From contig JACCRF010000012.1 of NCBI GenBank assembly GCA_013813715.1, positions 1-45,420 of the forward strand: DNA of 45,420 nt. The letters run 5' to 3'. Made by a program: the position numbers and the translations under genes. Below are positions 1-45,420 of this stretch, piece after piece. Every line of letters begins with the position of its first letter. Positions within the stretch are counted from its first letter, which is position 1. The notes beneath the pieces are model-generated. The model ran no database searches and was not told the origin of the DNA. It saw nothing but the letters and a program-made list of their open reading frames with translations. Source of the stretch: Gemmatimonadaceae bacterium. GTDB taxonomy: Bacteria > Gemmatimonadota > Gemmatimonadetes > Gemmatimonadales > Gemmatimonadaceae.

Positions 1-809
1 GGAAAGCCCATCACAACCTCGAACGTTCCCGGATAGCGGACGTTGCCGCAAACCGAGTAGAGCTTGGTTCCCGTGCTCTTTGGGTTCGACAGCGACATCT
101 CCTTGTACCACCCGGCTCCGCGCGTGAGGATGAGCGGAACGGCGGCAAGCGTCTCGACATTGTTGATGGTCGTCGGCTGGCCGAATACGCCCGACACCGC
201 CGGGAATGGAGGCTTGATTCGCGGATTGCCGCGCCTGCCCTCGAGCGAGTTCATCATCGCCGTCTCTTCACCGCAGATGTACGCTCCGGCGCCCTTGTGA
301 ACGTGGACGTCGATCCGCTTTCCAGTGCCCATCGCGTTTGCGCCGAGTATGCCGGCGCCGTAGGCCTCGCGGACGGCGCGCTCCATCCAGACAAGCGGCT
401 CGGTGAACTCGCCGCGGATGTAGACGTAGGCCGTCTCGGCGCCAATCGCATACGCGCTGATGGCGCACCCTTCGATCAGCGCGTGCGGAGTCCACCGCAT
501 CACCTCGCGGTCCTTGAACGTGCCCGGCTCCGATTCGTCGGCGTTGCAGAGAAGGTAATGCGGCCTGCCGTCGCCCGGCTTCATGAATGACCACTTCAGC
601 CCGGTCGGGAATCCGGCGCCGCCGCGCCCGCGCAGCCCCGATTCCTTCACGACGCTCACGATGTCCGCCGGCGACATTGCGAGCGCCTTCTCGAGCGCCT
701 CGTAGCCGCCTCGCTTTTTCCATCCCTCAAGTGTGCGCGCGTCGGCGTCGCCGAAGTATTGCGATAGCACGGCCGTCTCGCGGGCGTGCGACTTGTGCGG
801 GTAGCCCAT
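1..809 (-). CDS. nuoF: NADH-quinone oxidoreductase subunit F (3' end outside window)
   Basis: NuoF is the FMN- and NADH-binding subunit of the peripheral arm of respiratory complex I. About 269 N-terminal residues are present. The glycine-rich FMN/NADH site GRGGAGFPTGLKW lies at about residues 61-73, followed by CNADESEPGTFKDR and the GAGAYICGEETA segment near residue 172, all diagnostic of the family. The C-terminal part that ligates the N3 [4Fe-4S] cluster is beyond the window. The ATG at 809 follows the nuoE stop without a gap (TAAATG), so the two are probably translationally coupled. It is the last visible gene of a nuoABCDEF operon; nuoG and the membrane arm would be expected further left. 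Confidence 0.96.
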   Translation of the reverse strand, partial: MGYPHKSHARETAVLSQYFGDADARTLEGWKKRGGYEALEKALAMSPADIVSVVKESGLRGRGGAGFPTGLKWSFMKPGDGRPHYLLCNADESEPGTFKDREVMRWTPHALIEGCAISAYAIGAETAYVYIRGEFTEPLVWMERAVREAYGAGILGANAMGTGKRIDVHVHKGAGAYICGEETAMMNSLEGRRGNPRIKPPFPAVSGVFGQPTTINNVETLAAVPLILTRGAGWYKEMSLSNPKSTGTKLYSVCGNVRYPGTFEVVMGF

Positions 810-1319
810 TTATGGCAGACGTGCGAGGAGTGCCGACACCGAGTCCGGTGTAACCGACTCGATGAATTCATCGTTGATCATCACGGGAGTGGCAAAGCCG
901 CAGGCGCCGAGGCATTCGACCTCAATGACCGTGTAGCGGTCATCGGGCGAAGTAAGCCCGAGGTCACCCGTCCCGGTGTGCTTGAGGAACGACTTGACGA
1001 CGTCCTCTGCTCCACAGATTGCGCATGGCGCTGTCGTGCACACCTGGATGAAGTATTTCCCGACCGGGTGCTGATGGTACATGGTGTAGAACGTGACCAC
1101 TCCCTTCACGTAAGCGGGCGTTAGCTCGAGCACCGCGGCGACTTCGACCATGGCGTCGCCGCTCACCCAGCCGCGCTCGCGCTGAACGATCCAGAGTGCG
1201 GGCAGGAGCGCGGCCATCTTCGTAGGGTAGCGGCCGAGAAGAGTGTCCAGCTCACCACGCACCGGGCCGGCGAATACTCGCTCGTAAGGCGGTGAGCCGT
1301 GGACGTCATGGGATACCAT
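810..1319 (-). CDS. nuoE: NADH-quinone oxidoreductase subunit E
   Basis: This 24-kDa-type thioredoxin-fold subunit carries the N1a [2Fe-2S] cluster of complex I and pairs with NuoF. The protein is 169 residues, close to the usual length. The four cluster cysteines are visible in CTTAPC and, about 40 residues later, CLGAC. The frame stays open upstream into nuoD, but that stretch is Arg-rich and unlike NuoE. The ATG at 1319 was chosen because it gives the family length and lies 35 bp after the nuoD stop. Its Shine-Dalgarno is weak, so coupling to nuoD translation is likely. Confidence 0.95.
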   Translation of the reverse strand: MVSHDVHGSPPYERVFAGPVRGELDTLLGRYPTKMAALLPALWIVQRERGWVSGDAMVEVAAVLELTPAYVKGVVTFYTMYHQHPVGKYFIQVCTTAPCAICGAEDVVKSFLKHTGTGDLGLTSPDDRYTVIEVECLGACGFATPVMINDEFIESVTPDSVSALLARLP

Positions 1320-1354
1320 GGCAGGAGCCGCCCGGCCTCCGTTGTCGTTGGCGC

Positions 1355-2668
1355 TCAACGGTCGATCTCTCCCATTACGATGTCGATGCTGGCGTTGATC
1401 GCGATGACGTCGGAGAGAAGATGGCCTTCCACCATCTTTGGAATGGCGGCGAGATTGACGAATGACGGGGGGCGGATCCGCCACCTGACCGGCTTCGACG
1501 TACCGTCGGACACCATGTAGTAGCCCTTCTCTCCCTTCGGACTTTCCACCGCGACGTAGGACTCACCGGCGGGCGGGCGCGGACCCTCCATCACCTGCTT
1601 GAAGTGATGGATCATGGATTCCATCTCGCTGGTCGCCTTGGACTTGGGCGGCAGGATCACCCGCGCGTCGTCCACGTTCAAGGGACCTTCGGGCAGCTTG
1701 TCGGCGGCCTGCTGGAGGATGCGCACCGACTGCCGCAGCTCTTCCATCCGCACCAGGAATCGGTCGTAAACGTCGCCGTTCGTGCCGACCGGAACATCGA
1801 AATCGTAGGTCTCGTAGTCGAGATACGGAAAATCCTTGCGAACGTCGTACGCGACGCCCGACGCGCGCAGCATCGGCCCCGAAAGTCCCCAGTTGATCGC
1901 TTCGTCGGGCGTCATCACCCCGATGCCCACAGTTCGGCCGACCCAGATCGCATTGCGAGTGAGCATGCGATCGATTTCATCGATGGTGTGCGGGAAGGTA
2001 CGGATGAAGTGACGCAGGCCGTCCATCCATCCGGCGGGAATGTCGGCAGCCATGCCGCCCACTCTCGTCGCCGAGGTCGTGAGACGGGCGCCCACCCACC
2101 CCTCGAGCAGGTTGTAGACGTTCTCACGCTCCTGAAACGCCCAAAGGAACGGTGTGAACGCTCCGATGTCGATGCATGTAGTTCCGAGCCATACGAGATG
2201 CGAGATAATTCGCGAAAGCTCGGACGCAATGACGCGGAGAACCGTGCATCTCTCGGTTACATCGATTCCGAACAACCGCTCGGCGCCAAGTGCGAAGGCG
2301 ACATTGTTGCCGATGGAGTTGAGGTAGTCCTCGCGGTCGGTCCACGGTATGATCTGGTTGTACTGCCGGTACTCGCCGATTTTCTCGAAGCCGCAATGGA
2401 GGTACCCGATGTGCGGAATGCAGCGCACCACCGTCTCCCCATCGAGTTCGAGCACAAGGCGCAGCACGCCGTGGGTCGCCGGATGCTGGGGGCCGATGTT
2501 GATGAGCATGTGGTCGGCTGAAAGCTCAGGCTCCATCGCCTCGGGCGCGGCAATCGTGAGCTGCGACCCGCCGTCATTCGTTACGAGCGGCGTGCGCTGG
2601 GGCCGGCCCGCGGCGTCCAATCCCGTCGTGAACAGCTCCACCTCGATGGTACGATTTCCCGACGACAT
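1355..2668 (-). CDS. nuoD: NADH-quinone oxidoreductase subunit D
   Basis: NuoD is the 49-kDa subunit that forms the quinone-binding pocket with NuoB. The protein is 437 residues. Family signatures visible are INIGPQHPATHGVLRL near the N-terminus (the quinone-site His-containing loop), PHIGYLHCGFEK, WTDREDYLNSIGNN and the C-terminal end IDIVMGEIDR. It is a stand-alone NuoD, not a NuoCD fusion. An ATG at 2668 is preceded by AGGTGAG at good spacing. A GTG at 2677 in the same frame would overlap nuoC by 8 bp and is the alternative. With the ATG, one base separates it from the nuoC stop. Confidence 0.96.
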   Translation of the reverse strand: MSSGNRTIEVELFTTGLDAAGRPQRTPLVTNDGGSQLTIAAPEAMEPELSADHMLINIGPQHPATHGVLRLVLELDGETVVRCIPHIGYLHCGFEKIGEYRQYNQIIPWTDREDYLNSIGNNVAFALGAERLFGIDVTERCTVLRVIASELSRIISHLVWLGTTCIDIGAFTPFLWAFQERENVYNLLEGWVGARLTTSATRVGGMAADIPAGWMDGLRHFIRTFPHTIDEIDRMLTRNAIWVGRTVGIGVMTPDEAINWGLSGPMLRASGVAYDVRKDFPYLDYETYDFDVPVGTNGDVYDRFLVRMEELRQSVRILQQAADKLPEGPLNVDDARVILPPKSKATSEMESMIHHFKQVMEGPRPPAGESYVAVESPKGEKGYYMVSDGTSKPVRWRIRPPSFVNLAAIPKMVEGHLLSDVIAINASIDIVMGEIDR

Positions 2669-2669
2669 C

Positions 2670-3371
2670 CTACTCACCTGTCCTGGCGCCGGAGTTGATA
2701 CGCCGGCGCATGTCGTCGGGGAGATCCTCGAAGGCGTCGGCGATCGTCAGCTCCTCCATCGAATACTTCGCCTCAGGATTCTGGGCGAGCGCCTGCCTGA
2801 GCTGCTCCGATCTGCTGAATCGCCCCCGCAGCGGGAAGTCCTTTCGTAACGGAAAACCCTCCTTGTACTGCTCCCACATGAGAATTCGGCGCAGGTCGGG
2901 GTGACCGATAAAGCGAATGCCGAACATGTCGTAGCATTCGCGCTCCATCCAGTCGGCGGACTTCCAGATGCTCCAGACGCTTGCGATCTCGAGCGCCGGC
3001 CTTTTCGGGAGCTGCGCCTTTACTCGCAGAAAGCGGCGGAATGGCAGCGAGCGAAGGTGCCACACCACTTCGATCGGCTGATCGAGGTCGCGGTACTCGA
3101 CCGCCGTGACATCGCTCAGGAAGTCGTAGCGTTGCGCGGGATCATCATGCAGCCACTGCATGACCTCGAGCACAGACTCGGGGCTGATGAAAATCGTCGT
3201 TTCGCCCCACACCACTTCGGTACGGGATACCGCTCCCGGAAATCGCTCAACGATGGCCCTGGCTGTGGCGTTGGGCTCACCGCCGCGGTGCTGCACGTTC
3301 CTGGGCGAAACTGGCGGCGCGCTGTCCGGCACCGCACTTCCGGCGCGGACGACGTCGAATTTTTCGGTCAC
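2670..3371 (-). CDS. nuoC: NADH-quinone oxidoreductase subunit C
   Basis: NuoC is the 30-kDa peripheral-arm subunit that links the NADH module to the quinone module. The protein is 233 residues. The family core is clear: the segment [13 protein letters not shown], then the signature [17 protein letters not shown] with [12 protein letters not shown] and [12 protein letters not shown]. About 35 N-terminal residues are low-complexity and poorly conserved. The start overlaps the nuoB stop as ATGA, so translation is coupled. Confidence 0.95.
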
Positions 3372-3994
3372 GGCGCCTGGCGCGTCTGGTGAACTGAATT
3401 GCCGAACGGTTCGCCGAGCTCATCGATGACCGAGGGGGGGATGTAGAGCTGGCTCGCCGGGTCGGGGTTTATCTCGTCGCGAAGCCGGTTGTCCATCCGC
3501 CGCTCGTTGAGGACTTTCTCCTGGAGCATCCGAATGCCGTAAATGAGGCCTTCCGGACGCGGCGGACATCCGGGCACGTACACATCCACCGGAATAATGG
3601 TGTCGATTCCCTGGACGACCGCGTAGTTGTCGAACATGCCGCCGCTCGATGCACAGGCGCCCATCGAGATGCACCATTTCGGCTGCGGCATCTGCTGCCA
3701 GATGCGGCGGATGATCGGTGCAAGCTTGAACGGAACCCGGCCGGCGCAGATCAGCACGTCTGCCTGCCGCGGAGAGAAGCTCATGCGTTCCATGCCGAAC
3801 CGCGCGAGATCAAAACGGCTCGCGGCGGTTGCCATGAACTCGATCGCGCAGCAGGCCGTTCCGAACGGCATCGGCCAGAGGGAATTCGCGCGGCCCCAGT
3901 TGACCAGAAAGTCGAGACGGGTGGCGACCCAGCCTTCGGAGCTTTGCGGCTCGTATGATACCGTGCGCCCATCGGGCCGGGCGGCTAGTCCCAT
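3368..3994 (-). CDS. nuoB: NADH-quinone oxidoreductase subunit B
   Basis: NuoB (PSST) carries the terminal [4Fe-4S] cluster N2 that hands electrons to quinone. The protein is 208 residues. The four N2 ligands are visible: the tandem pair C48-C49 in [11 protein letters not shown]114 in MGACASSGG and C143 in PGCPPRPEG. The frame is open for a further 44 codons upstream inside nuoA. The ATG at 3994 is preferred because AGGAG lies 7 bp before it and the protein then begins like other NuoB proteins. It overlaps the end of nuoA by 10 bp. Confidence 0.96.
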
Positions 3995-4389
3995 TGCAGT
4001 GCTCCTTTCTTCCAGACGTAGGCCAGCCCGACGAGAAGAATCAGCATGAAGACGAGCATTTCGCCCAGTCCGAAAAAAGAGACCTGGCCAGCCGGGCAGG
4101 CGCCGTTGGCGAGCGCGACCGAGCATGAGAGCTGTTTATAGTAGGCCCCCCACGGAATCAGGAATACGGTCTCGATGTCGAAGATGATGAACAGGATGGC
4201 GATGAGGTAGAACTTGATCGAGAAGCGTTCCCGCGCGTCGCCCAGTGGAGGTATGCCGGATTCATAGGCAGTCTGCTTCACCGGTGTCGGTCGCGATCGT
4301 ACGGTGAGGGCCGAGATCGCGACGATGAGCAGCGCGTTCATGACCACAAATCCAAGCAGCATCAGGACCGGCAAGTACGCGCGACTCAT
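3985..4389 (-). CDS. nuoA: NADH-quinone oxidoreductase subunit A
   Basis: NuoA is a small membrane subunit at the junction of the peripheral and membrane arms of complex I. The protein is 134 residues with three hydrophobic helices (about 5-28, 60-80 and 105-127). The conserved loop YESGIPP with downstream [23 protein letters not shown] carries the acidic residues typical of the family. It is the first gene of the operon. A 14-bp palindrome of Rex type lies 15-28 bp upstream of the start. Confidence 0.95.
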
Positions 4390-4403
4390 TGAGTTCCGAC
4401 TTC

Positions 4404-4417
4404 GTGAAATATTTCAC
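4404..4417 (-). promoter_or_regulatory. Rex-like operator upstream of nuoA
   Basis: The sequence GTGAAATATTTCAC is a perfect 14-bp palindrome, 15 bp before the nuoA start. It contains the full GTGAA-N4-TTCAC core of the operator recognised by the NADH/NAD+-sensing repressor Rex, whose consensus is TTGTGAA-N4-TTCACAA. One outer base differs on each side (TC and TA instead of TT and AA). nuo operons are classic Rex targets in other phyla. No rex gene is in the window, so the regulator is inferred. Confidence 0.6.
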
Positions 4418-4565
4418 TAACTGCGAACGGGAAAAATCTATCGTCCCCGACGGCGGGCGCGAAAGGGGGCCGCCATAGCCGAATGAGAGCGGATTTCTTA
4501 CATTCCGCCCCGCTTCTCGCAGCGAGCTGTCCACTGCCGCGTTCCTCGCAAAATTCTATCCACGA

Positions 4566-5120
4566 ATGTCAATTCAATCCGATCGCTGGATCACCCAGAT
4601 GGCGCGCGACCACCGGATGATCGAACCGTTCGAGAGCAGTCAAGTCAGCTCGGGCGTCGTGTCATACGGCGTCAGCTCATACGGCTACGACATGCGCGTT
4701 GCGAGCGACTTCAGGATCTTCACGAACGTCATGAATTCCATCGTCGACCCGAAGGCGTTTGACCCCCGATCGTTCGTCGAATTCACCGGCGATGTCTGCA
4801 TCGTTCCGCCGAACTCTTTCGCGCTCGCGCGGTCGGTCGAGTATTTCCGGATTCCGCGTAACGTCGTGACGATCACCGTCGGAAAGTCGACCTACGCTCG
4901 ATGCGGGATAATCACCAACGTCACGCCGTTCGAGCCCGAGTGGGAAGGCTTCGTGACGCTCGAAATCTCGAACACCACTCCCCTTCCGGCGAAGATCTAT
5001 GCCAACGAAGGGATCGCGCAGGTGTTGTTCTTCAAGGGCGATGAGGAGCCGCTCGTTTCGTACAAGGACAAGAAGGGCAAGTATCAGGGGCAGACTGGAG
5101 TGACGCTACCCAGACTGTGA
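4566..5120 (+). CDS. dcd: dCTP deaminase
   Basis: Dcd deaminates dCTP to dUTP, the precursor step for dTMP synthesis. The protein is 184 residues. The nucleotide-binding loop GKSTYARCG supplies S108 and R112, and the catalytic glutamate is E133 in FVTLEISN, matching the S111/R115/E138 triad of the E. coli enzyme. The C-terminal GKYQGQTG segment is the flexible lid. It is the only plus-strand gene in the first 35 kb. It diverges from nuoA and converges on sdhB. Whether it is monofunctional (dUTP product) or the dUMP-forming variety cannot be settled by eye. Confidence 0.95.
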
Positions 5121-5129
5121 TCGCATCCG

Positions 5130-5168
5130 GAAACTCCAGAGGGCTCCCTTGCGAGAACCCCCTGGAGT
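5130..5168. terminator. Hairpin between the convergent dcd and sdhB genes
   Basis: An ACTCCAGAGGG arm pairs with CCCCCTGGAGT over 11 positions with one mismatch and a loop of about 14 bases, just after the dcd stop. There is no run of T on either side, so it is at best a weak or factor-dependent terminator shared by two convergent units. It could also be only a 3' stabilising hairpin. Confidence 0.4.
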
Positions 5169-5236
5169 CAATGGAGGCGGCTGTGAGTTGCTGCCCACCG
5201 CCTTCACGCGGGCAGCGCGCGGTTCATCGCACGCTG

Positions 5237-5341
5237 TCAGCGAGGTTTGACTGATCTGGTCGCAGCCCCAGTCTGGCCAATGACATCCAGAACCGTGAGC
5301 GTTACCGAGTAGCGCCCGCCCTTTGCGTAGGTGTGCTGTTT
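5237..5341 (-). pseudogene. C-terminal remnant of a PKD-domain protein
   Basis: Read on the minus strand, the codons just after the sdhB stop, in the same frame, give QHTYAKGGRYSVTLTVLDV followed by IGQTGAATRSVKPR and a TGA. This is the typical last half of a PKD fold (HTYxxxGxYxVTLTVxD...). Only about 34 codons remain and there is no start codon, so it appears to be the stump of a secreted or surface protein gene removed by a deletion whose border falls at the sdhB stop. The domain match is by motif recognition, not by a search. Confidence 0.6.
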
Positions 5342-6091
5342 TTACCGCCAGTCAGTGAGACCCGCCCGGATGAAGTCTCCGTTCATTCTCGAGATCGTAT
5401 CGATGCTGATCTCTTTCGGGCATGCTTCCTGGCACTCTCCGTAGAGAGTGCAGCCCCCGAATTCCTCGAGCTCCATCTGGTTCACCATCGAGAGAACTCG
5501 CCGCCGGCGCTCGGGCTGTCCCTGCGGGAGATGCCCCAGGTGGCTGATCTTCGATGCGGTGAAAAGCGATGCCGAGGCGTTGGGACAGGCCGCCACGCAC
5601 GCTCCGCATCCGATGCACGCTGCGGCATCCATCGCGGCGTCGGCAGCAGTCTTGGGGACGAGAATCGCGTTGGCGTCCTGCGCTCCACCGGTCGCGGCGC
5701 TGATGAATCCGCCGGCCTGGATGATCCGATCGAGCGCGCTGCGGTCGACGACAAGATCACGGATCACTGGAAAGGCCTTCGCGCGCCACGGCTCGACATC
5801 GATCGTCTCGCCGTCGCGGAAACTGCGCATGTGCAACTGGCAGGTCGCCGTTGCCTTCATCGGTCCGTGTGCGGCGCCGTTGATCATCAGCGAGCACGAG
5901 CCGCAGATTCCCTCGCGGCAATCGTGATCGAACGCGATCGGATCGTCGCCCTTTTCCATCAGCCGCTCGTTGACGACGTCGAGCATCTCCAGAAATGACA
6001 TGTCAGGGCTGATGTTCGGCGCGTCGTATTCGACGAGTTTGCCGGTGGCCGTCGCGCTCGCCTGCCGCCACACGCGAAGCCTGAGGTGCAT
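5342..6091 (-). CDS. sdhB: Succinate dehydrogenase/fumarate reductase iron-sulfur subunit
   Basis: SdhB carries electrons from the flavoprotein to the membrane cytochrome of complex II. The protein is 249 residues. All three clusters are visible: [15 protein letters not shown] with a downstream C for [2Fe-2S], [12 protein letters not shown] for [4Fe-4S] and [15 protein letters not shown] for [3Fe-4S]. The sequence style is the non-classical type that pairs with a one-subunit SdhC. The ATG at 6091 overlaps the sdhA stop (TGATG); a GTG at 6094 is an equally spaced alternative after GGAG. It is the last gene of the mdh-sdhCAB unit. Confidence 0.95.
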
Positions 6092-8004
6092 CACTTATAG
6101 CTCCGCTGTGACAGCTTTACGTTCTCGAACACCAGCGGCTCCCTTTGCAGCAGAGGAGCGTTTGTTGCCCCGGCGTACTCCCACGCCGCGACGTATGTGA
6201 ACCGCTCGTCGTTGCGCAGCGCCTCACCGTCGGGCGTCTGGCTCTCTTCCCTGAAATGGCCGCCGCAGGATTCCTCGCGGTGCAGCGCGTCAATGCACAT
6301 CAGCTCGGCGAGCTCCAGAAAGTCGGCGACCCGGCCGGCCTTCTCGAGCGCCTGATTCAGTTGCCGGTCGCTCCCGGGCACGTTGACGTCGCGCCAGAAC
6401 TCCTCACGCAGCCGCGGTATCTGCTCGAGCGCCATCTTCAGTCCGGCTGCATTGCGCGCCATCCCGCATTTGTCCCACATGATTTTTCCGAGCTCGCGGT
6501 GAAACGAGTCCACCGTGCGCTTGCCCCGCAAATCGACGAAACGGCGCGCACGGTCAACTACTTCCGCCTCCGCATCGCGGAAGGCAGCGTGACTCACGTC
6601 GATTTTTTCTGGCTTGCTCGATGCGAGGTAGTCGCCAATTGTATTTGGCAGCACGAAGTACCCATCGGCGAGCCCCTGCATCAGCGCGCTCGCTCCGAGT
6701 CGGTTGGCGCCGTGATCGGAGAAATTTGCCTCACCGATCACGTGCAGCCCGGGCACCGTGCTCATCAGGTTGTAGTCGACCCAGAGCCCCCCCATCGTGT
6801 AGTGCACCGCCGGATAGATGCGCATCGGCACCTCGTACGGATTCTCGTCCGTGATGCGCTGGTACATCTCGAAGAGATTTCCATATCGCTCGCGGATGAC
6901 GCTCTCGCCGACACGCCTTATCGAGTCGGCGAAATCGAGATAGACGCCTAATCCGCTCTCGCCGACCCCGCGTCCCTCGTCGCACACTTCCTTGGCTCCT
7001 CTCGACGCGATGTCGCGCGGCGCGAGGTTTCCGAAGCTCGGGTACTTTCGTTCCAGATAGTAATCGCGCTCGCCCTCGGGAATGCTGTTTGGGGCGCGTT
7101 TGTCGCCGACACTCTTCGGCACCCAGACGCGGCCGTCGTTCCGCAGCGACTCGCTCATCAGCGTGAGCTTCGACTGGTATTCGCCGCTCACCGGAATGCA
7201 CGTGGGGTGTATCTGGGTGAAGCACGGATTGGCGAAAGCTGCGCCGCGCTTGTATGCCCGCCATATCGCAGTCGCGTTGGAGCCCTTCGCATTCGTCGAG
7301 AGGTAGAACACGTTGCCGTATCCGCCGGTGCCGAGCACAACGGCATCGGCCACATGCGATCGGACATCGCCCGTGACGAGGTCTCTCACGACGATGCCCC
7401 GCGCCCTTCCGTCTACCACGACCAGATCGAGCATCTCCGTTCGCGGAAACATCCTCACTGTACCGGCGCCGATCTGCCGCTCGAGCGCCTGATACGCGCC
7501 GAGCAGCAGCTGCTGGCCCGTTTGTCCACGTGCGTAGAACGTCCGCGAAACCTGTGCACCGCCGAACGAGCGGTTGGCGAGCAGTCCGCCGTACTCCCTC
7601 GCGAAAGGCACGCCCTGCGCGACGCACTGGTCGATGATGTTCACGCTGATCTGGGCGAGGCGGTAGACGTTGGCTTCGCGCGCACGGAAGTCGCCGCCCT
7701 TCACCGTATCGTAGAAAAGGCGATAGATGCTGTCGCCGTCATTCTGATAATTCTTTGCAGCGTTGATTCCGCCCTGAGCCGCGATGCTGTGCGCACGACG
7801 GGGGGAATCCTGAAAGCAGAAGCACTGAACGTTGTATCCCAGCTCTCCGAGCGTGGCCGCAGCCGCACCGCCGCCAAGCCCCGTGCCAACGACGATGACA
7901 TTGTATTTCCGCTTGTTGGCCGGATTGACGAGCTTCATCTCAAAGCGGTGCCGGTCCCATTTCTTTTCCAGCGGACCGGCCGGAATCCGAGCATTCAGGT
8001 TCAT
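6091..8004 (-). CDS. sdhA: Succinate dehydrogenase/fumarate reductase flavoprotein subunit
   Basis: SdhA oxidises succinate to fumarate with covalently bound FAD. The protein is 637 residues. The FAD dinucleotide fold [20 protein letters not shown] starts near residue 36. It is followed by [16 protein letters not shown] (the segment with the FAD-linking histidine) and [10 protein letters not shown]. The substrate and capping regions follow, including [13 protein letters not shown] and [21 protein letters not shown]. The ATG at 8004 is one base after the sdhC stop. A longer frame reaching back into sdhC lacks family character. Confidence 0.96.
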
Positions 8005-8005
8005 G

Positions 8006-8668
8006 TCAGCCCACCAGCCCGACAAAGACGGCGACGGGCACCGCAACGAATCCCGCCCAGACAATCGCGGCTACCGCGAGTGCCACCCGGCGCTGAAGCG
8101 GATTCGGTGAGGGCTGCCTAAGCCCGAGTGATCTCACCGAGCTCCATGCCCCGTGATACAAATGGAAGCCGAGCGCGATCATCGAGATCAGATAGAACAG
8201 AACGACCCACCAGATCCGGAAGCTCGCTATGATGTTGCCGTACACGTCGGCGGTGCTGAACACCCCGGCGGGCTTGAGGTCACCGGTGGTGAAATGGAGG
8301 ATGTGAAGGACTATGAATACGAGCAGAAGCAATCCCCCCCAGCGCATTGTGCGCGATGCCCATGTCGACACCTGGGGTTCCCTGTCCACGTACCCCATTG
8401 GGCGCGCTGCGCGGTTCTGAATGGTAAGCTGCGCTGCCGCGATCACGTGCAGAATCACTGCGACGATCAGCACGGCGCGAAGAACCAGCAGCAGCTCTCC
8501 GGTGCTCTTCAGGAAGTGCGAGTATGAGTTGATCGCCTCCGGGCCGGCGAAGGCGAGCAGGTTGCCAGTCATGTGCGCGATCACGAACGCGATGCCGATC
8601 AGTCCAGTGACCGCCATTACGACCTTCTTCCCGATTGCCGACCTGTAGAACCGAAGCGCCCGGCTCAT
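8006..8668 (-). CDS. sdhC: Succinate dehydrogenase cytochrome b subunit
   Basis: This membrane anchor binds heme b and quinone for complex II. The protein is 220 residues with five predicted helices (about 15-37, 60-80, 108-128, 150-172 and 195-218), the single-subunit cytochrome b558 type that needs no SdhD. Candidate axial heme histidines sit within the helices, for example in [24 protein letters not shown] and GFHLYHGAW. It starts 6 bp after the mdh stop. Confidence 0.93.
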
Positions 8669-8674
8669 CGCGGG

Positions 8675-10645
<1,971 letters not shown>

Positions 10646-10649
<4 letters not shown>

Positions 10650-11074
10650 GCCGCTGCACTCCTCGTTGGATCGACCCAGACCCGGGTCCCATCCGAGTAG
10701 TGTTCGCGCTTCCAGATCGGCACGCGTCGCTTGATCTCCTCGATCACGTATCGCATCGCATCGATCGCCGCGGCGCGCCTCTCGTGTGCCGCCACGATGG
10801 CGACCGATGCTTCGCCAACGGCGAGCGCGCCGAGCCGATGCTCGACGACGAGTCGCGGTGAACCGAAGGTCGCAGCGGCCTCGGAGATAATGGCCTGCAT
10901 CTCACGCTCGGCCATCGCGTCATACGCCGCGTACTCGATTCCCATCACTTCGCGGCCATCGTTGGTCGCACGGACAGTGCCGACGAACACCGCGGTCGCT
11001 CCATGCGTGTCGTCGGCAACTTCGGCGATCAGAGCAGGCACGTCCAGCGGGGAGCGGACAAGAGCAGCGCGCAC
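10646..11074 (-). CDS. moaE: Molybdopterin synthase catalytic subunit
   Basis: MoaE transfers sulfur from thiocarboxylated MoaD to precursor Z to make molybdopterin. The protein is 142 residues. Family signatures are AVFVGTVRATNDGR, EYAAYDAMAE, HRLGALAVGEASV and the lysine-containing VPIWKREHYSDG near the C-terminus. The GTG start directly follows the moaD stop (TGAGTG), so the two subunits of the heterotetramer are made from adjacent, coupled genes. Confidence 0.94.
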
Positions 11075-11317
11075 TCACCCCCCCGCGACGGGTGGAATCA
11101 CCGCTATCTCATCGCCCCGGCGGAGGACGGTCGTCGGCCCCGCGTAGGTGAGATTGACGGCAACCATCGGGTGCGGAGGAAGCTGACCGGCACCGGGAAG
11201 CTCGCCAATGCACCGCAGCATGTCTGCGACCGTCGATCCTTCGGGCAACGTGATATCCGTGGCTGACCGGCCGAACCGGTCCGCGTACGAGGCGAAGAAC
11301 TGGACGGTGACGTTCAT
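11075..11317 (-). CDS. moaD: Molybdopterin synthase sulfur-carrier subunit
   Basis: MoaD is a ubiquitin-like sulfur carrier. The 80-residue protein shows the beta-grasp pattern and ends in the obligatory Gly-Gly (PPVAGG), which is adenylated and thiocarboxylated. The ATG at 11317 gives a normal N-terminus (MNVTVQFFASYADRFG). A GTG at 11332 would add five residues. It lies 19 bp after the HU gene. Confidence 0.93.
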   Translation of the reverse strand: MNVTVQFFASYADRFGRSATDITLPEGSTVADMLRCIGELPGAGQLPPHPMVAVNLTYAGPTTVLRRGDEIAVIPPVAGG

Positions 11318-11336
11318 TGATTCACCGTCCACAATA

Positions 11337-11675
11337 CTACTCGGCCTCGGAGAGTTCCGTGTCGTGGATGTCGGCTATCGCCACCCCAGCGACGAGTGCT
11401 CGAAGCTCTTTCGAAGGCTTGAATACGGGGACGGGCCGTGCTGACACCTCGACGGGCGAGCCGGTGCGGGGATTGCGCGCCATGCGGGTCTTGCGCCGGC
11501 GAATCTTGAATGTGCCGAAGCCGCGGACTTCGATGTTCTCCTGGTGCTGAAGCGACTCCTTGATCGCCTCCAGAAAAGCGTCGACTACGCGGGCGCAGTC
11601 CTTCTTCGAGATCATCGGCCCGGCGGTCTTGGAAATCTGGGCCGTGACTCTTTCGACCAGGTCCGCTTTCGTCAT
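11337..11675 (-). CDS. HU/IHF-family DNA-binding protein
   Basis: This is a nucleoid-associated, DNA-bending protein of the HU/IHF fold. The protein is 112 residues: an N-terminal helical dimerisation part (MTKADLVERVTAQI...), the core ENIEVRGFGTFKIRRRKTRMARNPRTG that forms the DNA-binding beta arms, and an acidic tail of about 20 residues beyond the usual end of HU (DIHDTELSEAE). It has its own sigma-70 promoter and leads the moaDEA genes. HU and IHF subunits cannot be distinguished by eye. Confidence 0.93.
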   Translation of the reverse strand: MTKADLVERVTAQISKTAGPMISKKDCARVVDAFLEAIKESLQHQENIEVRGFGTFKIRRRKTRMARNPRTGSPVEVSARPVPVFKPSKELRALVAGVAIADIHDTELSEAE

Positions 11676-11721
11676 TCAATCGCCCTAGTGGAAACGCACC
11701 GATCGCAACGTAACTCGTTAG

Positions 11722-11750
11722 AAAATATGACTTTACTGAAACGGTGTCAA
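11722..11750 (-). promoter_or_regulatory. Strong sigma-70-type promoter for the HU gene
   Basis: TTGACA (11745-11750 on the minus strand) and TATTTT (11722-11727) are separated by exactly 17 bases. The predicted start of transcription falls about 40 bp before the HU start codon. It sits in the gap between carA and HU and is among the best consensus promoters in the window, fitting a highly expressed nucleoid protein. Confidence 0.75.
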
Positions 11751-11766
11751 GCGTTCCCGCGGGGGC

Positions 11767-12927
11767 CTACGGGGGTTGTTGGTGCGCCTTGCGGGCCTCG
11801 ATCGCGCGCAGGAACTCGTCGAAATGGGGGACGGCGTCATGTGGCCCGGGAGCCGCTTCGGGGTGGTACTGCACTCCGAATACGGGTAGCTCACGATGCC
11901 GCAGCCCTTCTATCGTGCCGTCGTTCAGGTTGATGTGAGTGACATCGAGTTCGGACGCATTGCGAACGCCGGACGAATCGCCTTCGACAGCGAATCCATG
12001 ATTCTGTGATGTGATCAGCACACGGCCACTCGACATTTCCCGCACCGGGTGGTTTCCGCCGCGATGGCCGAAGGGGAGCTTTAGCGTCGATCCCCCAAAC
12101 GCGAGCCCGATCACCTGATGGCCAAGGCAGATACCGAAAACCGGGGTCCCGCTCGTGGCCAGGGCGCGCACGGTGTCCGGCGCGTATACGATAGCGTCCG
12201 GATCACCCGGCCCATTCGAGAGAAACACGCCGTCTGGCTGCTCTGCCAGCACTTCACCCGCGGGAGTCGCGGCGGGTACCACGGTGACCCTGCAGCCATG
12301 ATCGGCGAACAATCGCAGGGTGTTCCGCTTGATGCCGAAATCGTAGGCGACCACATGACGCCCGGCCCGCGGGTCGCCCCATGAGTAGCGATCGCGCGTG
12401 CTCACTCGCGACACGAGGTCGAGCCCCTCCATGGACGGGCACGCCTCAAGCGCGGCGAGATCCCCGGCAGACGGTGACGAGCCCGCTCCGATGACGCCGC
12501 GCATCACACCGGCAGATCTCAGGTGGCGTGTGAGGCGCCGTGTGTCAATACCTTGCAGGATAGGCACTTCCGCGTCTGCCAACCACCCCGCGAGATCGCC
12601 CGTTGCGCGCCAGTTGGAGTATGTCGCGGACAGTTCGCGCACAACTACGCCAGCGATCTGAGGGCGGGACGACTCCGGATCTTCAGCGTTGATTCCGTAA
12701 TTGCCGATCTGCGGCGCGGTCATCACCACAATCTGGCCGCCGAAGGACGGGTCGGTGAACATCTCCTGGTAACCAGTCATGTTAGTGGAGAAGACCACCT
12801 CCGCAGCGGTGGGCACTGCCCCCGTCACCCTGCCGGCAAGGCGCGAATCCGGGCGCCGTATGCGGCCAAGAAAAAGGGTTCCGTCCTCAAGGAGGAGGAA
12901 CCCCGGGCCAGTCGACGAGGCGGTCAA
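11767..12927 (-). CDS. carA: Carbamoyl-phosphate synthase small subunit
   Basis: CarA is the glutaminase subunit that delivers ammonia to CarB for arginine and pyrimidine synthesis. From the TTG at 12927 the protein is 386 residues, normal for CarA. The N-terminal LLLEDGTLFLGR and FSTNMTGYQEMFTDPSF belong to the CarA-specific domain. The class I amidotransferase nucleophile is in PVFGICLGHQVIG, with the HPE pair in VQYHPEAAPG. The frame continues open into secG, but that part is compositionally odd and no ATG or GTG is available, so the TTG is the best guess. carB is not adjacent. Confidence 0.92.
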   Translation of the reverse strand: MTASSTGPGFLLLEDGTLFLGRIRRPDSRLAGRVTGAVPTAAEVVFSTNMTGYQEMFTDPSFGGQIVVMTAPQIGNYGINAEDPESSRPQIAGVVVRELSATYSNWRATGDLAGWLADAEVPILQGIDTRRLTRHLRSAGVMRGVIGAGSSPSAGDLAALEACPSMEGLDLVSRVSTRDRYSWGDPRAGRHVVAYDFGIKRNTLRLFADHGCRVTVVPAATPAGEVLAEQPDGVFLSNGPGDPDAIVYAPDTVRALATSGTPVFGICLGHQVIGLAFGGSTLKLPFGHRGGNHPVREMSSGRVLITSQNHGFAVEGDSSGVRNASELDVTHINLNDGTIEGLRHRELPVFGVQYHPEAAPGPHDAVPHFDEFLRAIEARKAHQQPP

Positions 12928-12937
12928 AGCTTTCGGA

Positions 12938-13396
12938 CTAGCGTCTCGGCGGAGGCGCGGGCGGATTGGTAGCCGGCGGTACCGTGGCGGCCGGAGCGCC
13001 CGGGGCAGACGGCTCGCTCTCCAAAGCTGGCGCGGTATTCGGAGACGCTTTTCCAGCAGGCTCGAGCGGGATGGCCGGAGCACCTGTCACCGGAGCCGGC
13101 GCGGCGGAAGCAGGGGGGTTCCCGAACGTGTCCTCGAGCACCGAGCGGGGAGTCCGGGTGCGGGATGACATCAGCTGAAGGATGAACGAGAGACCGAGGA
13201 AAATCCCGGCGCAATACCACGTCGCCTTGGTCAGGATTGTACCCGCTTGTCGAATACCGATGAACGCATCGGGGGACGAGCTCGCACCGCCGAAATTCGC
13301 CGACAGCCCGCTTCCCTTGCCCGCCTGGAGGAGAATGGCACCGATGAGAACGATCGCGTCGAGGACGAGGATTACGAGGAGCAGAGAATAGAGCAT
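12938..13396 (-). CDS. secG: Preprotein translocase subunit SecG
   Basis: SecG is the auxiliary membrane subunit of the SecYEG channel. The first 75 residues contain two transmembrane helices around the conserved QAGKGSGLSANFGG...... segment. The remaining half is an Ala/Pro-rich tail ending PPAPPPRR that is not required for the fold and makes the 152-residue protein longer than the usual 75-110. It has a candidate promoter just upstream and precedes carA by about 10 bp. Confidence 0.9.
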   Translation of the reverse strand: MLYSLLLVILVLDAIVLIGAILLQAGKGSGLSANFGGASSSPDAFIGIRQAGTILTKATWYCAGIFLGLSFILQLMSSRTRTPRSVLEDTFGNPPASAAPAPVTGAPAIPLEPAGKASPNTAPALESEPSAPGAPAATVPPATNPPAPPPRR

Positions 13397-13428
13397 GTCG
13401 GGGAGTTTGAGACGGCGGGACAGCCCGG

Positions 13429-13458
13429 AATATCACGGGAATGGCGGGATCGAGTCAA
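13429..13458 (-). promoter_or_regulatory. Candidate promoter for secG-carA
   Basis: TTGACT (13453-13458 on the minus strand) and GATATT (13429-13434) are 18 bases apart and end 33 bp before the secG start. A -10 reading of TGATAT with a 17-base spacer is equivalent. This would start a separate unit after tpiA. Confidence 0.5.
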
Positions 13459-13465
13459 GTGACGA

Positions 13466-13506
13466 CAAATGGACGGTAGTGGGTCAGACCCACTACCCAA
13501 ATGGAC
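13466..13506. repeat. 23-nt perfect palindrome bracketed by exact 9-bp direct repeats
   Basis: The 9-mer CAAATGGAC occurs at 13466-13474 and again at 13498-13506. Exactly between them (13475-13497) lies a perfect palindrome with arms GGTAGTGGGTC and GACCCACTACC around one central A. No base is left over on either side. The layout is what a transposon would leave if only its terminal inverted repeats remained inside a 9-bp target duplication. A REP-like palindromic unit is the other option. Confidence 0.75.
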
Positions 13507-13530
13507 TGATTGGGGGGCGACTGGGAAAGG

Positions 13531-13649
13531 CACGCCCGCCGCGATCAGAGGCACAACCCCCCGCTTCGCGCTTCAAGCCACGGCTACGGGCCGTCTCAAT
13601 CGTCCGTAGCGCGGAGCGGACAGGTTTCCTTCTGACCGCGGCGGGCGCG
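13531..13649. repeat. Long imperfect hairpin in the tpiA-secG gap
   Basis: An outer 17-bp stem (13533-13549 with 13631-13647, one mismatch) encloses a 12-bp stem (13561-13572 with 13608-13619, one G-T pair) and an optional inner 6-bp stem (CTACGG/CCGTAG). The whole segment can fold into a rod of about 115 nt. No reading frame explains it. It could be a structured RNA in the tpiA 3' region, a MITE/REP-type dispersed repeat, or a complex terminator; there is no T run. Confidence 0.55.
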
Positions 13650-13690
13650 TAGTTGATGGGTGTCATCTCGAATCTGACCGTGTCTTGCCC

Positions 13691-14440
13691 CTACGCGCGC
13701 GCCACTGCAAGCCAGGATCCGACATCCACACTCGCTCCTCCAACGAGCAAGCCATCAACTTCGCGTGCAGCAACTAGCTCGGGAGCGTTGGCCGCATTCA
13801 CACTTCCCCCGTACAGAATCGGAGTCGTCCTCGCCCGGTCTCCGCAGAGTGCGATGAGTTCTGCTCGCAACACCCGGTGCATCCGGCTCGCATCATCGGC
13901 GGTTGCTGTGTGGCCAGTGCCGATCGCCCATACCGGCTCGTACGCAACCATCACGTCCTTTGTCGCGAGTTGAGTCATCATCGAGAAGCCGGCCCGGAGT
14001 TGCTCGATGACCACATCCGCCGCGCGACCGGCCTCACGCTGCTCGAGCGTTTCACCCACGCAGAGCATTGGAGTGAGCCCGCCGCGCTCGACGGCCGCGC
14101 ATTTTAGAGCAGTCTGATCGAGCGTCTCACCGAACACGTGACGGCGCTCAGAATGACCGACGAGCACCACGCGCGCGCCCGCGTCCCTGACCATGCCCAC
14201 CGACAGCTCACCAGTGAATGCGCCCTGGTCGGCCCAATGAACATTCTGCACGCCAAGCAGAATGTCGCGCCGGTCGCCTAGCGCGGCCGCCACAGCGGCC
14301 ATCGAGAGCGTCGGGGGAAAGAATAGGATCGTGCGATCGTTCTGGCGCGGGTACTGAGCGAGAAATGTCTGCATGAACTCGCGCGCGGTCGTCGGACCGT
14401 TGTTCATCTTCCAGTTTGCGGCCATCACGGGACGGTTCAT
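13691..14440 (-). CDS. tpiA: Triosephosphate isomerase
   Basis: TpiA interconverts dihydroxyacetone phosphate and glyceraldehyde 3-phosphate in glycolysis. The protein is 249 residues with the catalytic K11 (ANWKMN), H96 (VGHSERR) and E168 (AYEPVWAIGTG), plus the phosphate-binding YGGSVNAAN and GLLVGGAS loops. It is the last gene of the gap-pgk-tpiA set and overlaps the pgk stop as ATGA. Confidence 0.97.
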   Translation of the reverse strand: MNRPVMAANWKMNNGPTTAREFMQTFLAQYPRQNDRTILFFPPTLSMAAVAAALGDRRDILLGVQNVHWADQGAFTGELSVGMVRDAGARVVLVGHSERRHVFGETLDQTALKCAAVERGGLTPMLCVGETLEQREAGRAADVVIEQLRAGFSMMTQLATKDVMVAYEPVWAIGTGHTATADDASRMHRVLRAELIALCGDRARTTPILYGGSVNAANAPELVAAREVDGLLVGGASVDVGSWLAVARA

Positions 14441-15642
14441 TCTGCCTCGCCGTCGTCCAGCGCTTCGACGCCAGGAAGAGCCTTGCCCTCGAGAAATTCC
14501 AGCGACGCTCCGCCGCCGGTGGACACGTGGCTCACGCTGTCAGCCAGCCCCGCCTGTGCCACTGCCGCAGCGGAATCGCCGCCACCTACGATGGTTACCG
14601 CGCCTCGCTTGGTTACTTCGGCCATTGCGTGTGCGATCGCCAGCGTGCCCTTGTCGAACGGGGGCGTCTCAAACACTCCCATCGGGCCGTTCCAGATTAC
14701 CGTCTTCGCCGCTGCGATCGCGCGCGAATACGATTCGGCCGTTCGCGGCCCGATGTCGAGCATCGCCTCTCCGGCGGGTATGGCATTCCGCGCGACGGCG
14801 TGCGCCACGTCGGGTCGCTCCACCGAGGGGGCAACGAGAGCGTCATGAGGCAGAATGATCCTCGTCCCAGCGGAATCGAGCAGCTCACGCGCCATTCCGA
14901 TTCTGTCTTCCTCCACCAGGGACGTTCCTGTCTCGAGACCCATCGCGCGAAAGAACGTGCACGCCATCGCGCCGCCAATCAGCATTGCGTCGACCTTCGG
15001 CAGGAGCTGGGCGATCACATCGATCTTGCCGGAGATCTTGGATCCGCCCAGTATGGATACGAATGGGTGAGCGGGACTTGCCAGTGCGCGGCCCAGGTAA
15101 TCGAGCTCGCGCTCCATCAACAGGCCCGCGACCGCCGGCCTTATGTACTCGCAGACCCCCGCCGTCGAAGCATGCGCGCGATGCGCCGCGCCGAACGCAT
15201 CATTGACAAACACATCGCCAAGGGCGGAGAGCGCGCGCCCGAGACGCGGGTCGTTCGTCTCCTCGCCGCCAAGGAAGCGGGTGTTCTCGAGAACGAGAAC
15301 CTCACCAGTGGAGATGCTATTCGAGCATTTCATCGCCTCGTCGGTGTCTGTCGTCTCGACGAATCCCACCTTCATGCCCATGAGCTCCCCGAGCCGTTTC
15401 GCCACGGGCTGAAGAGAGTACTTCGGATCGGGTTTCCCTTTCGGCCGCCCGAGATGCGAGAGCACGATCGGTCGCGCCCCGCGTTCGAGGAGGTAGCGCA
15501 GCGTCGGGATCGACGCGCGAATGCGCGTGTCGTCGGTGACCTCGCAGTGATCGTCGAGCGGAACGTTGAGGTCAGCTCGTACCAGCACTCGCTTGTCGCG
15601 CAGCTCGTCGTCCGATAGCTGGCGAACCGTTCTTTTCTTCAC
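14437..15642 (-). CDS. pgk: Phosphoglycerate kinase
   Basis: Pgk makes ATP from 1,3-bisphosphoglycerate. The protein is 401 residues. The N-terminal signature KRVLVRADLNVPL, the basic patch SHLGRPKG, the hinge GGSKISGKI and the nucleotide-binding end VWNGPMGVFE-like segment (here VIWNGPMGVFETP) with GGGDSAAAV are all present. It starts at a GTG 12 bp after the gap stop. Confidence 0.97.
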   Translation of the reverse strand: MKKRTVRQLSDDELRDKRVLVRADLNVPLDDHCEVTDDTRIRASIPTLRYLLERGARPIVLSHLGRPKGKPDPKYSLQPVAKRLGELMGMKVGFVETTDTDEAMKCSNSISTGEVLVLENTRFLGGEETNDPRLGRALSALGDVFVNDAFGAAHRAHASTAGVCEYIRPAVAGLLMERELDYLGRALASPAHPFVSILGGSKISGKIDVIAQLLPKVDAMLIGGAMACTFFRAMGLETGTSLVEEDRIGMARELLDSAGTRIILPHDALVAPSVERPDVAHAVARNAIPAGEAMLDIGPRTAESYSRAIAAAKTVIWNGPMGVFETPPFDKGTLAIAHAMAEVTKRGAVTIVGGGDSAAAVAQAGLADSVSHVSTGGGASLEFLEGKALPGVEALDDGEAE

Positions 15643-15654
15643 GTGTTTCGGGCT

Positions 15655-17441
<1,787 letters not shown>

Positions 17442-17455
17442 CCGGACGGCCGTCG

Positions 17456-18280
17456 CTAGGCGCGGCCAGCGGCTACTGTCAGCGCGCGCCACATCGGTGC
17501 CGGATCGGGCCGCACTCCGAACCAGCGCTCGAAAGCCGCGACTCCCTGATGCAGCAGCATTGGAAGACCGTCGGACGCGCGATGCCCGCGAGCGCGGGCT
17601 TCCCGCACCCACGACGTCTCTTCCCTCCGATACACGAGATCGAGTACGACGGCGTCGCCCTTGAGCGCCTCGAGCGCCACCGGGTGGGTGTCGGCGGCAA
17701 GTCCAACGGGAGTTGCATTGACAACAATATCCGCTAGAGACAGCCGCCCATCCGACATCGACGCCGGCTCGGCCACATCGAAAAACCGCGCGCAGAGGTC
17801 GTGTGCACCGGCGGGGTTCCGGCTATGCACGGTCGCCGTCGCCTCCGGCCATTCCAGAAGCGCGGCCAGCACCGCCGCCGCCGCACCGCCCGCACCGATG
17901 ATCGCCACGCGGGTTGAGGCCGGCCGAGCTCCAAGGAAGCCGACGACGAACTTGTCAAAGCCCTCGACATCGGTGTTGTCGCCGGCCATGCGTCCATCCC
18001 GTTCACGCCAGAACGTGTTGATGGCTCCAACACGGCGGGCGAGCACCGAGCACTCATCCATCAATTCCATCGCCCGCACCTTGTGCGGAATCGTGATATT
18101 GCCGGCTGTCATCGACGCACGCAACGCGTGCAGCGTCGCACGGAGCTCTGACGGGGGGATGTCGACTGGCTCGTATCGGAGCGGGATCCCGGCCGCCGCG
18201 AGGGCGACGGCGTGCATGGCCGGTGAGAGCGAGTGCGACACCGGATGCCCGAGGAGCACCAGGCGTTCGCGAACGGTCAA
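17456..18280 (-). CDS. aroE: Shikimate dehydrogenase
   Basis: AroE reduces 3-dehydroshikimate to shikimate with NADPH in aromatic amino acid synthesis. The protein is 274 residues. Visible are the N-terminal LLGHPVSHSLSPAMH, the catalytic lysine region NITIPHK, the substrate-binding NTDVEGF and the cofactor loop IIGAGGAAAAV. It starts at a TTG overlapping the phosphatase stop (TTGA). Confidence 0.95.
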   Translation of the reverse strand: MTVRERLVLLGHPVSHSLSPAMHAVALAAAGIPLRYEPVDIPPSELRATLHALRASMTAGNITIPHKVRAMELMDECSVLARRVGAINTFWRERDGRMAGDNTDVEGFDKFVVGFLGARPASTRVAIIGAGGAAAAVLAALLEWPEATATVHSRNPAGAHDLCARFFDVAEPASMSDGRLSLADIVVNATPVGLAADTHPVALEALKGDAVVLDLVYRREETSWVREARARGHRASDGLPMLLHQGVAAFERWFGVRPDPAPMWRALTVAAGRA

Positions 18281-18729
18281 GTACCGATGCGCCCGAGAAG
18301 TCCCGAGAGCTCACGCTCGAGATCGTCGGCTGTCTCGCGATAAGCGGCGAGATCGCCGCCGAACGGGTCCTTGATCGATCGCGCGCCGCGCGTGCCCGCC
18401 GCGAAGCCCGCGAGCAGGTGGACGTTGACCGCCGGATCGAGCTCCTTCACGCGGTCGACATGCGAAGGCGACATCACCAGCACGAGGTCGCTCGTCGCGA
18501 GAGCCTCCGCCGTGAGCGCGCGCGATCGGTGGCCTGACAGGTCCAGATTGCGCTCCATGCCCACCAGCATCGCACCATCGCTCGCTGCTGACCCTTCCCA
18601 CGCGTCTGTGCCCGCACTCGATACGTCGATGTCCGTTCTCCCCGCATCGACAACGAGTCGCTTCGCGATCGCTTCGGCCAGGGGGCTGCGGCAAGTGTTG
18701 CCGCTGCAGACGAAAAGGACTCGCACCAT
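18277..18729 (-). CDS. Low-molecular-weight protein tyrosine phosphatase family protein
   Basis: The protein is 150 residues with the P-loop CSGNTCRSP at the N-terminus and the general-acid DPFG near the C-terminus, the two hallmarks of the low-molecular-weight phosphotyrosine phosphatase fold. The substrate is unknown; relatives act on protein phosphotyrosine or phosphoarginine. The ATG at 18729 is one base after the tsaC stop. A GTG at 18741 would add four residues. Confidence 0.92.
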   Translation of the reverse strand: MVRVLFVCSGNTCRSPLAEAIAKRLVVDAGRTDIDVSSAGTDAWEGSAASDGAMLVGMERNLDLSGHRSRALTAEALATSDLVLVMSPSHVDRVKELDPAVNVHLLAGFAAGTRGARSIKDPFGGDLAAYRETADDLERELSGLLGRIGT

Positions 18730-18730
18730 T

Positions 18731-19402
18731 TCAGGTATCACCGATGACGTCGGGCACGCTTGCTCTCAGCTCCGCTGCCGATATCGCTCCCGGCCGGATG
18801 ACGCGCGGCCGACGCCCCGTGCAATCGACCACCGTCGAAGGCTCCGACGGTGACAGCTGTCCGCCGTCGAGTACGTGCAGCGCTCCGCGACCAATTGCGT
18901 CTTTCCACTGTTCGGCGATCTCGTGCGCGTTCGTCGCCGGATGAACCCCGGGTCTGTTGGCGCTTGTCGAAGTGATTGGGTCTCCGTAGGCTCGCACGAG
19001 GCGCGCCAGCCCGGGGTGCGGCGTCCATCTCACCGCGACGCCGCCTTCGGGGCCGCGCAGCTGATCCGGAACGCGGTTCTCCCCGCCCGGCAGCACGAGT
19101 GTCAGCGGTCCCGGCCAGAACCTCGCGGCCAGCTGCGCCGCGTAGCTGGTAAGCCGCAACCCGAGTCGCGTTATCATGTCGCTCGAACCGACGATCAGCA
19201 GAAAGGGTTTGTTGGGCGGGCGTCCCTTGAGTGCGATCAGATTGCCTACCGATTCCCGGTCTGCTCCGCCACCGAAGCCATAGACTGTCTCCGTGGGATA
19301 TGCGAGCACCTGCCGTGCGTGGAGGTGCGCGATCGTCCCCGCGATCGCGGCCTCGATCTCACCCGGCGACCAGAACGGAGTGGCGCGCGGCGCTGCCGTC
19401 AT
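18731..19402 (-). CDS. tsaC: L-threonylcarbamoyladenylate synthase (Sua5/YrdC/TsaC family)
   Basis: This enzyme makes threonylcarbamoyl-AMP for the t6A37 modification of ANN-decoding tRNAs. The protein is 223 residues, one YrdC domain without the C-terminal Sua5 extension. Conserved parts are the YPTETVYGFGG loop, the KGRPPNKPF motif, WPGPLTLVL, VAVRWTPHP and the SANRPG segment. Translation is coupled to ispD by an ATGA overlap. Confidence 0.94.
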   Translation of the reverse strand: MTAAPRATPFWSPGEIEAAIAGTIAHLHARQVLAYPTETVYGFGGGADRESVGNLIALKGRPPNKPFLLIVGSSDMITRLGLRLTSYAAQLAARFWPGPLTLVLPGGENRVPDQLRGPEGGVAVRWTPHPGLARLVRAYGDPITSTSANRPGVHPATNAHEIAEQWKDAIGRGALHVLDGGQLSPSEPSTVVDCTGRRPRVIRPGAISAAELRASVPDVIGDT

Positions 19403-20088
19403 TCGCGCAAGATACTCAGCGCCTCGGCGCGCACGAAGTCCGCCTCATCGGTGATCTTTATGCCCCGCGCGCTCCCGCGGACGACCACGACCGGCATGCC
19501 GAGGCGCTCGCAGAGTGCGGCGTCGTCCGTGGCGCTGACCTGCGCGGCGTACGCGTCGGCGTGCGCGCGCTCGATCATATCGCGGGGGAACGCCTGCGGT
19601 GTCTGGACATGCACGAGCCCGCTTCGATCTACGGTGCCGATGACGCGTCCGTTGTCATCGACTCTCTTGAGCGTATCGGCGGCCGGAATCCCTGGGGCGG
19701 CGCCGGTTCCTTTTCGCGCCGCATCTATCACGCGGTCGATTACCGCTTCGGTGACAAGGGGGCGAGCGGCGTCATGAATAACGACGATCCGCGCGTCGGC
19801 TGAAAGGTCCTCGAGACCGTTGCGAACCGAATCGCTGCGCTGGCGGCCGCCTACCGACAACAGCAGGCGCTCGGTATCGCATTGAAACAGCCAGGGGGGA
19901 GGATCGCCCACTACCGACTGCGGAAGGACGACGATCACCATGCACACATCGGCTCGCGCCTGGAAGATCTGCACGCTGTGGAGAAGCATCGGTTTCCCGG
20001 CAACCCAGCGGAACTGCTTGAGCTCGCCGCCTCCCGCCCGCGTGCCCGCGCCGCCGGCGACAATCACCACTCCGACATCAGCGATCAC
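19399..20088 (-). CDS. ispD: 2-C-methyl-D-erythritol 4-phosphate cytidylyltransferase
   Basis: IspD attaches CMP to methylerythritol phosphate in the non-mevalonate isoprenoid pathway. The protein is 229 residues. The nucleotide-binding start VVIVAGGAGTRAGGGELKQF, the GGRQRSDSVRNGL segment, VIHDAARPLV and the later QTPQAF and SATDDAALCE motifs are typical. It starts at a GTG 54 bp after the dnaB stop. Confidence 0.95.
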   Translation of the reverse strand: MIADVGVVIVAGGAGTRAGGGELKQFRWVAGKPMLLHSVQIFQARADVCMVIVVLPQSVVGDPPPWLFQCDTERLLLSVGGRQRSDSVRNGLEDLSADARIVVIHDAARPLVTEAVIDRVIDAARKGTGAAPGIPAADTLKRVDDNGRVIGTVDRSGLVHVQTPQAFPRDMIERAHADAYAAQVSATDDAALCERLGMPVVVVRGSARGIKITDEADFVRAEALSILRE

Positions 20089-20142
20089 TGGGAAAGGAGA
20101 GCGAGGAGTTCGTGCACCGAAACGCGGTGCGCCCCTTCGGCG

Positions 20143-21546
20143 TCACTGCTGCGGCGGACGGGCCGAGTAGTTCTCGAAGCGCGTAAACGTCTTGTTGAAG
20201 TAGAGGTTGACGAGTCCGGTCGGGCCGTTGCGCTGTTTTCCGACGATGATTTCCGCCCGCCCCTCGAGGGAGTTGCCGTCCTTGTCAGTGGGACCATCGT
20301 ACATCTCCTGGCGGTAGATGAACATCACCAGGTCGGCGTCCTGCTCGATTGCGCCCGACTCCCGGAGGTCGGAAAGCTGGGGGCGTTTGTGCTCGGCCGC
20401 TCTCTGCTCGGGAGCACGGGATAGCTGAGACAATGCGACCACGGGTACTCGCAGCTCGCGGGCAAGCGACTTGAGCGACCGCGAGATGTAGCTGATCTCC
20501 TGCTGCCGGCTTTCCGGATTACCCGGCCCCTGCATGAGCTGGAGATAGTCCACCACGACAAGGCCAATGTTGTTGTCCACCTTCAACCGCCTCGCCTTCG
20601 ATCGCATCTCGAGCAGCGTGATGCCAGGCGTGTCGTCGATCCAGATGGGAGCGTGACTCAGAATGCCGGCGGCGCGGCCGAGGCGAACGAACTCGTCGTC
20701 GTGGAGCCTGCCCTTCCGCAGGCGCTGCGCGTCGACTCTGCCTTCGGAGGTCAGGAGCCGCTGCACGAGCTGCTCCTTGCTCATTTCGAGCGAGAAAATC
20801 GCGACTGGCACGTTTCCGTCGAGTGCGGCGTTCTGCGCGATGTTGAGGACGAAAGCCGTCTTTCCCATCGAGGGCCGTGCAGCGATGATGATGAGGTCGG
20901 ACTGCTGGAATCCGGCAGTGATCTCGTCGAGATCCTTGAACCCGCTGGCGACCCCGGTGACGGATTCACCGCCGCGCTGGAGCAGCTCGATCCGCTCCAT
21001 CGTCGGCCAGAGCAGCTCCTTGATTCGCATGAATCCTTCGGCGCCGCGGCTCTGATTTACCTCGAAGATCTTGTGCTCGGCCGCGTCGAGCAGCTCGGCC
21101 GCGGGCGCGGCCGACTCGAACGCCTCGGAAACAATCGCTGTCGAGACCTCGATCAGCCGGCGGCGAAGCGCCTTTTCACGGACGATCCTTGCGTGGTATT
21201 CGACATTCGCCGACGTCGGAACAGCGTCGACGAGAAAAGCTATGTAGTCCTTGCCACCGCTTGCCTGAAGATCGCCCGTCCGCCCCAGCTCTTCAGCGAG
21301 GGTGAGCGGATCAATGACGTCTCCTTTCTCATTGAGCGCGAACATCGCCCGGAAGATCCGGCGGTTCCCCTCGCGGTAGAACATCGTGTCGTCCACATGC
21401 TCGGCGGCACGCAGCACCGCGTCGGCATCCATAAGCATCGCGGACAGCACGGCCTGCTCGGCGTCCTCCGAGTATGGAGGACGCCGCTCCGAATACGGAT
21501 CACGCGACGGCGGCGCTATCGAGAATTCTACGGGCGAGCTGGACAT
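20143..21546 (-). CDS. dnaB: Replicative DNA helicase DnaB
   Basis: DnaB is the hexameric fork helicase. The protein is 467 residues: an N-terminal primase-docking domain (about 25-130), a linker, and a RecA-like motor. Walker A is ARPSMGKTAF, Walker B is LVVVDYLQLM, and the C-terminal arginine/loop motifs appear in SQLSRAPEQR and DLRESGAIEQDAD. The start at 21546 overlaps the end of the uracil-DNA glycosylase gene by 47 bp. The N-terminal domain is closely similar to that of the mobile-element protein at 42671-44125. Confidence 0.96.
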   Translation of the reverse strand: MSSSPVEFSIAPPSRDPYSERRPPYSEDAEQAVLSAMLMDADAVLRAAEHVDDTMFYREGNRRIFRAMFALNEKGDVIDPLTLAEELGRTGDLQASGGKDYIAFLVDAVPTSANVEYHARIVREKALRRRLIEVSTAIVSEAFESAAPAAELLDAAEHKIFEVNQSRGAEGFMRIKELLWPTMERIELLQRGGESVTGVASGFKDLDEITAGFQQSDLIIIAARPSMGKTAFVLNIAQNAALDGNVPVAIFSLEMSKEQLVQRLLTSEGRVDAQRLRKGRLHDDEFVRLGRAAGILSHAPIWIDDTPGITLLEMRSKARRLKVDNNIGLVVVDYLQLMQGPGNPESRQQEISYISRSLKSLARELRVPVVALSQLSRAPEQRAAEHKRPQLSDLRESGAIEQDADLVMFIYRQEMYDGPTDKDGNSLEGRAEIIVGKQRNGPTGLVNLYFNKTFTRFENYSARPPQQ

Positions 21547-22375
21547 CTTCCCATGTGGGTCGTTTCCATGCCGGATTACGGAGGAGAGCGGCGGGGTGAT
21601 ACGTGACTACGAGCGGAATCCCGTGGTAACGATGTATTTCGCCACGCAGTTTCCCGATCGCCGTCCTGGTATTCAGAAGAGTCTGCGCCGCAAACGTTCC
21701 GAACGCAACGATTACTTTCGGCTGAATGAGTTCGAGCTGACGGACTAGATACGGGCTGCACGCCGCGATCTCGTCCGGAGCCGGGTTACGGTTGCCCGGG
21801 GGCCGGTGCTTGACCACGTTGGTGATGAAGACCTGCTCGCGCGAAAGGTCGACTGCCGCCAGGATCTTTGTGAGCAGCTGTCCCGCCTGACCGACGAACG
21901 CCTTGCCGGTCGCGTCTTCGTTCGCGCCCGGCGCTTCTCCGACACAAACCAGCCGGGCCGTGACCGCACCATCGCCGGGCACTCCCCGCGTTGCCGTCTT
22001 GCAAAGCGGGCACCGCGTACAGGCTTCGACAGCGTCGGCGATCGCGTCGAGCGACGGAAGGCGCATCAGCTCGGCGCTGAAGAGCTCGGCTGCGTCGCCG
22101 CCCGCGACGATTCCGTGCGCCGACTGACTGGCCAACGTTACCGGGGCCGCGTCGCGCACAGCAGCGGGCGTTGCTCGGCTATCTGATTTCCGGGACGTCG
22201 TCTCATGCGCGTTCCGCGCGCTGGGAATTTCGGGCCTGGGCTGCGCCTCGGACGCCCCTAGCGCGCCGATGGCGCGCATTACCTCGTCCACCGTAAGCGA
22301 ATCGAAGATAAGCTCGGATTCCCCGAGATCGCGGCGCTGCTCGAGATAGAGTCGGAGCCGATCCCTAGCGTCCAT
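21500..22375 (-). CDS. Uracil-DNA glycosylase, type 4/5-like with Fe-S cluster
   Basis: This enzyme removes uracil from DNA, a role that fits its position near dnaB and the dUTP-generating dcd in the same region. The protein is 291 residues. A variable, probably disordered N-terminus of about 115 residues precedes the catalytic domain. That domain has the cluster cysteines beginning CTRCPLC, motif A GEAPGANED, the NVVKHRPPGNR segment and the terminal motif THPAALLR-like (here TYHPAALLRNP). It overlaps coaBC by 11 bp. Confidence 0.92.
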   Translation of the reverse strand: MDARDRLRLYLEQRRDLGESELIFDSLTVDEVMRAIGALGASEAQPRPEIPSARNAHETTSRKSDSRATPAAVRDAAPVTLASQSAHGIVAGGDAAELFSAELMRLPSLDAIADAVEACTRCPLCKTATRGVPGDGAVTARLVCVGEAPGANEDATGKAFVGQAGQLLTKILAAVDLSREQVFITNVVKHRPPGNRNPAPDEIAACSPYLVRQLELIQPKVIVAFGTFAAQTLLNTRTAIGKLRGEIHRYHGIPLVVTYHPAALLRNPAWKRPTWEDVQLARRILDSAAVA

Positions 22376-23585
22376 TCAGCAGCCCTTCCACACGATCGAG
22401 GATCACATCGGCGAGCTCGGTCTTCGGCATGAGCGGAACGTCCTCGGCCTGGCCGCCGGCGATGAGCAGCGTCACGCGGTTCGTCTCTCCGCCGAAGCCC
22501 GCGCCTTTTTCCACAGCGCTGTTGACCACAATCATGTCGAGAGACTTCTGCTTGAGTTTTGCTTCGCCGTTGGATAGCAAATCCTCAGTTTCGAGGGCGA
22601 ATCCGACGATAACTGCGCCGGGCTTTCTGAGGGCGATGGTCGATTTGAGGATGTCCTCGGTTTGCGCCAGCGTGATCGGCGCCGCTGGGTCACCAGCCCC
22701 ACCGCTCGCCTTCTTGATCTTGCGTGTCGCTGCTCGAGCGGGCCGGAAATCCGCCGGGGCGGCAGCCATCACGAGCACATCCGCCGATGGCAGCTCGTCG
22801 GCGACGAGGGCACGCATGTCAGCGGCACTGTCAACGCTGTGGACGTACGGACCGGCGCTCACGGCAACGTCGAGATGACCCGCCACAAGGCGCACGTCGG
22901 CACCCCGGCGCCACGCCGCTTCCGCGATGGCCACGCCCATCCGTCCAGTACTGTGATTGGAGATGAACCGCACCGGATCAATGGCCTCGCGAGTTGCGCC
23001 GGCCGTGACGACAATTCTCCTCCCGGCGAGCGTTCCGCGTCGTTCCAGCAGTCTCGCGATCTGCGTCAAGATCGTTTCCGGCTCGGGCATCCGGCCCGGC
23101 CCCGTGCCCTCGCCAACCGCGAGCGGTCCCGCGTCGGGATCGAGAACGGAATACCCGAGGTCACGAAGGTGCGCGACGTTCTTTGCGGTCTGGGCGTTTG
23201 CCCACATCCTGTCGTTCATGGCCGGCACGAGCAGGACGGGCGCGGTGTTCGCAAGCAGCGACGCGGTCAGCAGATCGTCCGCGTGACCATGGGCGGCACG
23301 CGCGAGAAAATCGGCGGTAGCCGGGGCGACCACGAAGACGGCCGCCTCCCGGGCAAGCCGAATGTGGTCGAGAGCGTTCCCCGGCCCGAAGATCTCTGAG
23401 TAGCTCTTGCGGCCCGTCACCGCTTCGAACGTTATCGCGCCGACGAACTCCTGGGACGCCCGAGTCATCACGACGTCCACGTGCGCTCCGCCCTGGGTCA
23501 GCAAGCGGGCGAGCATTACCGACTTGTAGCTTGCGATCCCCCCCGTCACACCGAGGAGGACGCGGCGGCCGTCAAATGGCCGCAT
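22365..23585 (-). CDS. coaBC: Bifunctional phosphopantothenoylcysteine synthetase/decarboxylase
   Basis: CoaBC performs two consecutive steps of coenzyme A synthesis. The protein is 406 residues. The N-terminal flavoprotein decarboxylase domain has GVTGGIASYKS, the catalytic-region histidine stretch LDHIRLAREA and the PAMNDRMW motif. The C-terminal CTP-dependent synthetase begins GRRIVVTAGATREAIDPVRF and contains the NHSTGRMG segment and AAPADFRP. It follows rpoZ by five bases. Confidence 0.96.
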   Translation of the reverse strand: MRPFDGRRVLLGVTGGIASYKSVMLARLLTQGGAHVDVVMTRASQEFVGAITFEAVTGRKSYSEIFGPGNALDHIRLAREAAVFVVAPATADFLARAAHGHADDLLTASLLANTAPVLLVPAMNDRMWANAQTAKNVAHLRDLGYSVLDPDAGPLAVGEGTGPGRMPEPETILTQIARLLERRGTLAGRRIVVTAGATREAIDPVRFISNHSTGRMGVAIAEAAWRRGADVRLVAGHLDVAVSAGPYVHSVDSAADMRALVADELPSADVLVMAAAPADFRPARAATRKIKKASGGAGDPAAPITLAQTEDILKSTIALRKPGAVIVGFALETEDLLSNGEAKLKQKSLDMIVVNSAVEKGAGFGGETNRVTLLIAGGQAEDVPLMPKTELADVILDRVEGLLNGR

Positions 23586-23590
23586 CGGAG

Positions 23591-23800
23591 CTACTCGGTG
23601 CGACGACGAGGAATGACCCGGTACTCGATCTCGCCGCGAGTGAGGTCCTCGAGCGCTCGCGTCGTGAGCTTCTTCTCTCCTGGCGCGGAGCGGTCACGCG
23701 GGAACTCGTTGAGTACGCGCGCGAAACGGGCAGCGACGAGCACGCCGAGATACTTGTTCGTCGCGTGCTTGGCGACGTCGGTGGGGATGAATACCTGCAT
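23591..23800 (-). CDS. rpoZ: DNA-directed RNA polymerase omega subunit
   Basis: Omega is a small RNA polymerase subunit that assists beta-prime folding. The protein is 69 residues. The region KYLGVLVAARFARVLNEFP matches the conserved helix of the family, and LTTRALEDLTRGEIEYRVIP forms the second conserved block. Its position between gmk and coaBC is the standard bacterial gene order. AGAAGGA precedes the ATG. Confidence 0.88.
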   Translation of the reverse strand: MQVFIPTDVAKHATNKYLGVLVAARFARVLNEFPRDRSAPGEKKLTTRALEDLTRGEIEYRVIPRRRTE

Positions 23801-23805
23801 TCCTT

Positions 23806-24450
23806 CTAACTCCTGTTCATGTTGGCCAGCTCAGCCTCGAGATTGGACACCAGCACTCCGACCCTATCCTCGAGATCGCTAACCCGCTCGAAGCGGGATC
23901 CTTCCGAACTGACAATCCCGGAAACTGCGTTTACAGTCCGGTCGAGATCGTCATTGATGACGACATAATGGTAAAGCCCAACGGATCGCAACTCGGCGGC
24001 TGCACTCTTGAGGCGCCTTGCCAGCGAATCCTCGTCCTCGGTTCCCCTCGTCCGCAAACGGTCGAGCAGCACCTGCGCGTCGGGGGGCAACACGAAGATG
24101 AGAACGGAATCCGGATAGGCGCCGATGAACTGACGCGCACCCTGAACATCGATGTCCATCACGACGTGGCGACCCTCCCCGAGGACCCGGTCGACTTCGC
24201 GCCGCAACGTACCGTACATCCGGCCGTGAACGTCGGCGAACTCCGCGAAATCTCCCCGCTCCCGTGCCGCCGCGAACTCCGCCGTATTTACAAAGTAATA
24301 ATCCCGGCCCTCAACTTCACCTTCCCGGGGCGGGCGCGTCGTACACGATACGGAATATCCCACATCCTTTCGCCGCTTCAGCAGCTCGCGAGCAATCGTC
24401 GTTTTTCCGCCTCCCGAGGGCGCAGACAGGATTACTGGGAAGCTCTTCAC
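23806..24450 (-). CDS. gmk: Guanylate kinase
   Basis: Gmk phosphorylates GMP to GDP. The protein is 214 residues. The P-loop SAPSGGGKTTI, the GMP-binding SCTTRPPREGEVEGRDYYFV and the GRMYGT motif are clear, as is the lid arginine segment RLRTRGTEDEDSLARRL. It starts at a GTG that overlaps the yicC stop (GTGA). Confidence 0.96.
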   Translation of the reverse strand: MKSFPVILSAPSGGGKTTIARELLKRRKDVGYSVSCTTRPPREGEVEGRDYYFVNTAEFAAARERGDFAEFADVHGRMYGTLRREVDRVLGEGRHVVMDIDVQGARQFIGAYPDSVLIFVLPPDAQVLLDRLRTRGTEDEDSLARRLKSAAAELRSVGLYHYVVINDDLDRTVNAVSGIVSSEGSRFERVSDLEDRVGVLVSNLEAELANMNRS

Positions 24451-25322
24451 TCGATGTTTTCGACCTGCTCTCGGATGCGTTCCAACTCCTCCTTGATCGC
24501 TACCACATGGCAGAGGACGACCGCGTCGCTCGCTTTGCTGCCGGTGGTGTTTGCCTCGCGCACCATCTCCTGGAGCAGAAACCCGAGCCGCTTGCCGACG
24601 GGCTCCGCCCCTACCTTCCCGATCGTCTCGCGGAACGCATCGATATGCGCCCTGAACCTGTCCAGCTCTTCCGCGATGTCGAGCCGATCGGCGAGCATCG
24701 CGACCTCCTGTGCCAGCCGCTGCTGGTCAACCGCGACGGCGGCCGTCAGGTCTCTCACCGCCCTTTTCATTCGCGTAACCTGCTCGACAAGCCGCGTCGG
24801 AGCCCGCTCCTCGATGCACCTCACAGACTCCGCGACAAGTCCGATACGCTCGAGTAGAAACGCCGCCAGGCGCGCGCCCTCCTCGCTCCGCATCCGGCGC
24901 AGTGCCTTGATCGCCTGCTCGACGATCATCAGGAGTTCTGCGACGGTACCCTGGTCGGACTCGTCCTGCTGCGCGTCGACTACTTCGGGAAGCGAAAGAA
25001 TTGTCCCCGCGTCGAGCGTTTCCGACAGTCCGTATCGCGACTGGAGATCACGGAGCAACGCGACGTATTCGCCGAAGCGCTGCTCGTTGATGCCCGCGCG
25101 GCGCGCGGCATCCCGATTCACACGCGCCGTCAACGCCACATGCCCGCGTGCTATCCGCTGGCGGAGCAGCTCGCGCACGTCTCCTTCCCATTTGGCGAAC
25201 TCGCCCGGAAGCTTGACGCTCGGGTTGAAGAAGCGGTGATTGACGGTCCGCAGCTCGATGCTGACGCAAGCCAGCCCCACCCGGCCCTCGGCAGAGCCGA
25301 ATCCGGTCATGCTCGATATCAT
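24447..25322 (-). CDS. yicC: YicC family endoribonuclease-like protein
   Basis: YicC proteins are associated with RNA turnover and stress tolerance; an endoribonuclease activity has been reported for relatives. The protein is 291 residues with the signature start SSMTGFG, the RTVNHRFF block and the C-terminal metal-site region EVAMLADRLDIAEELDRFRAHI, followed by KRLGFLLQEMVREANTTGSKA. It leads the run into gmk, rpoZ, coaBC. The second ATG, 12 bp inside, is an alternative start. Confidence 0.93.
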   Translation of the reverse strand: MISSMTGFGSAEGRVGLACVSIELRTVNHRFFNPSVKLPGEFAKWEGDVRELLRQRIARGHVALTARVNRDAARRAGINEQRFGEYVALLRDLQSRYGLSETLDAGTILSLPEVVDAQQDESDQGTVAELLMIVEQAIKALRRMRSEEGARLAAFLLERIGLVAESVRCIEERAPTRLVEQVTRMKRAVRDLTAAVAVDQQRLAQEVAMLADRLDIAEELDRFRAHIDAFRETIGKVGAEPVGKRLGFLLQEMVREANTTGSKASDAVVLCHVVAIKEELERIREQVENIE

Positions 25323-25334
25323 ATGTGGGTACCT

Positions 25335-25364
25335 AAGTTACGAACTGACAACGACATTTGTCAA
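25335..25364 (-). promoter_or_regulatory. Candidate promoter for the yicC run, overlapping the preceding stop codon
   Basis: TTGACA (25359-25364 on the minus strand) includes the TGA stop of the outer-membrane gene. TAACTT (25335-25340) follows after 18 bases. The predicted transcript start is only about six bases before the yicC ATG, giving a nearly leaderless message. Confidence 0.45.
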
Positions 25365-27196
25365 TTCCAGAACTCCCACCTGACCCCGTAAAGGTTGATC
25401 GCTCTCGGCATGAAAAAGTCCGGGACGGTCTGATGGTTCAACCCGGCAACGTTCCGCACCTGGTAGGAGATGATCCCACGCATGATGCGAATCTCGATGA
25501 GCGCCGATGCGATTCCACTCTCCGCCGCGCGACGCACTCCCAACGCGACGGGGTAGTCCGTTGCGCTCCTCTGGTCGTACACCAGCACGGCCTTGAAGCC
25601 GAAGTTGCCGCTTGGAAACCGCGACAGCCAGCTAGTGATGATGTTTATCTCCGAGCGGCTTTGATACCGCGGTTGATAGTAGCCTCCGTCATCCCACTGG
25701 GTCGCGACCACGTCGACGCCGATATCCTTGTACAAACGGCCGCGCAGGGCGACATAGGCGCCCTGCCGCCGCGACACCGCGACGGGAACGTACGAGGTAT
25801 CGAACAACACCGGCGCCGCCAGTACCGCGGTATCGCGGGTGATGAAACCGACGGAGAGCCAGGGTCGTCGCATAATGCGCACTCCCGCTTCGATTCGCGC
25901 CTCGGTCGAACCGGGGCGCGTATCGATCGTACCAGCGGAGTCGTCGGGCGACACGCGCGATACGGCTGCCGCCACCGCGAGAAAAGGAAGCGGCGTCACC
26001 CGCACGACAGCGTCTCCTCTATTCGTCATTGACTGTCCGTTGCGCTCGGCGTACGCCGACGCGAACGCAAAGGAGGTCGCGAACTCAAGGCGCGCATGCG
26101 GTGAGTGCGATGCTTTGTCATCGCCGGCGCGAATCCGGTGTCCCACGAGAACGCTCACCGGCCCTCTCGTAAGGCCACCCGACAGCAGGTACTGCGCGCG
26201 GTTCGTCGTCGTATCGGCCGTGTCCAGGACAACGCGTCGCTGCGTGGCCTCGGCGGCCGCTGTCAACCCGCTCGTTTCAGCGAGGCGCATCGTCGAGGCG
26301 ACAAGCTGGGCCCAGGGGCCTGAGGATGGAGTGCCGATTGCCGCTCGCGCGTACGCAAGCGTGTACGTGCCGTCGAACTCGGGTATGGAGAGGCCGTTCC
26401 CGAACGTCGGCTGAAAAACGCGCGTATGGTGACTGCGATTCGCGAAGAGATCGACACTCCAGCGAGCCCGCGCGACTCCGGCTCTGACCATCACGGAGAG
26501 TGCGTCGCCGCCACCTCCAAGCCGCGCGGCGGTCGTGCCGAGCTGCTGCGCCGCCAGCTGAATTCCCTGCCCTCCGAAGAATCTCTTACCGTAGAAACCG
26601 CGGTAGAGGTTGGTTTCCTCATCGCCCGTGAACACATCGGTTCGCGTGTATGGCGTCGTGCGATCCACCCGCCAGCTCCGCAGATGCACGCGCATCTCGT
26701 TGCCGAGCCGCTCGACGGTCAGCGATTCCAGCGTCCAGAGCTGGACGGTCGTGAGGTCGAGCATGGAGCCGGATCGCGGATCGAGGTTATCAAGCTCGAG
26801 GTCATCGTAAAAGAGCCGCACCCTGCGTAGGTCGCCGTTCACGGCGACCAGTTTCGGCGAGAGCAGCCATCCTGTACGAAACGAAATCGCGCCGGGAACG
26901 CGATCGAGAAGATCGGCGACGCTGAGCGCACCGCTGGCAAGGAGCTCGGTGCGATCCCACGCATACTGCTCTCCGATGTCGCCTGTGCGCGGCACGGCCG
27001 ATCGGCCGAAAGGTGGCTGGATCGTATCGGGACGCGGTGCGGCGCTGTCGGCTGCCGGCTTCGCGGGAAGCGGCACTTCGCTGCTGGGCGGCACCACGAC
27101 CTGCGCGTGCATCAGCGCCGGGAGCGCGCATGAAAACGCCCCGGCCGCTAAGCCGAGGCGAGCGCGGCGAGCGATGTGGCGTGCGGGAGATGTCAG
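25361..27196 (-). CDS. TonB plug-like outer-membrane beta-barrel protein
   Basis: This is probably a surface receptor or porin-like protein of unknown ligand. About 611 residues: a signal peptide with basic start (ARHIARRAR), hydrophobic core and an AxA-type site before QVVVPP, a Pro-rich spacer, a plug-like region (ASGALSVADLLDRVPGAISF...... ELDNLDP) and about 400 residues of alternating strand pattern ending in an aromatic ...VRWEFWN, the usual last strand of outer-membrane barrels. No ATG, GTG or TTG lies at the signal peptide. A CTG at 27196 overlaps the pepA stop as CTGA and has GAGGGG before it; I chose it. A GTG at 27316 would overlap pepA by over 120 bp. Confidence 0.7.
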   Translation of the reverse strand: MTSPARHIARRARLGLAAGAFSCALPALMHAQVVVPPSSEVPLPAKPAADSAAPRPDTIQPPFGRSAVPRTGDIGEQYAWDRTELLASGALSVADLLDRVPGAISFRTGWLLSPKLVAVNGDLRRVRLFYDDLELDNLDPRSGSMLDLTTVQLWTLESLTVERLGNEMRVHLRSWRVDRTTPYTRTDVFTGDEETNLYRGFYGKRFFGGQGIQLAAQQLGTTAARLGGGGDALSVMVRAGVARARWSVDLFANRSHHTRVFQPTFGNGLSIPEFDGTYTLAYARAAIGTPSSGPWAQLVASTMRLAETSGLTAAAEATQRRVVLDTADTTTNRAQYLLSGGLTRGPVSVLVGHRIRAGDDKASHSPHARLEFATSFAFASAYAERNGQSMTNRGDAVVRVTPLPFLAVAAAVSRVSPDDSAGTIDTRPGSTEARIEAGVRIMRRPWLSVGFITRDTAVLAAPVLFDTSYVPVAVSRRQGAYVALRGRLYKDIGVDVVATQWDDGGYYQPRYQSRSEINIITSWLSRFPSGNFGFKAVLVYDQRSATDYPVALGVRRAAESGIASALIEIRIMRGIISYQVRNVAGLNHQTVPDFFMPRAINLYGVRWEFWN

Positions 27197-28671
27197 GTTG
27201 ACCGGCCCCTCACGAACTCGATGAAAGTCCCGGTTGGTACGCCGGTGGGTCCCTTTGGCATGGTACCAAGGTCGGTCTCCGAGTAGGCGGTGCCGGCGAT
27301 GTCGAGATGAATCCACGGGTAACTTTCCGTGAATTCCTTCAGGAACATCGCCGCCGTCACCGCGCCGGCGGCCCGCCCTCCACTGTTCTTGATGTCTGCC
27401 ACGTCGGATTTGATGAGCTCCTTGTACTCATCCCATAGCGGCAACGACCAGCCCGGCTCGCCGGCGCGCTTGCCGGCCGCAATCACTTCGGCGATGAGGT
27501 CTTCGTCCTCGCTGAACACGCCCGTGGCGGTATGTCCGAGGGCGATCACGCACGCGCCGGTGAGAGTCGCGGCATCGACGACAACCGCCGGATCGAAGCG
27601 GCGCGCGTACGAGAGGACGTCGGCGAGAACCAGCCGACCCTCGGCGTCGGTGTTGATAATCTCGATGTATTTGCCGAGGTGGCTTCGCACCACGTCGCCC
27701 GGATTGACCGCTGTCCCGGACGGCATGTTCGTCGTCGAACCGATCAGCCCAACCACGTTCACGGGCAACTTCATCCGTCCCACGGCCTCGAGCGCGCCGA
27801 GCACGCCGGCCGCACCGCACATGTCGAATTTCATGTCCTCCATGGATTGGGCAGGCTTGATCGAAATGCCGCCGCTATCGAAGCAAAGGCCTTTTCCAAC
27901 CAGCGTCACCGGCTTCTCGCCCGCCGGGCCGCCGCGATACTCGACCGCGATGAGCTTCGGATCCTGAGGTGTCCCCTGCGCCACAGCCAGGAACGACCCC
28001 ATCCCTTCTGCCTCCATCTCGTCGCGGCCGAGGACCGTGATCGTCATTCCGTAACGATTCGCGATTTCGGTGGCCGTGGCGGCAAGAAACTCCGGTGTGC
28101 AGAGATTGCCGGGCATCATCGCAAGCGTGCGCGCGAGGGACTGGCCGGCACCGATGGCCTCACCGGTGGCGACGCCGCGTTTCGAGGCGTCGGTGTTGCT
28201 GGTGAGCAGCACTGCCTGTTCGAGCGGCCGCCGCCTCTCGCTCTCCGGCAGCGGCGTCTTCAGATTCCTGTATTCCCAGGCCCCCGCGATGAGACCCACG
28301 GTGACCGCCTCGGTGTCGCGCTCGTCGAGCTCGCCACTGTACCAGCCCATATCGCCCGCACCAAGCTTCATCGCCTGGCGCGCTGTAACCGCCGCGGAGC
28401 GACGAAACGCCCCAGGGCGATCGGCGACCTTTCCCATTCCGACAAGTACGACGCGACGCGGACCGCCCACCGGGCCGGTGAGGTGAAGCACCTCGTCGCG
28501 AGCTCCCCTGAAATCGAGCAGCTCGATCGATCGCTGGATCGCGCCCGCCATCGCTTGGTCGAGCTCTACGAGCGTTCCGGAAAGCTTCGGCTCGTCGGAA
28601 AACGCCACGCCCAGGAGTGAGCCGGTGAATTCGGCCGCGCTCCCTGCATTTATGGTGATCGAGAGCGGCAT
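27193..28671 (-). CDS. pepA: Leucyl aminopeptidase (M17 family)
   Basis: This is a cytosolic di-zinc/manganese aminopeptidase that trims N-terminal residues from peptides. The protein is 492 residues. The catalytic C-terminal domain shows VGKGLCFDSGGISIKP, the MEDMKFDMCGAAGV metal site and the family signature NTDAEGRLVLADVL. It begins directly after the icd stop (TAG then ATG). Confidence 0.96.
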   Translation of the reverse strand: MPLSITINAGSAAEFTGSLLGVAFSDEPKLSGTLVELDQAMAGAIQRSIELLDFRGARDEVLHLTGPVGGPRRVVLVGMGKVADRPGAFRRSAAVTARQAMKLGAGDMGWYSGELDERDTEAVTVGLIAGAWEYRNLKTPLPESERRRPLEQAVLLTSNTDASKRGVATGEAIGAGQSLARTLAMMPGNLCTPEFLAATATEIANRYGMTITVLGRDEMEAEGMGSFLAVAQGTPQDPKLIAVEYRGGPAGEKPVTLVGKGLCFDSGGISIKPAQSMEDMKFDMCGAAGVLGALEAVGRMKLPVNVVGLIGSTTNMPSGTAVNPGDVVRSHLGKYIEIINTDAEGRLVLADVLSYARRFDPAVVVDAATLTGACVIALGHTATGVFSEDEDLIAEVIAAGKRAGEPGWSLPLWDEYKELIKSDVADIKNSGGRAAGAVTAAMFLKEFTESYPWIHLDIAGTAYSETDLGTMPKGPTGVPTGTFIEFVRGRST

Positions 28672-29916
28672 CTACTGGTTCATACCGGCGATCACGGCAT
28701 CACCGAACGCCGACGTCGAGATTTCCGCTGCACCCGGCATTTGACGCGCGAGATCGTAGGTGACACGCCCGGACTTGATCGCGTTCTCGACGCCTGTAAC
28801 AATGAGCTTCGCCGCCTCGTTCCATCCCATGTACTCGAACATCATGACGCCGGACAGGATCACGCTTCCCGGATTTATCTTGTTGAGGCCGGCGTACTTG
28901 GGTGCCGTTCCGTGGGTCGCTTCGAATACCGCGACGCCGTCGCCAACATTGCCCCCCGGCGCAATGCCGAGCCCGCCGACCTGAGCAGCCGCCGCGTCTG
29001 ACAGATAGTCACCGTTCAGGTTGGGCGTCGCGATTACCGAGTACTCCGACGGGCGAAGCAGCATCTGCTGGAACATCGAGTCCGCGATGCGGTCGCGGAT
29101 GATGACTGCATCGGCGCGCGCCTTCGTTCCGGCCTTCGCCAGATCGGCTTCGCTGACCGTGGAGTCGCCGAACCTGTCACGCGCTACCTCATACCCCCAG
29201 TCGCGGAAAGCACCTTCGGTGAACTTCATGATGTTGCCCTTGTGTACAAGCGTGACCGATTCGCGGCACTTCGTCAGCGCGTAACGGATCGCCATCTCCA
29301 CGAGCCGCTTGGAGCCGAACTCCGACATCGGCTTGATGCCCAGCGCCGACTGTTCGCGGATCTCGCTGCCGAATTCTGTCTTCAGATATGCACGCAGCTT
29401 CTCCGCCTCTGGTGATCCGGCCTTCCACTCGATTCCGGCGTATACGTCTTCAGTGTTCTCGCGAAATATCACGACGTCCACCTTCTCGGGTTCCCTGACG
29501 GGGGCGCCCACGCCTTCGAAGTAGCGAACAGGTCGGATGCACGCGTAGAGATCCAGAACCTGACGGAGCGTTACGTTCAGCGAGCGGATGCCGCCGCCCA
29601 CGGGTGTTGTGAGCGGTCCCTTGATTGAAACGCGAAACTCCTGCATTGCGTCCACGGTCTCCTGCGGGAGCCAGTCATTGAACTGCTTGAAGGCTTTCTC
29701 GCCGGCGAAAACCTCCATCCATTCGATGCCTCGCTCGCCCTCGTATGCCCTTTCGACGGCAGCATCGAACACCCGGACCGATGCGCTCCAGATGTCAGGG
29801 CCAGTGCCGTCGCCTTCGACAAACGGAATGATGGGACGGCTGGGTACGTTGAGCTTGCGGTCCGCGAAACTGATTGGTTCGCCATTCCGCGGAACGGTCG
29901 AGATTTTGTAGTCGGG
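28672..29916 (-). CDS. icd: Isocitrate dehydrogenase (NADP-type)
   Basis: Icd oxidises isocitrate to 2-oxoglutarate in the TCA cycle. The protein is 414 residues. [13 protein letters not shown] carries the substrate-site serine that is phosphorylated in E. coli Icd. [30 protein letters not shown] and [13 protein letters not shown] are all typical of the homodimeric bacterial enzyme. A longer frame upstream is not family-like; the ATG at 29916 gives the usual MPDYKIS-type start. Its Shine-Dalgarno is poor. Confidence 0.95.
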
Positions 29917-30090
29917 CATTCTGGAAGGCACGAGGAAGGAGGCTGAAACGGTACAAACTAGGCCCGCTCTACCGTCGCAGCAACTTGAAACCGTCTGTTC
30001 ACGACCGGGCTGTCGGCGCAGCCCCGCACCCACCGGATCACCATCGCCAATCTTCAACCCGTGCCTCGCGGCGTTAGCTACCGGGGGCAC
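29917..30090 (-). promoter_or_regulatory. icd upstream region (no gene)
   Basis: This is the icd-proximal part of the 281-bp gap between icd and the terminator of the next gene. A weak promoter-like pair, TTGCTG and TAGTTT 17 bases apart, lies close to icd. I see no coding signal or strong structure. Confidence 0.3.
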
Positions 30091-30130
30091 AAAACGCGGC
30101 GGCGAATGCCCTATGGCAATCGCCGCCGCG
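30091..30130 (-). terminator. Rho-independent terminator after the hypothetical lipoprotein gene
   Basis: An 11-bp perfect stem (30120-30130 with 30095-30105; arm CGCGGCGGCGA) and a 14-base loop are followed on the minus strand by TTTT. It lies 68 bp after the stop of the gene at 30198. Confidence 0.7.
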
Positions 30131-30197
30131 CGCTTCTCCGTGATCCAGACCTACAGTCAGTAATACTGTCGAACCAATCCGCTCCGCAGTCGGCGCG

Positions 30198-31778
30198 CTA
30201 ATTATCCGCGAGCCGCTGAACAGAAATGTCGTCCCATCCCATGATTCCGGAATCGATGCCGGTAAACTCCGCACGCACGCTCGCTAAATCGAGCGCCGAA
30301 GCGCTGACGAACGGTTGGTCCTGGGCTCCCGCCACCGGCTGGCCGCCGATCGAAAGGGAGGTCGTCCTCGTGTTGAGGTTCACCAGTATCGTGAATCGCT
30401 GCGCCGCGTGGCGGATCCAGCCGCCAGCGGGAATGTTCCCGTTATAGGTGAGAAGATCCTGGCCCGACTGGCTCGAATACACCAGCCGCGCAATCTCGGC
30501 GCCGGTGCTCGAGCGGAGCACAAATGGTGCGCCCTTAAGCGTGGGACCATCCTGGAGCGACGACCATTCCACTCGATAGAGGCCGTCCGACGCCACGATC
30601 GACGCGCTTGAGGAGTTGAGCCCGCCCCACAGGTCCAGTCCGCCACAGGTGCTGCAGTTTCCGCCGCCCTGACTGAGCACAACCGGCGAGTTGGTCAGCG
30701 TCCCCAAAGACGCCTGCACGAGAATCGACCCCGGCGGCGTTGCCTCCGCCTTGAGCCAGGTGCCGACATTCGGAGCCTCGGGTGGCAACCCCGCCGTCGA
30801 AGAAAAATCGGCGCTGAACACGAGAAGGTCCACACCTCCGAACGGACTCAGGCCTCCGCCCGAGATTCCGCCAAGCCCGCCGTGTGCCGCATACGCGCGG
30901 CGGACGGTGAATGCAGATTTAACCAGCGATGCCAGTCTTCGCGCCGCGCCGCCGAGGCCGTCGCCCATCGAGCCCGTTGTCGACGTGCCATTGCAGAAGC
31001 TGAGCGAGGGATAGGCCGAGGGGGTCGGCTCGGTGATCTCGGTCTTGCCCGAAACGAGATGCGCGAGCGCCGGCATATTTCCGTGCAACGCCTCGTCGAG
31101 GGGCTGGCATATGCCGACTTGTACGTCGAAGCCAGGGCTCACAGCCGGGCTCGCCGAAAACTCGAAACACTTGCCGGTCTGTTCCAGATTCGTTCCTGTC
31201 AGGCAGTTGTCCGGCAGCGGATAGATCGAAAAGAGGTGGCCGATCGGGTCTGCCGTTGATTGCGGCGAATACTTGAGCGCGGCCTTCTGCGCTATCGAGA
31301 CCTCCGCGGTCGTGGCCGTTGCCGGGATAACCTTCGCAGCTCCAGTTGACTCGAGCACGGTGGCCGGCAGGCCCGGCGCTGGATAGTCTACGTATGCGAA
31401 AACTGAGTTCCAGTGGCTGACCGTGCCTGCAGCGGGTGACGCGAAACCGGAAGGCGTCAAAGTCGTGCCGCCCGCCTCCTGGTCGATCGTGAACTGAACA
31501 TAGGTGAGCATGGCTTCCTTCGCCTGCGCCAGGTTCCCCGCGCAGGCCGCGGTAACAACGCCCCACAGATTCTGGGCCGCCTTGAGCGTCGTGCGCTCGA
31601 AGAGCCCCTTCTGCTGGTCACTGATTGACCTGCCAAGCGACGCGCTGCATGCGCCGCCCGCGGGACGGGCAAATCGGACCGCCACGTCGGGCCCGGTGGC
31701 CGCAGGTGGAGAATCGTCCGCGCACGCTCCAGCAACCACAGCGATCAGCATCAATACCGCACCTCGGTTCAACCGCAT
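30198..31778 (-). CDS. Hypothetical secreted lipoprotein
   Basis: I do not recognise a family for the whole protein. It has 526 residues. A lipoprotein signal is clear: MRLNRGAVLMLIAVVAG followed by the lipobox AC at residue 19. The body is Ser/Thr/Gly-rich with several cysteines (for example GGNCSTCGG) that could form disulfides. The C-terminal 140 residues (EWSSLQDGPTLKGAPFV... to WDDISVQRLADN) look like a lectin/LamG-type beta-sandwich, by pattern only. AGGAGG at good spacing supports the start. It has its own terminator and is therefore likely monocistronic. Confidence 0.75.
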   Translation of the reverse strand: MRLNRGAVLMLIAVVAGACADDSPPAATGPDVAVRFARPAGGACSASLGRSISDQQKGLFERTTLKAAQNLWGVVTAACAGNLAQAKEAMLTYVQFTIDQEAGGTTLTPSGFASPAAGTVSHWNSVFAYVDYPAPGLPATVLESTGAAKVIPATATTAEVSIAQKAALKYSPQSTADPIGHLFSIYPLPDNCLTGTNLEQTGKCFEFSASPAVSPGFDVQVGICQPLDEALHGNMPALAHLVSGKTEITEPTPSAYPSLSFCNGTSTTGSMGDGLGGAARRLASLVKSAFTVRRAYAAHGGLGGISGGGLSPFGGVDLLVFSADFSSTAGLPPEAPNVGTWLKAEATPPGSILVQASLGTLTNSPVVLSQGGGNCSTCGGLDLWGGLNSSSASIVASDGLYRVEWSSLQDGPTLKGAPFVLRSSTGAEIARLVYSSQSGQDLLTYNGNIPAGGWIRHAAQRFTILVNLNTRTTSLSIGGQPVAGAQDQPFVSASALDLASVRAEFTGIDSGIMGWDDISVQRLADN

Positions 31779-31825
31779 GCCCGGCCTCCTGTTGAATTGT
31801 CCCCGTCAACCAGCGAATTCCCCTT

Positions 31826-31844
31826 AAAAAGGGGGCGTCCCCCT
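31826..31844 (-). terminator. Rho-independent terminator after the TPR kinase gene
   Basis: On the minus strand AGGGGG-ACG-CCCCCT is followed by TTTTT, 10 bp after the kinase stop. The short 3-base loop and T run are typical of intrinsic terminators. Confidence 0.75.
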
Positions 31845-31853
31845 CCCTGCGAC

Positions 31854-34421
31854 TCAGCCTGCGCCCGTCACAAGATCCCGAAATCTCCCATCCGCCTTAA
31901 GCGTTCTCCACCACCACGACTGGCTCTTGGCGAAATGATCGCGGTGAGCGGGATTCGTCGAGAGGTACTGGCGCAGCAGCCGGAACGCCTCGGCGGTGTC
32001 ATCCGGAGTGGCAAATAGTGTCCGTACGAACGCTTCGAAAGTAATGAGGTTGCCCTCAGGGTCAACCTTTCCGTCCGCCCGTACGCTCACGAGCAGGCTG
32101 CGGGCACTGTCTTTCTGGCCAGCACGTGCCAGCGCCGCTGCAACGAGGATGGACGCCTCACGCCGCTCATAGTCCCACGTTTTCGGCTGGGAGACCGCCT
32201 TGAGCCTCTCGTAATCGCGCCATGCCTCCGCGATGTTCGGCGGCCGCGCGTCGGTCGTCAGCAGCCAAAGACGACACCGCACAAACAGCGGATTCGCCGG
32301 GAAGCGCCGCCCGCCTTCGTCGCACCATTTCAGTGCGTCGGGAAACTGCTCGAGATCGTATGAGGTCACATACAGTCGCCACAGCAGCGCATCGGTTCCC
32401 GTCAGATAAGCATCCTCTTCGTATGCCTTGCTGGCGGCGAGCTTTGCGCCAATGAAGTCGTCCTTCTGGTTATAGATCTGGCTGAGCTGGCTCCAAGCCT
32501 CGGCGCTGGTCGGCTCGATCTCGACTGCCGCCTTGAGATCCCTTTCGGCGGCGCTCAGAATCTCGGTCGCCTGACGCGGCGTTGTGTAAAGCGCGAATGC
32601 CCACTGTCGATACCGGAGCCTGCCGCGCATTGACAGCGCGGCAGCGCTACGATTGTCGCGCGCCAGAGCACGATCCGCGTGCGCGATCCCCTCCTCGAGA
32701 AGCGGCTTGGCCTCGATTGGTCCTCTGGCGGCGGCGGCACGCGAGAGGGAGACTCTCGCACGGTCGGCAATCGGTTCGACCCACCGACTGTCGAGTCTCT
32801 CCGCCTGAGCCAGCAGCGAGTCCGCGAGCAGGAAGCTCTTCCGGCTCGAGACACTATCACCCTGCCTGGCCTGCGATTCAGCGTCGCGCCTTACCTTGGC
32901 CGCGCGCTGAAGGGCCGTCCATGCTGCCACGTTCGACGTCCCTGACCTGGCGTCGCGCAGCTTGATCTCTTCGCCGACTCTCGCCCGGAGGAAGTTCGCA
33001 ACTTCAGTCGCGAGCGCGTCACGCACTGCGAAGACATCTCCCTTGGACTGCTCGAAACTCTTCCGGTTGAGGTCGGCTCCCGTGTTACCGTCGACCAGGC
33101 GCACCGACACCCGAAGTTTGTCGCCCTCCTCCTCGATTGTGCCGCGGACGAGCGTTCCGGCACTGAGCTCGCGCGCGATGCTGTCAACGTCGGCTTCACC
33201 GCCGCGGTACTTTGAAACTCCGCCTCTGGACACGACGTCGAGAGCCTGCACCTGAGCCAGCCGGTCGATGAGGCTCTCAGTGAGCCCGTCGGCCATATAC
33301 CCGAGCGTTCCGCCAGGGCTCACGTCGTCGAAGTAGAGCACGGCCACTCTGGCCGGGCTCATCCCGCCCGTATCCGCCGAGGCAGCCGACGGACGCCCCC
33401 AGACGCGCCAACCCAGGCCAGCCGCCGCGATTAGTACGAAAGCAGCCGCTATTCCGAACACTCGCTTGTTGCGCCATCGGGACACTGGAACGTCTACAAA
33501 GCGCGGAACGGCGCGGCGCTCGGCGGTGGTTCGCATCGTCGCTCTTCGATCCACCCGCCGCGTCGTCGTGTGGTAGTCGATGACGCACTCCTGAAGCTCC
33601 TGCGCGAACTCGCCGACCGACGCAAATCTGTCAGCCGGAGATTTCGCCAAGGCCCGTTGCACGATGTCCTCGACCTCATCGGGGATCGTGTTCCGAACTA
33701 TTTGCATCGAGGGCACTGCAGCCATCGAATGGCGGGCCATCACGGCTTGCGCATTGGGGCCCGTGAACGGAGGCTGCCCCACCAGCATCTCATAGAGCAC
33801 GCAGGCAAGGCTGTACAGGTCGCTGCGCCCGTCGATTTCCTTGTCAGCGAAGGCCTGCTCAGGGCTCATGTAGGTCGGGGTGCCAAGCGACATGCCGGTT
33901 TGCGTCAGCGCGCCTCCGGCGCTTCCCATGCTGCTCACGGCCCGCGCGATACCAAAATCCGCGACGATCGCGTGACCATCCTCGATGAGGATATTCTCCG
34001 GCTTGATGTCTCGATGGATGACCCCTTTACGGTGAGCGTAGTCGAGGGCGCTGGCCACTTCGCCGCAGATCTTCAGCGCCTGGTCAATCGCGAGCACCTG
34101 TTCGCGGTCGATGCGCTGCCTGAGTGATTCGCCCTCGATGAAGGGCATGACGTAATACAGCAGTCCCTGGGTCTCTCCCGAGTCGTAGAGCGCCAGGATG
34201 TGCGGATGGCTCAGGCTCGTGGCGATGTGGATTTCGCGGCGAAAACGCTCCGCGCCGAGGGCCACGGCGAGGTCTTCATGGAGGACCTTGATCGCAAGGC
34301 GGCGCTCGTGCTTGACGTCTCGAGCAAGGAACACGGTCGCCATGCCGCCCTTTCCAAGCTCGCGCTCGACGTCGTAGCGATCGCTAAGCCCGGCCTTCAA
34401 CTGCTCGAGAAGCTCTGCCAC
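31854..34421 (-). CDS. Membrane Ser/Thr protein kinase with TolB-like and TPR sensor region
   Basis: This is a PknB-type receptor kinase. About 855 residues: a cytoplasmic kinase domain with the glycine loop GKGGMATVF near residue 24, the ATP lysine in AIKVL, the catalytic HRDIKPEN and ADFGIAR. A transmembrane helix (VFGIAAAFVLIAAAGLGW) lies near residue 320. Then comes a TolB-N/FlgO-like domain (VAVLYFDDVSPGGTLGYMAD... RLAQVQALDVVSR) and a helical TPR-rich tail. Such kinases are abundant in Gemmatimonadota. The GTG at 34421 gives the family-like start (VAELLEQLKAGLSDRY); a GTG at 34472 is the alternative. Confidence 0.9.
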   Translation of the reverse strand: MAELLEQLKAGLSDRYDVERELGKGGMATVFLARDVKHERRLAIKVLHEDLAVALGAERFRREIHIATSLSHPHILALYDSGETQGLLYYVMPFIEGESLRQRIDREQVLAIDQALKICGEVASALDYAHRKGVIHRDIKPENILIEDGHAIVADFGIARAVSSMGSAGGALTQTGMSLGTPTYMSPEQAFADKEIDGRSDLYSLACVLYEMLVGQPPFTGPNAQAVMARHSMAAVPSMQIVRNTIPDEVEDIVQRALAKSPADRFASVGEFAQELQECVIDYHTTTRRVDRRATMRTTAERRAVPRFVDVPVSRWRNKRVFGIAAAFVLIAAAGLGWRVWGRPSAASADTGGMSPARVAVLYFDDVSPGGTLGYMADGLTESLIDRLAQVQALDVVSRGGVSKYRGGEADVDSIARELSAGTLVRGTIEEEGDKLRVSVRLVDGNTGADLNRKSFEQSKGDVFAVRDALATEVANFLRARVGEEIKLRDARSGTSNVAAWTALQRAAKVRRDAESQARQGDSVSSRKSFLLADSLLAQAERLDSRWVEPIADRARVSLSRAAAARGPIEAKPLLEEGIAHADRALARDNRSAAALSMRGRLRYRQWAFALYTTPRQATEILSAAERDLKAAVEIEPTSAEAWSQLSQIYNQKDDFIGAKLAASKAYEEDAYLTGTDALLWRLYVTSYDLEQFPDALKWCDEGGRRFPANPLFVRCRLWLLTTDARPPNIAEAWRDYERLKAVSQPKTWDYERREASILVAAALARAGQKDSARSLLVSVRADGKVDPEGNLITFEAFVRTLFATPDDTAEAFRLLRQYLSTNPAHRDHFAKSQSWWWRTLKADGRFRDLVTGAG

Positions 34422-34645
34422 TATAGAGGGTTCGGGGAATTGAACAGATGGAAAGAATACAATCCGGCCCACATTGCCGCCAGCAGAATCAGGCGTGCGA
34501 GAATTCGACGCGCGAGCACGGGCCGGGCGACCGCACAGACTGCCATTTAATCAGCCAGTGCGGTTCTTCGAAGCGCTATTTCTCACCAGGCCCCGCCCGT
34601 CTCCCCGCCAATATTCGCGGCGCTGAGTCGTGCTCGTGTCGCGAC

Positions 34646-35262
34646 TTACGCGTTGTCCGCCGCGTCGAGGCGCAGCCTCGCAACCGGCTCGGAGGCAACG
34701 GTCGCTGGCGCGCGCACCGGACCGCGCGCTGGGTGGGCTGGCGCGACGGGCCGCTTGGGACGCGATCTGTCGCCGATTCCCCGCACTCTGCCGGGCAGGT
34801 CAGATCTTACCCACGCTACCGCGTCCTCGAGCAGTGTGTACATGACTGGAACGACAAAAAGGGTGAGTAACGTCGATGTGATGAGCCCGCCTATGACCGC
34901 TCGCGCCATCGGGGCACGCTGCTCGGCCCCTTCGCCGATGGCCATCGCGAGCGGCATCATTCCGAAAATCATCGCGACCGTTGTCATGATGATCGGGCGC
35001 AGACGAATTCTGCCTGCGGTGAGGAGCGCTTCCGCGCGCGCCATTCCGGCGGCGCGCTGCTGGTTCGCAAAATCCACGAGCAGAATTCCGTTCTTCGTCA
35101 CCAGGCCCATCAGCATGATGATGCCGATCATGGTCATGACGTTGATGTTGCCGCCGGTGAGCAGCAGGGCTAGCGCGACTCCAATGAAGCTGAGGGGAAG
35201 CGCGAGCATGATCGCCGCCGGCTGGAAGAAAGAGCCGAACAGGGAGGCGAGGTGTCCGAAAG
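34646..35262 (-). pseudogene. 5'-truncated RND multidrug-efflux transporter
   Basis: The conserved last membrane block of AcrB/HAE1-type pumps is present: IMLALPLSFIGVALALLLTG, then IGIIMLMGLVTKNGILLVDF and LRPIIMTTVAMIFGMMPLA. About 200 residues remain of a protein normally over 1000. Homology can be followed upstream to a segment like ASLFGSFFQP, and then a TGA interrupts the frame at about 35265. The remaining 800 residues are absent. The tail after the last helix is an Arg/Pro-rich extension. It cannot function as a pump. Confidence 0.85.
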
Positions 35263-35313
35263 GTCACCATTATTTACAGGTTCGTAACACCTATCGTGAT
35301 GCGCAACGCGCGA

Positions 35314-35319
35314 TATAAT
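35314..35319 (+). promoter_or_regulatory. Consensus -10 element for the repeat lipoprotein gene
   Basis: A perfect TATAAT lies 239 bp before the start codon at 35558, without a recognisable -35 hexamer at 16-18 bases. If used, the transcript has a leader of about 230 nt. The leader contains a hairpin at about 35459-35496 (GGATC/GATCC plus CTCAGAC/GTCTGGG arms). Confidence 0.4.
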
Positions 35320-35557
35320 GACACAATCTGGAACTGAGGAGCGAGCAATTTCGCCGCCCTCGCCCGCGGGGAAAGAATGCACCCCCGAAAACGCCCGAGA
35401 CACTCCAAACCAGCTTCCGTTTCATCTGTTTTCTCTGGCTCGCGAAATGCATAAGGTGGATCCTCAGACCAGGCACGCATGTCTGGGCAGATCCGAAGGT
35501 GGAGCTTTTTCTCTCATCACATCGTCGTGCCTTTCCAGGCAACGGAGGTACCACCGC

Positions 35558-36514
35558 ATGAACCCGCTCAGCCGCCGCTCGCTTGCAGTGACTTCGACTC
35601 TCGCGACGCTCATGTTCAGCGCCTGCGACAAGGGTTTGGTCACCGCACCTGAACCGCAATCCGCACTTCCGGAAGCCGGGCCCCGACTCGCCGAAGTCTT
35701 GCCCGCAGTTCCTGCTTCCACCCCGTACCCGGGCACTCAGCAGGCGGGCCGCGCCGTGGTCTGCAAGCATGAGTCGAGTCCCGCTGGAACCTACACGTTT
35801 AACATCGCTGTCTCTGGAAGCGTGACCGGCGATCAGCACACCTCGACCGCTACGCTCCAGCCGGGCCAGTGTGCGATCGTCTTCAACCGCACTACAGCAA
35901 CCACCGCACCACCGGCTACCGTCACGGTGAATGAAGTTGTGCCCGCCGGCGCGACTTACCAGGTAAGCAACGTGAGTGCCGTCGGAACATCCGGCGCGGC
36001 GAGCACCGCCACGCACGGCACGGTGACACCCAATTGGTTTCATGGCGGCGTGATAACGTTCACGAACGTAGTCTCAGCTACGCCCAATTTCGGACTTGGC
36101 TCGGCGCCCTATCCTGGCACCGAGACGCCCGGCCAGGCCAAAGTTTGCAAGCATGCTGCGAGCCCTGCGGGCCTATACACCTTCAACATCTCCGCCGCAG
36201 GCACAATCGCCGGCGACCAGGTTGCTTCGACGATAAGCATAGGGCCTGGCCAGTGCGCGATCGTGTTCATCCGCACCACTGCCAACACGAGTCTCGCCAC
36301 GCTGACGGTTACTGAAGTCGTGCCTGCCGGCATGGCAGTCACGTCAATCGTCAAGATTCAGTTCGGCGTTACGACGACGTTGCTGGGTGTCTCAAGCGCA
36401 ACCATTTCCGAGAACTTTTTCCATGGCGGCGTACTGACGTTCACCAACGCGCTGGTATGCGTGCCGCTACCGTTCCATCCCTGCCCTTCTCCGACAGGTG
36501 GCCTTGGATCATAG
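35558..36514 (+). CDS. Secreted lipoprotein with two tandem ~110-residue repeats
   Basis: I do not recognise a named family. The protein is 318 residues from the ATG at 35558, which has a strong GGAGGT 8 bp before it. The N-terminus is a lipoprotein signal with lipobox LMFSAC. After a short linker, two homologous repeats begin PYPGTQQAGRAVVCKHESSP and PYPGTETPGQAKVCKHAASP. Each continues with AGxYTFNI, a PGQCAIVF block with the second conserved cysteine, VxEVVPAG and FHGGVxTFTN. The paired cysteines suggest one disulfide per repeat and an immunoglobulin-like fold. It is a rare plus-strand gene in this part and has its own terminator. Confidence 0.8.
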   Translation: MNPLSRRSLAVTSTLATLMFSACDKGLVTAPEPQSALPEAGPRLAEVLPAVPASTPYPGTQQAGRAVVCKHESSPAGTYTFNIAVSGSVTGDQHTSTATLQPGQCAIVFNRTTATTAPPATVTVNEVVPAGATYQVSNVSAVGTSGAASTATHGTVTPNWFHGGVITFTNVVSATPNFGLGSAPYPGTETPGQAKVCKHAASPAGLYTFNISAAGTIAGDQVASTISIGPGQCAIVFIRTTANTSLATLTVTEVVPAGMAVTSIVKIQFGVTTTLLGVSSATISENFFHGGVLTFTNALVCVPLPFHPCPSPTGGLGS

Positions 36515-36608
36515 CCTTCCGCCAACCGGAACTGGCCTTCGTCGCCGAACGCTCGCCCGAATCAGCAGCTTCGAGGCTGATCGGGCTTCGCGGACGTAGG
36601 GCGCGATA

Positions 36609-36650
36609 GAAGAGGGGGCTCTCGGTCGGAGGCCCCTCTTCTCTTGTTTT
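36609..36650 (+). terminator. Rho-independent terminator after the repeat lipoprotein gene
   Basis: A 9-bp perfect stem (GAAGAGGGG with CCCCTCTTC) with a 15-base loop is followed by TCTTGTTTT. It lies about 95 bp after the stop at 36514. Confidence 0.75.
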
Positions 36651-36840
36651 CGCAGGCATTGCGTGTGAAACAGTTCAGCTTCACCGCGCCTGACAGATAC
36701 CGGGACGACATCCTGAAGGCGGCGCGCAAATAACAATCTGGTTCCCGCCCTATTCACCGCTGAGGTCGAACCTCCAGACGTTTCACGTCAGTCAGCGATT
36801 CGAGAGCCAAGCTCCGCCGCAATCCGAGCTCTGTTTGCTC
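36651..36840. other. Intergenic stretch with a short coding-like tail
   Basis: The segment after the terminator holds no full gene. On the plus strand, about 25 codons up to a TAA at 36731-36733 read ...KQFSFTAPDRYRDDILKAARK, which looks like the end of a protein, but no start or family can be assigned. Nothing else stands out. Confidence 0.3.
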
Positions 36841-37475
36841 TCACCGCGCCACGTTGCCGATCCACGCATCGCCGCGATAGTCGCTCGTTACGACGAGAAC
36901 TCGGTTCATATCCTCCGACACGAGGAAGGTCGCAACGGGTCGGGCTGGGCTGCCTATTCGCTGGACCCGTCCTCCGATGCGCGTCCGATAGAACGTCGAA
37001 GTTTCCATCGTGTCGAAAATCCTGATCAGGAGCGATGCATCTTGCAGCCAGAACAGGTCCGCATACTCGGCGAACGTGGTCCAGAGTTGAGTGAAGCGAC
37101 CATCGGCCAACGAAAGCACGCCAATCCCAATTGAGTCTCCAGAAGCGTTCGTACCAGCGAAGGCGATAAAGCGTCCCTCCGGCGACGCCCTCATCCGAAA
37201 AGCGCGGGCATACCAGCGAGGAATCTCAATTTGTTTTGCCGTGGCTCACCATCGCGCTGCACGTTGATCGTGCGACCACCCAGCGGGATCCACGCCCATC
37301 CTAACCCATGGATCCTCGAGGGACTCGTGACGCTCGAGTCAGGTATCGAGAGAACACCGCTTTGCCGCCGGGTTCGATAGTCCAGCAGCGATAGCCGGAC
37401 TCCCGACGCATTTACATCTCTTATGCCCAGCGTGGTTGAATCAACGAACCACGCAGCGTGATGCCGTCCCGGAAC
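36841..37475 (-). pseudogene. Detached PD40 (beta-propeller) tail of the adjacent kinase, two frames
   Basis: Directly behind the kinase stop, the next minus frame reads HHAAWFVDSTTLGIRDVNAS and VRLSLLDYRTRRQSG and continues to about 37240. A third frame then carries KQIEIPRWYARAFRMRASPE into GRFIAFAGTN... and ends at 36841 with ...GDAWIGNVAR. These are successive PD40/WD-like blades that logically continue the kinase at 37421-39427. Each step from one frame to the next equals one missing base (or two extra). Confidence 0.75.
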
Positions 37476-39427
37476 ACTGGTCTCCGCCCCCCTCCGAATG
37501 GCATCACTGAAAGCTGCGAGGTGCCCTCCTCCGGACTTATGTCGCGCCCGAGGAGCATCGCACTTCCGTCAGGTGATAGACTGAGAATGAAGTTGCTCGT
37601 CAAGCGCATAAAACGCTCGTCCTCGGAAAATCTTCCGGTGAGCAGATCGACGAAGCTAAGCGCATAGAAATCATGCTGGACCGTCTGGTCCTCGAACACA
37701 AGCGCGCTTCCGTCGGCTGTTACGCTGATTGCCGTCGGTTTTCCCATGTAAACTGTGTCGCCCCGCTCGGCTAATTGTCCCGTACGCACGTCGAAGGGAA
37801 TGCGAACCACGGCGCCCTGATTCGTCATTCGCGAAACGGTCGAGATAAAGAGAGCATCAGAGCTCGCCGCCCCCCAAGGGACGTCAGGACCTTGGGAAAA
37901 CCGTATTGACGAGTAGTGCTTGCCGCTACGGTCGGATGAGATCCACTCGGTAGTCCGATCGACAGTGAGTGCGTAGACAAGGCGCCGGGAGTTTGGAACT
38001 GATACCAAGCGCGTGATCACGCCTGTGGGGCCTGCTACGCGAATACTATCGATCGGCACGCCATCCAGGCCACTGACGAGAATCCAGGAGGTGGCGGAGG
38101 GAACACTTCCCCGAACCAGCAGCAGAGAATCACCTCCCGCCCAGAACGCAGCCGGCCCATTTGTTCCCAGCTGCCGCGCCGGACCGCCCAGCGTCGACAC
38201 CAGAAACCAGCTGAAAACACCTTTTGTGGATCCGAGGAATAGAATATTTCGCTGGTCGGGGCTCACCTCCAAACTATATAGCGCGGTAGCACCCTCGAGC
38301 AGCCGACGCGACGATCCACCAGCGATGTCCTTCATCTCGATCCCGTATCGGCACCCTCCCGTTCCGCAGTCGGTAACCACGTAGGCGATCATTCTGCCAT
38401 CGTCCGATACATCAGGCAGCCTCACACGGCCATTGTTTGTGATCTGAGTTCGATCGCGAAGCGCAACTATCGAAGGCGCTAACGGGTCGGATTTGCCTTG
38501 AGTGAGCCACACGCTCGTGCCAATCACCGCTACCGCACTAACCGCTATTGCCAACATCATATTTCTGGATGCGGAGAGTGGGCTCTGACGCTCGCGGGCG
38601 CCCGCAGACAGCGCTCGCGCAAACTCGCCCGCAGAGCCGAATCGGTCAGCCGGTGTCTTCGCCAGAGCCTTCGCTGTCGCCTGCTCCATCGCGAGTGGAA
38701 TCGTCTCTCTCACGACCCGGAGCTTGATCGGGTTTTGCGTGAGCAGCTTCGCGATGATCGCCTGCGCGGAAGGACCAGTCACCGGCGGCTCCCCCGCCAT
38801 CATCTCGTAGAACACCGCGGCAAGAGAATACACATCGCTCCGGCGATCGACCCCACGGTCGCCCATCGCCTGCTCGGGACTCATGTACTTCGGAGTGCCT
38901 AGTGGCAATCCCATTTCCGTCAGGCGGTCACCGCCGCCTTCCTTGACCGCGAGCGCGATACCGAAATCGGCGAGCACGGCCTCACCCTGGTGCAGCAGGA
39001 TGTTCTCGGGCTTGACGTCGCGGTGCACCACTCCCTGACCGTGCGCGCAATCGAGGGCGCTCGCCACCTGCGTGATAATCGAGAGCGCATCCTGCACCTC
39101 GAGCTGGTTCTCCCTTTCCAGCTTCGCTCTCAGCGACTCTCCCCGAACGTAGGGCAGCACATAGTAAAGAATGCCATCGGCCGATCCTGAATCGATCAGC
39201 GTCAGGATGTGGGGATGGTCTAGCTTTGCCGCGATGCGAACTTCGGAGAGAAACCGCTCAGTGCCGATCACTGCGCTCAAATCGGCGCGGAGCACCTTCA
39301 ACGCGACTTCGCGGTCGTGCTTCAGATCGCGAGCGAGGTACACCGTAGCCATCCCGCCGACACCGATCTGTCGTTCTATCTGATACCGGCCTGCCATCGA
39401 TGTACGGAGCCTATCGAGAACACTCAA
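37421..39427 (-). CDS. Membrane Ser/Thr protein kinase with PD40 sensor region (apparently frameshift-truncated)
   Basis: This is a PknB-type kinase of 668 residues as it stands. The glycine loop GVGGMATVY, the ATP lysine K44 in ALKVL, HRDVKPEN and ADFGIAL are intact. A transmembrane helix (NMMLAIAVSAVAVIGTSVWL) lies near residue 300, followed by PD40-type blades (LPDVSDDGRMIAYV, LEVSPDQRNILFLG, ISVTADGSALVFED, LSLSPDGSAMLLGR). The present C-terminus (ITLRGSLIQPRWA) looks out of frame, and the missing blades continue downstream. The kinase part could still work. The TTG start has GGAG 7 bp before it. Confidence 0.85.
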   Translation of the reverse strand: MSVLDRLRTSMAGRYQIERQIGVGGMATVYLARDLKHDREVALKVLRADLSAVIGTERFLSEVRIAAKLDHPHILTLIDSGSADGILYYVLPYVRGESLRAKLERENQLEVQDALSIITQVASALDCAHGQGVVHRDVKPENILLHQGEAVLADFGIALAVKEGGGDRLTEMGLPLGTPKYMSPEQAMGDRGVDRRSDVYSLAAVFYEMMAGEPPVTGPSAQAIIAKLLTQNPIKLRVVRETIPLAMEQATAKALAKTPADRFGSAGEFARALSAGARERQSPLSASRNMMLAIAVSAVAVIGTSVWLTQGKSDPLAPSIVALRDRTQITNNGRVRLPDVSDDGRMIAYVVTDCGTGGCRYGIEMKDIAGGSSRRLLEGATALYSLEVSPDQRNILFLGSTKGVFSWFLVSTLGGPARQLGTNGPAAFWAGGDSLLLVRGSVPSATSWILVSGLDGVPIDSIRVAGPTGVITRLVSVPNSRRLVYALTVDRTTEWISSDRSGKHYSSIRFSQGPDVPWGAASSDALFISTVSRMTNQGAVVRIPFDVRTGQLAERGDTVYMGKPTAISVTADGSALVFEDQTVQHDFYALSFVDLLTGRFSEDERFMRLTSNFILSLSPDGSAMLLGRDISPEEGTSQLSVMPFGGGRRPVFRDGITLRGSLIQPRWA

Positions 39428-39480
39428 AGGCGAACTCCGGGTGTTGATGCCGCTGCGCAGGTCGTGGGGAGCGCGTGCTT

Positions 39481-39509
39481 AACATACGGTGGTTGCAGTT
39501 ATCAGTCAC
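39481..39509 (-). promoter_or_regulatory. Candidate promoter for the PD40 kinase
   Basis: GTGACT (39504-39509 on the minus strand) and TATGTT (39481-39486) are 17 bases apart, each matching four of six consensus bases, 54 bp before the TTG start. Confidence 0.45.
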
Positions 39510-39880
39510 GCTTTGACGCGGTATGACAGACTACCGAGCTGATACCCCTTCATTCCCTCACTCCGTCGGCAGGACGCGTCATGCACGCGACGATAGCAGA
39601 ACCATGCACTATCCGCGGCATTTCAGACTGAAAGCGACAGTTCTCCCCGCCAGCGCGTGTCGATGGTCGCACTGGGTTCGTGAAAGGCTATTGCCCTAGC
39701 ATAAACCGAGCGCCTGGCCTCGCTGGTTCGCTAACGCTCTTCAGGATCTCAAGGGGATACTGCTGGAGGATCTCCCGGCAGAGCAAGCGGGCACTCGAGG
39801 AGCCGCTGGCATAGACCAAACAGCGATCGAGGCCTTGTTACGGCTATCTTGAATCGTGTAAGGCATTGCCGTGCAACCAG
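39510..39880. other. Gene-free stretch between the kinase promoter and the tRNA-Leu remnant
   Basis: I see no convincing gene, RNA or mobile-element end here. On the plus strand about 50 codons before a TGA near 39852 have no stop, but there is no start or recognisable motif. It is the last host sequence before the element border. Confidence 0.4.
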
Positions 39881-39937
39881 TACCCGGGACGAGACTCGAA
39901 CTCGTAAGGCCCAAAAGCCGGGGGATTTTGAGTCCCT
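39881..39937 (-). other. Element attachment site: displaced 3' half of tRNA-Leu(CAA)
   Basis: On the minus strand the anticodon loop CTCAAAA with its 3' stem strand is followed by a class II variable arm (GGC...GCC). Then come the T arm ACGAG-TTCGAGT-CTCGT and the acceptor strand CCCGGGT plus discriminator A; CCA is not encoded. No matching 5' half (acceptor strand ACCCGGG, D arm) exists upstream. Instead the sequence runs into an integrase gene. This is the standard scar of tRNA-targeted integration: the intact tRNA should be at the other end of the element. Confidence 0.85.
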
Positions 39938-39997
39938 CTCAAGCCTTCGCACACCGCCGCGCCATTGCTGGAACTACCTGCACGACGCGGACTTGTG

Positions 39998-40047
39998 CGT
40001 TTGCGGTTCCGCATCGCTTCGCACCATTCCGCACCGTTTCGCCCATC
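39998..40047. repeat. Degenerate 10-bp tandem repeats between the attachment site and the integrase gene
   Basis: Units such as GCATCGCTTC, GCACCATTCC and GCACCGTTTC follow one another with a 10-bp (one helical turn) period, with partial copies on both sides. Such phased repeats next to a tyrosine integrase gene are good candidates for arm-type integrase or excisionase sites. Confidence 0.5.
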
Positions 40048-40080
40048 GATATGACCAAAGTATGTCCAGCCGTCAGTCAT

Positions 40081-41250
40081 CTACTTCGCTATGAAGAGCG
40101 GAGCTAGTTGCTCTTCCACGAGCGCGCGCAGATGCTCAGGCACCATGTGCGTGTAAGCCATAGTCGTCGCGAGATCTGCGTGACCGAGGGCTTCCTTCAC
40201 GTGCACGACGTTCTTGCCCTCAGCGAGCCATGTCGTCACGCGACGGTGACGCAAATCGTGGCGACGGAATCCTGCCGGCACCTTAGCCGTGGCGGCCGCA
40301 TTCTCGAATGAACGCCGGATGGAGCGAATTTGTTGCCCGGCGATCGCGCTCCTGGTGGTGATCACGTGGTGGAATACGAAAGGAGAGCGGCCGGTATCAT
40401 AGACCGCCATCCGGAACGTTGCTGCGTGCTCCTGTAGGGCTGCCCTGAGCCGTGACGTCAGCGGAATGAACCGAGACTTACCGCTCTTCGTCCTTCGCCC
40501 TGGCGCGCTCTTGACGTGCAGGAACCCCGTCGCGAGGTCCACATCCTCCCATCGCAGCTGCAGCGCCTCGCTATCAGCCCGAACGCCCGTCTCTGCCAGC
40601 AGCAGGATGTACAGACTGAGCATCGGGTTGGCCTCTGCCGCTTTCAGGAGCGCTTCCAGCTCGCCGCTCGAGAGAATAGGGGTGTCGCGCTTGTCCGCCT
40701 TCGGCGCCGTCACCCGCGCACACGGGTTGGCCTCGAGGAAGTCCTTGTCAACAGCGTAGTTGAAGAGCCGGTGCAGGACGCGCCGATCGCGCGCAACGGT
40801 GTGCGCGCTGACGCCGGCCGCGAGCGCGTCCGTTCCCGCGGTGAGACCGCCGAAGCGGATCGATCGTCGCCACTGAATGAAAGTCTTCACGACCCCGCGC
40901 TGAATGTCGCGCACGAAGGGATCGCCGAGCTTGTCGACGAAGAACACCTTGAACGCCCCGAGGCTGCTCCGGTAGGATTGCACGGCGCCAGCTGAGAGTC
41001 CGGGGAGCTCGTATGTCTTGAAATCTTCGATCAGGGCGGAAAAACGAATCGGAGCCGGCAAGCCGGCCTCGGCACGACCATGATCACGCGACAACTCTGC
41101 GTGCTTTACTGTCGCGAAGTTCTGCGCTTCGACCTTCGTGCCGGGCACCGTGAAGGAGTGATAAGTACCCCCGACGCAGAGGCGAACGCGCCAGGTAGCT
41201 GCTCGCTTCGTGATGCTGCCTGGGTAAGACTTCGTTCTCTTCCGTGGCAT
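40081..41250 (-). CDS. int: Tyrosine recombinase/integrase
   Basis: This phage-type integrase catalyses site-specific insertion and excision of the element. The protein is 389 residues from the ATG at 41250. It has an N-terminal arm-binding region, a SAM-like core-binding domain (about 70-170) and the catalytic domain. The active-site residues are R224 (TGVRADSEAL), K255 or K258 in the beta-hairpin, H331 and R334 (HDLRH), H357 (LGHAD) and the nucleophile Y366 (AYTHM). It lies next to the tRNA-Leu remnant and starts two bases after the repressor-like gene stops, so both share one message. Confidence 0.95.
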   Translation of the reverse strand: MPRKRTKSYPGSITKRAATWRVRLCVGGTYHSFTVPGTKVEAQNFATVKHAELSRDHGRAEAGLPAPIRFSALIEDFKTYELPGLSAGAVQSYRSSLGAFKVFFVDKLGDPFVRDIQRGVVKTFIQWRRSIRFGGLTAGTDALAAGVSAHTVARDRRVLHRLFNYAVDKDFLEANPCARVTAPKADKRDTPILSSGELEALLKAAEANPMLSLYILLLAETGVRADSEALQLRWEDVDLATGFLHVKSAPGRRTKSGKSRFIPLTSRLRAALQEHAATFRMAVYDTGRSPFVFHHVITTRSAIAGQQIRSIRRSFENAAATAKVPAGFRRHDLRHRRVTTWLAEGKNVVHVKEALGHADLATTMAYTHMVPEHLRALVEEQLAPLFIAK

Positions 41251-41252
41251 AG

Positions 41253-42065
41253 TCACATCCCTTTTCGTGAACGTGGAGTGTTGCTTCGTTGCTTCGAGCC
41301 CTTCGGACGTGCCCTGCTGCGCCTGGGTATGCATTCGACCATCTCCTGCCCGGCGCCGAGAGTCATGTCGGGCTGTTGCCTGCGTTGCTCCGCTTCGATC
41401 GCGAGAAGCACCGGGACCATCGCCGTTATGTAGTCGCCGAGCGTGTCGCCCTCCATCCGGTTTGGATCTACACGAAACACGTCGAGAGGACCCTTTAGAG
41501 CCGCGCCAATATCACGCTCGATGTGCGGATCGATATACGAGCTTCCTGGAAGGTCTCCGCGTGGGTCACGCATCCCAAGCAGGTCTCGAACGTTATAAGT
41601 ACCGCCGAGCACGAGGCGGAGTCGTACCTCGCCAAGAGGTGCGACCCAGTGCGGGATGAGCGATTCCGGTGAACGCCACCATTGGACGTCTTCGGTGGAT
41701 TGCGGTACCCGCATGAACTGGAAAATGGTGTGTAACAGGCGCGCGGCACTTTCACGCTTCCAGTCTGCCCCTCGAGGGGCCGCGCCGGACGAAACCGCCG
41801 CTGCTTCGGCATGTGCGGGGGTCGGATGCCCGATCTCGAACGCCAGCCATTCAGGATTCAACTCGAGAACCTGAGCGGCCGCAGACGTGAATTCTGAGGG
41901 GGGTGTAGCGCCGGCCAGGTAGCGATGGATCATGGCGCGCGTGCTTCCCTTGGGCCGCGGCCGGCGCTTTAACATTTCTGCGGCAAACGAACGAATGCTC
42001 ATCGTTTTGTCCGGCCCGTCGCCCACATACATGCCGAGCCGCTCGCCGATCGTCCTGTCCACCAT
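41253..42065 (-). CDS. Repressor-like helix-turn-helix protein of the element
   Basis: The protein is 270 residues. Its first 75 residues resemble a Cro/CI-type helix-turn-helix (SIRSFAAEMLKR... STRAMIHRYLAGATPPSEFTSAAAQVLELNPEWLAFE). No LexA-type peptidase motif is evident in the rest. The C-terminus is basic. It is read divergently from the element's replication genes, has GGAGG 5 bp before the ATG, and its promoter overlaps two GTATAC boxes, so a lysogeny or excision switch is a reasonable guess. The assignment rests on pattern and position. Confidence 0.65.
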   Translation of the reverse strand: MVDRTIGERLGMYVGDGPDKTMSIRSFAAEMLKRRPRPKGSTRAMIHRYLAGATPPSEFTSAAAQVLELNPEWLAFEIGHPTPAHAEAAAVSSGAAPRGADWKRESAARLLHTIFQFMRVPQSTEDVQWWRSPESLIPHWVAPLGEVRLRLVLGGTYNVRDLLGMRDPRGDLPGSSYIDPHIERDIGAALKGPLDVFRVDPNRMEGDTLGDYITAMVPVLLAIEAEQRRQQPDMTLGAGQEMVECIPRRSRARPKGSKQRSNTPRSRKGM

Positions 42066-42090
42066 AGCTGCCTCCGGTATGGACTACGAT

Positions 42091-42119
42091 AGTATACACG
42101 TTGACGACGCCGGTTGCAA
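42091..42119 (-). promoter_or_regulatory. Promoter of the repressor-integrase unit
   Basis: TTGCAA (42114-42119) and TATACT (42091-42096 on the minus strand) are exactly 17 bases apart, about 26 bp before the repressor-like start codon. The -10 overlaps one GTATAC box. Confidence 0.7.
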
Positions 42120-42126
42120 GGTATAC
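42092..42126. promoter_or_regulatory. Paired GTATAC operator-like boxes
   Basis: The palindrome GTATAC occurs at 42092-42097 and at 42121-42126, 29 bp apart (nearly three helical turns). One overlaps the leftward -10, the other abuts the leftward -35 and overlaps the rightward promoter. A dimeric repressor bound to both could shut both directions. Confidence 0.5.
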
Positions 42127-42129
42127 CAT
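42101..42129 (+). promoter_or_regulatory. Candidate rightward promoter of the element
   Basis: TTGACG (42101-42106) and TACCAT (42124-42129) are 17 bases apart. Transcription would start at about 42136-42137, on the second ATG of the next gene, implying a leaderless message. Confidence 0.5.
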
Positions 42130-42475
42130 GTTAGCCATGCGGTCTACTACGCGACTCGAAGTGCTTTCGGCCAAGATTGCGCCATCCGAGCGGGCCATCG
42201 TCGACGCTGTCGCGCGGCTCGAACGCGGATCGACGTCAGCCACGGTTCGGAGACTTCTCATTGACGCAGCCCGCGAGCGGCTCTGTGAGCTGACCAGCGG
42301 GGGCGTTGGCTCGCTGGATGATGCGAGAGCAGAACATCCTATGCGTGCTGGGGGGAATCCGGCAGCCCGCAGGCGCATAAACCTCAGAAATGCAAAGAGC
42401 CGCCAAGCTGGGGAGCGGGGCGACTCGATGCAACAGGCACTCAATGACAAGATACTCATCGCGTCGCTCGACTAG
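42128..42475 (+). CDS. Small ribbon-helix-helix-like protein
   Basis: The protein is 115 residues from 42128, or 112 from the ATG at 42137. The first 50 residues fit a ribbon-helix-helix fold: a strand (TRLEVLSAKIA), a helix (SERAIVDAVARLE) and a second helix (SATVRRLLIDAARERL). The rest is basic and probably disordered. It is the first rightward gene and a plausible regulator or copy-control protein of the element. Confidence 0.55.
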   Translation: MLAMRSTTRLEVLSAKIAPSERAIVDAVARLERGSTSATVRRLLIDAARERLCELTSGGVGSLDDARAEHPMRAGGNPAARRRINLRNAKSRQAGERGDSMQQALNDKILIASLD

Positions 42476-42674
42476 CAACAGCAAGCATCTCCAGACCGCC
42501 GAAGAGCAACGACGTGACCGGGAGATTGATTCGCTTGTCACGCCCCTGGTGCTGGATTTTTGTCGGCGTAGGCCAGGGAAAGCGCTCGCGGTGCTCCGAT
42601 CGCTGAAAGCGCTTGCAGCCGCGAGATCCGCCCTCCTCAGCCGGCGACGATGCGCGCAGCCACGCTCCGCGTGA
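42444..42674 (+). CDS. Small hypothetical protein upstream of the replication gene
   Basis: There are 76 codons, starting inside the end of the previous gene and ending in a TGA that overlaps a GTG start of the replication protein (GTGA). A central helical part (IDSLVTPLVLDFCRRRPG to KALAVLRSLKALAAARS) looks protein-like. No family is recognised. The chained overlaps are the best evidence that it is translated. Confidence 0.45.
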   Translation: MTRYSSRRSTSNSKHLQTAEEQRRDREIDSLVTPLVLDFCRRRPGKALAVLRSLKALAAARSALLSRRRCAQPRSA

Positions 42675-44125
42675 CGAGTCTCGAGCTGCCGCGGGACCGG
42701 ACTCGGCGCAAATTGGCTGCGTCAGCGGATGGCGTTGCGGACTACGCGCCGATCCACTCCGACGATGCTGAGCAGGCGGTGCTTTGCGCTGTGCTGATGG
42801 ATGACTCTGCAATGGTGGAAGCGTTCGAGATCCTCGATGACTCCATGTTTTTCCGCGAGGCAAACCGGAAGGTTTTCCGTGCGATGCTGGCTCTCAACGC
42901 GCGCGGCGACGCGATCGATCCGCTAACGCTGACTGAAGAGCTGGCCCGACACGGCGAGCTCGAGGCGGTCGGCGGCAAGGATTACATCTGCTCGTGGAGC
43001 GACGCGGTCCCGTCAGCTGCAAACGTCGAGTATCACGCCAAGATCGTCCGCGAAAAAGCGCAGCGCCAGCGCCTCCGTCACCTTGGTGAGCAGCTCGTCC
43101 GCGAGAGCGGTGAGGCGATTTCCCCCGGAGACGCGCTCTCAGCTTATCGCGAGGTGTTCGCCTCCCTGAGTTTCGACGCGCGGGTGACGGATAACTCTTC
43201 CGTCTTTCTTTCCCTTGCGACTCTCCTGAATCGTCCCGAGCTCCTGGTTCCGCCCTCGCCGGTCGTTCCGAGACTCGGCTACAGAGGGCGCGCGACCATC
43301 ATTGCGGCACCCGACAAATCCGGAAAGTCCACAATGCTCGCGACGGCTGCAGCTGAAATATCGAAGCGCGGCCATTTCCTGGGCGCGCCGGTTGGAGCGC
43401 CGACGCGGCGAGTGATATGGGGCGGGCTTGAGGAGGCGCTCGGAGATGCGGTGCGACGGTTTTATGAATTCGGCGCCGTCGCGGACAATATCCACCTTGT
43501 CGTTCTCAAGCGCCCGACCCTCCTCGAGCACATCCGAGCAAAGCAAATCGAGGCGCCTGTCGACCTCGTTATCGTGGACTCCCTCACCGAATACGCGCGA
43601 GTCCTCGGGAAGGTACCGGACGACAGTGACACGAGCGGATGGTCCGCCGTCGTGCGGCCGTTGATCGAGCTGACCAGAGAGTTTCCGGACCTGAGCTTGA
43701 TCGTCGCGCACCACCCGCGGAGAAGTGACGGCGAATACCGCGGGGCAACGGAAATAGCGGCCGCCTTCGATTGCCTCCTCGAAATGCGCAAACCGAAGGA
43801 AGGCGAAGACCCGACGATCCGTCACATAACCGGAAGGGCTCGCTGGCCGGTCGCCGCATTCGACGTCCGACTCCGAGACGGCCGGTACGAGCTCGCCGGC
43901 GGGGGCGAACTGTCACTCGACGCGCGGATCCTCATTCAGATCGAACAACATCGCGGGATTTCCCTCGCTGAACTAAGACGCCTTGTCGGCGGTCGCGGAA
44001 CCGCGGTCGATGACGCTCTCGCCGGCCTCGTTCGTCGCGGCGCCGTGCTCGATCTCGGAGTCGGCGGGAAGCACGCCTACCATCCGGCGGGGACAGAACC
44101 GCCCACACTCGGGCTCCTCCCGTGA
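42671..44125 (+). CDS. Chimeric replication protein: DnaB N-terminal domain fused to a RepA-like ATPase
   Basis: The protein is 484 residues from the GTG at 42671 (491 from an ATG at 42650). Residues about 30-140 are a DnaB N-terminal domain, about two-thirds identical by eye to the host DnaB in this window, sharing DDxMFxREANR, GDxIDPLTL and ANVEYHAxIVREKA. A linker leads to a RecA-fold motor of RepA/AAA_25 type with Walker A APDKSGKST (about 212-221), Walker B VDLVIVDS (about 297-304) and a sensor LIVAHHPRR. The C-terminus looks like a winged helix (ISLAELRRLVGGRGTAVDDAL). The motor is not DnaB-like. It is probably the element's replication helicase or initiator. The segment YICSWSDAVP differs locally from the conserved YIAFLVDAVP. 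Confidence 0.85.
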   Translation: MTSLELPRDRTRRKLAASADGVADYAPIHSDDAEQAVLCAVLMDDSAMVEAFEILDDSMFFREANRKVFRAMLALNARGDAIDPLTLTEELARHGELEAVGGKDYICSWSDAVPSAANVEYHAKIVREKAQRQRLRHLGEQLVRESGEAISPGDALSAYREVFASLSFDARVTDNSSVFLSLATLLNRPELLVPPSPVVPRLGYRGRATIIAAPDKSGKSTMLATAAAEISKRGHFLGAPVGAPTRRVIWGGLEEALGDAVRRFYEFGAVADNIHLVVLKRPTLLEHIRAKQIEAPVDLVIVDSLTEYARVLGKVPDDSDTSGWSAVVRPLIELTREFPDLSLIVAHHPRRSDGEYRGATEIAAAFDCLLEMRKPKEGEDPTIRHITGRARWPVAAFDVRLRDGRYELAGGGELSLDARILIQIEQHRGISLAELRRLVGGRGTAVDDALAGLVRRGAVLDLGVGGKHAYHPAGTEPPTLGLLP

Positions 44126-44149
44126 CCCCGCGGATTCACCAGTTATCAG

Positions 44150-44276
44150 CTTGTCCCGGACCTTGTCCCGCTGACTTTGCCGGTGCCTTGTCCCGAGCGT
44201 CCGTTAATGGCTTGTCCCGCCCTGTCCGCTACCTGTCCCGCGACCTTAACTATGGACAAGCCCATACCTTGTCCCG
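44150..44276 (+). repeat. Iteron-like array of CTTGTCCCG
   Basis: Five exact copies of CTTGTCCCG start at 44150, 44162, 44187, 44211 and 44268. Degenerate copies CCTGTCCG (44221) and CCTGTCCCG (44232) and an inverted GGACAAG (44254) lie among them. Spacings of 12, 25 and 24 bp keep several copies on similar helical faces. The array starts 25 bp after the replication gene, the usual setting of a plasmid- or phage-type origin. Confidence 0.7.
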
Positions 44277-44279
44277 TCT

Positions 44280-44303
44280 CCCCATCCCCTGTAAGGGGTG
44301 GGG
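44280..44303. other. Strong hairpin at the end of the iteron array
   Basis: Arms CCCCATCCCCT and AGGGGTGGGG pair over ten positions with one bulged T around a GTA loop. No T run follows, so it is more likely part of an origin structure than a terminator. The bases up to 44490 show no gene. Confidence 0.5.
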
Positions 44304-44493
44304 ACGGACAGGTGCGAGGTTGAGAGGGGGGGTGCCCGCCCCTGCTTGGCCGCCGTTTCTCACTTTGTGCGCCCGGGCTTCGCAGAAATGTGATGCAACA
44401 CGCCGCGCATCATCGCTTAGCGAGGTAGTCGCAGGGGATTCACAATCCGCTGTGCACCGCCAAGCCATTGCGCTGCAACGCTTTCCCGGTGCC

Positions 44494-44514
44494 TGGTCAT
44501 ATCGTGGTCATATC
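44494..44514 (+). repeat. Direct repeat of TGGTCATATC before the helix-turn-helix gene
   Basis: The 10-mer occurs at 44494-44503 and 44505-44514 (11-bp period), ending 20 bp before the ATG at 44535. Its place and phasing suggest a regulator site. Confidence 0.4.
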
Positions 44515-44534
44515 CGCTCGCATGTGGGGGCCTC

Positions 44535-44954
44535 ATGACCGTCGCTGATCGTCTTCGCGCGATCGTCGGATCGCTCCCGGAAGGCGCCGCCGTCACCCTT
44601 CCCGGCGACGCTCTGCGCGCGTGGCTCGAGGCCGAGTCCGTCGCGCCGCCGGCCCCGGCTGTGATTGAGGCCGAGCCTTCGACTTGGCGCGAGCGGCTGT
44701 GGACGTGTCCTCCCGAGACCCGCCTCGGTGTGCACGAGCTGGCAGAGGCGCTCGACCGATCAGCCGATTTCGTGTATCGCGCCGTCGACGCGAAGTGGAG
44801 CGCGAAGCGCGGCCGGGATCCACTGCCCTGCTCGCGGCTCGACGGCGTGCTTGTCTTCACTGCCGGCGCAATCCGGCGTTGGCTCGAGGCTTCCGCCGTG
44901 ATCGTCAATCCTGAACCGCGTCACGTGCAGCTGCACACAAGGATTCGCGCATGA
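44535..44954 (+). CDS. Helix-turn-helix (excisionase/MerR-like) protein
   Basis: The protein is 139 residues. The N-terminal half is Ala/Glu-rich. The C-terminal half reads LGVHELAEALDRSADFVYRAVDAKW... PCSRLDGVLVFTAGAIRRWLEAS, the pattern of the short winged helix of excisionase and terminase-small-type DNA-binding domains. GGGGG precedes the ATG. Its stop overlaps the next gene as ATGA. Excisionase, replication accessory factor or regulator are all possible. Confidence 0.65.
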   Translation: MTVADRLRAIVGSLPEGAAVTLPGDALRAWLEAESVAPPAPAVIEAEPSTWRERLWTCPPETRLGVHELAEALDRSADFVYRAVDAKWSAKRGRDPLPCSRLDGVLVFTAGAIRRWLEASAVIVNPEPRHVQLHTRIRA

Positions 44955-45217
44955 CGGCCGACTTCGAACGGCTGGCCCGCGCGATACACCTTGACGTTGA
45001 GACAATCGCCAACGGAGACGGCTGGATCGTCACTGGTGGCAGCGGTTCGCATCTCGTGAGCGGGTCCGCCTGCGACTGTATCGATTTCGGCGTGCGAGGT
45101 ACCCCGTGTAAGCACGTGCTCGCGGTGGCGCTTCGACGCGGAGATCCCGACGTCCTCGAGACTCTTCGCCTCTTAGTGCCGCTCCCAAGGCGACGGCGCA
45201 GCCCGAGCGACGCATGA
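44951..45217 (+). CDS. SWIM zinc-finger protein
   Basis: The protein is 88 residues. The SWIM signature CxC-xn-CxH is complete: CDCIDFGVRGTPCKHVLAVALRRGD in the middle of the protein (positions about 41-65). SWIM domains bind DNA or proteins and occur as small stand-alone proteins in phages and mobile elements. It is coupled to both neighbours by ATGA overlaps. Confidence 0.8.
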   Translation: MTADFERLARAIHLDVETIANGDGWIVTGGSGSHLVSGSACDCIDFGVRGTPCKHVLAVALRRGDPDVLETLRLLVPLPRRRRSPSDA

Positions 45218-45420
45218 TGCCTTCCATCGTCGCCTTTGATCTCTCGCTGACGGGTACCGGCTGGGCCGATAGTTCGGGCTGCGGTGTGCTTGCCCCGCCG
45301 TCCAACGTCAACCGCGGTATCCCTCGGCTGCAGTGGATCCGTGCAGGGGTCCTCGAACGCGCAGCGGGCGCTGCGTTGGTGGTGTGCGAAGGATACAGCT
45401 TCGCCTCGCGCGGACGCGCC
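45214..45420 (+). CDS. RuvC-like Holliday-junction resolvase (3' end outside window)
   Basis: The first 69 residues are present. IVAFDLSLTGTGWAD carries the first catalytic Asp of the RNase H-fold RuvC family, and VVCEGYSFASRGRA is the second motif with its catalytic Glu, in the form common to phage resolvases. ATG at 45214 overlaps the SWIM gene stop (ATGA); a second ATG follows directly. It probably processes replication or recombination intermediates of the element. Confidence 0.8.
   Translation, partial: MMPSIVAFDLSLTGTGWADSSGCGVLAPPSNVNRGIPRLQWIRAGVLERAAGAALVVCEGYSFASRGRA

Follow-up and report, generated by a model that had tools for sequence, protein, structure and literature searches.

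The 45,420-nucleotide window analyzed here, which is the whole of contig C51 of a Gemmatimonadaceae genome, encodes toward its right end a protein that joins a DnaB-type N-terminal domain to a RecA-fold motor of the RepA/AAA_25 type. The explanation that we favor, and consider probable, is that this fusion serves an integrated phage-like element as its replicative helicase, combining a RepA-type motor with a host-derived DnaB N-domain that recruits the host primase DnaG. The fusion can be regarded as a natural domain-swap experiment on the replisome: a DnaB N-domain appears to have been cut at the border of hairpin and linker and set on an unrelated RecA-fold motor, by which the primase-facing half is parted from the loader-facing half. 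If the fusion does function with host DnaG, the interface that DnaB presents to primase can be transferred from one helicase lineage to another, and the protein makes it possible to test directly what an element has to retain of DnaB in order to use the host primase.

In the mechanism that we propose, the C-terminal two thirds would be a hexameric-helicase motor of the RepA type followed by a winged-helix tail, from a family that occurs in mobile elements of the phylum, and the N-terminal third would be a complete DnaB N-domain taken from a Gemmatimonadaceae host dnaB and cut before the linker helix. The motor would form a ring and unwind the DNA of the element, the DnaB N-domains would form a collar and bring in host DnaG for priming, and loading would depend on the element's own origin recognition rather than on the host DciA/LH-DH route.

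Domain architecture and the motor half

The fusion and its parts are listed in Table 1; an alternative ATG start at 42650 would give an ORF of 491 aa (42650-44125). A Pfam search, one of the checks proposed in the first-pass annotation of this DNA (made from the sequence alone), placed DnaB_N (PF00772) in front, at residues 28-128 (E 1.1e-28), and AAA_25 (PF13481) behind it, at residues 194-352 (E 3.2e-14), with DnaB_C (PF03796) unmatched in the fusion but matched by the host DnaB at 6.5e-111. What the fusion has in common with bacterial DnaB is the N-domain with its hairpin, where BLASTP aligned fusion residues 18-156 with residues 14-152 of the host DnaB (79/139 identical, 57%, E 4e-47) and gave no significant alignment in the rest of the fusion. 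It differs from bacterial DnaB in that the linker helix and DnaB_C are missing and a RepA-type motor is present instead. The best NCBIfam DnaB score was 102 bits against a cut-off of 525, with the match confined to N-terminal residues, and together with the missing PF03796 this ruled out a full DnaB replicative helicase (equivalog). The first-pass annotation had described about 110 residues as about two-thirds identical to the host DnaB. The similarity stands, but the figure was slightly high: the 121-residue core of the N-domain is 60% identical to the DnaB of its own host and at best 63% identical, to the DnaB of a congener.

Table 1. Coordinates of the fusion protein, its parts, the neighboring genes and the related element (positions in the window unless another contig is named)
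Feature	Position	Strand	Remarks
Chromosomal DnaB, comparison protein for the fusion N-domain	20143..21546	-	
Attachment-site repeat, 63 bp	39874..39936	-	identical to 3' part of intact tRNA-Leu(CAA), C77 253055-253117
Tyrosine integrase of the element	40081..41334	-	PF00589 E 3.3e-22; phrog_1 integrase E 4.2e-57
Putative repressor-like regulator	41253..42065	-	weak phrog_8/phrog_4 matches, E 0.02-0.04
DnaB_N + AAA_25 (RepA-type) fusion protein	42671..44125	+	484 aa from GTG 42671
Globular part of DnaB-type N-terminal domain, residues 30-112	42758..43006	+	AlphaFold2 pLDDT about 87-92 over most
Helical hairpin of DnaB N-domain, residues 119-170 (helices 119-148, 152-170)	43025..43180	+	AlphaFold2 model
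Junction, residues 171-181, DnaB linker helix absent	43181..43213	+	model; host FMRIKELLWPTMERIELLQ without counterpart
RepA/AAA_25 RecA-fold motor, residues 182-412	43214..43906	+	Pfam, profiles, model
C-terminal winged-helix-like domain, residues 416-472	43916..44086	+	model; MarR-like/HTH matches
Small HTH_17-like protein	44535..44954	+	sub-threshold PF12728, E 0.0058
Small SWIM zinc-finger protein, cut end of element	44951..45217	+	PF04434 E 1.9e-7
G016 element	L048:9954 to L049:7850 = G016:C8 about 81954-97850		

Structure prediction of the fusion alone, another check suggested by the first-pass annotation, agreed with this division. The AlphaFold2 model, built on a 17-sequence alignment (mean pLDDT 79.6), has a DnaB-type N-domain with its hairpin and a RecA-fold motor; the relative placement of the two halves is not trustworthy at the pTM of 0.56, and the junction was modelled at low confidence over about residues 168-181. 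The M. tuberculosis DnaB N-domain (2r5u) superposes on residues 24-169 of the model (Z 21.0, rmsd 2.4, 143 residues). In relatives from the motor family, MarR-like/HTH matches fall where the fusion has its winged-helix-like tail.

The only other full-length relative of the window fusion was found in G016, a genome from a second species of the same genus. This copy has the same DnaB_N+AAA_25 architecture at 63% identity in an independent genome, and an assembly chimera is therefore unlikely. Between the two copies, the N part gave dN 0.39 and dS 1.24 and the motor dN 0.24 and dS 2.2, that is, dN/dS of about 0.3 and about 0.1, respectively, which are rough ratios because dS is saturated. Purifying selection acts on both halves of the fusion.

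RSF1010 RepA is a single-domain ring with neither a DnaB N-domain nor a winged-helix tail, both of which the fusion has, and direct sequence similarity between the two is weak. The motor fold and the catalytic residues of the RepA family are nonetheless those of the fusion. A profile of nine related Gemmatimonadota motors found RSF1010 RepA (1g8y) as its best solved relative and top PDB match (E 2.2e-12), with RadA ranking behind it. The four catalytic residues of this family of hexameric helicases, which includes Lactococcus phage F13 GP46 (PMC8965321), occur in the fusion motor as Walker A K219, motif 1a E255, Walker B D303 and motif 3 H348. All four are invariant across the nine motors; R263 is invariant as well and, with a GRAR motif, provides candidate arginine-finger residues.

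Local profiles separated the two helicase types. The fusion scored 380.9 bits on the RepA/AAA_25 profile, whose training sequences include the fusion itself, and -1.6 on the DnaB CTD profile, compared to 5.6 and 466.1 bits, respectively, for the host DnaB. These scores and the Pfam match bear out the earlier assignment of the ATPase half to the RepA/AAA_25 type. The alternative named for this half at the outset, a normal DnaB C-terminal domain, was rejected by the sequence profiles and the absence of PF03796. Based on its sequence, the fusion motor is a member of the RepA/AAA_25-type lineage, and a helicase role for the protein is likely.

Other comparisons were less discriminating. In a structure search with the full model, DnaB chains ranked amid other RecA-fold proteins (Z 20-22 for RadA, KaiC, RAD51 and RepA), and fold comparison alone cannot assign the motor, since a Z of about 20 is common to all RecA-fold proteins. 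The motor-only structure predicted from a single sequence reached a pLDDT of 37.7. The motor tree left deep joins undecided, with a p-AU of 0.152 for the window and G016 motors joined with DnaB CTDs. Direct searches with the motor in IMG/VR, genome_contigs, phages and plasmids returned nothing (no match at E 0.01 for the window motor in phages and plasmids), and pattern scans reach close relatives only.

Ancestry of the N-domain and distribution of the architecture

The N-domain was placed with host sequences, as the first-pass annotation had supposed, and not with phage helicases, the grouping that it had named as speaking against its reading. In an 80-row tree, the window and G016 N-domains are both nested in the Gemmatimonadota DnaB clade, with viral DnaBs outside; 99/99 branches separate this clade from nearly all viral rows, and a family-level clade is supported at 98/92. 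Both copies are 60-69% identical to congeneric DnaBs and at most 47% identical to viral rows. Grouping both N-domains with the closest viral row was weakly rejected (p-AU 0.037, reduced set). One ordinary DnaB on a viral contig (L063, IMGVR_UViG_3300037483_000378), possibly from a phage of Gemmatimonadota, has an N-domain that is 46-47% identical to those of the fusions and groups next to Gemmatimonadota DnaBs.

DnaB_N followed by AAA_25, again without DnaB_C, also occurs in helicases of Gordonia phage Dardanus (gp48), Arthrobacter phage Hum25 (gp58), Vibrio phage 1.210.O (NVP1210O_68) and Streptomyces phage mu1/6 (gp21), which are annotated as DnaB-like or DNA helicase; further fusions were found in a Gemmatimonadota protein (L045) and an IMG/VR protein (L078). 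In Dardanus and Hum25, the gene adjoins initiator and SSB genes. No paper on DnaB_N+AAA_25 fusions was found in the openly accessible literature. The occurrence of the architecture in these phages and on an IMG/VR contig would suit an ordinary phage helicase that owes its N-domain to a phage ancestor and captured nothing from a host, an explanation to which we give very little credence. The N-domains of the phage proteins are deep and phage-like, whereas those of the window and G016 copies are nested in the DnaBs of the host phylum, with identities of about 28% to the IMG/VR fusion and 32% to the further fusion from Gemmatimonadota. Holding all eight fusion N-domains as one clade was rejected (p-AU 0.00065), which suggests that the two domains were combined on more than one occasion; this test and the placement in the 80-row tree reject a phage-helicase origin of the N-domain. 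The motors of the phage proteins are likewise very divergent from the window motor. With all fused motors held as one clade, a single motor origin was not rejected (p-AU 0.164), and it is therefore possible that host DnaB sequence later displaced the original N-domain of an old phage fusion. The design is thus already present in tailed phages, and what is new is a host-derived N-domain in a satellite-like element that appears to be a separate and recent capture of a host domain.

The number of captures is less clear. The two N-domains are less alike (55% identical) than either is to host DnaBs, and the motors are 66% identical. Relaxed constraint or fast change after one capture and two separate captures both fit these values, and the difference could reflect repeated capture from successive hosts. 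The corresponding tree tests gave a p-AU of 0.318 for one clade of both copies, p 0.492 for the window copy with its own host and p 0.138 for the G016 copy with its own host.

Motors of this subfamily are present in 2 of 19 genomes of the genus. Across the phylum sample, a recognizable motor relative was found in 14 of 395 genomes, all others being about 24-36% identical. These related Gemmatimonadota motors are mostly stand-alone or fused to primase-type domains: the G403 motor to a primase-like Toprim part in which a zinc finger matches below threshold, the L037 relative to a part with a weak PriCT_2 match, and the L039 relative to the helicase-binding domain (HBD) of NrS-1 polymerase. As related motors are fused to primase-type domains, the N-terminal slot seems to supply priming. 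The 47.9 kb contig G403:C538 (L099, L100) is probably circular since its AAA_25 gene runs across the contig ends. Among the host dnaB genes collected, that of G159 (L120) is interrupted by an intein (Intein_splicing and LAGLIDADG_3 matches), and unusually long dnaB frames occur in several other Gemmatimonadota (G023, G032, G080).

Primase contact and loader interface

DnaB N-domains dimerize, and the host genome encodes both DnaG, which matches the DnaB_bind domain, and the loader DciA. The helicase-binding domain of primases resembles the DnaB N-domain, with which a weak match of the C-terminal part of the host DnaG (L121:1141-2961) to DnaB_N (PF00772, E 0.003) agrees. In BstDnaB, the contact with DnaG is reported to be founded on I119 and I125, two residues of the long hairpin helix (PMC2761005). 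Mapped via 2r6a, these residues correspond to I132/I138 in the host DnaB, R136/L142 in the window fusion, and I and L in the G016 copy. The surrounding RRLIE segment, nearly invariant in 55 host DnaBs, reads QRLRH in the window fusion and REAIR in G016. Of 33 N-domain columns that are at least 97% conserved across the 55 host DnaBs, 26 are kept in the window fusion and 25 in the G016 copy. The lost positions cluster at residues 133-137, and the first hairpin helix, which is the DnaG-contact helix in BstDnaB, is the most altered part of the N-domain.

Docking of DnaG on the fusion N-domain is plausible but is made less likely by these changes. An alternative that we regard as unlikely is that the N-domain now serves only oligomerization or architecture, as a ring collar, and no longer recruits DnaG. 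The arginine at the I119 position of the window fusion, the loss of RRLIE in both copies and the higher dN of the N part than of the motor are in line with such a role, but most of the nearly invariant host positions are retained, and stand-alone members of the same motor family manage without such a collar. It is quite unlikely that the target of the captured N-domain is host DnaB and not DnaG, with mixed N-domain pairs or competition for partners diverting or poisoning host replication to the benefit of the element. An N-domain that is still host-like and has a complete hairpin in the model would be compatible with this, as would the concentration of changes in the DnaG-contact helix rather than in the globular part. 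A pure decoy, however, needs no motor, and that of the fusion is complete and strongly conserved (dN 0.24, dS over 2); in addition, the same architecture stands beside initiator and SSB genes in phages, as expected of a replication helicase.

Despite the changed contact helix, the best interpretation is that the fusion N-domain would recruit the host primase, given that primase-type domains fill this slot in relatives and that no primase was detected in the G016 element. More tentatively, the element may recently have swapped its primase-providing module for the DnaB N-domain of its own host, such that the host primase would be driven by the RepA-type motor of the element, bypassing DciA.

The claim that the loader interface had been borrowed as well did not hold. 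In DnaB, the LH-DH module is where DciA, DnaC and lambda P bind (PMC9912922). This module is absent from the fusion, in which the N-domain ends after the hairpin and before the linker helix, and in which the docking helix is lost together with the rest of the DnaB CTD. Host DciA should therefore not recognize the fusion in the usual way.

The integrated elements

Duplication of the 3' part of a tRNA gene beside an integrase is a standard signature of integration into that gene. The 63-bp repeat beside the window integrase duplicates tRNA-Leu(CAA), the intact copy of which lies on contig C77, 1.3 kb from the end of that contig, and this supports the mobile element proposed in the first-pass annotation. 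The element extends past the right end of the contig and is hence cut, so a primase may lie elsewhere in it. Downstream of the G016 fusion is a counterpart of the HTH_17-like protein (sub-threshold PF12728, E 0.014). A second integrated element in the genome of the window, near tRNA-Arg (L051, G000:C131, about 2.1-8.8 kb), encodes an integrase, a small HTH-type ORF, a stand-alone AAA_25 motor and a small terminase.

The element in G016 spans about 15.9 kb between 51-bp repeats, one of which lies in tRNA-Ser(GGA) and covers the 3' part of the tRNA. It encodes an integrase, a regulator, the fusion, TerS (PF05119), a prohead (head maturation) protease (PF04586), a tape measure protein, a DUF5131 protein and a TcmP-like protein. 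No primase match was found among its ORFs, and annotation detected no portal, capsid or large terminase. PICI-like phage satellites carry an integrase, a helicase and a small terminase. The G016 element resembles them in size (10-20 kb), in its tRNA integration and in having TerS with a head protease; it is unlike them in having a tape-measure gene and no known helper phage, and it could be a decayed prophage. The most fitting description is that of a satellite-like element or a decayed prophage, and it may be a phage satellite of Gemmatimonadota. Immediately to its right (L049:7950-11740) is a tandem or remnant element with a second integrase and regulator, in which the integrase start recurs as short direct repeats near L049 11307-11423.

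Follow-up and report, generated by a model that had tools for sequence, protein, structure and literature searches.

The repeat array and hairpin that adjoin a DnaB-type helicase gene in a Gemmatimonadaceae genome most probably form a phage-type replication origin, carried by an integrated element and bound by the DNA-binding tail of that helicase.

A repeat array directly downstream of a DnaB-type helicase gene

The stretch of DNA analysed here (hereafter the window) is the whole of contig C51 of genome G000, 45,420 bp in length, and its right end carries, in order, an integrase gene, the helicase gene, the array, the hairpin and small genes. These features are listed below, with the iterons compared to those of G013, a genome of the same genus that holds a relative of the helicase.

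40081..41334, minus strand: tyrosine recombinase (integrase) on the element side (Phage_integrase, E 3.3e-22; phrog_1, E 4.2e-57)
42650..44125, plus strand: candidate initiator-helicase gene (DnaB_N + AAA_25)
44150..44158, plus strand: iteron 1, exact CTTGTCCCG; kept in G013
44162..44170, plus strand: iteron 2, exact CTTGTCCCG; kept in G013
44187..44195, plus strand: iteron 3, exact CTTGTCCCG; G013 copy differs at the last base only
44211..44219, plus strand: iteron 4, exact CTTGTCCCG; G013 copy differs at the last base only
44221..44229, plus strand: iteron 5, degenerate, CCTGTCCGC; TGTCC core kept in G013
44232..44240, plus strand: iteron 6, CCTGTCCCG, one mismatch to CTTGTCCCG
44254..44260, minus strand: inverted partial iteron, reading GGACAAG on the plus strand
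44268..44276, plus strand: iteron 7, exact CTTGTCCCG; its 3' part is the left arm of the hairpin
44270..44310, plus strand: hairpin, with the last iteron and an inverted GGACAGG paired in its outer stem
44535..44954, plus strand: small protein, first gene 3' of the array (weak HTH_17 match, below the curated cut-off)
44951..45217, plus strand: SWIM zinc-finger protein, second gene 3' of the array (PF04434, E 1.9e-7)

The array (44150-44276) comprises five exact plus-strand copies of CTTGTCCCG (starting at 44150, 44162, 44187, 44211 and 44268, and spanning 127 bp from first to last), two further copies that are degenerate and one that is partial and inverted, as the earlier note had described. 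The helicase gene stops 24 bp upstream of the first iteron, which agrees with the description of the array as lying immediately after the replication gene.

Clustering of the copies, rather than their total count, is the signal of the array. Allowing one mismatch, CTTGTCCCG occurred 13 times over the whole window against 13.2 expected, showing no enrichment, whereas TGTCC/GGACA was found nine times in the densest 170 bp, namely the array, and at most three times elsewhere in the window. Dinucleotide shuffling of the array region produced five copies of any 9-mer in 2 of 1000 trials, a conservative test because the array itself sets the dinucleotides. In the 3.73-Mb genome (G000), 26 exact copies of CTTGTCCCG were counted (21 of them elsewhere than in the array) together with 37 copies of the reversed 9-mer, and the array was the sole match to a looser triple pattern. 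Elsewhere the 9-mer does not reach the same density, as five of the 26 exact copies fall within 127 bp.

The protein encoded by the adjoining gene is a DnaB-family helicase, in which a DnaB N-terminal domain is followed by a RecA-like motor:

aa 35-135: DnaB N-terminal domain (Pfam PF00772, E 1.2e-28, above cut-off)
aa 201-359: AAA_25/RecA-like motor (PF13481, E 2.6e-14, above cut-off)
about aa 435-480: helix-turn-helix-like C-terminal tail (predicted helices 439-445 and 451-462, low confidence)

In the structural model, residues 29-431 matched full DnaB (2r6e, Z 23.9, rmsd 17.3 over 339 residues), so that the modelled domains match those of DnaB in a loose mutual arrangement. Sequence matches at E up to 0.01, a range over which a relation to RSF1010 RepA was tested, were to DnaB-type chains only, and the domain scan detected no primase domain. 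Single-protein scans of viral and genome contigs found no relatives, and a two-sequence profile search returned mostly DnaB N-terminal matches. A second DnaB-type gene on the same contig (20143-21546, minus strand) was taken as the cell's own dnaB, and the helicase at 42650-44125 is therefore most likely element-borne. Another, distant relative of the helicase is present in the window's genome (L579, G000:C131), with the word GGGAACC/GGTTCCC within the 3' end of its gene.

Conservation of the array in an integrated element of the same genus

Among the 199 genomes searched with the protein, G013 was the only one with a near full-length helicase relative (61-63% identity), and the remaining listed matches covered mainly the DnaB N-terminal part. 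Over the C-terminal 100 residues the two proteins shared 73% identity, compared to 61% for the whole proteins. The repeats of G013 are placed right after the conserved protein end, as in the window, with a spacing of 12, 25, 24, 10, 11 and 11+25 against 12, 25, 24, 10, 11 and 36. The near-helical spacing previously ascribed to the array is a loose description, as these distances fit no single helical phase, but the spacing itself is exactly conserved between the two. In the gapless 127-bp alignment, 59 of 64 repeat columns were identical, compared to 23 of 63 spacer columns.

These alignments also bear on whether the array is simply a coding or low-complexity repeat with no role at the DNA level, as might be supposed from the G013 frame, which reads through the array to give a 583-aa protein. 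Because the window frame stops ahead of the array while the G013 frame crosses it, selection on DNA rather than on protein is favoured; it is the places of the repeats and their exact spacing that are conserved, instead of codons, and the two elements use different frames, which makes a purely coding repeat extremely unlikely.

The G013 relative lies in a 15.9-kb element integrated at tRNA-Ser (G013:C8:81923-97850; L033 from 11923, L034 to 14150), bounded by a 51-bp direct repeat without mismatches (81954 and 97800), which overlaps the 3' part of the tRNA-Ser gene. Between the repeats are found the helicase, the array, a small terminase (TerS), an S78 prohead protease and a tape-measure protein, and no large terminase was matched among the scanned proteins of the element, which looks like a prophage remnant or phage satellite. 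Integrase frames in and beside the element are as follows:

82647-84041 in G013, minus strand: presumed integrase frame, assigned by position alone
97950-99167 in G013, just outside the right repeat: Phage_integrase gene, scanned

Since the window element shares helicase and array with G013 and has an integrase of its own, it was taken as probably of prophage or satellite type and not a plasmid. The inserted element is apparently cut off by the contig end, ahead of any phage structural genes. Elsewhere in the window's genome, a partial match to the G013 tape-measure protein was detected (E 5.8e-13), and the S78 prohead protease of G013 had no match in that genome.

A hairpin at the end of the array

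Folded as DNA, the window hairpin had an energy of -13.3 kcal/mol (z -2.05), and 7 of 200 shuffles folded equally well. The earlier note had spoken of an array ending in a strong hairpin; the hairpin is present and kept in G013, but its energy gives moderate support to the adjective. Comparison with G013 showed that 13 of the 17 pairs were invariant, two were compensated on both sides, one was one-sided and one was broken, with 97% of cells paired in the alignment versus 50-56% when the sequences were slid. Covariation here rests on two sequences, with 105 of 500 column shuffles doing as well, and the conservation of the hairpin is supportive, not decisive. When perfect-stem hairpins were scored, which is a weak test, 17 of 31 regions stood at 0/20 shuffles, and the window and G013 both failed (3/20 shuffles each).

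The array sits between two same-strand genes, and the hairpins of some relatives, such as 16-3 and L128, run into a T run. Both observations would suit an autoregulatory operator combined with a terminator, with transcription of the following genes controlled by the helicase or an HTH protein bound to the repeats, and with the hairpin terminating the helicase mRNA. We consider this unlikely, given that a T run is missing from both flanks of the window hairpin, that arrays inside the gene's own frame (G013, L137 and L574) would be oddly placed for an operator, and that the repeats trail replication genes in many unrelated elements, mostly on both strands.

Recurrence of the layout in other genomes and phages

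As far as sequence comparison goes, the layout of an array downstream of related helicase genes is widespread, with a word that changes between elements. In a test confined to the window's order, the motor and tail of the window helicase served as the query against 288 genomes and gave 14 loci, of which 12 were assessable after exclusion of L575 (no tblastn match) and L580 (too short). Beyond the end of the homology, six of the 12 had a repeated 7-mer that no shuffle equalled (0/200; window, CTTGTCC; L569, CTTGCCC; L571, CGGAACC; L572, CGGTTCC; L573, AGTGCGC; L574, CCCGTCC), and the values for others were 1/200 (L577), 4/200 (L579), 19/200 (L576) and 14/200 for G013, whose copies are degenerate. 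No array was found at L570 and L578, and controls inside genes gave 107 to 200 of 200 shuffles. The concern that related elements might lack repeats at this place was accordingly not borne out, as G013 and the same-order relatives carry them.

Fifty viral loci were then considered, fetched by similarity to the PrimPol-AAA_25 family with seeds mostly from array-bearing loci; L544, which had no stop, was dropped, and the 49 of 50 used formed 31 clusters. A downstream array was present in 25 of the 31 clusters of phage AAA_25 proteins (0/100 shuffles) and absent from six, while the control stretch 700-1300 bp upstream had an array in 0/31. Among ten named phages, the array lay directly 3' of the AAA_25 gene in five (16-3 and RHph_X2_25, both CGTGACA; CGphi29, GGGGACA; 1N2-2, CGGTACA; CRP-406, GCTGGAA), and KYD2, Acadian, RW, Ariel and ctyzp037 had none in that position. 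A dense TGTCCC/GGGACA cluster was observed in ctyzp037 about 1.5 kb past the repA-like gene, over short genes (L512 4993-5254). At L004, L137, L574 and L579, the array is within the reading frame of the gene and is translated as a low-complexity protein tail.

Scans that started from the motif gave a similar neighbourhood. Among the matches listed for TGTCCCG triples in viral contigs, an AAA_25-like frame ended within 1 kb in 31 of 80 loci, and 28 of these 31 arrays occupied both strands; for reversed-word controls, pooled from two scans, the corresponding number among the matches listed was 1 of 143 loci. The helicase HMM used in the triple scan was built from nine seeds that include L125 and L128, leaving an independent count of 29/78 among the matches listed. 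For pairs, AAA_25 was found in 11 of 51 loci, but seven of these were HMM seeds, and raw CTTGTCCCG pair counts were discarded as evidence (51 stretches versus 68 for the reversed word). By eye, the reversed-word matches had even spacings resembling coding repeats, and the forward matches L127, L131, L162, L168 and L174 resembled pentapeptide-repeat genes.

Ten loci of the pair set had an AAA_25 neighbour in seven cases (fused to Prim-Pol in four, to DnaB_N in one and to neither in two), the other three neighbours being a Zn_Ribbon_Prim/Toprim protein, an HTH protein and one without a match. Ten neighbours of arrays without AAA_25 comprised three VapE, one D5-type primase-helicase, one MarR/DnaT-like protein and five without a match. 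The TGTCCC arrays beside VapE, D5-type or DnaT-like genes (L258, L269, L308, L312 and L287) indicate that one word family occurs beside several types of replication protein.

Repeat word and helicase tail in the L135/16-3 family

The relation between word and tail was examined in the L135/16-3 family, a family other than that of the window protein, by comparing the last 50 residues of 17 proteins. Mean C-terminal identity was 0.60 in same-word pairs (31 pairs) versus 0.35 in different-word pairs (105 pairs), and the difference persisted at a helicase identity of 0.8-0.9 (0.61, 18 pairs, versus 0.35, 42 pairs). After regression on helicase identity, by which kinship is partly controlled, a difference of 0.22 remained, which label permutation attained once in 20,000 trials. 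These sequence comparisons suggest that the word tracks the C-terminal winged helix in this family.

The L135-family domain is predicted to fold as helix, strand, helix, long helix and two strands, with about 90 pLDDT from residue 41, and at the level of fold it is predicted to be a winged helix. Its best structural matches include the winged-helix domains of ORC and Cdc6 (Z 8.2-8.3), and Foldseek alone found nothing for the domain down to an E-value cut-off of 0.001. The FxR residue of the presumed recognition helix follows GGGACA (8/8), GTGACA (2/2) and CAGACA (2/2); FxR is common to other words, which ruled it out as a simple recognition code. The window helicase tail was modelled poorly, and no profile match was obtained between the window C-terminus and the L135-family winged helix. 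By eye, the tail of L569 (STAVDRALADLCSRGA) resembles that of the window protein (GTAVDDALAGLVRRGA), and the words of the two are one base apart.

A link between word and helicase C-terminus would be unexpected of a packaging or partition site (pac/cos or parS-like), which a terminase or a partition protein should read. Such a site might be suspected from the small terminase gene that the G013 element carries about 1.2 kb downstream; in 16-3 and RHph_X2_25, the genes annotated 3' of the array include nucleases and, in the stretch examined, no terminase, and no partition gene was matched among the scanned right-end genes of the window. We regard this explanation as very unlikely.

Proposed origin function and relation to known systems

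From the location of the array, its conserved spacing and its recurrence in relatives, together with the word/tail coupling of the L135/16-3 family, we infer origin function and binding, in support of the earlier reading as an iteron-type candidate origin. In the proposed mechanism, the window helicase would bind CTTGTCCCG words through its tail, assemble on the fixed array, open the duplex and load as a helicase. Host DnaB contacts primase through its N-terminal domain and needs an initiator and a loader; the DnaB-type N-terminal domain of the window helicase may likewise recruit host primase. Once single-stranded, the hairpin might provide a place for priming or assembly, in the manner of the ssi sites of RSF1010 or the stem-loop of pRN1, or it might simply terminate transcription. 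Excision by the integrase would yield a circle that replicates, giving extrachromosomal replication of the element.

The principle is already known from SaPI, SCCmec and P4, and covariation of domain and origin from PLE. The parts of PMC4234260 and PMC7581432 that deal with SaPI Rep, Cch2, P4 alpha and pRN1 propose that the helicase binds the repeats or origin and opens the DNA, and PMC7581432 states in its account of SCCmec that Cch2 binding needs direct repeats after its gene. The window likewise has multiple short repeats directly 3' of the helicase gene, as in the SaPI Rep/Cch2 type. The SaPI Rep/Cch2 helicases appear in that account as DUF927 or D5/Primase_Cterm types (PMC7581432), whereas the window protein is DnaB_N plus AAA_25. 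Proteins of the SaPI Rep/P4 alpha type combine a motor with a C-terminal DNA-binding domain; in the window protein the motor is clear and the C-terminal HTH is weakly predicted. P4 alpha is presented in the relevant part of PMC4234260 as a single winged-helix protein that binds origin repeats, unwinds and primes, with a Toprim-type primase, in contrast to the window helicase and its lack of a matched primase domain.

The passages of PMC4234260 on pRN1 (ORF904) and phage BIP-1 describe an origin with a stem-loop 3' of the replication gene, as in the window, and a replication protein that ends in a winged helix. For pRN1 they describe an SF3 helicase and no iterons, whereas the window has prominent iterons and a RecA-like motor. 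The oriV of the IncQ plasmid RSF1010 shares iterons and hairpins with the window; according to the same source in its section on this plasmid, the hairpins are exposed by the helicase (RepC, RepA, RepB', ssiA/ssiB; PMC4234260) and three separate proteins are involved, whereas the window protein matches DnaB-type chains. In Vibrio PLE, as described in the part of PMC8263062 devoted to RepA, the origin and the DNA-binding domain of its initiator vary together, the remainder of the protein being conserved; the initiator is of the RepA_N type, the iterons are semi-palindromic and of about 30 bp, and the C-terminal domain is hypothesised to recruit the replisome. That part mentions no helicase motor (PMC8263062), whereas the window protein has one.

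In the open-licence literature, no published description of an AAA_25 gene with a downstream array was found, and motif strings searched in papers gave unspecific matches only; within that literature, the RecA-fold version with words interchangeable across phages is apparently undescribed. The evidence leaves about evenly balanced a wider proposal, a large class of origins found in phages and satellites. The replicative helicase of such an origin would be built on a RecA fold (DnaB- or RepA-like) and would bring an exchangeable winged-helix domain with which to dock on 7-9-bp words, present on both strands, at the 3' end of the helicase gene. The motor, the domain that sets specificity and the origin would then move together as one cassette, with the word changed by tail swap or mutation. 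If this is true, a DnaB-type ring helicase could find and load at its origin by itself, dispensing with a separate initiator or loader; sequence alone could suffice to find where many uncultured phages and satellites start replication, by inspecting the DNA that follows the AAA_25 gene; and the paired changes of word and winged helix would amount to a naturally occurring collection from which to work out a DNA-recognition code.

Other genes around the element

Two large serine/threonine kinase genes are located beside the element (window 31854-34472 and 37421-39427), and a short frame at 34646-35209 matches the end of the AcrB/AcrD/AcrF model (893-1020 of 1021), perhaps as a remnant.
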